Positions 1-64,000 of a stretch of DNA of 64,000 nucleotides are shown here, one piece after another. The notes beneath the pieces are model-generated. The model saw nothing but the letters and a program-made list of their open reading frames with translations, did not search any database and was not told the origin of the DNA. Numbering within the stretch: position 1 is the stretch's first letter; each line of letters starts with the position of its first letter. The DNA is from Hyaloscypha bicolor E (Eukaryota > Ascomycota > Leotiomycetes > Helotiales > Hyaloscyphaceae), in assembly GCF_002865645.1 (NCBI RefSeq), contig NW_020194519.1:2105542-2169541 (forward strand). The letters run 5' to 3'. Position numbers and translations under genes: made by a program.

Positions 1-2610
1 AATATCAACTATGGTTTAGCCTTATAATAGGTGGAACTAAAGCTAATTCGACCTCTATAGGAATAATAGAAGCAGTTTTGAATACTCCTAGGGTTTTCCT
101 TAGGGCTAGGTTTTGAATTGCCTATAAAGGCCGAATTTGAGCTTTGCTTTCAGTCTTTTACTATAGTATAGAACCATAGTCTATTATACTAGTAATACAG
201 GCTAAATATAGCTATCTAATTATAAAAGGGAATAAGCCATGCAATATATTCGTAAGTCTCTGTACCCTATAAAAGGCTTGTTTTGCTTTGGAAGCCCTAT
301 AGGCTATATGTTTCTTAAATTTGAGATTTTTATCGAAATAGATCCCTAGTTATTTGACTACTTTACTAGGGGAAACTAGTTCCCTATTAGGTAGTTTTAG
401 ACTAGGCTTGTTTTTGGAATTATTAAAATAAATAAGCTCTGTTTTATTTATATTAAAGCTAATAGTATTCTTTTTCCCTAAATCGACTATATTCTTTACT
501 TCTCTTTCTAGAGTTTTAATGTTTTTCTTTAGATTCTTAGAAGTAGTAATAAGGAATATATTATCTAAATAGGATCTGAATTTAATATTTGCTAACTTAA
601 ATAAGTCTCGGATATAGATAAGAAATAATATAGGGGATATAGGGCTACCTTGTGGAATACCAGTAAGTATAGACCTAAATGCTTCCATACTATTATTAAA
701 AGCTAGTCGTAATACTCGGTTGTCTAGGAATAATGATATCTATAGAATAAGGCTAGTAGATAGTAATAAACTAATTATAATCTGTAATAGCCTATTCTTG
801 GATACGTGATTGAAGGCGCCTTTAATATCTAGGAAGAGAGTACTAGTTTTTAGCTTATAGGACTTATTTAATTCTACTTTATTTTATAATAGTAAAATAG
901 TATTAATAGCTAACTTATAGAGCCTATCTCCTATTTGGGAGTAGTATAGTAGGTTACTAGTCTCGGCTAAATAGCTAAGTCGCCTAGCTAGTATTCTCTC
1001 AGAAACCTTCCCTAAGTAATTAAGTAGGGAAATAACTCAATATACTTTGGATAGGGAATAGTTTAGTTTCCCTGATTTCTTTAGAATAAAGCTAGTAGCT
1101 TGTTTCCAGACTTTAGGATAGTATCCCTTATTAATAAATAAGAAGTATAGCCTATAAAAGATATCTAGAGAAGCTCTATAAGTATGAACTATAATCTCTT
1201 GAGTAACTAAGTCTGGTCCAGGGATTTTCCCCTTTACCTTAGAAATATAGGCTTGTTCTAGCTCTATTTTAGATAAAATAGGCCAGTCCTACTTTGAGCT
1301 AGACCTATAGTTTATTAAACTAGTAGGCTCAGTAATAGGGGGTAGTGGGAAAAGCATAGTTCTAAAGATATTATATTTCTCTTGGAAAGTCGATTTTAGC
1401 TTATTTAAACTATTATCTAAGATACTAGGAATAGGTTAATATATAGTATCTTTAGTATATTTTATAGCTTTAAAAATTGACTAGAGGTCTTTATTCTCTA
1501 AGAACTTATTCTAGTATACTAGCTTAGTACTCTTAATAGTATTAAAATAGGTGTTTTTTGTATTTTGGAGTTCTTATTTATAGAGAGTATACCCTAAAGC
1601 TTTAGACTTATAGCTATAGTATAGTATTAATTTACGTAAGGTCTTTAAGTCCTTATTTTACTAGGGTTTAGAATACGGACTAGTAGTAGATTTTGGAATA
1701 CTATTACTAGCTGCTTCTATTATTCTATTAGTAAAGTCTTCTGCTAATAGGTCTAGTTTATGGTTTCCAGGTATACTAGTAAGTGGAAAGGGCATATTCT
1801 CAAGGCTATTAGTAAGGTAGCTTGTAAATTTAGCCCAGTCCGCTTTCTTAGTATTAAATCTGACTGGATTAGAACTAGAGTTATAAGTCGACTTACTAAT
1901 AGTAAATAGAACCCCAAAATAATTAGAACCTAAGTCTAGTAGTACTTGCCAGTCTTTAATCTTAGTTACTATTCCACTAGTAGCAAAACTTAAGTCTAAT
2001 ATGGAAGGAATAGACATATTAGGTCTATAGAAGGTATCTTCCCCTGGTTTATTTAATAGCCTTAGAGAATGGTTCTCTATATAGCTAATTAAATAAACTA
2101 TATAACTGCTTTGAGGTTTAAGGGAATTCTACCAAGGATAATATATATTAAAATCACCTAGTAATAGAGAGCTATTATAGAGAGTAGTAAGTAAGATATT
2201 CTCTCTTAATATAGTTAATATACTATTAGGGTCTTCTGAGTAAATTATATTATAGAAATTAATTAGCTGCATTTTTAGTATACCTAGACTTAAGTCTATA
2301 ATTAAGTAATTAGGATTACTTAGTAAGTTTAAGGCTAGACTAGCTTGTAGTTTGCAAGCTATATAAAATAGGGTTCTAGGCCTCAGGGTACTGTAATTCG
2401 GGAGTATTTGGAAATAGTTAGAGTATATAATGAAACGATATTCCCGATTATTATTCCCTACTATTACTTAAGGCTCCTGGATTACTAGGACTTTAATATC
2501 CAGTTCTATAGCTATTTGCAAGACGTTTTTAGTAGTAGAGCTATTACGATTTATATTAACTTGTAGTACTTTGACATAGCTACTTATTAATAGTAATAAT
2601 AGGAATTATA
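1..2610 (-). pseudogene. LINE copy 1 ORF2 (endonuclease + reverse transcriptase) relic
   Basis: Minus-strand ORF2 of a Tad1-like LINE. The order is an apurinic-type endonuclease (about 2600-1900, motif LLLGDFNIYYP), a linker with the open stretch 2017-1661, and a reverse transcriptase with KSGKLNYS (about 1070), LFLDIKGAF (about 820) and GIPQGSPISPILF (about 650). The catalytic motif reads YLDN instead of YxDD near 565. A 112-codon piece of the palm domain (350-688) is still open. Stop codons punctuate the rest. It would have driven target-primed reverse transcription; it is now dead. Confidence 0.85.
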
Positions 2611-2619
2611 GTAGTAGTA

Positions 2620-4214
2620 GCTTTTTTAATTACTAAGTAAACCTCATATAGCTTAGAACTAGCTGAGTGGGTAGTACTTAAGTAATTAGAGTATTTAGTA
2701 GTTATATAGGGGCATTTTTTACTCTTCTTCTTATAGATAGAGCAAAAATGGTTCTCAGTTACGTAACCCTTATTATATAGTAAGTACTTAGGTTCCTTTT
2801 TGCAAATAGAATCTAAGTGCCTGTATCCTATATACCTAGTATACTATATAGTACTAGAAATAGTATAGTATTTTACTACTTTAGTAGAGATCCCGGCTAT
2901 AAGGAGTTTATTTTTAATAGCTCTATTAGCTTGAATCTCGGTAGGAAATACTACTATTACTAAACCGGCTCGCTAGAGGCCTGAGTCTCTTTTCTCCTTA
3001 GAAGTAGCCTAATAGGGCTGGCTAATAGGCTCTAGTCCCTTATTAAAGGTCTTGATTTCTTCTAGGACTAAGTTTATTTCTTTGGATATATTAAACTTAT
3101 AAATAGGTAGACTATAGATAATAACTTTATACTAAGGTTCTTCTTTTTATATACTTATAACTAAGAGAAGTACCCCCTTTATAATAGCTTGATTTTGAAC
3201 CAGAAAGTCAGAGTTAAATTCGGGAGTAGTATTAACTATAATATTACTCTTTAAAGAAAGAGAAACTATAGAGATTACTAGTTCCTTGATTCCCTTAGAG
3301 CAGAAAGTAGTATTAAGCGAATTGCGAGTTAAAATAGCAGAGAATAAGCTAGCCTGTTCTATATAAGCTAGTAGGAAGGTATATTTCCTAGAGAGGACTA
3401 TAGATCTGGTATTACGAGTACTAGAACTACTAGTATTATGTATACTGGGTGGTTTATTAGTACCATGAGTATTACTGCTACTAGTAAGTATACTAGGGCC
3501 TTTTCCTCCCTGATTTTTAGACTTAGTATATAATACTAAAGTCCAGTCCTTTTCCGAGTATAATTCCGAGTATATTTATGGTTCTTGAATAGCGATTTTA
3601 GCCCAAGTAGGCTTTTCGGAGGTAGTTTTAGCTTGAATAGCTAGCTTGGCTTGAGTTCTTGACTAAATTTCGATCCGTTTAGTAGCATTTTCGAGGTTTG
3701 CTACCTATAAAGCTAGTAAAGTACTAGTATAGTAGATACGGCCGAATTCTGTATATTCCCTAAAGATTTCTACTAAATCTAGTAGTCGAGATTACTGGTT
3801 ATATAACGGGGTAATAGTAATGGCTTTGACTATTAAGTTCCGGGCTTAATGAATTAGTAATTTAGCTTTATTTAAAGCTTGATTTTGGTATTAGTAGTAG
3901 TTTCCGTGGTTTTGGTATTCCTTATTAATATTACTATTAATATTGCTCGTACTAGGGCCATGCTTTAGCCCGTTCTAGAGGCGGCTTAGTCGAGCCGTAC
4001 TAGCTGAATTAGGCTAAGGAAAAGGGGCTGCGAGTTTGTCTGAAGAGATGGGATTTATAGCTAAATCGAATGCGAATTGAGCTCCCTGGCTAAACCGGGC
4101 TAGTGGGGAGCTAGTGGGTAGCTCTAGTTCCTTGCTAGGGCCCTCTGGAAGCTCTCCGAGCTCTTGAAAGTCGATAGGAGGGGGGCTAGAGCCCGGGGGG
4201 TTAGGGGGGGCCAT
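2620..4214 (-). pseudogene. LINE copy 1 ORF1 (Gag-like, zinc-knuckle protein) relic
   Basis: ORF1 starts at the ATG at 4214 with a proline-rich N-terminus (MAPPNPPGSSPPPIDF). The first 66 codons are open before RIP-type stops appear. Near its C-terminal end (about 2650-2950) it holds degraded Cys/His knuckles in which several Cys codons read as Tyr (TGT/TGC to TAT/TAC). LINE ORF1 proteins of this type bind the element RNA. The reading frame is closed many times, so no protein is expected. Confidence 0.8.
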
Positions 4215-4350
4215 TTAGCCTGTTCTAGCTCTACTTATAGTAGGTTCTAGAGCCTGGGGCCAAAGGGCTAAGGTGTATTGAGTGAGTTCTGAAGGTGGGT
4301 GAAGTGTGGGTGTGAAAGTAAGGGGAGTAAAAAAAAAAAAACCGGAAAAA

Positions 4351-6250
4351 AGTTCGGGGTATATAAAAAGTATTTAATATTAAGCCGGCTAATAGCTTTA
4401 AAATATTAGTATATTATATACTTGAAATACCCTAAAATAATATTAGATTAATACTTATTTAGGCTCTCTTAATTAGATTATAATAAATATTAGAAAGTAG
4501 TTTACTAGTAAGAAGTTTACTTAGTTTATAAATACTATAGGAACTAAAATTAAAATTGTCTTTATAGAAGCTTATAATTTTATTAGAATTATAGAATACT
4601 ATTATAGCCTAATTTAATATACTTATCTTATTATTATAGCCGAAATTAATAAAATTAATAAGAATATTATATTCTAAATAGTTTTTAAGGCTATTAATAA
4701 TTCTGCTAGACCTAATAATATTATCCTAACTCTCTTGGTTTATAGTACTTTATCTTAAATAACTAAATATAATATCTTATTACTAATTATATTATAGTAA
4801 TTAGTAATACTTAAGAAAGTAATAGTAGAAATTCAGAAGCTTTAAGCTAGATACTAGATTATAAATATCCTAAATACCCGAAATAGTTCTAGTATTACTA
4901 ATATTTATAAACTTCTTTTAAATTCGGATATTCTTATATAATATAAAGGAAATACTAGTTAATCTAGTAATTAGAATAGGCTATATAAGCTAGTAGCTAT
5001 TAATAAAGAGAACTATATACTAGCTTTATTATATAGTAATACTATCTTCTATTTAATCTTTATAAAGCCCTTTTATATAGGAAATATTAAGATTATTACT
5101 AATAGCCCTAAACCTAAACCTGTTTCCGAATATTATAATAAGGCTAAAAGTAATATAAATATGATTTCTTTTATTATTCCTGCTATTTTACTAAAGTATA
5201 ATAAAGAATACCTTTATAAGAACCCGGATTTTATAGTATTTTTATAAGATAATAACTTATATAAGAACTCTTACTAAGTTAAAATTACTAGCTTTCTAGA
5301 AAAAAAAATATTTGAGATTACTTCTAGATTCCAGGTATTAAAGGAAATATATATCTTTAATTCCCGGTTTATTAATAAGATTAAGAATAAAAATATAGAG
5401 AGAAAGCTTAAGAAATCGAGACTAGTTATCTAGGCTTATAATAATAATAAGAAATATATAATATTAATATAATTACTTATTATTTAATATATTAGCTAGA
5501 GAATTATTCTTAGTATTATTATTATAATAATAAATACTACGGAATTATATTTATATAATATCTTATAAGCTTATATCTAATTAATAACCTTACTTAATTA
5601 TAATTTTTATATTAACTTATTTTGCGAGTTTACTAGAAAGCTAAATTTAAATAATAATTCGGTTCTAAAAGTTATAAAACTATTATATAATATACCGGAA
5701 GCTAGAAACTACTAGTTTAAAACTTACTATTTCTATTATATTAATAAGCTTTCTATAAAATAATTAATTTATAACTCTTACTTCTTTTATAATAAGTAAC
5801 TCTTTAAAATTATTAGCTTTTAAACTAATAATATTCTATTTATTAGAATTAATAATTTTATAAAAATAAAGTAATTAAAGCTTTATAAGACTAAGTTCTT
5901 AGCTAAAGAATATAAATGCCTTATTATTAATTATAATCTCAAGTTTAATAAAGGTATTATCTATATAAATACTACTAGAATTACTCTTATATAGAAATAC
6001 TAATATAAAAACCTCTGAACTATTTCTATAAAGAATATTATTATTATAAGTAATAGAGGTACTATTTATTAAGATCTCTCTATTAAGAACTAATATATTA
6101 TTAAATATAATTATATAATATATTATATATATATAACTATATATAAGGCTAACTAGCTAGTATAGATATATATATAAGGTAAGCTCTACCTACTTCCTAT
6201 TCTATAAAGTAATTAATTATATTTTACTCTTTACTTATATATTTATATGA
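4351..6250 (+). pseudogene. Copia-type polyprotein relic A (integrase end, RT, RNase H)
   Basis: Extremely AT-rich, but the plus-strand frame still shows a fungal Ty1/copia polyprotein. Pieces are NNSARPNNIILTLLVYSTL (about 4690-4745; the post-integrase linker of this family), a reverse transcriptase with IERKLKKSRLVI and ELYLYNIL-AYI (about 5395-5575) and a degraded PLYGIPEA-like motif (LLYNIPEA, about 5680). Later stretches resemble the connection region. Stops occur at Gln/Trp positions throughout. The left end abuts LINE copy 1, so the 5' half is missing. Family assignment rests on motif order read by eye. Confidence 0.65.
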
Positions 6251-7259
6251 ATTCGTTTAATAAGTTCTGAGCCTAATAACTTTTATGAAACTAACTTACC
6301 TAACTATTATTTTTTTAATAAATAAATAAATCTAACTCAAAGAACTTGGCTTTATAAAACCTCTAAATAGAATTAAAATAAAGCTATATCTTATTTTTTA
6401 AATTATATTTAATATTAGAAAATACTAGCCCTCTTTAGTTTTTATAAAATAATAAATATTATAATCTAATTAAAAGCTAAGAGAACTCGGATATTTAATA
6501 AGAATACTATTAAATCTATAATTAATTTCTTTATTTCGAATCTAATAGATTAATTACTTTAAATAGCTTTTTCTTATCTCCTAACCTCTGGAATTCAGAG
6601 TTTTCCTAATAAACTAATAATTCAGTATTAAGCTATATAAATATTAAGATACTAGTAAATTCAAAGATATAGATCTGGCAAACTCTAACTAAATAATTTA
6701 ATAAGAATTCTAATACTTAATCTCTGATTTCTTTACTTCTTTACTAACTACTTGTCTTATTATCTAATTATAAAGCAGATTATGGCTAAGGAACTCTTAT
6801 ATAAGAAGTTATAAATAATCTTAAAATAAGTATTTCCTATAGATAATTTATTTATTTTATTCAAAAATACTAAGATTTATTATATTACTTAATCTTAAGA
6901 AATACTTCTTTTTTAAATAAATTTATTTCCTTATTATACTTACTTATTTCTTAATATACTATTCAAATTCTTTAATACTAATTAGGCCTCTAATTCTAAT
7001 TATATTAAATTAATTCCTAATATTATCTTAATAGAAACCTATACTTAGTTTTCTATTTTAAGAGAATTAATTCTTGAATTACTATCTCTAATATTTCTTT
7101 TTAATTTATAAGCTAAGACTTAGTCTAATAAATAATAGGAACTAGTTAAGTAAAATACTCTTAATAAATATAATATAGATAATAAAGAATACTATTATAA
7201 ATTCTATTAAGAAATTTATTAAATACTAATTAATTAATTAGGTAATCTTAGATAATAAC
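6251..7259. other. AT-rich repeat relic, unassigned
   Basis: About 1 kb of very AT-rich sequence between two copia relics. It probably contains the end of copia A and the start of copia B. I could not place an RNase H end, an LTR edge or any open frame in it. Confidence 0.5.
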
Positions 7260-8027
7260 TTTAGAGACTTGGCTATTTACTTCTTTTATTCTTACTACTA
7301 TTCCAGATCTTAATAAGTCTAATTAGATTAAATAGTACTAAAGAATTAATAATATTCTTATTAATAAGAACTATTTTTACTAAAAGCTTTTAGATAAGAC
7401 TTTTATCTAACTAGTCCAAAATATATAATTTCTCGTAAAAATATAGGAAAGCTATTAAATATAATTTAATAAATAAGAGAAATTCCAAGTCTAAAAAAGA
7501 AGTATTATAAATAATAAGCTTAGACTAACTACTTTTTTTTATACTAATAAAAATAAAAATAATCTTATAAATAATATATAAAAAATAAATCTCAAGTTAC
7601 TTTTTATTATTTTTAAAAAGTATTTCTATTCTTAAGATATTATAATCTTTAATTACTTATAAAATAACTTCCTAAATCTCTAATTTAATAATTATATAAA
7701 TATTATAAAGTATAATAATACTTTTATAAAACTTAATAAGAAGTTATTTTTTTTTCTTTTAAAGTACCTAATTACTAGTATTATAAATAGTTAATTTATA
7801 TATAATATATTTAAATCTTACTAGATCTTATATAATAATTTTATAAATAAAATAAAAGCAAATACTATTTTCTTTAATTTTATATAAGCTATATAAAAGA
7901 AAAAAGAATTAATATAATAATTATCTAGCTAAATTACTTTTTTATTATATATAAATTAAAGAAAAAATAAATCAGATATTAAATATAAGTATTATAGAAA
8001 GCTATTTTATACTAATATAAAGTATAT
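7260..8027 (+). pseudogene. Copia relic B, Gag with degraded zinc knuckle
   Basis: The plus-strand frame resembles a copia Gag (UBN2-like helical region) and ends in KYKYYRKLFYTNIKY at about 7981-8025. That is a CCHC knuckle with its Cys and His codons changed to Tyr, the expected RIP result. The frame is cut by LINE copy 2, whose 8-base target duplication follows at once. The continuation of the same polyprotein appears to lie beyond that LINE at 13436. Helical-region similarity is by eye and weak; the knuckle is the stronger evidence. Confidence 0.55.
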
Positions 8028-8035
8028 AGTTTAAT
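8028..8035. repeat. Target-site duplication of LINE copy 2, left
   Basis: AGTTTAAT directly before the LINE 5' end. The identical octamer follows the poly-A tail at 13428-13435. Confidence 0.65.
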
Positions 8036-8166
8036 CTTTTTTCGGATTTTTTACCCTCCTTACTTTTATCTAAGGACTTTATTTACCTTTAGACTTTATT
8101 TAGTATATCTGATCTACTTAGCCCCAGGCTCTAGAACCTATTATAAGTAGAACTAGAATAGGCTAA

Positions 8167-10125
8167 ATGGCTCCCCCTGACCTCCCGGGCTCTAGCCCCC
8201 CTAATATTAATTCCCAGGACCTCGGAGAGCTCCTAGAGGGCCCTATAAAATAGCTAGAGCTACTTACTAGCTTCCTACTAGCTTGGTTTAGTCAAGGGGC
8301 CCGCTATATCTTTAATCTAATTATAAATCTCATTTTCTCGGACGAACTCGCAGCCTCTTTTTCTTAGCCTAATTCAGCTAGTATGGCTTATTTGAGCCGT
8401 ATTTAGAACGGACTAAAGCGAGACCCTAGCTCTAGTAAGGCTATTAATAAGAAGTACTAAAACTATAGAAACTATTACTAATTCCAGAATTAAGCTTTAA
8501 ATAAAGTAAAAAGACTAATTTAGGAAGCTCGAGACTTAATAGTTAAAGCTATTAGAGTATTCACATTATATAACTAGTAATTCCGTCTACTAGACCTAGT
8601 AAAAATCTTTAGGAAATATATAGAATTCGGATATATTTAATATATTAGTATTTTACTAGCCTCTCAAGTTATAAACCTCGAAAATACTACTAAACGGATC
8701 GAAATTTAGTTAAGACCTCAGGCTAAATTAGCTACTTAAGCTATTTAAGCTAAAACTACTATTTCCGGAAAGCCTACTTAGGCTAAAATTACTATTTAAG
8801 AACTATAAAATTACTTGGTAAAGAACTGGATTTTAGTTTCCTATACTAGAACTAAGTCCAAAAATTAGGGAGGAAACTAAGGCCCTAGTACCCGTAATAC
8901 TAGCTTAAATAATATATATAATACTAAAACTATAGCCCTTTCTAGGAGAAGTACTCTCCTGCTAGCTTATATAAAGCAGGCTAACTTGTTCTCTATTATT
9001 ATTACTTGTAATTTACTTAATATTACTTTTTGCTTTAAGGAAATTAAGGAATTAGTAATCTCTATAGTCTCTTTTTCCTTAAAGAATAATATTATAGTAA
9101 ATACTATTCCTGAGTTTAATTCTGATTTTTTGGTTTAAAACAAATTAATTATAAAAGAAATACTTCTCTTAATTACTAGTATCTAAAAAGGAGAACTATA
9201 GTATAAAGTAATTATTTATAGTATATCTATTTATAAGTTTAATATACCCGAAGAAATAAACCTAGTTCTAGAAGAGATTAGAATCTTTAATAAGGGACTT
9301 TAGCCTATTAGCTAACCTTATTAGGCTACTTTAAAGGAAAAGCGAGACTCAAGCTTATAGAGAGCCGGCTTAGTAGTAATAGTATTTCCTATTAAGATTC
9401 AAGCTAATAGAGCTATTAAAAATAGACTTCTTATAGCCGGAATCTCTACTAAGATAATAAAATACTATACTATCTCTAGTACTATATAGTATATTAAATA
9501 TATAGGATATAAATACTTAGACTTTATTTATAAAAGAGAACTAAAGTACTTATTATATAATAAGAATTATATAACTAAGAACTATTTTTGCTTTATTTAT
9601 AAGAAGAAAAGGAAAAAATACTCTTATATAATTACTAAATAGTTTAATTACTTAAGTACTACTTATTTAGCTAGTTCTAGGCTATATGAGGTCTACTTAG
9701 TAATTAAATAAGCTATTACTACTTCTATTATTACTATTAATAAGTAGCTATATTAAAGTACTATAAATTAATATAAATTATAGTAGTTCTATTACTAAGA
9801 ATGTCTTATAAATAGCTATAGAAATAGATATTAAAGTTCTTATAATTCAGGAATCTTAAGTAATAATAGGAAATAATAATCGGGAATATTATTCTATTAT
9901 ATACCCTAGTTATTTTCAAATACTTCCGAATTATAATACCTTAAGGCCTAGAACTCTAGTTTATATAGCTCGTAAGCTATAAGCTAGTTTAGCCCAAAAC
10001 TTACTAAGTAATCCTAATTACTTAATTATAGACTTAAGTCTAGATATACTAAAAATATAGCTAATTAATTTCTATAATATAGTTTACTCAGAAAACCCTA
10101 ATAGTATATTAATTATATTAAGAAA
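8167..10125 (+). pseudogene. LINE copy 2 ORF1 and endonuclease relic
   Basis: ORF1 begins MAPPDLPGSSPPN and runs with many RIP stops through the Gag-like region to degraded knuckles at about 9440-9620. The endonuclease start follows (about 9760-10125) and stops abruptly where the LTR-like insert begins. No open frame of note survives in this half. Confidence 0.75.
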
Positions 10126-10887
10126 TATCGTATTTAAATATTACTTTTTTTAATAATATAAGTTATTATATATTAAATAAAAAATACTAGAACCTTTTTA
10201 TATAGTATATTACTATATATAGTATTTTATATTTAAGACAAAATCTACTTTTATTAATAATTATATTAATTATTAATTATTAAAATAAAAGTAGTAATTA
10301 AGAGATTTAAGAAATCTTTAACTTAAGAATTATTATTCTATAAAGATTTAAATTTTTATTTTGAATAGTTAGCTAATAACTATAAATTATAAAAATTAAA
10401 CTAGCCTTATTGGGCTATTTTATCTCTTATCTAAAAGAGCTCTCTTATAAGTGGCTAAAATCTCTTAGTAAGTTCTTAGCTAATTAAGAACGTGATTTCT
10501 TAGTAAGCTCTTAGCTAATTAGGAATGTGACTTGAATTTGGAACTAAGGATTCGGTTTATAAGATCGGAGTATCTATTAAGCTATACTTATGATTTAATG
10601 GGACATTTATTTAGCCGTCTTATAATTTGATTTCTAATAATCGGTGGATTTATAGGCTGTACTTATTATAATTAATGGAGTTATGAGTCATTCTCGTGGT
10701 TTGGTATAGCTAGATTTTATTATTTAAGTAGCTAGATTTCCCTCCTTAGAACCAGAAAATCAAGTACTCGAATAGTACTTCAGAATTACTTTACTCTTTG
10801 CTTTATAATCTTAAACCATTACTTTACTTTACTTTAGTCTTTAAGACTTTACCTCTCTACTATTGGTTCCGACTATTCCGATAAATA
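10126..10887 (+). repeat. LTR-like repeat, copy 1 (about 762 bases)
   Basis: A ~762-base block that replaces LINE sequence and recurs at 23610-24387. It begins TATCG and ends CGATA, which is what TGTCG...CGACA, the inverted TG/CA hallmark of LTRs, becomes after C-to-T and G-to-A change. The best preserved part (10450-10800) is less AT-rich and near-identical between copies. Which LTR family it belongs to is not known. Confidence 0.6.
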
Positions 10888-11425
10888 TATAATTATATTT
10901 ATCTCTAGTATTATTTCTTTTATTTTCTCTCTTATTTTTATCTTATAAGATATATAAGAAATAGTATTTTAGGCTATATTATTTCTTATTTAACTATATA
11001 TTTAAATATTTCTTTTTCCTAAACTAGAAACTCTAATCTTTACTTTTCTTAATATATCTCTTACTAAATTCTTAATACTATCTAGAAAAACCTATTATAC
11101 TTTATAATTATTAATTCTTAGCTTGCTTTTAATTATATTTATTCTTAATAATAGCTATACTTAATATATATTTTATTAGTAAGAGTTCTTTAAATCTATT
11201 AAATTACTTAATAACGGGGAAATTAATTAGATTACGGGTATTAGTAAATATAGCTTAGCTTTATATAAAAAAGAAATAGTAGTTTTACTAATAAAGATAA
11301 TAAAAAGAAACTTTAGATAGCTAAGGCTTCCTAATATAATCTTTTATCTAGAACTTAGTATAAACCTTTTCTTATACTTTGAATTTATTCGGAAAGATAT
11401 AAAGATATAGCTTAATAAGTATAAT
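10888..11425. other. AT-rich block after the LTR, unassigned
   Basis: Sequence between the LTR-like repeat and the resumption of LINE copy 2. It could be the leader and Gag start of the LTR element. No motif is clear enough to name, and there is no second copy in the window. Confidence 0.4.
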
Positions 11426-13158
11426 ATACCCTAGAACGGGAAGTAAAGGATATAGTTGATTTAGGGAAAAAGAATACTATTAGCTTTAATATAGATAAAA
11501 CAGAGTTTATTTATTTTAATAATTCTAAAAATAAGCCTAGTCTAAAACTACCTAATAGGGAACTAGTTTCCCCTAGTAAAGTAGTCAAATAGCTAGGGAT
11601 CTATTTCGATGAAAATCTCAGATTTAAGGAATATATAGCCTATAGGGCTTCCAAAGCAAAACAAGCCTTTTATAGGATATAAAGACTTACGAATATATCA
11701 CGTGGCTTATCCCCTTTTGTAACTAGATAGCTATATTTAGCCTGTATTACTAGTGTAATAGACTATGGTTCTATACTATGGTGAAAGACTGAAAGTAAAG
11801 CTCAAATTCGGCCTTTACAGGCGATTCAAAACCTAGCCCTAAGGAAAACCCTAGGAGTATTCAAAACTGCTCCTATTATTCCTATAGAGGTCGAATTAGC
11901 TTTAGTTCCATCTATTATAAGGCTAAACTATAGTCGATATCGATATGCCTTCCGTATCCTTAAACTAAGTCTAAAACACCCTATTAGACTAGAGTTCGAA
12001 AAGTCCTTCCAAAGATCTAGAGATTTAGAAGTAATAGAATCTAATATAGACTCTATTTATAGTCTAAATACTGATCTAAAGCGAGATTACTTGGCTAAAA
12101 AGTCTCAAATAGAAACTATAGTGGATTCTATTAGTAATCTAGTAGATCCTAGAGATCTAGAGACTATAAGACACTTCTATTTCGCTCCCTGGAATAGAGA
12201 AGTGCCTTATAAAATTACTATATTAAAAGAGCTAAAGGAAGAGACTGCTATATTATATAATTTCTACCTAAAGACTTTATATAATAGTAGCTTTATACTA
12301 TCTATATATATAAATGGATCTCAAACTGAAAAAGGAATCGGAGTAGGCCTAGGGCTCGTGGTTTATAGTTACGAAACTCCTTATATTCCGGTCGTAGCTA
12401 AATATAGAGAAAGCCAGAATATAGGAGCTAGTACTATAGTCTATAACGGAGAACTAGAAGGCGTTACTAGGGCTATTGAATATGCTAGTAGTAAAGCAAA
12501 GAGAGGAGAGCTTTTTAATATCTATATAGATAACCAAGCTGGTTTACTAAGACTAAAAACTCCTTCTAATAAGCCCGGTCAAAGTCAATAGATTAGAGCT
12601 ATATTAGCTACTAAGGCCCTTAAAGCTAAAGGAGCTAATATAGAACTAATCTGGGTTCCAGGGCATACGGATATAATAGGGAACGAAGAAGTAGATGTAC
12701 TAGCTAAGCTAGGCACTACTTCTCCTATATTAGAACCTGAATTAGTAAAAACCTCCTTTGCTTTCCTAGGGGTTAAAATCAATAAAGTTAAGAAACTAGA
12801 GTATAGACTATTTTTAGAATCTTATACTAAATCGAAAACCCAGCTAGAATTATATAGTAATATATATCCATGGAAAGTATCCAGAAAAATAAACCTACCT
12901 ATGGGAATACTTAGGCCTATAGCTAGTGCATTCTTCCAGCTAAAGCTAGGCCACGGATATTTAAAGTCCTATTTATATAGGCTAAAAATAGTGTCTAATA
13001 ACAAATGCAAATGTGGCAAAACTGAGAATTATCTGATTTATCAGATTTTGCAAGGAAATATATATCGAGCGTTATATTTTCCTCCACGAAACGTATTCTT
13101 AAAAGAAACTAGTATATATATAAGAAAATGGCTATTAAGCGAAGTGTGGGAGAAGTAG
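11426..13158 (+). pseudogene. LINE copy 2 ORF2 3' part: RNase H and C-terminal zinc motif
   Basis: Post-RT region, then the best preserved RNase H of the family. An open frame at 12091-12591 contains YINGS (first catalytic Asp now Asn), a GELEG glutamate and YIDNQAG. After one stop, the frame continues to a PGHTDIIGNEEVD motif (about 12658-12700). A last open frame, 12901-13158, holds GHGYLKSYLYRLK and CKCGKTENY, the usual zinc-binding end of Tad-type ORF2. At about 13020-13100 this copy differs from copy 4, with a shorter, unrelated stretch. RNase H would remove the RNA strand during retrotransposition; here it is inactive. Confidence 0.85.
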
Positions 13159-13250
13159 AAGTGGGAAATAGGGGAGGAAATAGGGGAGGAAATAGGGGAG
13201 GAAATAGGAGAAGGGGAATAGGGGAAAAGGGGAATAGGGAATAGGAGAGG
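13155..13250 (+). repeat. 12-base purine minisatellite in LINE 3' UTR (copy 2)
   Basis: Tandem GGGGAGGAAATA units (about four, plus degenerate ones) directly after the ORF2 stop. The same array stands in the 3' UTR of copies 3 and 4 with different unit numbers. Confidence 0.85.
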
Positions 13251-13427
13251 ATTTGTAATTTATACTCATTTTCTTTATTTTCTTAAGTTTTTATTCTAGG
13301 GATATATCCCCAACTATTTATTATACCTATATTGGATTTTGGGCCTGTATATTAGCTACTAAGACACATGCTAGCTAGCTAGCCGTGTTATATAGTTCTA
13401 AACTAATAAAACACATTAAAAAAAAAA

Positions 13428-13435
13428 AGTTTAAT
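13428..13435. repeat. Target-site duplication of LINE copy 2, right
   Basis: AGTTTAAT after the poly-A tail, matching 8028-8035. Confidence 0.65.
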
Positions 13436-13935
13436 ATAATTCTTAAGATTAGGGAAAATAAACTAATTATATTTATAGCCTTAATTTCCTATAATTTCTT
13501 CTGCCTTAATATTAATCTACTAATACTTAAAGAACGGATCTAATAGCCCGGTTATAATTAGAAGATATATAAGCTATTTTAGTAATAATAAATATATTTA
13601 ATATATTTTAAAGAAGCTTTCTAATTACCTAAACCGGAATAATAAGTTTCTTAGTATTATACTCTAACTATATTTATAATAAAGAAAGTATATATAATTT
13701 AATATAAATATCTTAGATATCTCAGAGAAGATAATATTAATAAGCTTAAAAATATGATTTAAGATATTAATTTATAAGTATCTCTATTATTCTATATATA
13801 TAAAGCCTATCTTAAAAGTCAAATAATAAAAGCTTCTTATAAAAGACATATTATTTCCGGATATTACCCGAATAAACTTATTTATATAAATATAATTAGT
13901 TTATTATATATAGTATATAATAGTTTAAAGTACTT
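13436..13935 (+). pseudogene. Copia relic B, pre-integrase and integrase start
   Basis: The plus-strand frame ends in a stretch resembling the copia integrase zinc/core start: KPILKVK, then YKRHIISGYYPNKLIYINII and YIVYNSLKYF (about 13800-13935; compare the family pattern GKQ...PLELIH.D..GP...G.KY). The Pogo element at 13938 is inserted right after this motif, and the integrase resumes at 16966. Stop codons are RIP-type. Confidence 0.65.
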
Positions 13936-13937
13936 TA
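13936..13937. repeat. TA target duplication, left (Pogo element 1)
   Basis: TA immediately outside the left inverted repeat, matched by TA at 16964-16965. Confidence 0.75.
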
Positions 13938-14022
13938 CTCGCAGGCATTTCCGCACCTAGTTCGGGCTAGCTCGCTAAGCTCGCTGGTTGCAGCAAGTCC
14001 GATATTGCAGCAACTCCGACAT
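13938..14022 (+). repeat. Left terminal inverted repeat of Pogo element 1
   Basis: Starts CTCGCAGGC and ends ACTCCGACAT. It pairs with 16879-16963. It contains two internal copies of a GCAGCAA(C/G)TCCGA motif, likely transposase contact sites by analogy. Confidence 0.88.
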
Positions 14023-14287
14023 CGATTTTTAGTCGTTTTTATTATATTAAAAAATAATCACATATCCGATTAAAATAATTTTTTTATATAATTATAGCCC
14101 TTACTTAGGCTAGTAATTGCCTAATAGAGTATTTTTTGATTAAAGCGTATCCGGTTATGGTAATAATTAATTAAGTAAATTATCGGAGCTTACCGAGCGG
14201 CCTCGGCATAACCTTACGCGTAAAAATCGCGTCCAATTTACTCCTCAATACCACTCTGTTCCTATCCAAATCATCGAATACGCCACC

Positions 14288-16615
14288 ATGCCTAAAGCTA
14301 TACGCCGCATAGTAAGAGAGAAGAACGAGGAAGTGGTTTAGAGGCTCAAAAAACTCCTATGGTATAAGACGGTTTAGTATATGGCACAGGAGGAGCGGAT
14401 AAAGGAGGCCATATGTGCTTGGAAGGACCCTGCGGAAACCGAAATTACGAACCTACGAACCTCTGCCTCCATATTTAATATGCCTTACTCGACATGTTTC
14501 GATTAATATAAGGGGTCCAAGCCTCTTTCGGAGAATGGAGGGCATAATACGCGGTTAAATGAGGCCCAGGAAGCAAGCTTAATATGGTATATGGATACAT
14601 GTATCGAGAGGAATTACCCTTTGCGATATGATATGGTTACTGCGGTAGCTATGTTAATTTTGAAGGCTACGGGTCAAATACTCTCTCCTGCGGACCGAAT
14701 TAGAGATATATGGGCCCTTTATTGGGTAGAAAAACAGAGGAAATTAGGCCGGTACCATGCAGTTTGTACTAAGCCTATGGACTATAAAAGAAAGGACGCT
14801 CTTACCCCCGAAATTGTTACGAAGTACTTTAATAATCTGAAGGCCGTAAAGGAGAAGTATGATATTTACGAGGGTGATTAATATAATGTGGACGAGATTG
14901 GATTCCGGGTAGGGTGTATGCGAAGCACTATTGTAATTACTTATAAGAATGTGAAGCATGTAAGTAAAAAACCACCCTATTAAAAATGCCCTTAAAAATA
15001 TAACTATATTAACTAAGTTTAGGTATTTATAAAGGATCCTGTACGAAGAGAGCTAGTTATAGCTATAGAGTGTATATCCACCAGTTTCTGGGAGCTTGAT
15101 CCATTCATTATTATGCCAGATAGCATATTTATATAGAAGTATTTTAATAATAATCTAGCCCCAAATATCAAAATCGCAATCTCTGAAAATAGATATACGG
15201 ACGACGAGCTAGCCTATAAGTGGCTATGGCATTTCCACTACTAGACTAAGTCACGAGTCAAGGGCAGATATCGTCTTCTAATATTTAATGGACACGGAAG
15301 CCATATGACGTACGAATTTATCCAAGCTATAGAGTCTTTGGATATTATCTGTTTCTGTCTAATTACACACTCTATATACCTGTATTAACTATTAGATATC
15401 ACGTGTTTCCAGCAGGAGAAGCACTGGCATTCAAGAGTAATTAAAGACGAGGTTCGTGAGGGTAGAAATAACTTTACGAAAATGACTTTCCTGCAGTGCT
15501 ATGAGCAAATCAGAGCTCTAGCTTTTACTAAAAAGAACATACGTTCGGCTTTCGCAAAAACTGGTATTTACTCATTTAACCCCGACGTGGTTCTAAAGGC
15601 TCTTGAGAAGCAAACAGCTAAGAAACTAGGTAATGAGAGCACCGGAGGACGTATTTATAATTATAGCAAGACTGATCCATTGCTTGGAATTCGTGTACCT
15701 TTATCTAATAAACCATAATTCCGAGTAAAGCCTAGGGGATTAACAATGTGGGAGTAATAGCCCGAATCACATAATGCCCCTAAACCCCTAAGCGAGCTTG
15801 ATGAGGACGATGAAGACGATTTGGAGCTTCTATTACTTCCTAGGGCTTTGGAAATCGAAAACGAGATTAGAAATACTATAGATAATCTGGTAGAACCCTT
15901 TTCTGAAGCTAGGCTTACTGATTATGGCGAGGAGAACTCAGGAATTCGCGGACTAGACGATCGGTAGTATATCAGAACCCCCTTTTTCCAGACATCCTAT
16001 AAAGCAAAGAGTATATATGAGTACGCCACCTTTTTGGAAAAGTACGAAGATGAGATGTCCTCGCCTTCTAGGCGATTATCTAATTATAAGTTCAGGAAAG
16101 GAGCCCAGATTGAGGCTAATTTAGGTGTAATTGCACGCGAGAACCTTGCTAAGAAGGATAAAGAGAGTATGTGGGCTAAGCCTTCTCCTTTTATAGACGA
16201 AGAGAACCTTTAAAAGCATGTGAAGCCACTAGGGGGGGGTCGAGTTATCTTATCTGGGGATGGTTTACGTTAAATTAAGGCTCGTAAGAAGCAGGAGGAG
16301 GAGGATGCTTTGACTAAAGCTCGGAAGGAGCTTGAGAGAGCTAAACGCCGCTATTAAGCTGAACTTGATAGGGTTGAAAAAGAGAGGAAAAGGGAAGAGG
16401 ATATTGCTCGCAAGGAGCAGGAGAAGCTTGAAAAGGCCATAAGAAGAGAACAAGAGAGAGCTAAAAGGGATGAGAGAAAGAGAATAGAAGAAGAAGCAAA
16501 GGAGGCTAGAAGACAGGAGTTACTCGCTCAGGGAAAGAAGCCTAGGGGGAGAAAGCGTAAGATTGATACTATTAATACCCAAAGTACGGAAACTAGTACG
16601 CAGGCTAGTATGTAA
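14288..16615 (+). pseudogene. Pogo/Fot1 transposase relic (element 1)
   Basis: Starts at the ATG at 14288 (MPKAIRRIVREKNEEV, in a CCACC context). The DDE core has YNVDEIGF (first Asp, about 14882-14905), IFNGHGSHMT near 15286 where the second catalytic Asp (GAT) is now Asn (AAT), and LLDITCF (third Asp, about 15390). FAKTGIYSFNPDVVL (15553-15597) is the signature after the Fot1/Pogo core. A long charged, coiled-coil C-terminus (about 16270-16550, rich in EE/RK) ends at a TAA near 16613. A probable 63-base intron lies at 14960-15022. About ten in-frame TAG/TAA codons at Gln/Trp positions make it non-functional. Two open pieces remain, 14591-14881 and 15482-15718. Confidence 0.88.
14960..15022 (+). 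other. Probable intron in Pogo transposase 1
   Basis: GTAAGT donor at 14960, TTAACTAAG branch-like site, and TTTAG acceptor ending at 15022. Removing these 63 bases joins VKH to VFIKDPVRREL and keeps the frame open into the DDE core. Confidence 0.65.
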
Positions 16616-16878
16616 TATTAATGGGAGGCTAAAGGAACTAATACTATACGAAATAAAGAGTGATTCCTGTACTTGACTCTTAATATATAGCAAAAGTGAA
16701 TATAATATAATAATTTTAGCCTAAAAATTAATACTTATCTCCGTATTGCAAAGGCTAAAACAGGTTATATAATGCCTATATTATATTATTTTGACGGGAT
16801 AATTAAGCTCTATAATAATATAAATTTTTTATTGTGATATCTCATGTGGTTGTATTAATATTTAATTAATTATATAAA

Positions 16879-16963
16879 ATGTCGGAGTTGGTGGTATGTC
16901 GGAGTTGCTGCAACCGACGAGCGTAGCGAGGCGGCCCAAACAGGGTGAGGATTAGCCGACGAG
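16879..16963 (-). repeat. Right terminal inverted repeat of Pogo element 1
   Basis: Reverse complement of 13938-14022 with scattered differences. It ends ...GCCGACGAG followed by the TA duplication at 16964. Confidence 0.88.
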
Positions 16964-16965
16964 TA

Positions 16966-17478
16966 TTTATTTCTATTATAATAAAACTAAAGAAGTCAAG
17001 TATTATATTATAAAGTTTCGATTAGAAATACTAGTAAAATTCAAGCTTTTCTAAGCCTTATATTAAGGAAGAATTATATAGTTATAAATAGATAATAGTA
17101 AAGAATATATCTTATAAGTATTTTAATTTTATTTTATTAAGACTAGGATATTCTTTAAACTATTAGTATTATATAATCCTGAGATAAATAAAGCTATAAA
17201 AAGAATTAAATAAATACTTTAAATAATTATTAAAACTCTTATAAAGAACTCTAAATTTAATAATAAGTAATAGCCTAAACTATTTTGAACTATAGTTTAT
17301 CTTTATATAAGACGGCCTTATAATATACTTAAGTCTATATTATTTAAAGTAAAGAATCTTAATTAATTAATTAATTTAGTTATAGAATATATAGCCTCCT
17401 AAAGTGGCTATAAAGCGTTCTGACCGAGTTATTTAATATTCCGTATAGTTACTAGTTATGCTATATACTTTACTTTAA
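16966..17478 (+). pseudogene. Copia relic B, integrase continuation
   Basis: Continuation of the integrase interrupted at 13937. The plus-strand frame contains VKNIL-VF (compare the copia DNG.EY motif), then LYNPEINKAIKRIK at about 17172-17215, a good match to the copia YxPxQNGxAER signature with RIP changes, and YNILKSILFK (about 17313-17345; compare NR.PT..L). The segment ends where LINE copy 3 begins. The reverse transcriptase and RNase H are not found on the far side of that LINE. Confidence 0.7.
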
Positions 17479-17689
17479 TTTTTTTTTTTTCCTTTTAATA
17501 TATTTTATTAGTTTAGAACTATGTAGTATGGCTAGCTAGCTAGCATGTGTCTTAGTAGCTAATATATAGGCCCAAAATCTAATATAGGTATAATAAATAG
17601 TTAGGGATATATTCCTAGAATAAAAACTTAAGGAAATAAAGAAAATGAGTATAAATTGCAAATTCTCTCCTATTTCCTATTCCTCTTTT

Positions 17690-17800
17690 CTCCTATTCCC
17701 CTTCTCTTATTTCCTCTTCTATTTCCTCTCCTATTTCCTCCCCTATTTCCTCTCCTATTTCTTCTCCTATTTCCTCCCCTATTTCCACTTCCTCTACTTC
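17690..17800 (-). repeat. 12-base purine minisatellite in LINE 3' UTR (copy 3)
   Basis: On the plus strand TATTTCCTC(C/T)(C/T)C units repeat about nine times. It is the complement of the GGGGAGGAAATA array in copies 2 and 4. Confidence 0.85.
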
Positions 17801-17829
17801 TATACTTTGCTTAATATACCATTTTCTTA

Positions 17830-20800
17830 TATATATACTAGTTTCTTTTAAGAATACTAGTATATTTGATATCCCAATTTCCGTATATAATAGTAACCGT
17901 AGGTTAAAAGCACTAGCTTCCAGGCTCCCTTTAAATAGACTAAATAGTCTAAAACGTTCCTCCCTATATAGTATATAATATAGAAGGAGGTGCTTTATAT
18001 TCTCAGTTTTACTATATTTGCATTTATTATTAGATGCTATTTTTAGCTTATATAAATAGGACTTTAAATATCCGTGGCCTAGCTTTAGCTAGAAGAATAT
18101 ACTAGCTATAGGCCTAAGTATTCCTATAGGTAGGTTTATTTTTCTGGATACTTTCTACGGATATATATTACTATATAATTCTAGCTGGGTTTTCGGTTTA
18201 GTATAAGATTCTAAAAGTAGTTTGTACTCTAGTTTCTTAACTTTATTAATTTTAATCCCTAGGAAAGTAAAGGAGGTTTTTACTAATTCAGGTTCTAATA
18301 TAGGAGAAGTGGTATTTAGCTTAGCTAGTACATCTGCTTCTTTATTCCCTATTATGTTCATATGCCCTGGAACCCAGATTAGTTCTATATTAGCTCCTTT
18401 AGCTTTAAGGGCCTTAGTAGCTAATATAGCTCTAATCTATTGACTTTGACCGGGCTTATTAGAAGGAGTTTTTAGTCTTAGTAAACTAGCTTGGTTATCT
18501 ATATAGATATTAAAAAGCTCTCCTCTCTTTGCTTTACTACTAGTGTATTTAATAGCCCTAGTAATGCCTTCTAGTTCTCTGTTATAGACTATAGTACTAG
18601 CTCCTATATTCTGGCTTTCTCTATATTTAGCTATAACCGGAATATAAGGAGTTTCGTAACTATAAACCATGAGCCCTAGGCCTACTCCAATTTCTTTTTT
18701 AGTTTGAGATCTATCTATATATATAGATAGTATAGAGCTACTATTATATAAAGTCTTTAGGTAGAAATTATATAATATAGTAGTCTCTTTCTTTAGCTCT
18801 TTTAATATAGTAATTTTATAAGGTACTTCTCTATTTCAGGAAGCAAAATAGAAGTGTCTTATAGTCTCTAGATCTCTAGAATCTACTAGATTACTAATAG
18901 AATCTATTATAGTTTCTATTTGAGACTTTTTAGCCAAGCGATCTTGCTTTAGATTAGTATTTAGACTATAAATAGAGTCTATATTAGATTCTATTACTTC
19001 TAAATCTCTAGATCTTTGGAAGGACTTTTCGAACTCTAGTCTAATAGGATATTTTAGACTTAGTTTAAGGATACGGAAGGCATATTAATATTAACTATGG
19101 TTTAGCCTTATAATAGGTGGAACTAAAGCTAATTTGACCTCTATAGGAATAATAGAAGCAGTTTTGAATACTTCTAGGGTTTTCCTTAGGGCTAGGTTTT
19201 GAATCGCCTATAAAGGCCGAATTTGAGCTTTGTTTTCAGTCTTCTACTATAGTATAGAACCATAGTCTATTATACTAGTAATACAGGCTAAATATAGCTA
19301 TCTAGTTATAAAAGGAGATAAGCCACATAATATATTTATAAGTCTTTATATCCTATAAAAGGCTTATTTTGCTTTAGATACCCTATAGGCTATATGTTCC
19401 TTAAATCTGAGATTTTCATTAAAATAGATCCCTAGCCATTTAACTACTTTACTAGGGGAAACTAGTTCCCTATTAGGTAGTTTTAGACTAGGCTTATTTT
19501 TGGAATTATTAAAATAAATAAGCTCTATTTTATTTATATTAAAGCTAATAGTATTCTTTTTCCCTAAGTTAACTATATTCTTTACTTCCTATTCTAGGGT
19601 CTTTATATTCTTTTTAAGACTTTTAGAAGCGGTAGTAAGGGATATATTATCTAAATAGGATCTGAATTTAATATTTGCCGACTTAAATAAGTCTCGGATA
19701 TAGATAAGAAATAATATAGAAGATATAGGACTACCTTATAGAATACTAGTAAGTATAGACCTAAATGCTTCTATACTATTATTAAAAGCTAGTCGTAATA
19801 CTTGGTTATCTAGAAATAATAATACTTAGAGAATAAGGCTAGTAGGTAGTAGTAAACTAATTATAATCTATAATAGCCTATTTTTGGATACATAATCGAA
19901 AGCGCCTTTAATATCTAGGAAGAGAGTACTAGTTTTTAGCTTATAGGACTTATTTAATTCTATTTCATTTTATAATAGTAAAGCAGTATTAATAGCTAAC
20001 TTGTAAAGCCTATTTCCCATTTGGGAGTAGTATAGTAGGTTACTAGTCTTGGCTAAATAGCTAAGTCGCCTAGCTAGTATTCTCTCAGAAATCTTCCCTA
20101 AGTAATTAAGTAGGGAAATAACTTAATATGCTTTAGGTAGGGAATAGTTTAGTTTCCCTGATTTCTTTAGAATAAAGCTAGTAGCTTATTTCTAGACTTT
20201 AGGGTAGTATCCCTTATTAATAAATAAGAAGTATAGCCTATAAAAAATATCTAGAGAAGCTCTATAAGTATAGACTATAATCTCTTGAGTAACTAAATCT
20301 GGTCCAGGGGTTTTCCCTTTTATCTTAGAGATATAGGCTTGTTCTAGTTCTATTTTAGATAAAATAGGCTAGTCTCACTTTGAGCTAGGCCTGTAGTCTA
20401 TTAGACTAATAGGTGCTATAATAGGAGGGGGTAGGAAAAGTATAGTTCTAAAGATATTATACTTCTTTTGGAAAGTCGATTTTAGCTTATTTGAACTATT
20501 ATCTAAGATACTAGGAATAGGTTAATATATAATATCTTTAGTATATTTCATAGCTTTAAAAATTGACTAGAAGTCTTTATTCTCTAAGAACTTATTCTAG
20601 TATACTAGCTTAGTACTCTTAATAGTATTAAAATAGGCGTTTTTTGCATTTTGGAGTTCTTATTTATAGAGAGTATATCCTAAAGCTTTAGACTTACGGC
20701 TATAGTATAATATTAATTTATGTAAGGTCTTTAAGTCCTTATTTTACCAGGGTTTAGAATATAGACTAGTAGTAGATTTTGAAATACTATTACTAGCTGC

Positions 20801-21640
20801 TTCTATTATTCTATTAGTAAAGTCTTTTACTAATAGGTCTAGTTTATGATTTCCAGGTATACTAGTAAGTAAAAAGAGCATATTCTTAAGGCTATTAATA
20901 AGGTAGCTTATAAATTTAGCCCAGTCCGCTTTCTTAGTATTAAATCTAACTGGATTAGAACTAGAGCTATAAGTCGACTTACTAATAGTAAATAGAACCC
21001 CAAAGTAATTAGAACCTAAGTCTAGTAATATTTACTAGTCTTTAATCTTAGTTACTATTTTACTAGTAGTAAAACTTAAGTCTAATACGGAAAGAATAGA
21101 TATATTAGGTCTATAGAAGGTATCTTCCCCTGGTTTATTTAATAGCCTTAGAGAATGGTTCTCTATATAGCTAATTAAATAAACTATATAACTGCTTTGA
21201 GGTTTAAGGGAATTCTACTAAGGATAATATATATTAAAATCACCTAGTAATAGAGAGCTATTATAGAGAGTAGTAGGTAAAATACTCTCTCTTAATATAG
21301 TTAATATACTATTAGGGTCTTCTGGGTAAATTATATTATAGAAATTAATTAGCTGCATTTTTAGTATACCTAGACTTAAGTCTATAATTAAGTAATTAGG
21401 ATTACTTAGTAAGTTTGAGGCTAGACTAGCTTGCAGTTTGCAAGCTATATAAAATAGGATTCTAGGCCTCAGGGTACTATAATTCGGGAGTATTTGGAAA
21501 TAGCTAGAGTATATAATAGGACGATATTTCCGATTATTACTATCCCTTACTATTACTTATAGTTCCTGGATTACTAGGACTTTAATATCCAGTTCTATAG
21601 CTGTTTGCAAAACGTTTTTAGTAGTAGAGCTATTATGATT
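17830..21640 (-). pseudogene. LINE copy 3 ORF2 relic (EN, RT, RNase H)
   Basis: Minus-strand ORF2 with endonuclease (about 21640-20750), reverse transcriptase (about 20400-19450, catalytic YLDN near 19650) and RNase H (about 18720-18290; open piece 18670-18437 with YIDNQA), then a piece at 18361-18155 (NKEADVLAKL). Every domain is broken by TAG/TAA codons at Gln/Trp positions. It corresponds to ORF2 of copies 1, 2 and 4. Confidence 0.85.
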
Positions 21641-21659
21641 TATATTAACTTATAGTACT

Positions 21660-23303
21660 TTAATATAGCTACTTATTAATAGTAATAGTAGGAATTATAG
21701 TAGTAGTAGCTTTTTTAATTACTAAGTAAACCTTATATAGCTTAGAACTAGCTGAGTAAGTAGTACTTAAATAATTAGAGTATTTAGTAGTTATATAGGG
21801 GTATTTTTTGCCTTTCTTCTTATAGATAAAGCAAAAATGGTTCTTAGTCACGTGACCCTTACTATATAGTAAGTACTTAGGTTCCTTTTTGCAAATAGAA
21901 TCTAAGTGCCCGTATCCTATATACCTAGTATACTATATAGTACTAGAAATAGTATGGTATTTTACTACTTTAGTAGAGATCCCGGCTATAAGAAGTCTAT
22001 TTTTAATAGCTCTATTAGCTTGAATCTCGGTAGGAAATGCCACTATTACTAAACCGGCTTACTAGAGGCCTGAGTCTCTTTTCTCCTTAGAAGTAGCCTA
22101 ATAGGGCTAGCTAATAGGCTCTAGTCCCTTATTAAAGGTCTTAATTTCTTCTAGAACTAAGTCTATTCCTTTGGGTATATCGAATTTATGAATAAGTAAA
22201 TTATAGATAATAACTTTATACTAAGGTTCTTCTTTTTATATACTTGTAACTAAGGGAAGTACCTTTTTTATAATAGCTTGATTTTGAACCAGAAAGTCAG
22301 AGTTAAATTCGGGAGTAGTATTAACTATAATATTACTCTTTAAAGAAAGAGAAACTATAGAGATTACTAGTTCCTTGATTCCCTTAGAGCAGAAAGTAGT
22401 ATTAAGCGAATTGCGAGTTAAAATAGTAGAGAATAAGCTAGCCTGTTCTATATAAGCTAGTAGGAAGGTATATTTCCTAGAGAGGACTATAGATCTGGTA
22501 TTACGAGTACTAGAACTACTAGTATTATGTATACTGGGTAGTTTATTAGTACCATGAGTATTACTGCTACTAGTAAGTATACTAGGGCCTTTTCCTCCCT
22601 GATTTTTAGACTTAGTATATAATACTAAAGTCCAGTCCTTTTCCGAGTATAATTCCGAGTATATTTATGGTTCTTAAATAGCGATTTTAGCCCAAGTAGG
22701 CTTTTCGGAGGTAGTTTTAGCTTGAATAGCTAGCTTGGCTTGAGTTCTTAACTAAATTTCGATCCGTTTAGTAGTATTTTCGAGGTTTGCTACCTGTAAA
22801 GCTAGTAAAGTACTAGTATAGTAGATACGGCCGAATTCTGTATATTCCCTAAAGATTTCTACTAAATCTAGTAGTCGAGATTACTAATTATATAACGGGG
22901 TAATAGTAATGGCTTTAACTATTAAGTCCCGGGCTTAACGAATCAGTAATTTAGCTTTATTTGAAGCTTGATTTTGGTATTAGTAATGGTTTCCGTGGTT
23001 TTAGTATTCCTTATTAATATTACTATTAATATCGCTTATACTAGGGCCATACTTTAGCCTGTTCTAGAAGCGGCTTAGTCGAGCCGTACTAGCTAAATTA
23101 GGCTGAGGAAAAGGGGCTGCGAGTTTGTCTGAAGAGATGGGATTTGTAGCTAAATCGAATGCGAATTGAGCTCCCTGGCTAAACCGGGCTAGTAGGGAGC
23201 TAGTAGGTAGCTCTAGTTCCTTGCTAGGGCCCTCTGGAAGCTCTCTAAGCTCTTGAAAGTCGATGGGAGGGGGGCTGGAGCCCGGGGGGTCAGGAGGGGC
23301 CAT
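21660..23303 (-). pseudogene. LINE copy 3 ORF1 (Gag-like) relic
   Basis: Starts at the ATG at 23303 (MAPPDPPGSSPPPIDF). It has 79 open codons, nearly identical to copy 1 ORF1, then RIP stops. The C-terminal knuckle region includes the open piece 21851-21669 (MTKNHFCFIYKKKGKKYP), where Cys codons read as Tyr. Confidence 0.82.
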
Positions 23304-23433
23304 TTAGCCTGTTCTAGCTCTACTTATAGTAGGTTCTAGAGCCTGGGGCCAAAGGGCTAAGGTGTATTAAGTGAGTTCTGAAGGTGGGTGAAGTGTGGAT
23401 ATAAAAGTAAGGGGAGTAAAAAAAAACCGGAAA

Positions 23434-23609
23434 TGTAATTAATATAATAAGAATTACATATACTTTATTATAGGTACCTAATCTCCCGGATATAAGAGAC
23501 CGGGCCCTAGTAGAGAAATAAGGAAATATGATAATTCCTCTATAGTATAAACAAGCCCCTAACTCCTGTAGTAATAAATGAGAACCCTATTATATACTTC
23601 CCTTAATAG
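23434..23609. other. Short unassigned block, possible LTR fragment
   Basis: Starts TGTAATTAATATAATAAGAATTACA, a short imperfect inverted repeat, and carries a GC-richer core (CTCCCGGATATAAGAGACCGGGCCC). It looks like the edge of another LTR but has no second copy here. Confidence 0.3.
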
Positions 23610-24387
23610 TATTATATTTAAATAATTAAATAATTATTTATATATTACTTTCTTTAATAATATAAGTTATTATATATTAAATAAAAAATACTAAAACCTT
23701 TTTATATAGTATACTACTATATATAGTATTTTATATTTAAAACAAAATCTACTTTAATTAATAATTACTTTAATTATTAATTTTCAAAATTAAAGCAGTA
23801 ATTAAGAGATTTAAAAAGTCTTTAACTTAAGAATTATTATTCTATAAAGACTTAAATTTTTATATTAAATAGTTAACTAGTAACTATAAATTATAAAAAT
23901 TAAACTAGCCTTATTAGGCTATTTTATCTCTTATCTAAGAGAGCCCTCTTATAAATAGCTAAAATCTCTTAGTAAGTTCTTAGCTAATTAAGAACGTGAT
24001 TTCTTAGTAAGCTTTTAGCTAATTAAGAATATAACTTGGATTTGGAACTAAGGATTCGGTTTATAAGATCGGGGCATTTATTAAGCCATAATTACGATTT
24101 AATGAGATATTTATTTAGCTATCTTATAATTTGATTTCTAATAATTAGTGAATTTATAGGCCATACTTATTATAATTAATGGAGTTATAAATTATTCTCG
24201 TGGTTTGGTATAGCTAGATTTTATTATTTAAGTAGCTAGATTTCCCCTCTTAAAACCAGAAAATCAAGTACTCGAATAGTACTTCAAAATTACTTTATTC
24301 TTTGGTTTATAATCTAAAACCTTACTTTACTTTACTTTACTTTAGTCTTTAAGACTTTATCTCTTATTAATTCCGACTATTCCGATA
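23610..24387 (+). repeat. LTR-like repeat, copy 2 (about 778 bases)
   Basis: Second copy of the 10126-10887 repeat in the same orientation, ending CCGACTATTCCGATA. It abuts a LINE fragment on its right. An inverted copy of its last 75 bases lies at 24754-24828. Confidence 0.6.
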
Positions 24388-24753
24388 AGTATTACTAGAC
24401 TTAGGTTCTAATTACTTCGGGATACTATTTACTATTAGTAAGTCGACTTATAGTTCTAATCTAGTTAGATTTAATACTAAAAAAGCAAACTAGGCTAAAT
24501 TTATAAGCTATCTTACTAATAGCCTCGAGAATATATTCTTTTTACTAAATAGTATAAATTAAGAACTAGATCTATTAGCTAAAGACTTTATAAATAAAAT
24601 AGCAAAAGTAGCTAGTAATAGTATTCCAAAATCTATTACTAGTCTATATTTCAAACCCTAGTAAAATAAAGACTTAAAAACCTTATATAAATTAATATTA
24701 TACTATAGCCGTAAATATAAAGCTTTAGGATATACTTTCTATAAATAAGAATA
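24388..24753 (+). mobile_element. LINE fragment between inverted LTR ends
   Basis: About 365 bases matching the endonuclease/RT linker of LINE copy 4 (27243-27620). It is cut on both sides exactly at the ends of inverted LTR sequence. Confidence 0.8.
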
Positions 24754-24828
24754 TCGGAATAGTCGGAATTAATAGGAGGTAAAGTCTTAAAGACTAAAGT
24801 AAAATAAAGTAAAGTAAGGTTTTAGATT
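24754..24828 (-). repeat. Inverted copy of the LTR end
   Basis: Reverse complement of 24311-24385 (TCGGAATAGTCGG... to ...TTTTAGATT) with a few differences. It looks like the end of a second LTR element in opposite orientation, truncated where LINE copy 4 begins. Confidence 0.8.
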
Positions 24829-24974
24829 CAAGTTAATATAGCATTTTTTCCGGTTTTTTTATTTCCTTTACTTTTATACCCATACTTTACCCACCTTCAG
24901 AACTCACTCAATACACCTCAGCCCTTTAGCCCCAGGCTCTAGAACCTACTATAAGTAGAGCTAGAACAGGCTAA

Positions 24975-26600
24975 ATGGCCCCCCCTGACTCCCCGGGCTC
25001 TAGCCCTCCTCCTATTAACTTTTAAGAGCTCGGAGAGCTTCCAGAGGGCCCTAGCGAATAGCTAGACCTACCTACTAGCTCTCTACTAGCTCGGTTTAGC
25101 CAGAGAGCTTAATTCGCATTCGATTTAGCTATAAATCCTATCTCTTTAGACGAACTCGCAGCCCCTTTTCCTTAGTCTAATTTAGCTAGTATGGCTTGAC
25201 TGAGCTGCCTCCAGAACGGGCTAAAGTATAGCCCTAGCTTGAGTAATATTAATAGTAATATTAATAAGAAATACCAAAACTACAGAAACTATTACTAATA
25301 TTAGAATTAAGCTTTAAATAAAGCTAAATTACTAATTCATTAAGCCCGGGACTTAATAGTTAAAGCTATTACTATTACTTCGTTATATGACTAGTAATCT
25401 CGACTACTAGATTTAGTAGAAATCTTTAGAGAATATACTAAATTCGGCTATATCCGCTATACTAGTACTTTACTAGCCTCCCAGGTAGCAAACCTCGAAA
25501 ATACTATTAAACGGATCGAAATTTAGTTAAGAACTTAAGCTAAACTAGTTACTTAAGCTAAAACTACCCCCGAAAAGTCTACTTGGGCTAAAATCGCTAC
25601 TCAAGAACCATAATCTTACTTGGAAAAGAACTAGACTATAGTATTATATACTAAGTCCAAAAATTAGAGAGAAAAAGGCCCTAGTATACTTACTAGTAGT
25701 AGTAGTACTCGTAATACTAATAAACTACTTAGTACCCGTAATACTAGTAGTTCTAGTACTTGTAATACTAGCTCGAAATCTATGGCCCTCTCTAGGAAAA
25801 GCATCTTCCTACTAGCTTATATGGAATAGGCTAGTTCATTCTCTACTATTTCTATTTATAATTCACTTAATATTGCTTTCCGCTCTAAGGGAATCAAGGA
25901 ATTAGTAATCTCTATAAGGTAGTCTCTCTTTCCTTAAAGGATAATATTATAGTTAATACTATTCCCGAATTCAACTCTAACTTTCTGGTTCAAAATCAAG
26001 CTATTATAAAGGAAGTACTTCCCTTAGTTATAAGTATATAAAAAGAAGAATCTTAATATAAAGTTATTATCTATAGTCTACTTATTTATAAGTTCAATAT
26101 ACCTAAAGGAATAGACTTAGTCCTAGAAGAAATCAAGACCTTTAATAAGGGACTAGAGCCTATCAGCTAGCCCTATTAGGCTACTTCTAAGAAGAAAAGA
26201 GACTCAGGCCTCTAGCAAGCCGGTTTAGTAGTAGTAGTATTCCCTACCGAGATTTAAGCTAATAGAGCTATTAAAAATAGACTTCTTATAGCCGGGATCT
26301 CTACTAAAGTAGTAAAATACTATACTATTTCTAGTACTATATAGTATACTAGGTATATAGGATACGGGCACTTAGATTCTATTTATAAAAAGGAACCTAA
26401 GTACTTACTATATAGTAAGGATTATATAACTGAGAACTATTTTTGCTTTATCTATAAAAAGAAAAGTAAAAAATGCCCCTATATAACTACTAAATGCTCT
26501 AATTACTTAAGTACTACCCACTTAGCTAGTTCTAAGCTATATAAGATTTACTTAGTAATTAAAAAAGCTATTACTATTATAATTCCTACTATTACTATTA
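24975..26600 (+). pseudogene. LINE copy 4 ORF1 (Gag-like) relic
   Basis: Begins MAPPDSPGSSPPPIN. Knuckle region at about 26320-26540 contains YGHLDSIYKKEPKYLLYSK, a CCHC pattern with Cys to Tyr changes. Many stops. Confidence 0.78.
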
Positions 26601-29600
26601 ATAAGTAGCTATATTAAAGTACTATAAGTTAATATAAATTATAATAGCTCTATTACTAAAAACGTCTTATAAATAGCTATAGAACTAGATATTAAAGTTC
26701 TAGTAATCCAGGAATTATAAGTAATAGCAAGAGATAGTAATAATTGGAAATATTATTCTATTATATATTCTAGCTATTTCTAAATACTCCCGAATTACGG
26801 TATCCTGAGGCCTAGAACCCTATTTTATATAGCTCGCAAACTATAAGCTAGTCTAGCCTTAAACTTACTAAGTAATTCTAATTACTTAATTATAGACTTA
26901 AGTCTAGATATACTAAAAATGCAGCTAATTAATTTCTATAATATAATTCACCTAGAAGACCCTAATAGTATATTAACTATATTAAAAGAGAGTATTTTAC
27001 TTACTACTCTCTATAATAGCTCTCTATTACTAGGTGATTTTAATATATATTATCCTTAGTAGAATTTCCTTAAACCTCAAAGCAGTTATATAGTTTATTT
27101 AATTAGCTATATAAAGAATTATTCTCTAAAGCTATTAAATAAACCAGGGAAAGGTACTTTCTATAGACCTAATATATCTATTCCTTCTATATTAGACTTA
27201 AGTTTTGCTACTAGTAAAATAGTAACTAAGATTAAAGACTAGTAAGTATTACTAGACTTAGGTTCTAATTACTTCGGGGTTCTATTTACTATTAGTAAAT
27301 CGACTTATAGCTCTAGTTCTAATCCAGTCAGATTTAATACTAAGAAAGCAAACTGGGCTAAATTTATAAGCTATCTTATTAATAGCCTTGAGAATATATC
27401 CTTTCTACTTACTAGTATATCTGGAAACCATAAACTAGACCTATTAGCAGAAGACTTTACTAATAGAATAGTAGAAGTAGCTAGTAATAGTATTCCAAAA
27501 TCTACTACTAGTCTATATTCTAAACCCTGGTAAAATAAGGATTTAAAGACCTTATATAAATTAATACTATACTATAGCCATAAGTCTAAAGCTTTAGGGT
27601 ATACTCTCTATAAATAAGAACTCCAAAATGCAAAAAATACCTATTTTAATATTATTAAGAGTACTAAGCTAGTATACTGGAATAAGTTCTTAGAGAATAA
27701 AGACCCCTAATTAATTTTTAAAGCTATGAAATATACTAAAGATACTATATATTAATCTATTTCTAGTATCTTAGATAATAGTTTAAATAAGCTAAAATCG
27801 ACTTTCTAAGAGAAGTATAATATCTTTAGAACTATACTTTTCCTACTATTCCCTATTACTGAGCCTACTAGTTTAATAAACTATAGGTCTAGCTTAAAAT
27901 AGGACTGGCCTATTTTGTCTAAAATAGAGCTAGAATAAGCCTGTATTTCTAAGATAAAGGGGAAAACCCCTGGACCAGACTTAGTTACTTAAGAGATTAT
28001 AGTTCATACTTATAGAGCTTCTCTAGATATCTTTTATAGGCTATACTCCTTATTTATTAATAAGGGATACTATCCTAAAGTCTGGAAACAAGCTACTAGC
28101 TTTATTCTAAAGAAATCAGGGAAACTAAACTATTCCCTATCCAAAGTATATTGAGTTATTTCCCTACTTAATTACTTAGGGAAGGTTTCTGAGAGAATAC
28201 TAGCTAGGCGACTTAGCTATTTAGCCGAAACTAGTAACCTACTGCACTACTCCCAAATGGAAGGTAGGCTCTATAAGTCAGCTATTAATACTGCTTTACT
28301 ATTACAAAATAAAGTAGAATTAAATAAGTCCTATAAGCTGAAAACTAGTACTCTCTTTCTAGATATTAAAGGCGCCTTCGATTACATATCCAAGAATAGG
28401 CTATTATAGATTATAATTAGTTTATTACTATCTACTAGCCTTATTCTATAGGTATTATTATTCCTAGATAACCGAGTATTACGACTAGCTTTTAATAATA
28501 GTATTGAAGTATTTAGGTCTATACTTACTAGTATTCTATAAGGCAGTCCTATATCCCCTATACTATTTCTTATCTATATCCGAGACTTATTTAAGTTAGT
28601 AAATATTAAATTCAGATCCTATTTAGATAATATATCTCTTACTACTGCTTCTAAAAGTCTAAAGAAAAATATTAAGACTCTAAAAAGAGAAGTAAAGAAT
28701 ATAGTCAATTTAGGGAAAAAGAATACTATTAGCTTTAATATAGATAAAACAGAGCTTATTTATTTTAATAATTCCAAAAATAAGCCTAGTCTAAAACTAC
28801 CTAATAGGGAACTAGTTTCCCCTAGTAAAGTAGTTAAATGGCTAGGGATCTATTTTAATGAAAATCTCAGATTTAAGGAACATATAGCCTATAGGGTATC
28901 TAAAGCAAAACAAGCCTTTTATAGGATATAGAAACTTATGAATATATTATATGGCTTATTTCCTTTTATAATTAGATAGCTATATTTAGCCTATATTACT
29001 AGTATAATAGACTATAGTTCTATACTATAGTAAAAGACTGAAAGTAAAGCTCAAATTCGGCCTTTATAGGCGATTTAAAACCTAGCCCTAAGGAAAACCC
29101 TAGAAATATTCAAAACTGCTCCTATTATTCCTATAGAGGTCAAATTAGCTTTAGTTTCACCTATTATAAGGCTAAACTATAGTCGACGTTAATATGCCTT
29201 CCGTATCCTTAAACTAAGTCTAAAACACCCTATTAGACTAGAATTCGAGAAGTCCTTCCAAAGATCCTGTAATTTAGAACTAGTAGAATCTAATATAGAC
29301 TCTATTTATAGTCTAAATACTAATCTAAAGCGAGATTACTTGGCTAAAAAGTCTCAAATAGAAACTATAGTGGATTCTATTAGTAATCTAGTAGATCCTA
29401 GAGATCTAGAGACTATAAGACACTTCTATTTCGCTCTCTTGAGATAGAGAAGTGCCTTATAAAATCACTATATTAAAAGAGCTAAAGGAAGAGACTACTA
29501 TATTATATAACTTCTATCTAAAGACTTTATATAATAATAGCTCTATACTATCTATATATATAGATAAATCTTAAACTGAAAAAGGACTTGAAATAGGCCT

Positions 29601-30300
29601 AGGGCTCGTAGTTTATAGTTATGAAACCCCTTATATTCCGGTTATAGCTAAATATAAAAAAAGCCAGAATATAGGAGCTAGTACTATAGTCTATAATAGA
29701 GAACTAGAAGGCGTTACTAGGGCTATTAAGTACGCTAGCAGTAAAGTAAAGAGAGGGGAGCTTTTTAATATCTTTATAGATAACCAAGCTAGTTTACTAA
29801 GATTAAAAACTCCTTCTAATAAGCCAGGACAAAGTTAATAGATTAGAGCTATACTAGCTACTAAGGCCCTTAAAGCTAAAGGAGCTAATATAGAACTAAT
29901 CTGGGTTCTAGGATATATAGATATAATAGGGAATAAAGAAATAGACGAACTAGCTAAGCTAGATATTACTTCTCCTATATTAGAACCTGAATTAGTAAAA
30001 ACCTCCTTTGCTTTCCTAGGGATTGAAATTAATAAAGTTAAGAAACTAGAGTATAAACTACTTTTAGAATCTTATACTAAACCAAAAACCTAGCTAGAAT
30101 TATATAGTAATATATATCCATAGAAAGTATCCAGAAAGATAAACCTACCTTTAGGAACTTTTAGGCCCCTAGCTAGTACCTTCTTCTAGCTAAAGCTAGG
30201 CTACGGATATTTAAAGTCCTATTTATATAGGCTAAATATAATATCTAATAATAAATGCAAATACGGAAAGACTAAGAATATAAAGTACTTCCTTTTATAC
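26600..30300 (+). pseudogene. LINE copy 4 ORF2 (EN, RT, RNase H) relic
   Basis: The endonuclease has LLLGDFNIYYP (about 27030). The RT has KSGKLNYSLSKVY (about 28115), LFLDIKGAFDYISK (about 28350) and the catalytic site YLDNIS (about 28620), with YxDD changed to YLDN. The RNase H region is 29550-29950. The reverse transcriptase is uninterrupted over longer stretches than in copy 1, but TAA/TAG codons remain at Gln/Trp sites (for example the GIPQG Gln, near 28540). Non-functional. Confidence 0.83.
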
Positions 30301-30477
30301 TATATACTATATAGAGAGGAATAACTTAGACTATTTAGTCTATTTAAAGAAAGCTTGGAAGCTAGTGCTTTTAACCTATAACTACTATTATATATGGAAA
30401 TTGGGATATTAAATATACTAGTATTCTTAAAAGAAACTAGTATATATATAAGAAAATAGTATATTAAGCAAAGTGTA

Positions 30478-30645
30478 GAAGTAAAAGAAGTAGAAGAAGT
30501 AGAAGAAGTAGAAGAAGTAGAAGAAGTAGAAGAAGTAGAAATAAGGAAGGAAATAAGAGAGGAAATAGGGGAGGAAATAGGGGAGGAAATAGGGGAGGAA
30601 ATAGGGGAGGAAATAGGGGAGGAAATAGGAGAAGGGAAATAGGGA
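30478..30645 (+). repeat. Expanded compound minisatellite in LINE 3' UTR (copy 4)
   Basis: A GAAGTA/GAAGTAGAA array (about 30480-30540) followed by about seven GGGGAGGAAATA units (about 30550-30625). It is the longest version of the array seen in the family. Confidence 0.88.
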
Positions 30646-30879
30646 AAAAAGAGAAAAGGGAAATAGGGAATAGGGGAGGAATTGCGATTTATACTTATTT
30701 TTTCTTTATTTCCTTAAGTTTTTATTTCAGGAATATGTCCCTAACTATTTACTACTTATATTGGAATTTGGGCCTGTATATAAGCTACTGAGACTTATGC
30801 TAGCTTAGCTAGCCGTACTATATAGTTCTAAACTAATAAAGTATATTAAAAGGAAAAGAAAAAAAAAAGGAAAAAAAAA

Positions 30880-32462
30880 TTACTAAGTAAACCTTATATA
30901 GCTTAGAACTAGCTAAGTGGGTAGTACTTAAGTAATTAGAGCATTTAGTAGTTATATAGGGGCATTTTTTACTTTTCTTTTTATAGATAAAGCAAAAATA
31001 GTTCTCAGTTATATAATCCTTACTATATAGTAAGTACTTAGGTTCCTTTTTATAAATAGAATCTAAGTACCCGTATCCTATATACCTAGTATACTATATA
31101 GTACTAGAAATAGTATAGTATTTTACTACTTTAGTAAAAATCCCGGCTATAAGAAGTCTATTTTTAATAGCTCTATTAGCTTAAATCTCGGTAGGGAATA
31201 CTACTACTACTAAACCGGCTTGCTAGAGGCCTGAGTCTCTTTTCTTCTTAGAAGTAGCCTAATAGGACTAGCTAATAGGCTCTAGTCCCTTATTAAAGGT
31301 CTTAATTTTTTCTAGGACTAAGTTTATTTCTTCGGGTATATTAAACTTATAAATAGGAAGACCGTAAATAATAACTTTATACTAAGGTTCTCCTTTTTAT
31401 ATACTTGTAACTAAGGGAAGTACCTCCTTTATAATAGCTTGATTTTGAACCAGAAAGTCAGAGTTAAATTCGGGAGTAGTATTAACTATAATATTACTCT
31501 TTGAGGAAAGAGAAACTATAGAGATTACTAGTTCCTTAATTCCCTTAGAGCAGAAAGTAGTATTAAGCGAATTACGAATAGAAATAGTAGAGAACGAGCT
31601 AGCCTGCTTTATATAAGCTAGTAGGAAGGTGCATTTCCTAGAGAGGGCTATAGATCTGGTATTACGAGTACTAGAACTACTAGTATCACGTGCACTGGGT
31701 GGTTTATTAGTGCCACGAGTACTACCGCTACTAGTAAGTATACTAGGGCCTTTTCCTTCCTGATTTTTAGACTTAGTATATAATACTAAAGTCTAGTCCT
31801 TTTCCGAGTATAATTCCGAGTATATTTATAGTTCTTGAGTAGCGATTTTAGCCCAAGTAGGCTTTCCGGAGGTAGTTTTAGCTTAAGTAGCTAGCTTGGC
31901 TTGAGTTCTTAACTAAATTTCGATCCGTTTAGTGGCATTTTCGAGGTTTGCTACCTATAAAGCTAGTAAAGTACTAGTATGGCGGATACGGCCGAATTCT
32001 ATATATTCCCTAAAGATTTCTACTAAATCTAGTAGTCGAGATTACTAGTCATATAACGGAGTAATAGTAATGGCTTTAACTATTAAGTCCCGAGCTTAAT
32101 AAATTAGTAGTTTAGCTTTATTCGAAGCTTGATTCTGGTATTAGTAATAGTTTCCGTAGTTTTAGTATTCCTTATTAATATTACTATTAATATTACTTAT
32201 ACTAGGGCCACGCTTTAGCCTATTCTGGAGGCGGCTTAGTCGAGCCGTACTAGCTGAATTAGGCTAAGGAAAAGGGGCTGCGAGTTCGTCTAAAGAGATG
32301 GGATTTATAGCTAGATCAAATGCGAATTGAGCTTCTTGGCTAAACCGAGCTAGTAGGAAGCTAGTGGGTAGCTCTAGTTCCTTGCTAGGGCCCTCTGGAA
32401 GCTCTCCGAGCTCTTAAAAGTCGATGGGAGGGGGGCTAGAGCCCGGGGGGTCAGGGGGGGCC
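30880..32462 (-). pseudogene. LINE copy 5 ORF1 (Gag-like) relic
   Basis: Starts at the ATG at 32462 (MAPPDPPGSSPPPIDF), with RIP stops after it. The knuckle region is near 30960-31100. Confidence 0.75.
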
Positions 32463-32597
32463 ATTTAGCCTGTTCTAGCTCTACTTATAGTAGGTTCTAG
32501 AGCCTGGGGCCAAAGGGCTGAGGTATATTGAGTGAGTTCTAAAGGTGGGTAAAGTGTGGGTGTAAAAGTAAGGGGGGTAAAAAACCGGAAAAAAGTC
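30880..32597 (-). mobile_element. Tad1-like LINE, copy 5 (5' part only)
   Basis: Minus-strand copy containing only the 5' UTR and ORF1. It matches copy 1 from about 2630 to 4350 and stops at the A-rich tail of copy 4. Keeping the 5' end and lacking the 3' end is the reverse of normal LINE truncation. Its 5' end (CCGGAAAAAAG) at 32590 is inserted in an inverted gypsy relic. Confidence 0.85.
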
Positions 32598-33090
32598 TGT
32601 CTTAATTTTCTTATATATAGCCTTAATTTACTAATTATTAGTAATATAATACTAAATAAAGCAAGTAATATTAATAGAAGAATTATTATAATATATATAT
32701 ATTAACTTCTAAAGCTTTAATAAGAGCTTCTTATTTAATTTATATTTAAAATCTTAAAGACTAATATTACCTTTTATAAATAATTATAAGAAAAAAGTAT
32801 AAAACTCCTAAAATACTAAATTAGAATATATTTAAAGCTTATTAAAGTTATAGTAAATATTTTATATCTTATTAGAATTAGAATATAGCTTCTTTAAATA
32901 GAAATAAAACTCTAAAAACTAATAGTACTAATTCGAACTATTTTTATTTATATAAAAATTAGTTAGAATAAAGATATTACTAGTAAGTTTACTAGAAATA
33001 TAAATAATTTTAAGATCTTTAGATAAATATAAATTAATATTTCCTTATAGCTTATTTTTAATTACTAATAATAGTAAAGTAAGTTTTCTT
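32598..33090 (-). pseudogene. Gypsy Gag relic, inverted
   Basis: The reverse complement of this stretch aligns with the gag of the complete gypsy element: 32598-32790 with about 35740-35925, and 32970-33060 with about 35466-35560. It is a second, older and more mutated member of the same gypsy family, interrupted by LINE copy 5. Confidence 0.75.
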
Positions 33091-34162
33091 AAAGAAATAT
33101 TTAACTAAATAACTTTTCTTTATTTCTTCTTATAGTTTTATATATAGTTTATTTTTTTTATAAAACTACTAGTATATTTTTACTTTAATTATATACTTAT
33201 TTAAAACGCTCTTAAATACTTATTTATTTTAATAAAATAATATTTAAATACTCGAGCTCTTCTTTTTTTATTTTATTTTATTAATAAGTTTTCTTAAATT
33301 ACTTCTTGTTTTTTAAATTAATTCTAGCTTAATTCTTTTATTAATTAATATAATTAATTAATTAACTGTAGCTTTAACTTAAGTAAAGCTATTAAATATA
33401 CTAATATCTATATTTTATTTAAAATTAGAATAAACTTAAAAGATATTCGAAATCGATTTATTTAAATATCTTAATATAAGAAATAAAGTTCTTTTAATAT
33501 TTTAAAATTAATCTTATTAATAATATAAGAAGTTTTTAAAGCGGCTATAATAATAATCTTATTAAGGATAATAATAATAATAATAATATTAGTATTATTA
33601 GCTAATTAAAAGTTATTAAATTTACTATTATAAAACTATGAAATTTATATTAAATTAAAATAAGTTTAGAATTAAATTAAAATATTTACTAGAACATATT
33701 TACTTTTTTAATTAATATAATATTAATACTTCTTTAAGCTAGCTTCTTTAAAAATATAAATATAATTAGTATTATACTTACTAATATAAATATAGCAAAT
33801 ATATAAGACTTAATAAATAGTTATAAGGGCTTTAGCTAGAATAAAAAGAAGTATAATTATTATATTAATAAATATTATATTTAATATAAGATTAATATTA
33901 TATTATATTTAATATAAGATTAATATAATATTAAAAGAAAATAAAATAAAAAGAAAACTTATTAAAAAGCTAATATAAATAATTATTAAGAATAAGAAAA
34001 GATTAAAAAAGTAATAAGAATTAGAATATATATATTTAAATTTAATACTAGTTCTCTTATATTTACTTTTAAAGTATTTACTTCTTTTATATATATTTCT
34101 AAGATAATTAAATAAGGTAAATAATATAGTTATATATTTATAAGAATTACTTTTAAAAGATT
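33091..34162. other. AT-rich repeat relic, unassigned
   Basis: Extremely A/T-rich sequence left of the gypsy element, possibly further parts of the inverted gypsy relic. Alignment with the intact copy fades out here and no LTR was seen. Confidence 0.45.
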
Positions 34163-34167
34163 ACTAG
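34163..34167. repeat. Gypsy target-site duplication, left
   Basis: ACTAG, identical to 40830-40834. Confidence 0.85.
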
Positions 34168-34439
34168 TATTATAATTCCCAGATACCGGGATCTGAAATA
34201 TCTTACTAGATACTAGATATCTTATAAATATATATAATACAGCCGCCTTAGTAGAGAAGTATACTTGAAATATACTAGAGATATTTAGAAGGCTAAGCCC
34301 CTTCGGGACTAGTATACTATGGGATATATATACTCTCTTATAGCCTCCTATATTCTAGTTTTCCTTTCTTAGCTTTGAATTATCTTTATAAGAGACCTTT
34401 TATCTTACTTTTCAAGCCCTAAATATTATATCTATAATA
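34168..34439 (+). repeat. Gypsy 5' LTR (272 bases)
   Basis: Begins TATTATAATTCC, probably TGTTATAATTCC before RIP. The conserved core GGCTAAGCCCCTTCGGGACT is at about 34292-34311. It ends ...TAATA, probably TAACA originally. It pairs with 40556-40829. Confidence 0.9.
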
Positions 34440-34869
34440 GTATTTAAAGCTCTCTTTCTTTAATCCTATAGAGGATTTCAAATAAACTAATTTAGAACTA
34501 TTAGAAATATAGGTACTACTAAGATAATAGAACTTCAGAAATACAAGTAATAGACTCTAGAATAATAAAAGTAAAAAGCTTTAGAATTCTTAGAGAAATT
34601 AGGTATTTATACCTTTATAAATATATACTAGTAGTATATTAGAAACCTCTTCCCGAAAACCCGAAAATCGAAGAACCTTAAATAAAGAATACTCTTTAAC
34701 TAAGTCCTAGAATAATAAGTACCTATAGGCCAGTAACCTAATTACTATTCTTAAGCCCTATCCTATAATCTTATAGACCCTATATATATACTAGTAATGA
34801 GATTACTAGAGAGAATATAATAGAGAAAAAGTATAATAGGTTAATTTCCTAGGATACTATATAACTAGG

Positions 34870-36290
34870 AATTATATTAACTTCTACTAAGGCTTCTAGT
34901 AAAGCTTCTACTAGTTTAGGTTATCTCGTTAGTGGCTCTTCCCGAACCAAATATCCCATTAGTATTCCTAGAAAATTTATAAATAAGTCTATAGAAATAA
35001 AACCCTCTGCTTTTATTATAAAGCTTCTAGAGACTAAAAACTATATTATTACTAGAGAGTTATATAAATAGACCAAGAAACCCAATATCTTGCTTTTAGA
35101 TATTAATATTATTATAAAGAGCTATTAGGAGAATATTTAAAGAGCTATTTTATATAAGAATACTTATAGTTATAATAAAGCTATTCTCGAGAATACTAAG
35201 CTCTATAATACTAAGCTCGAGAATAATATTAAATACTATATAGCTATAGTAAATTAGCTTATAATAGCTCTAACTACTTTTATTCCGGCTACTCCGGCTA
35301 CTTCGAACTTCTCTTAAAAGAATTCCGAACTATTTCCTGCTTATTTTTATTTAGGATTTCTTATATCTTATATTTTCTTTAGAAATACTAGAATTACTAA
35401 GCTTTTAGATCTAATTCTCTTTACTAGAGATTATACTATCTTTAATAACTAGCTAGTTTAGATTAAGAATAAGCTATAAGGAAATACTAATTTATATTTC
35501 TTAGAAAATCTCAAGATTATTTATATTTCTAGTAAACTTACTAGTAATATTCTTGCCCTAACTAATTCTTATATAAATAAAGATAATCCGAATTAGTATT
35601 ATTAGTTCTTAGAGTTCTACTTTTACCTAAAAAAGCTATACTTTAATCTTAATAAGATATAAAATACTTATTATAACTTTAATAAGCTTTAAATATACTT
35701 TAGTTAAGTATTTTAGGAGTTCTATACTCTCTTCTTATAACTATTTATAAAAGATAGTATTAGTCTTTAAGATATTAAATATAAACTAAATAAGAAGCTT
35801 TTACTAAAGCTTTAGAAGTTAGTATATATATACTATAATAATTCTTCTATTAATACTACTTGCTTTACTTAGTACTATATTATTAATAATTAATAGATTA
35901 AGGCTATATATAAGAAAACTAAGAAATATAAGAAAATAAGAGCTATCCTAGCCAAGTTTATTTCTAGTACTATATTCCTATATATTTCTAAGAAATATAC
36001 TTTTAAGAAAGAGCCTAAGAAGCCTATATTAACTACTCTTATTAAGTATATATTCTTTTATAAATATAAGTAATATCTTATAAAGACTAAGGATCTCTTC
36101 ATTATTAAGTACTTTAATTATAATAAGTTCGGCTATTATACTAGATACTATTTACTCTTATATAGTAAGGAAATTAAGATAGCTCTTTCTAAAATTAAGC
36201 CGGGCTTAGTTCTTATTTCACTAAAATATATTATTCTAGTAAAGTATTTAGAGAATTTAAGCTTTAATTCTAGTATAGAACCGGAAAACA
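34870..36290 (+). pseudogene. Gypsy gag relic
   Basis: Plus-strand frame with a retrotransposon Gag region (about 35350-35900). A zinc knuckle at about 36104-36160 reads YFNYNKFGYYTRYYL, where the family has C..C..GHYTR.C; Cys and His codons have become Tyr. Numerous stops. The start codon cannot be fixed. Confidence 0.75.
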
Positions 36291-36299
36291 AATACCCCT

Positions 36300-39200
36300 A
36301 AAGAAAGTCTCTATTTTAGGGGCTTATAGTATGAATTTAGTAGAAATTAACTTAACTTATCTAATAAGAGAAAATACTCTTATAATGCCCTATATTATTA
36401 ATATAAATAGATTAGGAATTAAGTTTTCTTTTCTTATTAATACTAGAGCTAATAGTTATATTTTTATTAATATAAAGCTTATTTAGCTTATAGAATAATT
36501 CTTAGGAATAGAACTATAATCTTTTCTCTTATCCTATATTATATACGGTTTTAATAGAAAGCTAGCTAAGTTTACTAAGAAATATATAAAAGTTTTATTT
36601 CTAATTAATAAATAAAGTATTAATATACCTATAATTATCCTAGATCTTAAAAATTATAATATTATTATTATTAGAAAATAAGTAATATATATTAATATTC
36701 TAGTTAATTATAGAAAATATAGGCTTATATTATTAGTACTTCTTAGTAATAGCTAGAGAAGTAACCTAATAAGAAGTATTAAAAAGATATTAATTAATAA
36801 GATTTTATTATAAGCTATTTCTAGAAATCTTTTATTCTTAAGTAGTTTTTTTTCTTTTAAACTAATTAGAGGAAATTATATAAGACTATAGAAAAGAAGC
36901 TTCTATAGCCTAATTAAGATATAATACCTAAGTAAAAGCTAAAGAAGCAAGAAAAGATCCTTAATAAAAAGCAAATATTAGACCTAGCTATTTTTACTTT
37001 TATAGTATTTAATTATATAGCTAAGAGAGAAAATAATATTATTAGTTAAATCTTTATCTATAAGATTAATAAAGAGCTTAAAGCTCGAAAAAAAGAAGCT
37101 ATCCCTAGCCCAGAGAATTAATAACTAGAAGAAATAGAGCTTTAATAGCTATAAAGAATATTATTCTCAAAACTTAAGAAATATACCTCTATTTTCTCTA
37201 AGAAAAAATTTAATACTTTTTCTTTCTATAGACTATATAATTATAAGATTTAGATTAAAGGCCTAAAGAAAACTAAAAATATTAGATATTAATTCCTCTA
37301 GTAATAATTTACTTAAGAGCTTCTAGAAATTAAGTATTTCTTAGAAAATAATCTGGCTAAATGCTTTATTAAAGCTAGTTAGGCTTCCTTTATTTTACTA
37401 GTTCTTTTTATAAAGAAAGCAAATAGAGGTTTATAATTCTATATTAATTTTTATTATCTAAATAATATTATTCGAAAGAATTAATATTTTTATTTATTTA
37501 TTAATAAGACTTTAAGTTAATTATCTAAAGCTAAGATCTATACTAAATTAGATATTTACTAAGCTTTCTATTATATAGCTATAAACCCGGACTTTTAGGA
37601 GCTAATAATATTTCATATCTGCTATAAAGTATATAAATATAATATTCTCTAAAAAGGTCTTATAAATAGCCCGGCTATATATTAATACTATATAAATAAT
37701 ATGTTTTTCGAGTATCTAGATAACTTTTATATAATATATCTTAATAATATTCTTATTTACTTAGAAGACCTAGTAAAATACGAATAGTATATATAAAAAG
37801 TACTAAATTACTTATATCTTACTAGCTTTTAAGTAAATATTAAGAAATCGGAATTTAAAGTTATATATATAAAGTACTTGGGCTTTATTATCTTTATATC
37901 TAGTATTAAAATAAATCCTAATAAAGTTAAAGTAATATATAACTAGTAATTCCTAAAGATAATTAAGGGTATATAGTTTTTTCTCGGCTTCTATAACTTT
38001 TATAAATACTTTATTAGAAAGTATAAACGAATTATTAAATCTCTTATTTTATTTATAAAAAAGAGTATTTCTTTTAAGTAATCCGAGTAATATTAAGAGG
38101 CTTTTACTTGCTTAAAGAAAGCTATAATTTCTATTTTAGTTCTATAATACTATAATCCAGATCTGCCTATAATAATAGAAATAGATATATTTAAAGAAGT
38201 AATTACTAGCCTACTCTCTTAATAAGACCTAGAAATAGGCCTTTAGTATCCTATAGCCTATTTTTCCAGAACTATATTCCCGGTAAAGCTTAATTATAAT
38301 ATATATAATAAGGAAATACTTGCTATAATATAAGTACTAGAGAAATAGAGAACTAAGCTAGATAACTTTTAGGACGCTTCCTTTAAGATCTATTCTAATT
38401 ACTATATTTTAGAATACTTTATAACTATAAAGAAGCTCTTTTTTTAATAAGCTAAATAGGCTAAGCTTTTATTCTGCTATTACTTTAAGCTTATATATTA
38501 TTCTAGAAAATTAAATAAATAAATAAATACTTTATTATAAAAATAAGATAAAATAGATATTTAGAGCCAGATTAAGGAAAAGCTATAAACTCAAGTACTT
38601 TTTCCTAAAGATAAGATTAATCCGGAGATTATTTATAACTTATAGCTTGTAGTAATACTTTATAAAGTCGGCTTACTTAATCCGGAATTTGGCTCTAAAA
38701 ACTAAGTATATACTAAAGACTTTCCGGAGAAGAATACTCCTATTAGAGATATAATTTCCCTGAAAAAAGGTATTATATTAGAAGCTTTACTAGTAAACTC
38801 TATTATAATAGCTCTTATAGAAGTACTATTAGAAGCTCCTGCCAAATATAGTAGTTTATAACTTATAAATAAGATCCTATAAGATAATTATATATTACCG
38901 GATTTAGAAAAGCTATATATAATAGCCTAAGCTAAAAGTAATATCTAGATATTATAAGACGGCCTTCTTTTATATTATAAGAAACTTTATATTATAAAGA
39001 ATAAAATAATTCCCGAATTACCTTTATAGACTACCCTAATCTATAAAATATATAATAAATTCCTTTCTGGATATCCTAGATATATAAAGCTCTATTAGTT
39101 ATTAAAAAAGTAATATTACTAGTTATTTATAGGCAAGAATATTAATTAATACTATAGTAATTACTATACTTATAGGAAATTATATATATTCAGAAATAAG

Positions 39201-40340
39201 AAGCCTGATTTATTTTATTTCCTTCTAGTTCTTAATTATTTCTAGTAATATATTACTATAAACTTTAAGAGCTATTTAGAAAGCAAATTGGGCTATAATA
39301 TAATTACTATATTCGTAAATTACTTATTTAAGTATCTAATTATAATTCTTATATAAGATATAATTATAGTCAAGTAGCTAGTACCTCTATTTTTATTTTA
39401 TATAATATACTAAATAGATATTTCAGAAATAATTATATTAGATTAGGGACTCTAATTCATATTTGATTTTTAAAGCAAATTCTATATAAGAATTAGTATA
39501 AAGCTTAAGCTCTTTATAGCTAATTACTCCCAAATAAATAAATAAATAAAGATTATTAATTAGTATTTTAATTAGAGATTATATTTATATATTAATTATT
39601 ACTAGAATAACTAGGATAAATAGGTTATTATAATTAATTATTAATAAGCCTTCCTTTAATATAAAACTATTAGCTAGTTCCTATTTATAACTAAAAAGAG
39701 CTATAAGCCTTATACCTTACTAGACTAGAACTTTCCTATTAAAGCTAACTTACCTAAAGAGAAGCTAAATAAGAATAAAGCTAAAATATTAGTAAATTAA
39801 TTATATGAATTATAGTAACTTGCCTAAGGCTATATAAAGTAAATATAGGAATAATATATAATATAAGCTAATAAATACTATTATCTAATTAATTTCAAAG
39901 TCGGGAATAAAGTATAAATTACTATAAAGTACTAGAAATCCGATTATTCGAGCCAGAAGCTAGAGAACTAAATAGAAGGCCTATTTGAGATTCTAGAATA
40001 ATATAGCTACTTGTTTTTCCTAAAACTACTAGAAACTATAAAGATATATCTAGTTTTTTATATAGAAAAGCTATAAAAAAATCTCTAGAATTCCTTACTA
40101 GATTAAGTAAACCCGGAACTGCCCCTATTAATATTAGAGAATAGTAAATAAGAATATAGTATTAAGCGAGTTATTATAGTTAAGCTAATAAGAAATAAGC
40201 TAAAATATAGAATTTATTAGATTAGTTAGGATAAGGATCTAGTATAATATTTAGCTTTAGTACTAAGTAATAGCCTCCTGGTTTTATAGAGTTTCTATAA
40301 TAATAATATTAATAAATTAGGATTTTTATAAAACCTATAA
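36300..40340 (+). pseudogene. Gypsy pol relic (PR, RT, RNase H, IN, chromodomain-like)
   Basis: Protease motif INTRANSYIF (about 36430; DTGA family, Asp to Asn and Gly to Arg). RT catalytic site YLNNILIYLEDL (about 37735) where the family has YLDDILIYSED, followed by YIKYLGFII and FLGFYNFY. RNase H follows at about 38165-38420 (YFSRTIFPVKLNYNIY). The integrase zinc finger and core are at about 39050-39720, with CC and His residues mutated. A chromodomain-like segment (KRVIIVKLIRNKLKYRIY, about 40155-40210) ends the frame. Dozens of TAA/TAG codons. Copying and integration would have needed all these activities; none can be made now. Confidence 0.82.
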
Positions 40341-40555
40341 TATTAGCTAGACTATATAAAAAATAATACTTGTCTAGAATTATATAGAAATAATAATAAA
40401 TTCTCCTAAGTTATATAATAAAGACCCCGGTCTTTTATATATAATATTTATATCCGAGATACTAGTTTATTTTAGGAAGGAAAATAATATGAAATTAAAT
40501 AGATTAATAGCTTTTATAAAGCTCGGGAACAAGCTTATTCTAAAGAAGAAAGTAA

Positions 40556-40829
40556 TATTATAATTCCTAGATATCCGGTATCTAAAATACCTTACCAGAT
40601 ACTAGATGCCTTCTAAATATATATAATATGGCTATCTTACTAGGGAAGTATACTTGAAATATACTAGAGATATTTAGAAGGCTAAGCCCCTTCGGGACTA
40701 GTATACTATAGAGTATATATACTCCCTTGCAGCCTCCTATATTCTAATTTTCTTTTTCTTAGCTTTGAATTGTCTTTATAAGAGACCTTCTATCTTGCTT
40801 TCTAAGCCCTAAATGCCGTACCCGTAATA
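40556..40829 (+). repeat. Gypsy 3' LTR (274 bases)
   Basis: Second LTR. It is less RIP-mutated than the 5' LTR (for example GCCGTACCCGTAATA against ATTATATCTATAATA at the right edge). Confidence 0.9.
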
Positions 40830-40834
40830 ACTAG
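40830..40834. repeat. Gypsy target-site duplication, right
   Basis: ACTAG, matching 34163-34167. Confidence 0.85.
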
Positions 40835-41465
40835 TTACTCGAATTATAATTATAATTAAAACTAATATTAATATAAATCGGCCTTAATAAAAACTTAATT
40901 TAAGAATAAACTAGGCTTTTAAAAAGAGAGAATATAATAATAACACGTGCTTTACTAAGCTTTTAGTATTAAGGCTTAGTTCTAAAACGTATTTTAATCT
41001 TATTAAGGCTTAAATAAATATTTTTCCAAAATAATTCTCTTTTTTCCTTCTTTACTTTATTTATTTCCTTTATAACTAGCCTATTGGATTAATTCTTTTA
41101 GTCTTAGAATATATTCTTATATATTTCTTCTAAGCTTGAGATTACTTATACTATTATAGTTATTTAGTAATAAGGCAAAAATAATAGAGCTGCTATTAAA
41201 AGTATTTTTAATAACCTAAAAAAGAATATTAATTTAAGGAATTATATTAAAGTAATAAAGCCTAAAGGTTTTAGAAAATGGATTATTAAGTAGAATTATA
41301 CTTATTAATAAGAATACTAGGAAGTTTTCTAGGTTTATATCTTATATTTAAAGAGAAATATTTAATAGCAAGTTATTATTAAGAAGCCCGGCTTCTACCT
41401 AAGCTATTATAGTATTTAATAATTCTATAATAAGAGTAGTTATAATAGTAATTGCATTTAAGAGG
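40835..41465. other. AT-rich sequence at the edge of the repeat block
   Basis: RIP-like A/T-rich DNA with no recognised repeat, up to the sharp rise in GC near 41470. It may include the destroyed 5' part of the CBM18 gene that follows. Confidence 0.45.
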
Positions 41466-41535
41466 GCTTTCTTTCCCATGTCTACTTGTATAGTTAAGGC
41501 TAGTCCTATAAGTTTCGAGAAGGCCTCAAAGAATT

Positions 41536-42436
41536 GCGTTATAACAAATGTGGCCATGACGCGGCTTATTGTGGAACTGGTTGTCAACCCGGCTTTTGGT
41601 TTCTGCACGAATATCTCTAATAATAGTACCTGTGGTAACAATGTGACCTGCGAAGGCAGTGTGTTTAGCTCCTGTAAGTCTCGAACTCCACCTAAGCTTT
41701 CCTCTCTTCCCGTCCTTTCCCAAATTTGTGCTCTAAATCGGGATTAAGTCAAGAAACAGGTTGCTCTGAATTCTTTTTCTGTGGAACAGGTGACTCTTTC
41801 TGCGGGGCTGGTTGTCATCCTGACCTTGGATTTTGCAACCAGACAAGCTCATTGACGCTTTCATTCGCCCCATCGAGTATAATTCCAAGCTCGACAATGG
41901 TAATCGCAACATCAAGCACTGCTGCGTCTTCTTCCGCAACTCCCTCTCCGTCAGGGGCCTGCACATTCTCGCCTGGCCTAGGCAACACAACTCTTGCCAG
42001 CACGCCAGCGTCAGCAGATTATAACTTTTCAGGCGTAGCTTATTCCTTTGGCGTTCTTAACGGCACTACTGCTGGATCTTAGCTGTACGCAGGACTCAAC
42101 CAAACCGTGAACGCAACCGAACAATTCGCTTACTACCAAGTATTGACCGACATCGAGCCGCCTAGCATTGGCTGCTCAACATTTGGCTACATAATCGACG
42201 TTGATTCTGGTCTCTGCCTCACTGCGAACAAAACGCAAGGTGCCTATCCGGATTTCGAGGGAGCGGAATTGATGCTAGAGCCCTGTTATTCCTGTAGTAC
42301 CACAGGCGGGCCGCCACAGGAGCAGCTGTTTTGCTCGGATTTTTATACCCAGGGTGTTTACGATCCCTATCAATGTATGCTGTTCTTTGGAGATGCAACA
42401 TTCCCGGACAGCTTCTATGGTCCCACTTATGGATAG
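41536..42436 (+). pseudogene. Chitin-binding (CBM18/hevein-type) protein gene, broken
   Basis: Normal-composition coding sequence with two hevein-like chitin-binding modules. The first is partial (NKCGHDAAYCGTGCQPGF, about 41548-41600) and lies in a frame one base off from what follows, with a TTTT run at 41596 as the likely frameshift. The second spans a GT-AG intron: CGNNVTCEGSVFSSC, then CSEFFFCGTGDSFCGAGC, restoring the CCS..FCG...FCGAGC pattern. A Ser/Thr-rich linker follows (about 41850-41960). A TAG at 42080 (GGATCTTAGCTG) interrupts a frame that otherwise continues to 42436. No start codon or signal peptide is visible; the 5' end merges into RIP-mutated repeat DNA. Family members are secreted or wall-bound chitin binders. 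This copy is inferred dead. Confidence 0.78.
41674..41759 (+). other. Intron in the CBM18 gene
   Basis: GTAAGT donor at 41674 and ACAG acceptor ending at 41759 (86 bases). Splicing completes a Cys codon and produces the CC pair diagnostic of the hevein fold. Confidence 0.82.
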
Positions 42437-43168
42437 TCTGGAGCAGATAAACTGTCAATGATGCTTATTAATGGTGGAGATTGTATCTTCCTCCTGTTTC
42501 CTCTAACTTGAGCTTGAGAAACTCTCTGCGGGTTTACCTTTGTTGTACATAATTTCTCATTGACGTTTGTCCTGGTCGTTTGAATTAGTGTGCTCGAATG
42601 AATGGACTTAAAATTTGTCGACTGAAAGTCAAAGTGCTTTGAACACGAGGCTTCACAGCTCCAAAATGTGTCCAGACAGAAAATTTACATTGAATGAAAC
42701 AACTTTTCTGCTGTCTTGGGCTAGCCTGGTCAAAGGTGAATCGTCCCATGTATTTAAAATGGCGGTTGCCCTAAAATAAACCATGAGTCTTTTTGAATAC
42801 TTCAATCCGACATCCTTCTTCAATGCTACGGAGAACACCCAAACCACAACTCAATCAACACAGCGGTTTCCTCAATCTTCAATCTGTGCCTTCTTCGATA
42901 TTTAACAAGCAAAATCGCACATTTTCAACTTTCATCCTGATTCTAGATTTTCTCCGTGATGTTTCCCTCAGCGAGCCAACACTCGAAGCAGACTCACTTT
43001 CTCTATCCGTCCCAAAATCAAGATAAATGTTCCAACGCTAGCTCTTCCTCTTTGAGCAGGAACGGAACCGCCACTTGGGGCGACAGCGCTGCTATCGATA
43101 GGAGCCTAACAGAAGCTTTTGAGATTTCGGACCAAGGTACTCATCCAGTCATCGGGTCTCGGGATGAA
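42437..43168. other. Intergenic region
   Basis: About 730 bases of ordinary composition between the broken CBM18 gene and the 3' end of the membrane-protein gene. Only short, mutually overlapping ORFs are present. I see no conserved motif. Confidence 0.6.
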
Positions 43169-44323
43169 CTAACACGACATAAGCTCTAAGTTTAATTTGC
43201 TAACAAAAGATAACCTACCAAGAATTTCGAGGTTTTCCTTGGGCTTAGAATGTTCTTGAACTATCTTTTCATACAACTCTTTCGAATCTGATTGACTAGC
43301 AATGACTAGCTTACGCCAATCCTTCCAAATAGCAGTATTTGGCAGCAGTCCGACTTCATCTACCCAGTCTCCGTTCCCGAAGCGCCGAAGCAGCAGACCG
43401 TAAACGTGGGTACGGCTGGGAACATTCGTGCTGGTAATCTTTGAAAGGGATCCTAAGCAGGATTTTGCGTTGAGGTATTTGCCAATTTTAACGTTGGCTT
43501 GACCGAGGATGTTCATTGCAATAAATGACACTTGGTCATGCAGCGTGCCGTTTGGAATAGAGACGAAAACAAACACCAAGATCAGAAGGGTTGTGATACG
43601 AGTAAAATACTCGGTAAACTTTGAAGAAACACTGTCTTTGACCTCGACGCCAAGCCCTGTCCAACGGCTGATATCTTGGCGACTTCCCTCAAGAATCAAG
43701 CACGAGTTTCGTCGACCAATTATAATCACCGAATCTAGGCAGTCGGGCTGCGAAGGAGAGCTTGTGGCGATGTATATGCATTGGCTCTCGATAATACGCA
43801 GGGCGATTGACCACCCGGGTAATACTGCACAGTTCACAATGCCAACCCATGAAGTGTCTGGCAGGATTGCCAATAATGTTATTATCGCCGCTGTAATAAT
43901 CCAAGTGGCAAGCATCCAAGAGAGAGACCGAATGTCTTTCAGATTATTTCTAGTGTCCTGTAAGGCGGGAATCTGATAGACGGAATATCTGGAGTCGCAA
44001 AGAAGATTATAGGAGGCTATCGTATTCGCAAGACGAAGATTTCGTAACGGGGCACTCTTCCTTCCCAACTGGCTTATATATATCGGTCCAACCTTCTCTA
44101 TGGCCACGCTATAGCTCCGCAAATAGCTTTGCAGTCCAGCAGCAGGCGCAGTACATAGAATTTCATAAATCGACCGTCGCATTAGCCGATAATTCAGCTC
44201 TTCATCTTCACTCAGAAGGACCATGAATGAACTGAGGTCGAAGGTCCAGACATTGGTGTTCGCATGCGTCATTTTGTGAAGATTCGATAGCTGAAAAGGG
44301 TGGATGGCATTCTTTGAAAGCAT
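43169..44323 (-). CDS. Hypothetical multi-pass membrane protein, paralogue 1
   Basis: Intact 384-codon frame from the ATG at 44323; no known domain recognised. Four hydrophobic segments at about residues 134-153, 158-176, 242-258 and 263-280 suggest an integral membrane protein. It is clearly homologous to the 417-residue protein at 55743-56996: shared SSFMVL, NYRLM.RS, APLRN.RL, GRRNSC..L.GSR.D and IPNGT..DQ.. FI blocks run in the same order. The C-terminus is shorter than the paralogue's. GTAGGT near 43221 (minus strand) could open a short intron that changes the last residues. Its 5' end faces the 9.25-kb transposon and, beyond it, a HET-gene relic. Function unknown. Confidence 0.75.
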   Translation of the reverse strand: MLSKNAIHPFQLSNLHKMTHANTNVWTFDLSSFMVLLSEDEELNYRLMRRSIYEILCTAPAAGLQSYLRSYSVAIEKVGPIYISQLGRKSAPLRNLRLANTIASYNLLCDSRYSVYQIPALQDTRNNLKDIRSLSWMLATWIITAAIITLLAILPDTSWVGIVNCAVLPGWSIALRIIESQCIYIATSSPSQPDCLDSVIIIGRRNSCLILEGSRQDISRWTGLGVEVKDSVSSKFTEYFTRITTLLILVFVFVSIPNGTLHDQVSFIAMNILGQANVKIGKYLNAKSCLGSLSKITSTNVPSRTHVYGLLLRRFGNGDWVDEVGLLPNTAIWKDWRKLVIASQSDSKELYEKIVQEHSKPKENLEILGRLSFVSKLNLELMSC

Positions 44324-44683
44324 ACAGCGTCTTTATTTTTGTGCTCCTGCAGAACCTGCAGTCAGACCTCGCCTCAGCCCCGCGTCAGGCGCACTGGGGT
44401 GGCACAGCAAATGAAACCCCGAGGCAGAATTAACCTGGCTAGGGGTCTCCAAAGTGTTCAGGGATTCAATATGAAACCATACTCTGTGTTAACTCCTTCT
44501 AAATCCCCAGCCCCCCTCTTTTAAATAAGATGAAACAACAATGTGGCATCGTGCGAAAGACGATGGTGAAGAATCTAGAAGAGAAGCAGGTGAGATTTTA
44601 GGACATTCTTTTCTAGCGAATCGTAGTCACATGAGCGTGCCAGATGAAACGACCCGTTGGCAAGCGACTGAAAGCGAGCTGGA
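44324..44683. other. Upstream region of membrane-protein gene 1
   Basis: Ordinary composition; presumed promoter of the minus-strand gene. It is cut at 44684 by the TA duplication and terminal repeat of the 9.25-kb element. Confidence 0.5.
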
Positions 44684-44685
44684 TA
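44684..44685. repeat. TA target duplication, left (9.25-kb element)
   Basis: TA just outside the left inverted repeat; matched at 53935-53936. Confidence 0.75.
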
Positions 44686-44813
44686 CGGAAAGCCATAAGG
44701 ATCAAGTGATCAAGCGATTTTCGAATCCGGTTTTCAATGTCTGATTTGTGGCACGTGCGCACCCTACCAAAAATCGCCCGTAACCAAAATACCGTATTTT
44801 GCATATATAACCA
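44686..44813 (+). repeat. Left terminal inverted repeat (128 bases)
   Basis: Starts CGGAAAGCCATAAGGATCAA and includes the palindrome-like GATCAAGTGATC. It ends TTGCATATATAACCA. It pairs base for base with 53807-53934; the differences are mainly C/T or A/G transitions, as RIP would give. Confidence 0.93.
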
Positions 44814-44949
44814 CTATTATACTCGTATATATAACTTATATAAAGGTAGCCAAAATAAAGCTATTTGTAGTTACTAAATATATTAATATTTGTATTTGTC
44901 TTTACTATAATATCTCTAGTACCCCCTCTGCTCCCGCCCCTGCCTCTGC

Positions 44950-46680
44950 CTCCTCTTCTCAATTACTATTAACCCCCCTTTAACTTGCGTGGTCCGTATA
45001 GTAGATCCCATGAATTGCAAGGCATATCTTTCTTACTATTATTATCCTTACTATTATTCCCTATAATACTCGAAATATCTCTATCTCTATTATTCTCTTT
45101 ATTTTTATTCTTACCCTCTTTCTCTCTCTTTCCCTCTCCCTTTATTAGTCTCTTTGCTTTATTACTCTATTTCGAGGGTATTTATAGCTTTAAAGATTAA
45201 GGTTTTATAGAGGCTAACTTGGGAAAAGCTAGATCTTTTAGTACTATATTAAGGCGGTATAAGATATATACTTTACTACTATTATTATATTTGTAATTAT
45301 AATAGGCTCAGTCGAATTTGCCCTGAACTTGTATATATTTCTATTACGGGCCTTTGGGATTCTTTTTTATATAATTAATATAAGATATAGGTACTAAATA
45401 ACCTCGAGTTTGACTATATACCGCCTCTAGATTTACTATAATCTTCGGATTATCTAAGTTAGTTAGCTTCTTTCTAGGATAAAACTTTATATCTCGAATT
45501 TCTGGTATTTTATAGATATCCTTTATAACTTGTATTATCTTATTAGGGATATTAAAAAGCTCGAGATAGAACTATTTGTTAGTAGTAGTAAGAGGAGGTT
45601 ATAAGGTATTTAAAAAAAAAAAGAGGTTTAGTAGATTTAATAAATTATTATTCTAATATTTAATTAGTACTATATTCTAGCCTTTTATATAGGGAGAGTA
45701 TAACTTACTGCTTCTCTATAGTTCCTCGAGGCTTAAAGCCTTTATACTCGAGCTATATTATATTACTTATCTTTACTAGATAGGTATAAGTTATTAATAT
45801 TATTAATATTATATATATTATATTTCTTCTCTTTCTTTAAGGACTTTTTTGGTAGTATAATAAAGAATTATATTTACCTTATAGTAGGAAGAAAGGCTTA
45901 AATAATACTTGAAGAAAGAAGAAAAGAAATAAAGAAGAGGTTAGGTATAGTATTATAGTTAAGAGAAGGAGGCTTAGTTAGAAGGAAAAGAAGGCCTTTT
46001 TATAATACCCTTTTCCCGAGAAGTAATTACAAATTCGGAGTTATCTTTATATTATAAAGGCCTAAAAAATATAAAAGAATAGATTTATAAATAATCCAGA
46101 AGATCGGATTAACTTTTCTAAGCTTTCTGCCTTATAAAGTAATAATAAATTCATAAATAGAGGCAAAGATAGAATTAATAAGCTAACTAGAAAATAGAAT
46201 TAACTTTATAAATAATAGTATTTATTATACTAGTACTACTTTTATAATAGGGAATTATAGGATATAATTCCGGGGCTAAATAGTAAATTAGGTAAGCTAT
46301 ATCTATAACTCTACTACTAATATAATACTAGGGTATAGATAGAGAATTCCTGGTTAGGCCTAAAGAATATAGGATTAGGTTAGGAAGCCTAGATAACTTT
46401 GGAATTATATAAATAGTAAGTTGCCCTCTCTAAATTTTATACTAGTTTTTCGGATCTAGGGAATTATATAGTTATATAATACTAAAAATAAGCTTTCTTT
46501 ATATATAAGAGTAGAAATATTAGTATTATTTAATAATCTAGATAATATAATATAAAAATAAGACTATATTTGGAACCCTGAAATATAGAGCTATTTCTAT
46601 ATAAAATTATAATTATAATTACTCTAGTAATTATAATATTATATTTTATATAAATGCGAAAATAGGGTTTTTATACTAGT
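44950..46680 (-). pseudogene. Unrecognised minus-strand ORF relic in the 9.25-kb element
   Basis: A long minus-strand frame, open except for RIP-type stops. It reads through LFNIPNKIIQVIKDIYKIP (about 45590-45520) and YLVPISYINYIKKNPKGP (about 45400-45345), a charged Lys/Glu/Arg-rich stretch (about 45160-45080), and ends near PCNSWDLLYGPRKLKG (about 45020-44975). I do not recognise the family. It points away from the transposase gene, so the two would be transcribed divergently. Confidence 0.5.
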
Positions 46681-46749
46681 ATAGACTAATATTTAAAGAA
46701 TTATATATTTCCTTTTTTTTTTTACTCTTTATTTTAAATTATTATTATT

Positions 46750-48456
46750 ATGACTTGCAAACTATATTATACTATAGGAGCTAATAGAATTAATCTTTAA
46801 TTATAGGAATAGTATTAAACTCAAATTAAAGAGCTTTATTATATTTAAAAAAAAACTCTTTAGGATATTAGATATGCCTTATAATTAGAAGGATTTAATA
46901 CTAGTAAGACTAGCTATATTACCTAACTATAATAATAGAATACTAAACTCCCTTCGGATTAATAGCAAGTAAAGCTTAAGGAATATCTCCGTAATAAGAA
47001 GCTAGTTAAGATGGTATATTATCTCTAGTATTGAAACTATTTGCCTAAATATATATTTCGGATCTTTAATTATAAACTCGATTATTTTAGGCTTAATATA
47101 TATATCCTGAAAATAATTTGCTACTATTATAAGCTTTAGCTAAGACGAAATCGATTTAATACCGAGTATATTAATATTCTTAAAGAAGCTAAAGAATTTA
47201 TTCTTAAGGAACTAAAGAGCGGTTAATTAATCCGGTATAGCTATAGGAGGATATACTACTAGGTCCAAAAGAATACTAGTAAATTTATATCTTATAAGAA
47301 GATATAGTAGATATTTAGAATATTAGATAAAATAGAAGTAAAGGTATGAGATAAGTATAAGAACCGGAAATATAGGAGATTTACTATAAAGGGGCCAGGT
47401 TAATATTAGTCTATAGATAGGTATAATAAGTTATCCTATTACGGCTTCCAGATCTATAGTATTATTAATATATATTCTCGAATAATAATTAGTATTTTTA
47501 TTAGTATATTAAATTATATATAAATTATTATCCTAAAGTTCTATTTCCTTTATATTAGGGAATAGGGCTACTTTCCAAAAAAGTTATAAGCTAATAAAGG
47601 CTAGGAGATACTACTTATAGCAGTTATATAAATCGAGCTCCGGCGGTTAGTAAAGGATTATAATTTACTATAGAAAAAGGCCTTTACTTATAGGCCCTTA
47701 ATAAAGAATTAGTATATTAAGATATAGTAGAATATCTTAGCTAGTAGGCTTATAAAGACCTGGAGACGGTTCTTTAAATCTTTTTATAATACAAGTATCT
47801 TTAATAGAAAGTCTTACTATAACCTGATTACTATTTAATTTATTTATATAGATATCTTTTACTAATAGATTAATAACTTTATTCTCTTTTATAATATTAG
47901 TCCGATCTGCTCTTAGTAGGCAAGGGCTAATTACCTCCGGCCTAGAGTTCTAGAAGAGCTATATAATTATTACTAGAGAGTTTATTATTATAGTACTTCC
48001 CTAATAGGAGCGGCTAAGTAATTGCTTTCTGAGCTTAAAGAAAAGGTTACGGGATATAATTATATAATATATTAAATTCCCGAAATTAAAGAGCTTTATA
48101 TAACTCTCCTTAAAGATACCGGTATTATATATACTATAGATAAGCTTAAAGCGGGGCTAGATTAAGACTATATTAGGATATATTAGTTTCTTTATTATAT
48201 TCTTAAATTCTATAAAAAGAGAGTTAGAAAGCTCCTATTTAATATTGAGCCTCTTTATAGGAGAGATAAGTAGTTAGAGGTAGTTCGAGAGGCGGAATAA
48301 AGACTAGAGAATATAATTATAGTAAATCGAGGACTAGGGAATATTAAAGAGGATAATCTTAATAGTAAGGTTTCTATAGATAATAAGGGGTAATATAAGA
48401 ATAATTTAGGGGATTTAGAGAATAAGGGAATCTTAGATAACTTGTTTAATAACTAA
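46750..48456 (+). pseudogene. Clr5-like + integrase-core transposase relic
   Basis: From the ATG at 46750, one frame runs about 568 codons, interrupted only by TAA/TAG at probable Gln/Trp positions. The N-terminus (about 46795-46960; IKELYYI-KKTL-DIRYAL, then LEGFNTSKTSYIT) fits the fungal Clr5 domain pattern (W...I..LY....TL..V...M....F..S...Y...L..W). The core resembles the integrase-type DDE domain found with Clr5: SIDRYNKLSYYGFQIYSIIN at 47410-47470 (first Asp at 47416). Next is ANKG near 47590 where the second Asp is now Asn (47593), then KN-YIKI--NIL near 47707-47735 where the catalytic Glu is now Lys (47719). The family presumably cuts and joins the element ends. This copy cannot. Confidence 0.72.
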
Positions 48457-49500
48457 TATTTGGGCTATAAAAGTTTATTTATACTAAGCTCCTTAAAGGC
48501 AATATTATAGCTATATATAAAGATATAATCCCTTTAAATTAATATAAGGGATTATATGGTTATATAACTCTATAGAATTAGCTAGCTATAAAAATGCCCC
48601 AAAGCCGGAAACTTATAAAGAGTCTTAAGGGCTTTGGGGTATCCGGACTATTACTAGTACCTGGTACTTTTTGGGAAAAGAGTATAATATATTTTATAAT
48701 AGGTAACCTATTATAGACTACTTAACCTTTAAGTTAAGCGGGAAATCTAAGGACCGGGCTTGTAATTCAAGTCTTATTAAGGTTATTAAAGTCTTTACTA
48801 GCTAGTACTATAGATTTAATATAAATATTACGGGAATCCTATAGGTTCTATCCTAATCTATCCAGAAAACATATATAGTATATCCCTATATTTGTTCCGT
48901 TAATGTTTATATATGATTCCTGAGAGCCGAACTATTACCTAAGGAGGAAATAAGAAGACTAGACTAATATCTTTGAAAACTAAGGCTTTAATAAGTCTAT
49001 CTAGAAAAGCTTACTAATTTTTCTAAAGATAACTTAAGCTCTAATAGGCCAGAAAATTTTGAGTTTATTATATATTATGACTTATATAACTAGGAATAGG
49101 AACTTGAGTTTATTATATAAAATTACCCAGATATAGAGATTCCTGCTATAAACTCCTTATTTGGATTAATTAGTTAAACCTATTTTTGATACTAAGTTTT
49201 TATTAGGGTAACTTCCTGTTTCTAGAGGCTTTAGATAGAGTAGCTAATAAGTTTCTTAGCTATTAGCCAAGACTTATTAGCTAGAAAATCTATAAGTAGT
49301 AAATAAGATTATAAAGTAGAACTCCTCTAACTATAATACTAAGATATTTTACTATAATATAAAGTAATTAGATATAGAAGCCCTATTAAATATAATATAT
49401 CTCAAACTATAAGTTTGCGAGATAAATATAGAAAGTCTTAGTATTTAACTAGTATTATAGTCTAGCCCGAAGGCGCCTGCTATTCTTTATACCTAATTTA
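48457..49500 (+). pseudogene. Unrecognised plus-strand ORF relic downstream of the transposase
   Basis: In another plus frame, a protein-like stretch reads NAPKPETYKES, then GLWGIRTIT, LTFKLSGKSKDRACNSSLI (about 48720-48780) and FLRAELLPKEEIRRLD (about 48920-48965), with RIP-type stops between. No family recognised. It may be a second gene or a frameshifted extension of the transposase. Confidence 0.4.
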
Positions 49501-50370
49501 ATAGGAATAAGAAGTACCTATACTTTAACTTAAGGAATAATTAGGACTTTTATATAGACTTAGGGTAGCGGTTTACTCTATAGAAAGAGAATAGACCAGA
49601 AATACCCATATTATATTAATCTTTGGGAGGGGTTATAATAAATACTATAACTTCTAGAATACTCTCGAGAAAGCTTTCCCGAACTAAAGTAGGCTAGTTT
49701 ATAATCCCGAAAGATCTATAGGAATCTTATATACCCGAGAGTATAAGTGCTTAAGGTAAATACTATTTGAGTTCTAACCTATAATAAAAGGAAAGTAAAG
49801 TATATAAAATAAAATATATAAAGCAAAAGTAAAATAAAATATCCGGGTATTTAATAAATAGAAAGCCTAACTATAAGAGCCTAACTATGGGTTATAAGAA
49901 CTAGTACTAACTAGATATATATATGGTAATATTAAAGGGGAGGTAAGGCAAGATAAGGCAAGAGGAACTAGAAAATAAGTTAGTATATATTCCGTAAAAG
50001 TAAACGGAGAGATGTCTAAATAGCCCAAAGGCAAGAAGTATATATTAAAGAAGTCGAGATTAGAGGGAGGAAGGCTATTTCCTATAAGAATAAGTTAGTA
50101 TATATTCCAAGATAAAGAATAGAGATACTTAGTAGTGGTCCGAAGGCTTTTATAAGTATTAAAGAAAGGGAGAAGGTATTAGAGAAGGGGAGGAGAAATC
50201 TAAACAGAAGTTAGTCTCTTTTTGGAAGTTTGAAAGAGGGTACTTCTAAAGGGCCTAAAGGCATAAGAGGTATTAGAAAGAGGAGGAGGGATCTAAAATT
50301 TAGCTTTCTAAGGAGTAAGTAGGTTAAAGACTTATAATATGGGAGTTCCGGATAAAAGTGACCCGGAAGT
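49501..50370. other. Element interior without a recognised gene
   Basis: AT-rich, purine-biased DNA with a recurring TTAGTATATATTCC motif (49979-49992 and 50095-50108). No frame of note was seen. Confidence 0.4.
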
Positions 50371-50373
50371 AGT

Positions 50374-50580
50374 AGTTAGGTACTAGCTCTTGGTGTTATT
50401 AGTAGAGGGGTTAAAGAAAGAGGGAGAGGAGGAGGAGGGGGAGGAGGAGGAGGGAAAAGAGGAGGAGGGAGAGGAGGAGGAGGGGGAGGTTATAGGCAGT
50501 TAGATACTAGCTCTTGGTATTAATAGAGGTATTAATAGAGGTATTAGTAAAGGGTAGTTAGATACTAGCTCTTAGTATTA
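50374..50580 (+). repeat. Interspersed 25-base repeat and GGA-rich purine tract
   Basis: GTTAG(G/A)TACTAGCTCTTGGT(G/A)TTA occurs at about 50374, 50498 and 50556, separated by a 75-base GAGGAGGAGG purine run (50405-50490) and by short TATTAATAGAGG repeats. Confidence 0.85.
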
Positions 50581-50589
50581 ATAGCGAAG

Positions 50590-51400
50590 TCGAAAAAATA
50601 TAGAAGAAGAATAGAGGTTTTGGAATAAAGATAGAATAAAGTTATACTTTTATAAAAATAAAAAAAAGATACTAGTACGGGGTAATTATATTATTAAATT
50701 CCATATTTACTTTTGCTATTTATTGAGAATATATATCTCTCAGGGGAAAGTATTACTTAGTATTTCTAGGAAATAATAATTTAATAATAATATTATTAAA
50801 AAAACCAAACCTAATATATTTAAATATATCGAAATAAGGTAATTATTTTTATATTAAAAATTAAATTATAGTATTACTAGATATAAAGCTATTTTAGTTT
50901 ATAGACTAGGCTATATATAGAGATCCGAGGATATTAAAGCTTACTCGAATTACTTATAGAATAGCTATATAAATAGCTAGTAATATAATAAGATAGTATT
51001 ATGCCTTACCTAATTAGATTAATAATAAAGCCCTTTATTATAGCAGATATATAATATCTGTTTTTTAAGGTATTATATAGCCAGAGGGAAAAGGCATATA
51101 ACTATATAATCCCCAGGTTCTTGAAATTAACTAGAAATTAGTTAATTAGAAATAAGTAAATATTGCTTTTTATATTTCTAATTTAATTAGCTACTAGAGT
51201 AATAAGATTCTCGATATAACTAATTTAATAATACTAGGAAATCCAGATAGTCTCTTACTACTTGTATATTTTCCCCTTGCCCTTAGTAAATTATAGAGAG
51301 CTTTTACTAATATTAGGCCTAGCTACCTCAAGAGATCCAGAGCCTTTATTCTGAGTTTCCTGAACTACTAGTGCTACCGACCCCGAGCTTTTGCCCTGGA
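50590..51400. other. AT-rich interior, possible 3' end of the coiled-coil ORF
   Basis: AT-rich with RIP-like stops. The minus-strand frame of the coiled-coil protein may extend into it, but no motif confirms this. Confidence 0.35.
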
Positions 51401-53111
51401 TCTCTTATATAGCTACCTAAAAGGCTTCCTATATAGTAGATATTAAGCTTTTGCTCTTATTCTACTAAATAACTAGCTCGCCAAGCCCCCCCTTAACTGC
51501 CTTGCCTTGAGAATCTCCTAAAAGGAAAGAGAGTATCTTTATATTTAGCTTCTCAAGATTCTTTATATAGATTTCGGTAAGACTTTATTTTTTAATTTCA
51601 AATTCCTCTCTTATAGCTTTCAAAAGCCGTACTCTCTTATTAAGCCTATCTATATAGGTATTGCTTTCTTTAATTACTATATTCCTCTCCTTTTTAAAGC
51701 TTTGTTTTCGTACCTTAAATTACTTCTTTTCCCTCTCAAGATCTGCTAGCTCCTTTTTTAATATATACTAATACCTATTAATATAACCTTTTATTATAGA
51801 CTCCCTTAGTTACTTATATTATTTATTGAATATCTCGTTAAAGGGCTTTTCGGGATTACTGGCTAGAGTAGGCTTAGTAACTAAAGTAGGCTCAGTAACT
51901 AGAATAGGCTTAGTAACTAGAGTGGGCTTACTAGCTAGAGTGGGCTTACTAGCTAGAGTTTTAGTAGCTAGAGTATATAGAGACTTAGATCTCTTATGGT
52001 TCTCTTAATAGATAATATTAAGTTATCTACTAGTATTTTAATACTAATACTGCTCCTTTTTAGACATATAATTATTTCTAATTATATTACTATTAAAGTT
52101 ATTGGTATTAAGGGTTTTTAATAAGTTATTAGTATTAGGGGTTATTATTAAATTAACTATTGGCCCTTTATATAGTTAATAATCCTATAGAGGCCACTTT
52201 TTTTTAACGGAAATAAGGAAGCAGAGTTTGGGCTCTTAATGATTTATACTAGGACATATCTTCTTTATATATTTAAGGAACTATTTAAAAGTGCGATTTT
52301 CTCTAAATAGAACCGGGAAGTCCGGAACTTTGGAGCAGGTAACCCTACTAGTAAGGTAGCCTATAGTTAGGCTTTAATCCTCAAGGTCAAGTTTATAGTA
52401 TTTAGCTCTTCTAATACCTTTCCAGATATTAGATTCTTAGAGGCAATTAAGTACCTAGCTACTGAGCCTTACGAATGTCTCGTAAGAATTGAGAAAAAAT
52501 GGGAGTTTTAAAAGGGCAGTCTACTTAAACGGCTTCCCAAGGTAGCCGATATAGTAATAGATAGTTATTAATAAGCCTATTAGTAAAGGCTTATTAGTAG
52601 GGTTATGGCCATATCTACTAGTTAGCCCTTCTTTATTATGCTTTCTCTTATTATCTTTCTTTGCTTTTAACTCTTACTAACTATAAGCCTTAGTCAAAGT
52701 TCTTCCCTGGAGCCTCGATTTCTTCTTCTTCTTCCTAGCAGAGATAAGATCATCTTCCTATATACTACGAAGAGTATTCCTAGTAATAGTTCTTTAGAGA
52801 CTTTCTTTCTTCTTCCTTACCCGCTCCTCCTTTCCCTCCTTCTCCCTCTCCTCCTTATTCTTTTAGAACTTGGCCTAATAGATATACTAATTTCTAGTAC
52901 CCACCTCTTTAGTACTATTATTATCGTCATTCCTCTTATTATTCTTGGAAGGGCGAGAGGCAAGAGGCTTTGGCTTTGGCTTATAGGCCTTCTGTGGATA
53001 CTCCTCCTCTGAGGTGAATTCGGTCGGGCTTGAGGAGGGAAAGATAGTACTATAGCGGCTATAAAAAGGGCCAATACCCTTCTGCTTTTGGTACTTTTTA
53101 TAGTAGGCCAT
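51400..53111 (-). pseudogene. Coiled-coil protein relic in the 9.25-kb element
   Basis: Minus-strand gene relic starting at the ATG at 53111 (MAYYKKYQKQKGIGPFYSRY). The first 74 codons are open; they are basic and Ser/Pro/Lys-rich. Further on (about 51780-51540) a heptad-like charged stretch, LADLEREKK then RKQSFKKERNIVIKES and IREEFEIKKQSLTEIY, indicates a coiled coil. RIP-type stops occur between. Several frame changes are likely. Family unknown. A minor overlapping frame at 53074-52817 is a shadow. Confidence 0.55.
51861..51975 (+). repeat. About 21-base tandem repeat
   Basis: Five to six units of (G/A)GCTTAGTAACTAGAGT(A/G/)-type sequence. In the minus frame they would encode a repeated short peptide within the coiled-coil protein relic. 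Confidence 0.85.
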
Positions 53112-53284
53112 AATATTATAATATATAAAGTCTTAGATAAAGGCAGTTTTAAAGAGATTAGATTAAGAATAGGAGTAAAAGGAAATAAAGATAGTAATCT
53201 AGGGAATAAGAATATAGTAGGAAAACCCTTTTATATTAAAGAATTAGTAGGACTATCTATTTCTATTTTGGGTATAGATTCATA

Positions 53285-53545
53285 TTGAGTTATCCTATAG
53301 TATATCTTTACTTATTACTACCGGTTTCGGATACGCCTCTTACTAACCAGCGACTCTATATATATCCTTATTTATTACTACCGGTTTCGGATATACCTCC
53401 TGCCGGCCGGCTACTCCAAGTATATCCTTATTCGGTACTACCGGTTTCGGATACACCTCCCATAAACCAGTGACTTCGTATATCTTAACTTATTTTTGCC
53501 GGTTTCGGATATGCCTTCTACTAACTAGCTATTCCAAGTATATCC
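53285..53545 (+). repeat. Subterminal 60-base tandem array
   Basis: Four units with period 60, 60 and 58. Each contains ACTACCGGTTTCGGATA or TTGCCGGTTTCGGATA (CCGGTTTCGG at 53321, 53381, 53441 and 53499). It lies between the start of the coiled-coil gene and the right terminal repeat. It is less RIP-mutated than the element interior. Subterminal repeats often bind transposase; that is only an inference here. Confidence 0.92.
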
Positions 53546-53806
53546 TCTATAACAAATTCTCTAATCCGATATAATTCCGTCTTTCTATATATACCTTATA
53601 TATACAAAGCTAGTTATATATTAGTAAGAGCAGAGAGAAGGGGCAAAGAGATATATAAGTAGTAGTACGGGGCTAGTATAACCTTATAAGAATAATTCAG
53701 AAGTATTATAGTTAATTATATTATAAATTATCTATACTTAGAAATATGATTTAATTACATATATAAGTCTTATAATAGATAGTAATAAAGGGACTTAAGT
53801 TAGGTA
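53546..53806. other. Right subterminal region of the 9.25-kb element
   Basis: AT-rich, no ORF, no further repeat seen. Confidence 0.4.
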
Positions 53807-53934
53807 TGGTTATATATGCAAAATGCGGTATTTTGGTTGCGGGCGATTTTTGGTAGGATACATACGTGCCACAAATCAGACATTGAAAACCGGATTCGAA
53901 AATCGCTTGATCACTTGATCCTTACGGCTTTCCG
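53807..53934 (-). repeat. Right terminal inverted repeat (128 bases)
   Basis: Reverse complement of 44686-44813, ending ...GGCTTTCCG next to TA at 53935-53936. Confidence 0.93.
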
Positions 53935-53936
53935 TA
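53935..53936. repeat. TA target duplication, right (9.25-kb element)
   Basis: TA matching 44684-44685. Confidence 0.75.
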
Positions 53937-54240
53937 GCTGGATTGCAACTGGCCCAAAAAATATGCCCAACAAATGTTGCGGTGAAGGCTGATCTGACTG
54001 ACATTCCATCTCGAATAATCCACGCACACGTGGCGAGTTGCTGCTTTCAGTCGCGCCCATCTTACAATTGAACGCTTTCGTCATAATCAACTTTTATACA
54101 TACTATCTCTCCCGACAAGAAGAGACGAACCCTCAGATTTCCAGTTCACATTGTTCGCCAACATCCAGGCCTTAGCACAATTCCACAGCAGGCTTATGGT
54201 TTGTCTGGGAGGATGGAGCATATAGAGATTGAAATATTGA
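53937..54240. other. Upstream region of the HET relic
   Basis: About 300 bases of ordinary composition, the right half of the intergenic space split by the 9.25-kb element. No motif recognised. Confidence 0.45.
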
Positions 54241-54525
54241 AGACTCAGGGAGCATGTTCATTCGGTTGGAGACACTTTCAGGCCTCATGTTCTGCAGATT
54301 CAACAATTTGCAGCCCCGAGAGAGAGAGAGACATTTCTGATGTGGGCACAGAATCTTCGATTCTTGACTGTCATTGAGCAGCCTAACCTTGGGAAGATGG
54401 AATCCACCGAGAAGCCAATGAAAGATTATCGTTCAATTATTGTTCTGCTTGTCTTCATTCGACTCACCGAGCTCGAATTGGCCAGACGTGAGAAGTCCCC
54501 TGCTGTCCGAGTTATTCGACCGTAA
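54241..54525 (+). pseudogene. Relic of the 5' end of a HET-family gene
   Basis: Matches the first ~70 codons of the intact HET gene at 59569: a Q-FAAPRERE-like stretch, then WAQNLRFLT and EQPN (54343-54390), against EFATPRERSLQ, WAQNLRFLT and EQAN there, with frameshifts between. The HET domain itself is not found afterwards, and the frame closes at 54525. It lies head-to-head with membrane-protein gene 1 across the 9.25-kb transposon, mirroring the intact pair to the right. Confidence 0.72.
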
Positions 54526-55742
54526 TATCTTCCTCTTTCCTCTTCCCAGAAACCCAGAGAGCTTGGGTTAATCGTTTCGTGCATAATTAGATGATAAGAT
54601 GATATTCTAACACTCGTGTAACGCCCCGATTGAGTCTAAGGAGCACAAAAAATCATGATAGTATGGGGCTTCCTCATCGCTGTAATGTCTCCTTCCAAAA
54701 TACAGATCTGTATGCCCCGAGCTACCATCAACTACGGAAGGTGGATCATCGCGGATAAATGGGCAGAGTTCCCCCCTCTAAATTGCAGATGCTCTGAAGA
54801 AGATCGCTGGTATAGCCAGCGTAGATGTCTCTGACAGTAGTCTGCTTCACCACTATTGCTAGTCCATGAATCACATAGCCTCTTATCACAAGCTTTCTCA
54901 AAAAAACCTCGCCGAATTTTCCCTTAACTTCGTCTAGACGCTTCAAAAAAGCATCAAGAACTGTCCCCTTCTACAAGAACTTTCCTATAGGGCGATATAA
55001 CAGTGGCGCTTCAATTACTGCTTAACTCTAGTTGGATGCCCTGGGTTTGGTAGTCAGTAGCCTTCTCCACTTCACTTTTCGTGTCTCTCCTCCCGGTAAA
55101 AACTGTCCTCAACGATCCAGAGAAGAGAATTGGCTATGTCACCTTACATGAACCAGCAAGGTACTTATATTCTTCTCCAGTCTGGGAAAGCGGCAATCTT
55201 CTAAAGAATCGACTCGCGACTCTCAATAATGCAACCGGCCTGTCGCCTTCGTTATTCTTCCCCGAGCTACAGTTCCGAAAAAGCTGCACAATACTGCGCC
55301 AGTGTCGGCAGATTAGTTAACACGAAGTTTTCGCATTGTTTGCTTTAATCTCTGTGTGCAATCTCACCAACAACAAAATATAGATCGGAAAGCGTAGCGA
55401 TTCAATGTCCAGATAGTGAGGGATCTAATGATTATATGGAGCCTTTAAGAGATATATATTTGTAACGAGGCATCAAACTCGCCTTTTTGAGACGCCACGA
55501 CAGCAGTTGGTAGATTTCATAATTAGTGGAGAAGCAAGTTTGAAACTTTAACTGCCGTTTGATATATCAGCTAGTCATTTTGGGGGGGAATTCAGAAGGG
55601 AGATGTTTAATTTTGTATAACTTTGCCCTAATGAAAGCATCCTTGACAGCCTCCATCGAATCTCTCCGATGCAACTTAAATAACCCCCATCAATATTCGA
55701 TTTATATGCTTAAAAATTTAACAAAATAATGACTGTGTTGGT
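54526..55742. other. Intergenic region, possibly with gene debris
   Basis: Ordinary composition. Two short ORFs (54946-54746 minus, 66 codons; 55081-55320 plus, 79 codons) match nothing I recognise. They could be remains of the HET relic gene or chance. Confidence 0.45.
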
Positions 55743-56996
55743 TTACTTCCGACCATCAACTTGTTTTTCGTCAACGCGATGCTGTTTCACTTCCTTGAAC
55801 ACAGTTTTATCTTCCTGAGTTTTCCCCGGTATTTCCTCTACCTCCTCTACCTCAACATTCTTGGTTTTCCCTTCCCTAACACTCTCCTCTTCCATGCATA
55901 TACCATACTGCTCTTTCGGGTCGATAATAAGGTTGGAGGTGACTGCATCCCGCCACCTCAGCCAAACCTCGGTTTGTGGCAAAAGGTCCGCTTTCTCTAC
56001 CCAACTGCCATTGCCAAATTTCCTTAGCAAATATGCATATACATGAGTCCTTGTTGGCATTGCCATCTCCTCGACCAGTTCAAGCTGTTCAAAGCAGGCT
56101 TTCGCGTTCAGATTCTGTCCCAGTATAACATTTACTTGGCCCATCGTATTCAACACAATGAAAGCCAACTGATCAATGGTGGTCCCATTCGGAATAACGA
56201 TTAAGAAGTAGAGCAACAGCGCCAAACTCCCAATCCTCATGCCTACACAAAGGCGTTCAACTAATTCTCCTTCTTTCTGTTCAAGCCCTTGCCCTGTCCA
56301 CTTTACCACATCTTTCCTACTCCCTTGTAGGATAAAGCAAGAATTTCGTCTTCCAAGAACGTATATTGCATCTGAATGACCTGCTTGGAAGGCTTTCCAT
56401 ATTGCTGGCTGCAGGCAGTACCTCTCCCCTACTCTCAAAATGATACTCCACGCTGTAAGAAGAACGCAAGCCGACAAGCCAATCCAGGTCGTCTCTCCAA
56501 GGACCAGAGAAAATATCAAGATCGCAGCGAACACCACCCAGCTTGCTACTGCCGCGATGCTCAGCATATTAACATTGCTTCGACTTCCGTCGGTCGAGCG
56601 GATCTGGTAGACCTTACAAGAGCCATCTCGCAAGAATTTGTTGCGACTAATACTCTGCACAAGCCTCATATTTCTTAGTGGTGCCGTGGTACATCCTCGA
56701 GGTGAGAAATATGAAAAGCCCGTTGCTTCTAAAAGAGCATAGTTTGTACGGATATAGGATTGCAATCCAGCTACGGGAGCTGCCGTTAGGCATTCACATA
56801 AAGAGCGTTGCATAAGACGATAATTGAACTCCTCAGCCTCGCCTATGAGGACCATAAAAGAGGATACATCAAAGCTCCACGCATACGATTGATTCTTCAT
56901 TCCAGCAGAGCACCTTGTCAGGCAATGTCGTGGTTCCGAGGGCGAGAGATGAAGGATTTGTTGCACAGCATCTTGGTGGGACTGCCTTATAGCCAT
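55743..56996 (-). CDS. Hypothetical multi-pass membrane protein, paralogue 2
   Basis: Intact 417-codon frame from the ATG at 56996. Hydrophobic segments lie at about residues 146-167, 170-188, 254-268 and 276-293, with GRRNSCFILQGSRKDVVKW (214-233) between the two pairs. RTHVYAYLLRKFGNGSWVEK follows (316-335), and a charged Lys/Glu-rich tail (360-417) is longer than in paralogue 1. Homology to 43169-44323 covers almost the whole length. No known domain recognised. Inferred integral membrane protein, location unknown. The 5' end faces the intact HET gene, with a 2-kb Pogo element between them. Confidence 0.8.
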   Translation of the reverse strand: MAIRQSHQDAVQQILHLSPSEPRHCLTRCSAGMKNQSYAWSFDVSSFMVLIGEAEEFNYRLMQRSLCECLTAAPVAGLQSYIRTNYALLEATGFSYFSPRGCTTAPLRNMRLVQSISRNKFLRDGSCKVYQIRSTDGSRSNVNMLSIAAVASWVVFAAILIFSLVLGETTWIGLSACVLLTAWSIILRVGERYCLQPAIWKAFQAGHSDAIYVLGRRNSCFILQGSRKDVVKWTGQGLEQKEGELVERLCVGMRIGSLALLLYFLIVIPNGTTIDQLAFIVLNTMGQVNVILGQNLNAKACFEQLELVEEMAMPTRTHVYAYLLRKFGNGSWVEKADLLPQTEVWLRWRDAVTSNLIIDPKEQYGICMEEESVREGKTKNVEVEEVEEIPGKTQEDKTVFKEVKQHRVDEKQVDGRK

Positions 56997-57324
56997 GAAG
57001 ATTTTGGGCCACTACAAGGCAGACTTAAAGGCTGGAAATGGAAAAGAGTTACACAAACAAGAAAAATATGGGGATGTCTGGAGTTTGAGTGCGGCTTCCG
57101 AGAATTTCGCTCGGCGTAAAGATTACTCGGTGTGCATGGGCTGAGCCTGACCTGGCTATTAGGCATATCTCACCTTGCAGGTTGCTAAGCTTAAAATGGA
57201 ATGATAAGCAACTACGTGGCAAACTAGATGAACGGGCAACAAAAACCATGCAGATGAGACGAGGGGAACAGGGAGAGAAGCGGCGTTACCTGGATATGAA
57301 CAAGGAGATTAATAGAGCTAGCGA
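56997..57324. other. Upstream region of membrane-protein gene 2
   Basis: Ordinary composition; presumed promoter. Small ORFs here overlap each other and have no support. Confidence 0.45.
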
Positions 57325-57326
57325 TA
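57325..57326. repeat. TA target duplication, left (Pogo element 2)
   Basis: TA before the left inverted repeat; matched at 59354-59355. Confidence 0.8.
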
Positions 57327-57420
57327 ATCGTTCGGCGGTTCCCACCTACAATTCGCCTAGCACGCCTTGTAGGTGAGGGATAGCGATACGCACAGAACAG
57401 CGATACGCAAATTTTTTACC
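57327..57420 (+). repeat. Left terminal inverted repeat of Pogo element 2
   Basis: 94 bases. It contains GATAGCGATACGCACAGAACAGCGATACGC with an internal direct repeat GCGATACGC, a candidate transposase contact. Confidence 0.93.
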
Positions 57421-57455
57421 CCACTTCCACACATCACTCCACCAAAATCACCAAA

Positions 57456-59113
57456 ATGCCACCCGAACCACATGAAATCGAAGAGCGTATAGCGAAAGCC
57501 TCTCATGCAATGGATAATAATCCTTACCTGAAAGGTACGAAGGCTGCAAAGCAATTTGGGGCCCCATATGAACGTCTAATGGCTCGTTAACGTGGGCGTC
57601 CACCCAGCCACTCGCGAGGGGGGCAGAATAAAAAGCTCTCCGTACTACAAGACGATGCCCTAAAGGAGTATATTCTTATGCTCTAATATTCCGGCCGTGG
57701 GGCCAATATATACGAGATTCGTATAGCTACAGGAAGGCTCCTTTTTTGGAGCTCTGGGGATCCCAATTCGTTAGTATTAATTCGATGGACTAAAGCATGG
57801 ATGGTCCGGCAAGCCGAATTCCTCAAATCAATACGAGAGAAGCCTTTATCCGCAAAGCAATTAGCTATACATATTATAGAGGATATCAAGGGGTATTTCC
57901 AGGAATTTGACCGATATAAGAGAAGATATAATATAGAGGATTACGATATATCTAACTTTGACGAGAGTGGGTTCCAAATTAGAGTCATTACCGGTGATCG
58001 AGTCTATGTTTCCCACGATTGCGAAGCTATATATAATACAGATCCAGAGAATCGAGAGCTTGTAATAGCAGTGGCTATAATTAATTATAGAGGAACCAAG
58101 GTGCCAGTAATAATTATTTTTAAGGGAGCATACTACTTGCGGGGATACTTCAAAAACCAGCTTGACGAGAATATACTTTTCGCGCGATCTCCTACAGGAT
58201 TTACTAATTATTGGCTTGGAGTATGCTATATTAAGTATTTTGACAGATTCTGTCCCTTTTCTGGACCCGGCAGATATCGTATCTTGATTTTCGATGGCCA
58301 CGGCTCTCATATTAGTCGTGAATTCCTAGACTATTATTGGAAGTATCGCATATGACTATTCAAGCTTCCTGCACATACCACTCACCTTCTCTAATTTCTT
58401 GATGTGGCCGTTTTCCAAGCTTTAAAGCATTGGTTCCAAGTCGAATTACGTCGAGAGATCTTTATGGGTACAGAGATAATAGATAAAAAGGCATTTTTTG
58501 CGATATTCTAGAGGTTTTGGGATAAGGTGTTTAATAGCCGCATGATCGCACGGAATTCCTTTAAGAAAACAGGGCTAATTCCTCTCGAACCAGAAGTGGT
58601 ACTCTCAAAAATAAAGGAATATAAGCAACTTCAGAAGCAAACAAGACGACAAGCTCGTATACTATCTCCTCTAACCTCTCTAATTCGATAATCTTTACTA
58701 ATTCTTCCCTCCTCTCCTCTCGTATTTGCTACCCCGCCATCCCGTACTTCTCCTCCTGCCGAGAATTGGGCTAATTGGGCCACGCCATTGACAATTCGCA
58801 TACGAAAGAAGGGTATTATATATGTAAAGGAGCGAATAGAGGCAGTAATAAATAGTATACCAATTATACTATCTGTAAAGCATGTATAAGAAAAGGTTGA
58901 GGGTACAGCGGAGCGATCTATACTATCCGGTACTTTAGCAAAGCAAAGAGTCCATGATTTGAGCCTTGCAGAGCAAGAAAGGGAGAAGAGGAATAATAGG
59001 GATAATGGAAGGATTATTCAAAAGTATGGAGAGATTTATGTATATTAAGGGCGAGCAGATATTATAGCAGATGATGAGGATGAGGTCAAAGTAGTTAATA
59101 TGCGGAACGCCTG
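57456..59113 (+). pseudogene. Pogo/Fot1 transposase (element 2), interrupted by a few stops
   Basis: ATG at 57456 (MPPEPHEIEERIAKAS). The N-terminus carries a psq-type helix-turn-helix (KGTKAAKQFGAPYERL, about 57531-57580) to bind the inverted repeats. The open piece 57801-58355 holds YDISNFDESGFQIR (first Asp) and ILIFDGHGSHIS (second Asp, near 58290). After a TGA at 58353, FKLPAHTTHLL and FLDVAVF (about 58360-58415) bring the third Asp, then the KKTGLIPLEPEVVL signature (about 58564-58605). The DDD triad is therefore complete. Stops at about 57587, 57684, 58353, 58393, 58510 and 58888 break the frame, most at Gln codons; the TGA at 58353 may come from CGA. The C-terminal part is basic and charged. 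Inferred inactive but recently so. Confidence 0.9.
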
Positions 59114-59259
59114 ATTAGCCAAACCATGGAGGAAAAAGTATTGACAGATAATGGTATTATTTCCAGAGGACTATTAGAAGGTAAAGGCTCAAATGCGCTA
59201 TACTTTCCATGATTTATGAGAGTGATGCGTGGGGTTTAAGGCAAATAATGGTAGATTTT

Positions 59260-59353
59260 GGTAAAAAATTTGCGTATTACTGTTCTGTGCGTATCGCTAT
59301 CCCTCACCTACAAGGCGTGCTAGGCGAATTGTAGGTGGGAACCGCCGAACGAT
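59260..59353 (-). repeat. Right terminal inverted repeat of Pogo element 2
   Basis: Reverse complement of 57327-57420 with only a couple of differences (for example GTAATACGC for GCGATACGC). Confidence 0.93.
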
Positions 59354-59355
59354 TA
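59354..59355. repeat. TA target duplication, right (Pogo element 2)
   Basis: TA after the right repeat. Confidence 0.8.
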
Positions 59356-59568
59356 TCTACTGTACCGAAGATAACGGTATCAATCGCGAAACAAACGACA
59401 AGGACATCGAGGACGGCCGGCAAGGCAGCGGAAGCTGCACTCAGAACTTACCCACGCCTTGATGTGGTTAGTCAGCATTGTTGCTGCTACTGTATTGGTT
59501 GCTTGAATTTTCATTAGGCTGCCACTTCTGCAACGAGACAATGTGCCCATCTCACTTTGCTATCAGCC

Positions 59569-61968
59569 ATGAATACCTTCAGAAGCTGGAGCGAGATCTA
59601 CCCCAGCGGCTCCGATTTCAAGGCACACATTCTGGAGATACAGGAGTTTGCGACTCCCAGAGAGAGGTCGCTCCAATGGGCGCAGAACCTACGGTTTCTG
59701 ACTCCGTTCGAACAGGCAAATCCTGATCGAGATGCCGACTGGAGTGACGATGAAGGACTATCGTGTCATCATTGCCGTGATTATCCATATTTCAACTCTC
59801 CGTATCCGCAACAACCAACAGTAACGGCGCTCCGCTTAACGCAACCAGGCGAGCTGAAAGGCTGTGATCATTACATTGCCGTGTCATACTGCTGGAGACA
59901 ACCTAAAAGTCAGAATATCTCCGATAGTCCTGATGATCGATCGTACACAGTCTACACTAAACCGCCGAACAACACAAGAGATAGTCGGCCGAACAAAGCA
60001 CCGAAATCGATTTTAGATAGGGCAATTGCATACGCTTCCTTCTATGGGATTCGTTTTATCTGGATCGACCAGGAATGTATCGACCAGGACAACCGACTGG
60101 ATCAAGAAGTTGGAATACAGTCTATGGATTTGGTTTACGAGCGCTCTGCCGCGCCTGTAGGAATCCTACAGACCTTCCTAGATTCGCAATGGCAGCTCGA
60201 TACATTATGGCATCTACATGAAAACAAGGATCTTGATTACGACCAAGTCAAGCGAGCAATACAGCTCCTCGAGCATATATCAGAAGATCCATGGTTTTCA
60301 AGAGCTTGGATACTACAAGAATCAACATCAGCTGGAGATTGTATAGATTTGTTGGTTAGATACGACTCGTCATTATCTATTCCTGAGTTCTGGGGGGTCG
60401 TTTCGGGAGAAATTGAACTTCAATTTGAGGAGCTTCTAAGACTACATCATTCTGCAGTTGAGCAGCTGTCTCGTCACCATTTCGGTTCCACTGCCCTTAG
60501 TGTCGCAGAGCACTTCGATCGCGTGAGCGATAAATTACTTCAGCATAGCGGTAACGTTGATGAGGTTGAGGATTATATCGGCGAAGGCGATAAAATGATG
60601 ACACGTCTTGTAAAAGTCATGGAACGCATACTTCTTCACACCCCATCCGATTACTGGAACACGAGAATTCCATCGCATCGAACTGCTTGCAATGCTTCCT
60701 TGGCAAGCATGTACCTTAGCAACTGTTTTAACAGTAAACCAATGGATCGATCGGCTATACTGGCCAATATGTGTCAATATCCAATTCGCATTGATACAAT
60801 TATGGCACAAAGCAACAAATATCCTTTAGAAACTTGCCTCTTCGTACAAGCAATCCTCAATGGGGATCTCTCTTTTCTAGTTGGAGTTAAAAAGGAAGCA
60901 TGGAATGATTTGTGTTCCACGCGCGACGGCTTCTCCTGGCTACCACCACATATCACAAGCCTCGATCCAAAGCAATCCGAATCGTGGATAGAAGGAATCC
61001 AACCCTTTCGTTTGTTGAATCACCTGATTACTAAGGACGGTCTAAGCCTTTTAGGTTTCTTGTGGACGGTAGATGAAATGGTCGATGTAACAGACCTGCA
61101 AGCAAAGTTCTCACCACTGTTTGAAGAACTTTCTCGGTCTCAAACAAAAGAATGGGCAGAACTTGAGAACGAGATGGAGCAATGGACAGAATTTAAAGAT
61201 GCAGGAATTCCAGTACCACGGTTCTCCAAGATGGAAGACTTGGTAACCACATCACAAAATTTGAGCCGATGGACAGACGAGCCTTTGTTCGAGAAGCTTT
61301 GCTGCGAACTCGTCTGGTCAATTCTTCAGAAACTCGTGGAACAAGGTCTCAATATGCTTGCGGATGCAATTTGGCAGTCTTTCAGAACAAAAGTCCGCCT
61401 CTTTACTTCCTCGGAATGGGTATCAATCAAAGAAAGATACGATAGTCAACAAAATGGGCCTACCACGATTGACGAGTGGATAGAAGAGAACGGTGAACTC
61501 GAAGCACGTACACTTCCAGATTCTTGTACACAAGCTCTGCAGCTTCATGATGACGCTCAGAACATTATGATAGTTCGTAAGCCTCATCCGTTCAGTGGCC
61601 GTAATGGGCATCAATACATGCCAATCAACCCATGGTTTGTTGAGCGAGTTTTAAATAAAGGCTACTTTTACTATGGACGATTGGCCGGCCAAGGAGGTGG
61701 ACCTCTGTCTACTTTTGACGTGGACAAGCCTACGCAAGTCTTACTACCATACAGTACAGGAATGGACAAGTTTGATGTTGATTGGAATGGCAGATTACCC
61801 GCAATGCAAACGAAGAGAATTGCGTGGGTGGTGGAAGAGGTTTGTATGGGAGACACTGACAAAGGAAAGGGGGGGCAAAATGAACTCCGCAGCTTCGGAT
61901 CTGAGGGAATGGTGGCAGGAATGTGGAAGCTAGGAGACACAGAACCCGGACGCTACAATCTTTGTTAA
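59569..61968 (+). CDS. HET-domain protein (heterokaryon-incompatibility family)
   Basis: Single-exon gene of 799 codons. I chose the ATG at 59569 because the frame upstream of it has only a TTG. The HET domain spans about residues 102-251 with its three hallmark blocks: YIAVSYCWR (102-110), IRFIWIDQECIDQD (161-174) and PWFSRAWILQE (241-251). A cysteine pair CHHC at 66-69 precedes it. The long C-terminal half (about 350-799) has no known domain but is shared with the minus-strand gene at 62256 (RSAILAN-C, INGDLS/LNGDLS, FSWLPP, GMWxL/xD). HET proteins trigger cell death or growth arrest on non-self recognition during hyphal fusion. Many members have no tested partner. Codon composition is normal and there is no RIP sign. 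Its 5' side has Pogo element 2; its 3' end converges on the next gene. Confidence 0.9.
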   Translation: MNTFRSWSEIYPSGSDFKAHILEIQEFATPRERSLQWAQNLRFLTPFEQANPDRDADWSDDEGLSCHHCRDYPYFNSPYPQQPTVTALRLTQPGELKGCDHYIAVSYCWRQPKSQNISDSPDDRSYTVYTKPPNNTRDSRPNKAPKSILDRAIAYASFYGIRFIWIDQECIDQDNRLDQEVGIQSMDLVYERSAAPVGILQTFLDSQWQLDTLWHLHENKDLDYDQVKRAIQLLEHISEDPWFSRAWILQESTSAGDCIDLLVRYDSSLSIPEFWGVVSGEIELQFEELLRLHHSAVEQLSRHHFGSTALSVAEHFDRVSDKLLQHSGNVDEVEDYIGEGDKMMTRLVKVMERILLHTPSDYWNTRIPSHRTACNASLASMYLSNCFNSKPMDRSAILANMCQYPIRIDTIMAQSNKYPLETCLFVQAILNGDLSFLVGVKKEAWNDLCSTRDGFSWLPPHITSLDPKQSESWIEGIQPFRLLNHLITKDGLSLLGFLWTVDEMVDVTDLQAKFSPLFEELSRSQTKEWAELENEMEQWTEFKDAGIPVPRFSKMEDLVTTSQNLSRWTDEPLFEKLCCELVWSILQKLVEQGLNMLADAIWQSFRTKVRLFTSSEWVSIKERYDSQQNGPTTIDEWIEENGELEARTLPDSCTQALQLHDDAQNIMIVRKPHPFSGRNGHQYMPINPWFVERVLNKGYFYYGRLAGQGGGPLSTFDVDKPTQVLLPYSTGMDKFDVDWNGRLPAMQTKRIAWVVEEVCMGDTDKGKGGQNELRSFGSEGMVAGMWKLGDTEPGRYNLC

Positions 61969-62255
61969 TTTCATAAGTAAATTGACTAATCACACACTAT
62001 TTGTTGCAAATCCATGAAGTACCTACTTGTCTATTAGTTTTCGTAAACTCGGCGGCTAGTCTTTGGACAGTATCAAATGGCACAACAAGTCTGGAACCGT
62101 ACATTCAATTCTCGTTTGGGCTTTTTGGTAAACTTCACAGCTGTGAAACTTGGGACTTGACTGGGCTTAAAGGCGAGGACTGAATTAAGGGCCTGTTTAA
62201 AAAAGACCTAATAGCTATTTAATTATAGGCATTCTACCACAAGTCTTCTCTTAGA
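61969..62255. other. Convergent intergenic region
   Basis: 287 bases between the stops of two convergent genes; presumably contains both 3' ends. Nothing else seen. Confidence 0.5.
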
Positions 62256-63584
62256 CTAAGCAAGCAAGAACTTCTCCGGCAAAACATTATCAACGTTCCA
62301 CATTCCTCTCGCCATTCCAGTGCTAACTAAAATGTTCCATTGTTCCAATCGCTGCTCTTTTGGCTTAACAACCCAAGACATACGCCCTAGCATGATCTTG
62401 TCCTTTGGAAAACCTCCCATATTCATACAATGCGGGGTCAAAATTGTATTGGGATCATCGACATTGAAAATTGCTCGTAGCTCACCAGTAGAACCCGAAG
62501 AAGTCTGCAAGCTTCCTGCGGCCAAGCATCCGTGTTGCATGACCGTAAATGCTATCCATTCATTGACAAGGAATGTTACTGGTGTATCGCGGATCACATC
62601 TTGAGGTACATATCCGACAATTTGACCCAAATCAAAGAGTCGTCTCAAATCCGCTTCTCCTGTGAAGAGTGGCTTTTTTCTGAAGACGATTTCCTCTGTC
62701 TCAGGATCATAGATATCCCTAAAAGAATTCGGAATTGGAAAATCTACTTCGTGAAGTTCAGGGTATTTGTCGTAGCTCGCATTCACGTACTGTGACCGAA
62801 TATTGTGCCAGATTGCATCGGCAAGACAGTCTTGTTTGCGCTTGGAGAGAGTTTTGAGGATGTCAAAATAGATACCTACTCGGCCGCCTCTTATTCGTTC
62901 CACAGTCTGACGAGAATTCAGATCCTTATACTGGCCACCGTGCTTCTTCTGTATCTCGCGCAAGTCAATGGTATCGATTTTCCAGAGATACCCATGGAGC
63001 ACTAAGCCATGCTTTGTAATCTCGTGACCAGTCATCCGACAGGAATTGGAGCTCTCATAGGTACAGTTGATTTTGGAAAGAATTGTCTGCGCCGGTGGCA
63101 GCCACGAGAATGCGTAAGGATACTCATCTGAAGCCCCCCCCATGGGACGGGACTGGCCTGACCACATTTCCTCTTGAATTCCAGCAAAGATAGACAGATC
63201 CCCATTGATCAAGGCCATGGTAAAAACTGCTACACTCAAGCTGAAGCGGGGGTGTTGGACCTTAGTGGTGTCGATTCGGAGAGAATAGTCGCAAAGATTT
63301 GCGAGTATGGCAAGGCGATCAGGAACTCGAGAATTTTTTCGACTTCCGAGGAATTGCAGTGCTTCTGCGATATTACATATCGGCCGTAGGCTTTGATTTT
63401 GCCGAATCAAAGCCTTTGTCTCTTGGCTTGAGGAACCCTTTCTAGTCCGTTCCAGTTGCGTTGCCTTGTACGCAGAAATTTTGAGAAGAGGAGCTAGATT
63501 TTGAAGCTTCGCTCTGCTAGCTATTAACCGTCGATGAAACTCCCTTGATTCCTCAAGGGAGCCCTCAATTGGCGGGTTCAGCAA
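62256..63584 (-). CDS. HET-protein C-terminal-half homologue, probably 5'-truncated
   Basis: Open frame of 442 codons from an ATG at 63584. It aligns with the C-terminal half of the HET protein at 59569. Shared blocks are RLAILANLCDYSLRIDT / RSAILANMCQYPIRIDT, the NGDLS block, FSWLPP, the CLADAIW / MLADAIW block, then FNVDDPNTILTPH / FDVDKPTQVLLPY and RGMWNVD / AGMWKLG at the end. No YxxxSYxWG, WIDxxCIxQ or WxxRAWxxQE block is found in the frame or in the 416 bases upstream to the window edge, where stops accumulate. It may be a decayed HET gene, or a gene whose first exon lies outside. Treat as partial; the start is uncertain. Confidence 0.62.
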   Translation of the reverse strand: MLNPPIEGSLEESREFHRRLIASRAKLQNLAPLLKISAYKATQLERTRKGSSSQETKALIRQNQSLRPICNIAEALQFLGSRKNSRVPDRLAILANLCDYSLRIDTTKVQHPRFSLSVAVFTMALINGDLSIFAGIQEEMWSGQSRPMGGASDEYPYAFSWLPPAQTILSKINCTYESSNSCRMTGHEITKHGLVLHGYLWKIDTIDLREIQKKHGGQYKDLNSRQTVERIRGGRVGIYFDILKTLSKRKQDCLADAIWHNIRSQYVNASYDKYPELHEVDFPIPNSFRDIYDPETEEIVFRKKPLFTGEADLRRLFDLGQIVGYVPQDVIRDTPVTFLVNEWIAFTVMQHGCLAAGSLQTSSGSTGELRAIFNVDDPNTILTPHCMNMGGFPKDKIMLGRMSWVVKPKEQRLEQWNILVSTGMARGMWNVDNVLPEKFLLA

Positions 63585-64000
63585 GAGTGTGAGTACTAAA
63601 TAGGCCCTAAGATGATGGGAATTAATGCAAATAACGCCATCTAATCTCCTCGCATCTCCTTGCCATCCTCGTCCTTTGGGGCATTTGAGAAGTAATACTA
63701 GATGAGCTCTAGCACAAGCTGCTTCTTAAAGAATCCAGGCTCGTATTAACCATCGGTCTAATTGTGATGCCCACATTGACGAGCGTCCAGCTGGATTTGG
63801 TAGCCTAATTAGGCTAGTGCTTATGTGGGATCGCACTCCCAAATTGGGACTAGTGCTTCCATACATCCAGCGGAATACTAGATTCTATATATGGAGGCAT
63901 GCGAGCTTTGGAAATGGGCATCGATTAGTTTATTACTGAGAACCAGTTCTTGGAATTAATATACTTCCACGCTTCACTCCATACTTTACCCTATATTCCA
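63585..64000. other. Upstream of the HET C-terminal homologue
   Basis: Ordinary composition. Minus-strand frames contain several TAA/TAG codons and I could not trace a HET domain. It could be decayed coding sequence or a promoter. Confidence 0.4.

What the first reader, a model, noticed from the sequence alone, without database searches (positions are those of the whole stretch)
44686..53934. A 9.25-kb TIR transposon with a Clr5/integrase-type transposase and several other genes
The sequence shows 128-base terminal inverted repeats of equal length starting CGGAAAGCC, TA duplications, RIP-degraded interior and clean flanks. The plus-strand frame 46750-48456 combines a Clr5-like N-terminus with an integrase-like DDE core. 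Fungal cut-and-paste elements usually carry one gene; this one shows at least two more ORF relics on the other strand, one with a coiled coil. I know of Clr5 plus integrase-core proteins as annotated fungal proteins. I do not know a described TIR element of this size built around one, so it is a candidate new family.
Basis: partly seen in the sequence, partly recalled or inferred. Interest (0 to 1): 0.88.

Follow-up and report, generated by a model that had tools for sequence, protein, structure and literature searches.

The report
Multi-gene fungal IS3EU-type jumping element
This is a real 9.25-kb cut-and-paste transposon, present in many copies in a fungal genome and wrecked by the fungus's mutation defence; it carries extra genes beside its transposase and fits a known superfamily (IS3EU) that already has multi-gene members.

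Summary
The element is real. Window 44684-53936 is one of 14 colinear full-length copies examined (about 9.1-9.7 kb) in the same genome. They share ~130-bp terminal inverted repeats (TIRs) and are RIP-damaged inside: pairwise transitions 8-19%, transversions at most 0.84%. One correction: the "TA duplications" belong to the element (TACGG..CCGTA). The true target duplication is 6 bp (GCTGGA here; 6 bp exact in 10 of 16 copies tested). TA..TA ends, TAYGG start, 6-bp duplication and a DDE integrase core (Pfam rva_4 above cut-off) match IS3EU. Clr5 is only hinted at. Genes 2 and 3 are not chance insertions: each lies beside the transposase in 21 of 22 loci. Gene 3 also has 91 listed relatives (29-53% identity), many in a second TIR family (8.84-9.18 kb, 23 end-to-end copies). 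A 2.5-kb "mid" module is shared, its core nearly unchanged before RIP, between families whose transposases are only ~30% identical, so it moved between them. Multi-gene fungal IS3EU elements are already described (Styx, 7.9 kb, four ORFs; TET/alpha-kinase IS3EU), so this is a new member of a known kind. Most interesting by-product: RIP stops sharply about 130 bp from each end.

The parts
44678..44683 (+). [quoted passage not shown]
44684..44813 (+). Left terminal inverted repeat, TACGGAAAGCC...
   Evidence: 130 nt, 95% complementary to 53807-53936; free of RIP signature
44969..45622 (-). Gene 3 relic (about 200 codons; N-terminus not fixed), 3' end facing the left TIR
   Evidence: Read through with X at stops. 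Beside the transposase in 21 of 22 family loci; 91 further places at 29-53% identity, many in a second TIR family. Stop codon at the same place in the second-family copy L050 and in the window, read by eye. No Pfam or PDB match
46750..48456 (+). Transposase relic, 568 codons plus stop; Pfam rva_4 integrase core, Clr5-like N-terminus below cut-off; DDE positions read in L013 as D223, N282 (D before RIP, inferred) and E324
   Evidence: rva_4 39.6 bits against cut-off 26, Clr5 13.1 against 22.3, both on the L013 copy; motif positions; 45 stops in the window copy
48494..50982 (.). 'Mid' module shared with a second transposon family; reading frame not settled
   Evidence: left edge at query base 37-38 or 46 in the second-family matches that cover it, right edge near 2530; in its core almost only RIP-type differences from L051; no Pfam match in six frames of L051
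51261..53129 (-). Gene 2 relic, about 680 codons in L013, coiled-coil-like by eye, with an in-frame short tandem repeat
   Evidence: beside the transposase in 21 of 22 family loci, plus 1 short hit elsewhere; indels of 3 nt or more are multiples of 3 in 12 of 16, p = 0.0008; no Pfam or PDB match
53295..53546 (.). Subterminal tandem repeats, period about 60 bp, 3.9 copies, core CCGGTTTCGGATA
   Evidence: similar self-matches in other copies
53807..53936 (-). Right terminal inverted repeat, ...GGCTTTCCGTA
53937..53942 (+). [quoted passage not shown]

Best explanation
Window 44684-53936 is a dead copy of a multi-gene cut-and-paste DNA transposon of the IS3EU superfamily in a filamentous (ascomycete-like) fungus. 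When it was alive, a DDE transposase with an N-terminal DNA-binding region bound the 130-bp inverted repeats, cut the element out and joined it at staggered cuts, giving a 6-bp (now and then 7-bp) target duplication. It carried at least two more genes of unknown role: gene 3, a short protein kept with this type of transposase across families, probably an accessory factor; and gene 2, a coiled-coil-like protein confined to this family in this genome. It also carried a 2.5-kb module exchanged with another family. The copies were nearly identical when inserted, and RIP then destroyed the genes but left the ends. Shown: ends, duplications, copies, shared gene set, RIP pattern, integrase core. Inferred: superfamily of the transposase protein, catalytic mechanism, roles of genes 2 and 3, direction of module transfer, and that the host is an ascomycete.
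For: Ends and copies; 6-bp duplications; rva_4 above cut-off and again in the second family; of 22 transposase loci, 20 have gene 2 and 20 have gene 3 within 10.5 kb, 21 and 21 within 26.5 kb, the wider span allowing for interrupted copies (places; count); transversions 0.02-0.84% with transitions 8-19%; a second family with TAC-starting TIRs and the same transposase type, mid module and gene 3; published IS3EU features TA..TA, TSD usually 6 bp and TAYGG..CCRTA in rust IS3EU.
Against: Every transposase copy found carries stops, so no activity can be shown. Clr5 is below its cut-off. Two of 16 copies show no duplication (L015, L024). The one second-family copy whose flanks I could read has no clean 6-bp duplication (AATATG against GTATGG). 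The transversion-phase test did not show a coding phase anywhere (too few transversions, and in gene 2 the weak tendency was in the wrong phase). That rva_4 is the IS3EU core is an inference; no IS3EU protein could be compared here.
Confidence: 0.87

Rival explanations
1. The mid module (and perhaps gene 2) is an independent transposon that inserted into a simpler two-gene IS3EU element (transposase plus gene 3), so the 'multi-gene element' is partly a nest.
For: The core of the mid module is almost unchanged, before RIP, between families whose transposases are ~30% identical. Of 87 non-family-1 mid places that I entered, 18 have no gene-3 relative within 6 kb. It sits in different positions relative to the transposase in the two families and at C55.
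Against: Its position is constant within each family (38 of 40 second-family left ends have it within 9.6 kb). Homology fades gradually at the right edge instead of ending at a clean border, and I recognised no terminal repeat or duplication of its own by eye. Gene 2 has only one short hit outside the family.
Confidence: 0.25
2. The copies came from an ancestor already killed by RIP and were amplified in trans by another copy's transposase.
For: 30 internal codons of the transposase are stops in all 14 copies. If all sites were hit alike, only about 3% of the sites mutated in L013 should be mutated in all 13 others (retentions), against 30 of 37 stops. Ends are intact while genes are dead.
Against: A model with site-to-site variation in RIP susceptibility fits far better (log-likelihood gain 413 over near-uniform sites) and predicts about 492 sites hit in all copies (336-598 at sigma 2-2.5, 994 at 3). 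About 508 are needed if the ancestor had the composition of the flanks, so no earlier RIP round is required.
Confidence: 0.15
3. It is a new superfamily unrelated to IS3EU that only resembles it in ends.
For: No IS3EU protein could be compared here; the protein database was switched off.
Against: Terminal TA..TA, TAYGG start, 6-bp duplication and integrase-type DDE core all match the published description; Styx, assigned to IS3EU, is the same kind of element.
Confidence: 0.06

Closest known systems
Styx of Zymoseptoria (IS3EU superfamily; PMC10853768, passages read)
   Same: Fungal TIR element of about 8 kb, several ORFs beside a DDD/E integrase-type transposase, 6-bp target duplication, RIP-like mutations in sister-species copies, common origin with IS3EU suggested by its authors.
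   Different: 36-bp TIR and four ORFs (transposase, GATA, CCHC, DUF3577). Here the TIR is about 130 bp; genes 2 and 3 have no Pfam match and show no zinc-finger pattern by eye. The paper reports no Styx-like element outside Zymoseptoria.
TET-bearing IS3EU families of rust fungi and Tuber (PMC12730594, passages read)
   Same: 6-bp duplication, TIRs over 30 bp and ends TAYGG..CCRTA (stated for the rust families), several genes. The transposase and a second gene lie in opposite orientations with a third between them, and TET/JBP genes pass between transposon lineages without recognisable borders.
   Different: They carry alpha-kinase and TET/JBP genes; neither was matched here in the frames scanned (Pfam).
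IS3EU/GingerRoot superfamily in general (PMC10045372, passages read)
   Same: TA..TA termini, usually 6-bp duplication, DDD/E core, first catalytic D 100-300 residues from the N-terminus (here D223 in L013).
   Different: Whether gene 3 is the usual second protein of fungal IS3EU could not be checked.

Membership tests
IS3EU superfamily | Termini TA..TA | tested here: met
   TACGG..CCGTA at both ends of 14 of 16 copies tested; L021 and L024 read TATAG at the left end, two RIP-type changes that leave the TA
IS3EU superfamily | Target duplication usually 6 bp | tested here: met
   of 16 copies: 6 bp exact in 10, 7 bp exact in 2, 5 of 6 in 2, none in 2
IS3EU superfamily | DDD/E integrase-type core | tested here: met
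   Pfam rva_4 39.6 bits, cut-off 26; that rva_4 is the IS3EU core is inferred
IS3EU superfamily | Transposase groups with IS3EU proteins in a tree | not testable with these tools
   no Repbase; protein search switched off
Styx | GATA, CCHC and DUF3577 proteins, 36-bp TIR | tested here: not met
   TIR 130 nt; no Pfam match for genes 2 and 3
TET-bearing IS3EU | TET/JBP and alpha-kinase genes | tested here: not met
   no such Pfam match in the frames scanned (not every frame of the whole element); RIP damage could hide a weak one
Tc1/mariner or other TA-duplicating elements | TA target duplication | tested here: not met
   TA lies inside the TIR; 6 bp are duplicated outside it
Clr5-domain proteins | Clr5 domain over the curated cut-off | tested here: inconclusive
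   13.1 bits against 22.3; a less damaged relative in L029 reaches 18.9

The most novel reading that the evidence does not exclude
RIP spares a fixed outer strip (about 130 bp) of each copy where it meets unique DNA, and this strip is just the transposon's TIR. RIP thus kills the genes but leaves dead copies as substrates that any living IS3EU transposase in the same nucleus could move. Meanwhile IS3EU families swap whole modules, so a family can regain working genes from another. In this reading, long TIRs are a way of living with RIP.
Probability: 0.25. Interest if true: 0.65.

Novelty: new member of a known kind. Interest (0 to 1): 0.45.

Why it matters
It adds a further lineage of large multi-gene fungal IS3EU elements beside Styx and the TET-bearing families. 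It has an accessory gene conserved across families and a module traded between transposon families that are otherwise far apart. The sharp end of RIP at the TIR is testable in any RIP-competent fungus and bears on why RIP-killed elements could remain mobile.

Tried and rejected
Pre-burst RIP (transposase dead before amplification) looked strong at first: 30 internal stops common to all 14 copies. A model with variable site susceptibility explains it without an earlier round, so I dropped it as a claim and list it as a rival.

My alignment of 14 copies still starts those two four bases late.

Transversions by codon phase as a coding test: no window reached significance (lowest p 0.077) because there are almost no transversions; near gene 2 the tendency was in the wrong phase. 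TGA-free runs were not informative. The frame of the mid module could not be settled.

Ends round the distant rva_4 relatives: no convincing TIR in the short flanks of L029, L031, L032 and L048 (one search left L048 out). For L032 the ends appeared only after more flank was fetched.

Paper look-ups 22, 26, 30, 38 and 40 timed out (40 was answered on repeating); 39 was a term error; 42, 64, 65 and 72 are papers not held. I saw search listings and passages only, no whole paper. That no described element matches this gene set rests on those alone.
Full report
What is there. The inverted repeats are real: 44684-44813 and 53807-53936, 130 nt, 95% complementary. The window lies at C5:2105542-2169541 of an 82.0-Mb, 76-contig genome. 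A search with the left repeat listed 40 scored matches out of 112 candidates, many in pairs 9.1-9.7 kb apart. The first 35 positions as a pattern with up to 3 mismatches give 43 places and none with the pattern reversed. That pattern misses part of the family: L013, for one, is not in its list. I fetched 20 stretches. Fourteen copies, the window's included, span the element end to end and align at 9,073-9,679 bases. L019 and L020 are 0.7-kb pieces sharing only about 100 bp at each end with the long element, and one search lists further close pairs of ends.

Target duplication. The TIR begins TACGG and ends CCGTA in 14 of 16 copies (12 long, 2 short). In L021 and L024 the left end reads TATAG, two RIP-type changes. 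Outside the TIR, 6 bp are exactly repeated in 10 of 16 copies, 7 bp in 2 (L017, L025), 5 of 6 in 2 (L020; L021, GCTTAA against GCTTGA), and none in 2 (L015, L024). L021 sits inside the TIR of another copy: both its flanks read on as TIR sequence.

RIP and age. Between the 14 copies transitions run from 8.3 to 19.2% and transversions from 0.02 to 0.84%; the window differs from L010 by 9.2% transitions and 0.08% transversions. Copies were thus close to identical when inserted, and RIP did the rest. All 14 share 30 internal stop codons in the transposase. That first suggested an ancestor already killed, but a model with variable susceptibility of sites predicts about 492 sites hit in every copy (336 at sigma 2, 994 at sigma 3). 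About 508 are needed if the ancestor had the dinucleotide make-up of the flanks. So an earlier RIP round is not needed.

The spared ends. Pooled over 12 copies, the TIRs hold 12.0% CpA+TpG and 5.3% TpA, the interior 1.8% and 18.8%. The flanks hold 12.3% and 6.1%. The change falls between 120 and 160 bp from either end. By the same counting, retention of CpA/TpG sites is 77% (15 sites) and 83% (16 sites) in the two TIRs against 23% (506 sites) inside. The left TIRs of L021 and L024, which abut another copy's TIR instead of unique DNA, retain 33% and 60%, the lowest and second lowest of all 14 left TIRs. L021's right TIR, beyond which only a short TIR remnant follows, retains all its sites. This hints at an edge effect of RIP, but two cases are few. 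Second-family TIRs are 92-100% alike in the 40 matches scored of 195 candidates, a listing biased to the best.

Genes. The plus-strand frame 46750-48456 has 45 stops in the window. L013, the copy with the highest G+C, read with X at its stops, matches Pfam rva_4 (integrase core) at 39.6 bits, cut-off 26, and Clr5 at 13.1, cut-off 22.3. A family search of the genome found 4 rva_4 matches, all above the cut-off, and none in 14 control genomes. The protein search listed 65 matches. By my count these hold 22 loci of this family, plus one 84-residue fragment (C25:160096, 60%) that I left out; nearly all others are 24-35% identical relatives. Gene 2 (minus strand, 51261-53129) is near the transposase in 20 of 22 loci within 10.5 kb and 21 within 26.5 kb (missing at C51), and has one 58-residue hit elsewhere. 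Gene 3 (minus strand, 44969-45622) is near it in 20 and 21 of 22 (missing at C40). The wider span allows for copies interrupted by other DNA, such as C53 and C47. Gene 2's indels of 3 nt or more are multiples of 3 in 12 of 16 (p = 0.0008), against 6 of 27 in the neighbouring 3' part of the mid module; part of this comes from an in-frame tandem repeat. Gene 3 has 91 more distant relatives at 29-53% identity (places entered; second stretches of one place dropped). Its stop codon stands at the same place after a conserved C-terminus in L050 and the window (read by eye). Neither gene has a Pfam or PDB match.

A second family. Left ends like C26:196803 begin TACTGAGGCC. Of the 40 left ends scored of 195 candidates, 38 have the mid module and 32 both mid and a gene-3 relative within 9.6 kb. 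23 have a right end among the 40 that I entered (41 matches, one dropped as a second nearby match), at lengths 8,836-9,182. Its transposase core is rva_4 (L032), about 30% identical to ours. The flanks of the one copy read show no clean 6-bp duplication. At C55 a third arrangement has mid, transposase (35%) and gene 3 in one orientation.

The mid module. Window 48494 to about 50982 is shared with the second family at 72-86% identity in the 40 candidates scored of 135, with the left edge at query base 37-38 or 46. Against L051 the core shows 6-22 transitions and mostly 0-1 transversions per 150 columns (one bin has 7), and divergence rises towards the right edge. So this stretch passed between families lately, by insertion, recombination or conversion; I cannot tell which. 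Of 87 non-family-1 mid places entered (whose listing was cut), 69 have a gene-3 relative within 6 kb; of the 91 gene-3 relatives, 70 have mid within 6 kb.

Known or new. Complete IS3EU families always have TA..TA ends and usually 6-bp duplications (PMC10045372, passages). Rust IS3EU end TAYGG..CCRTA; TET-bearing IS3EU carry alpha-kinase and TET genes, and TET genes pass between transposon lineages without recognisable borders (PMC12730594, passages). Styx is a 7,927-bp IS3EU-related element with four ORFs and 6-bp duplications (PMC10853768, passages). The window element is therefore best taken as a new family of this known kind, with its own gene set.

How it most likely worked. The transposase bound the long TIRs, cut with its DDE site and inserted at staggered 6-bp cuts; this is inferred from family knowledge. 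Gene 3, kept across families and ending next to a TIR in the window and at C26, is the best candidate for an accessory factor of transposition, perhaps end binding; gene 2 may help assemble or target the complex. Both roles are guesses.

Noticed in passing
44684-44813 and 53807-53936, and the same ends in the other aligned copies: RIP stops sharply about 130 bp from each end; the TIRs keep 77-83% of their CpA/TpG sites against 23% inside.
   Followed up: partly
L021:244-479 and L024:204-410: One copy inserted in or against another copy's TIR; the left TIR of the inserted copy reads TATAG instead of TACGG and is more RIP-mutated than in the other copies.
   Followed up: partly
L019, L020 and other close TIR pairs listed (C55:7389-8117, C46:369312-369993, C70:3309065-3309786 and others): Short MITE-like elements of about 0.7-1.3 kb with the same ends; L019 and L020 with their flanks have a G+C of 0.43-0.44, so are hardly RIP-affected.
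   Followed up: partly
53295-53546: About four 60-bp tandem repeats with the core CCGGTTTCGGATA not far inside the right end; possible transposase-binding or promoter repeats.
   Followed up: no
C2:2-94, C24:3058116-3058196, C26:1191455-1191489, C50:294-328 (genome coordinates): Ends of both families lie at or close to contig ends; assembly breaks or subtelomeric insertions.
   Followed up: no
window 1-41000: The first 41 kb of the window is also strongly RIP-like (G+C 0.28, TpA/ApT 1.52), probably other transposon relics.
   Followed up: no
L029:889-2223: A much less damaged, distant rva_4 relative (5 stops in the core match) with a Clr5-like N-terminal piece at 18.9 bits, below the cut-off.
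   Followed up: partly
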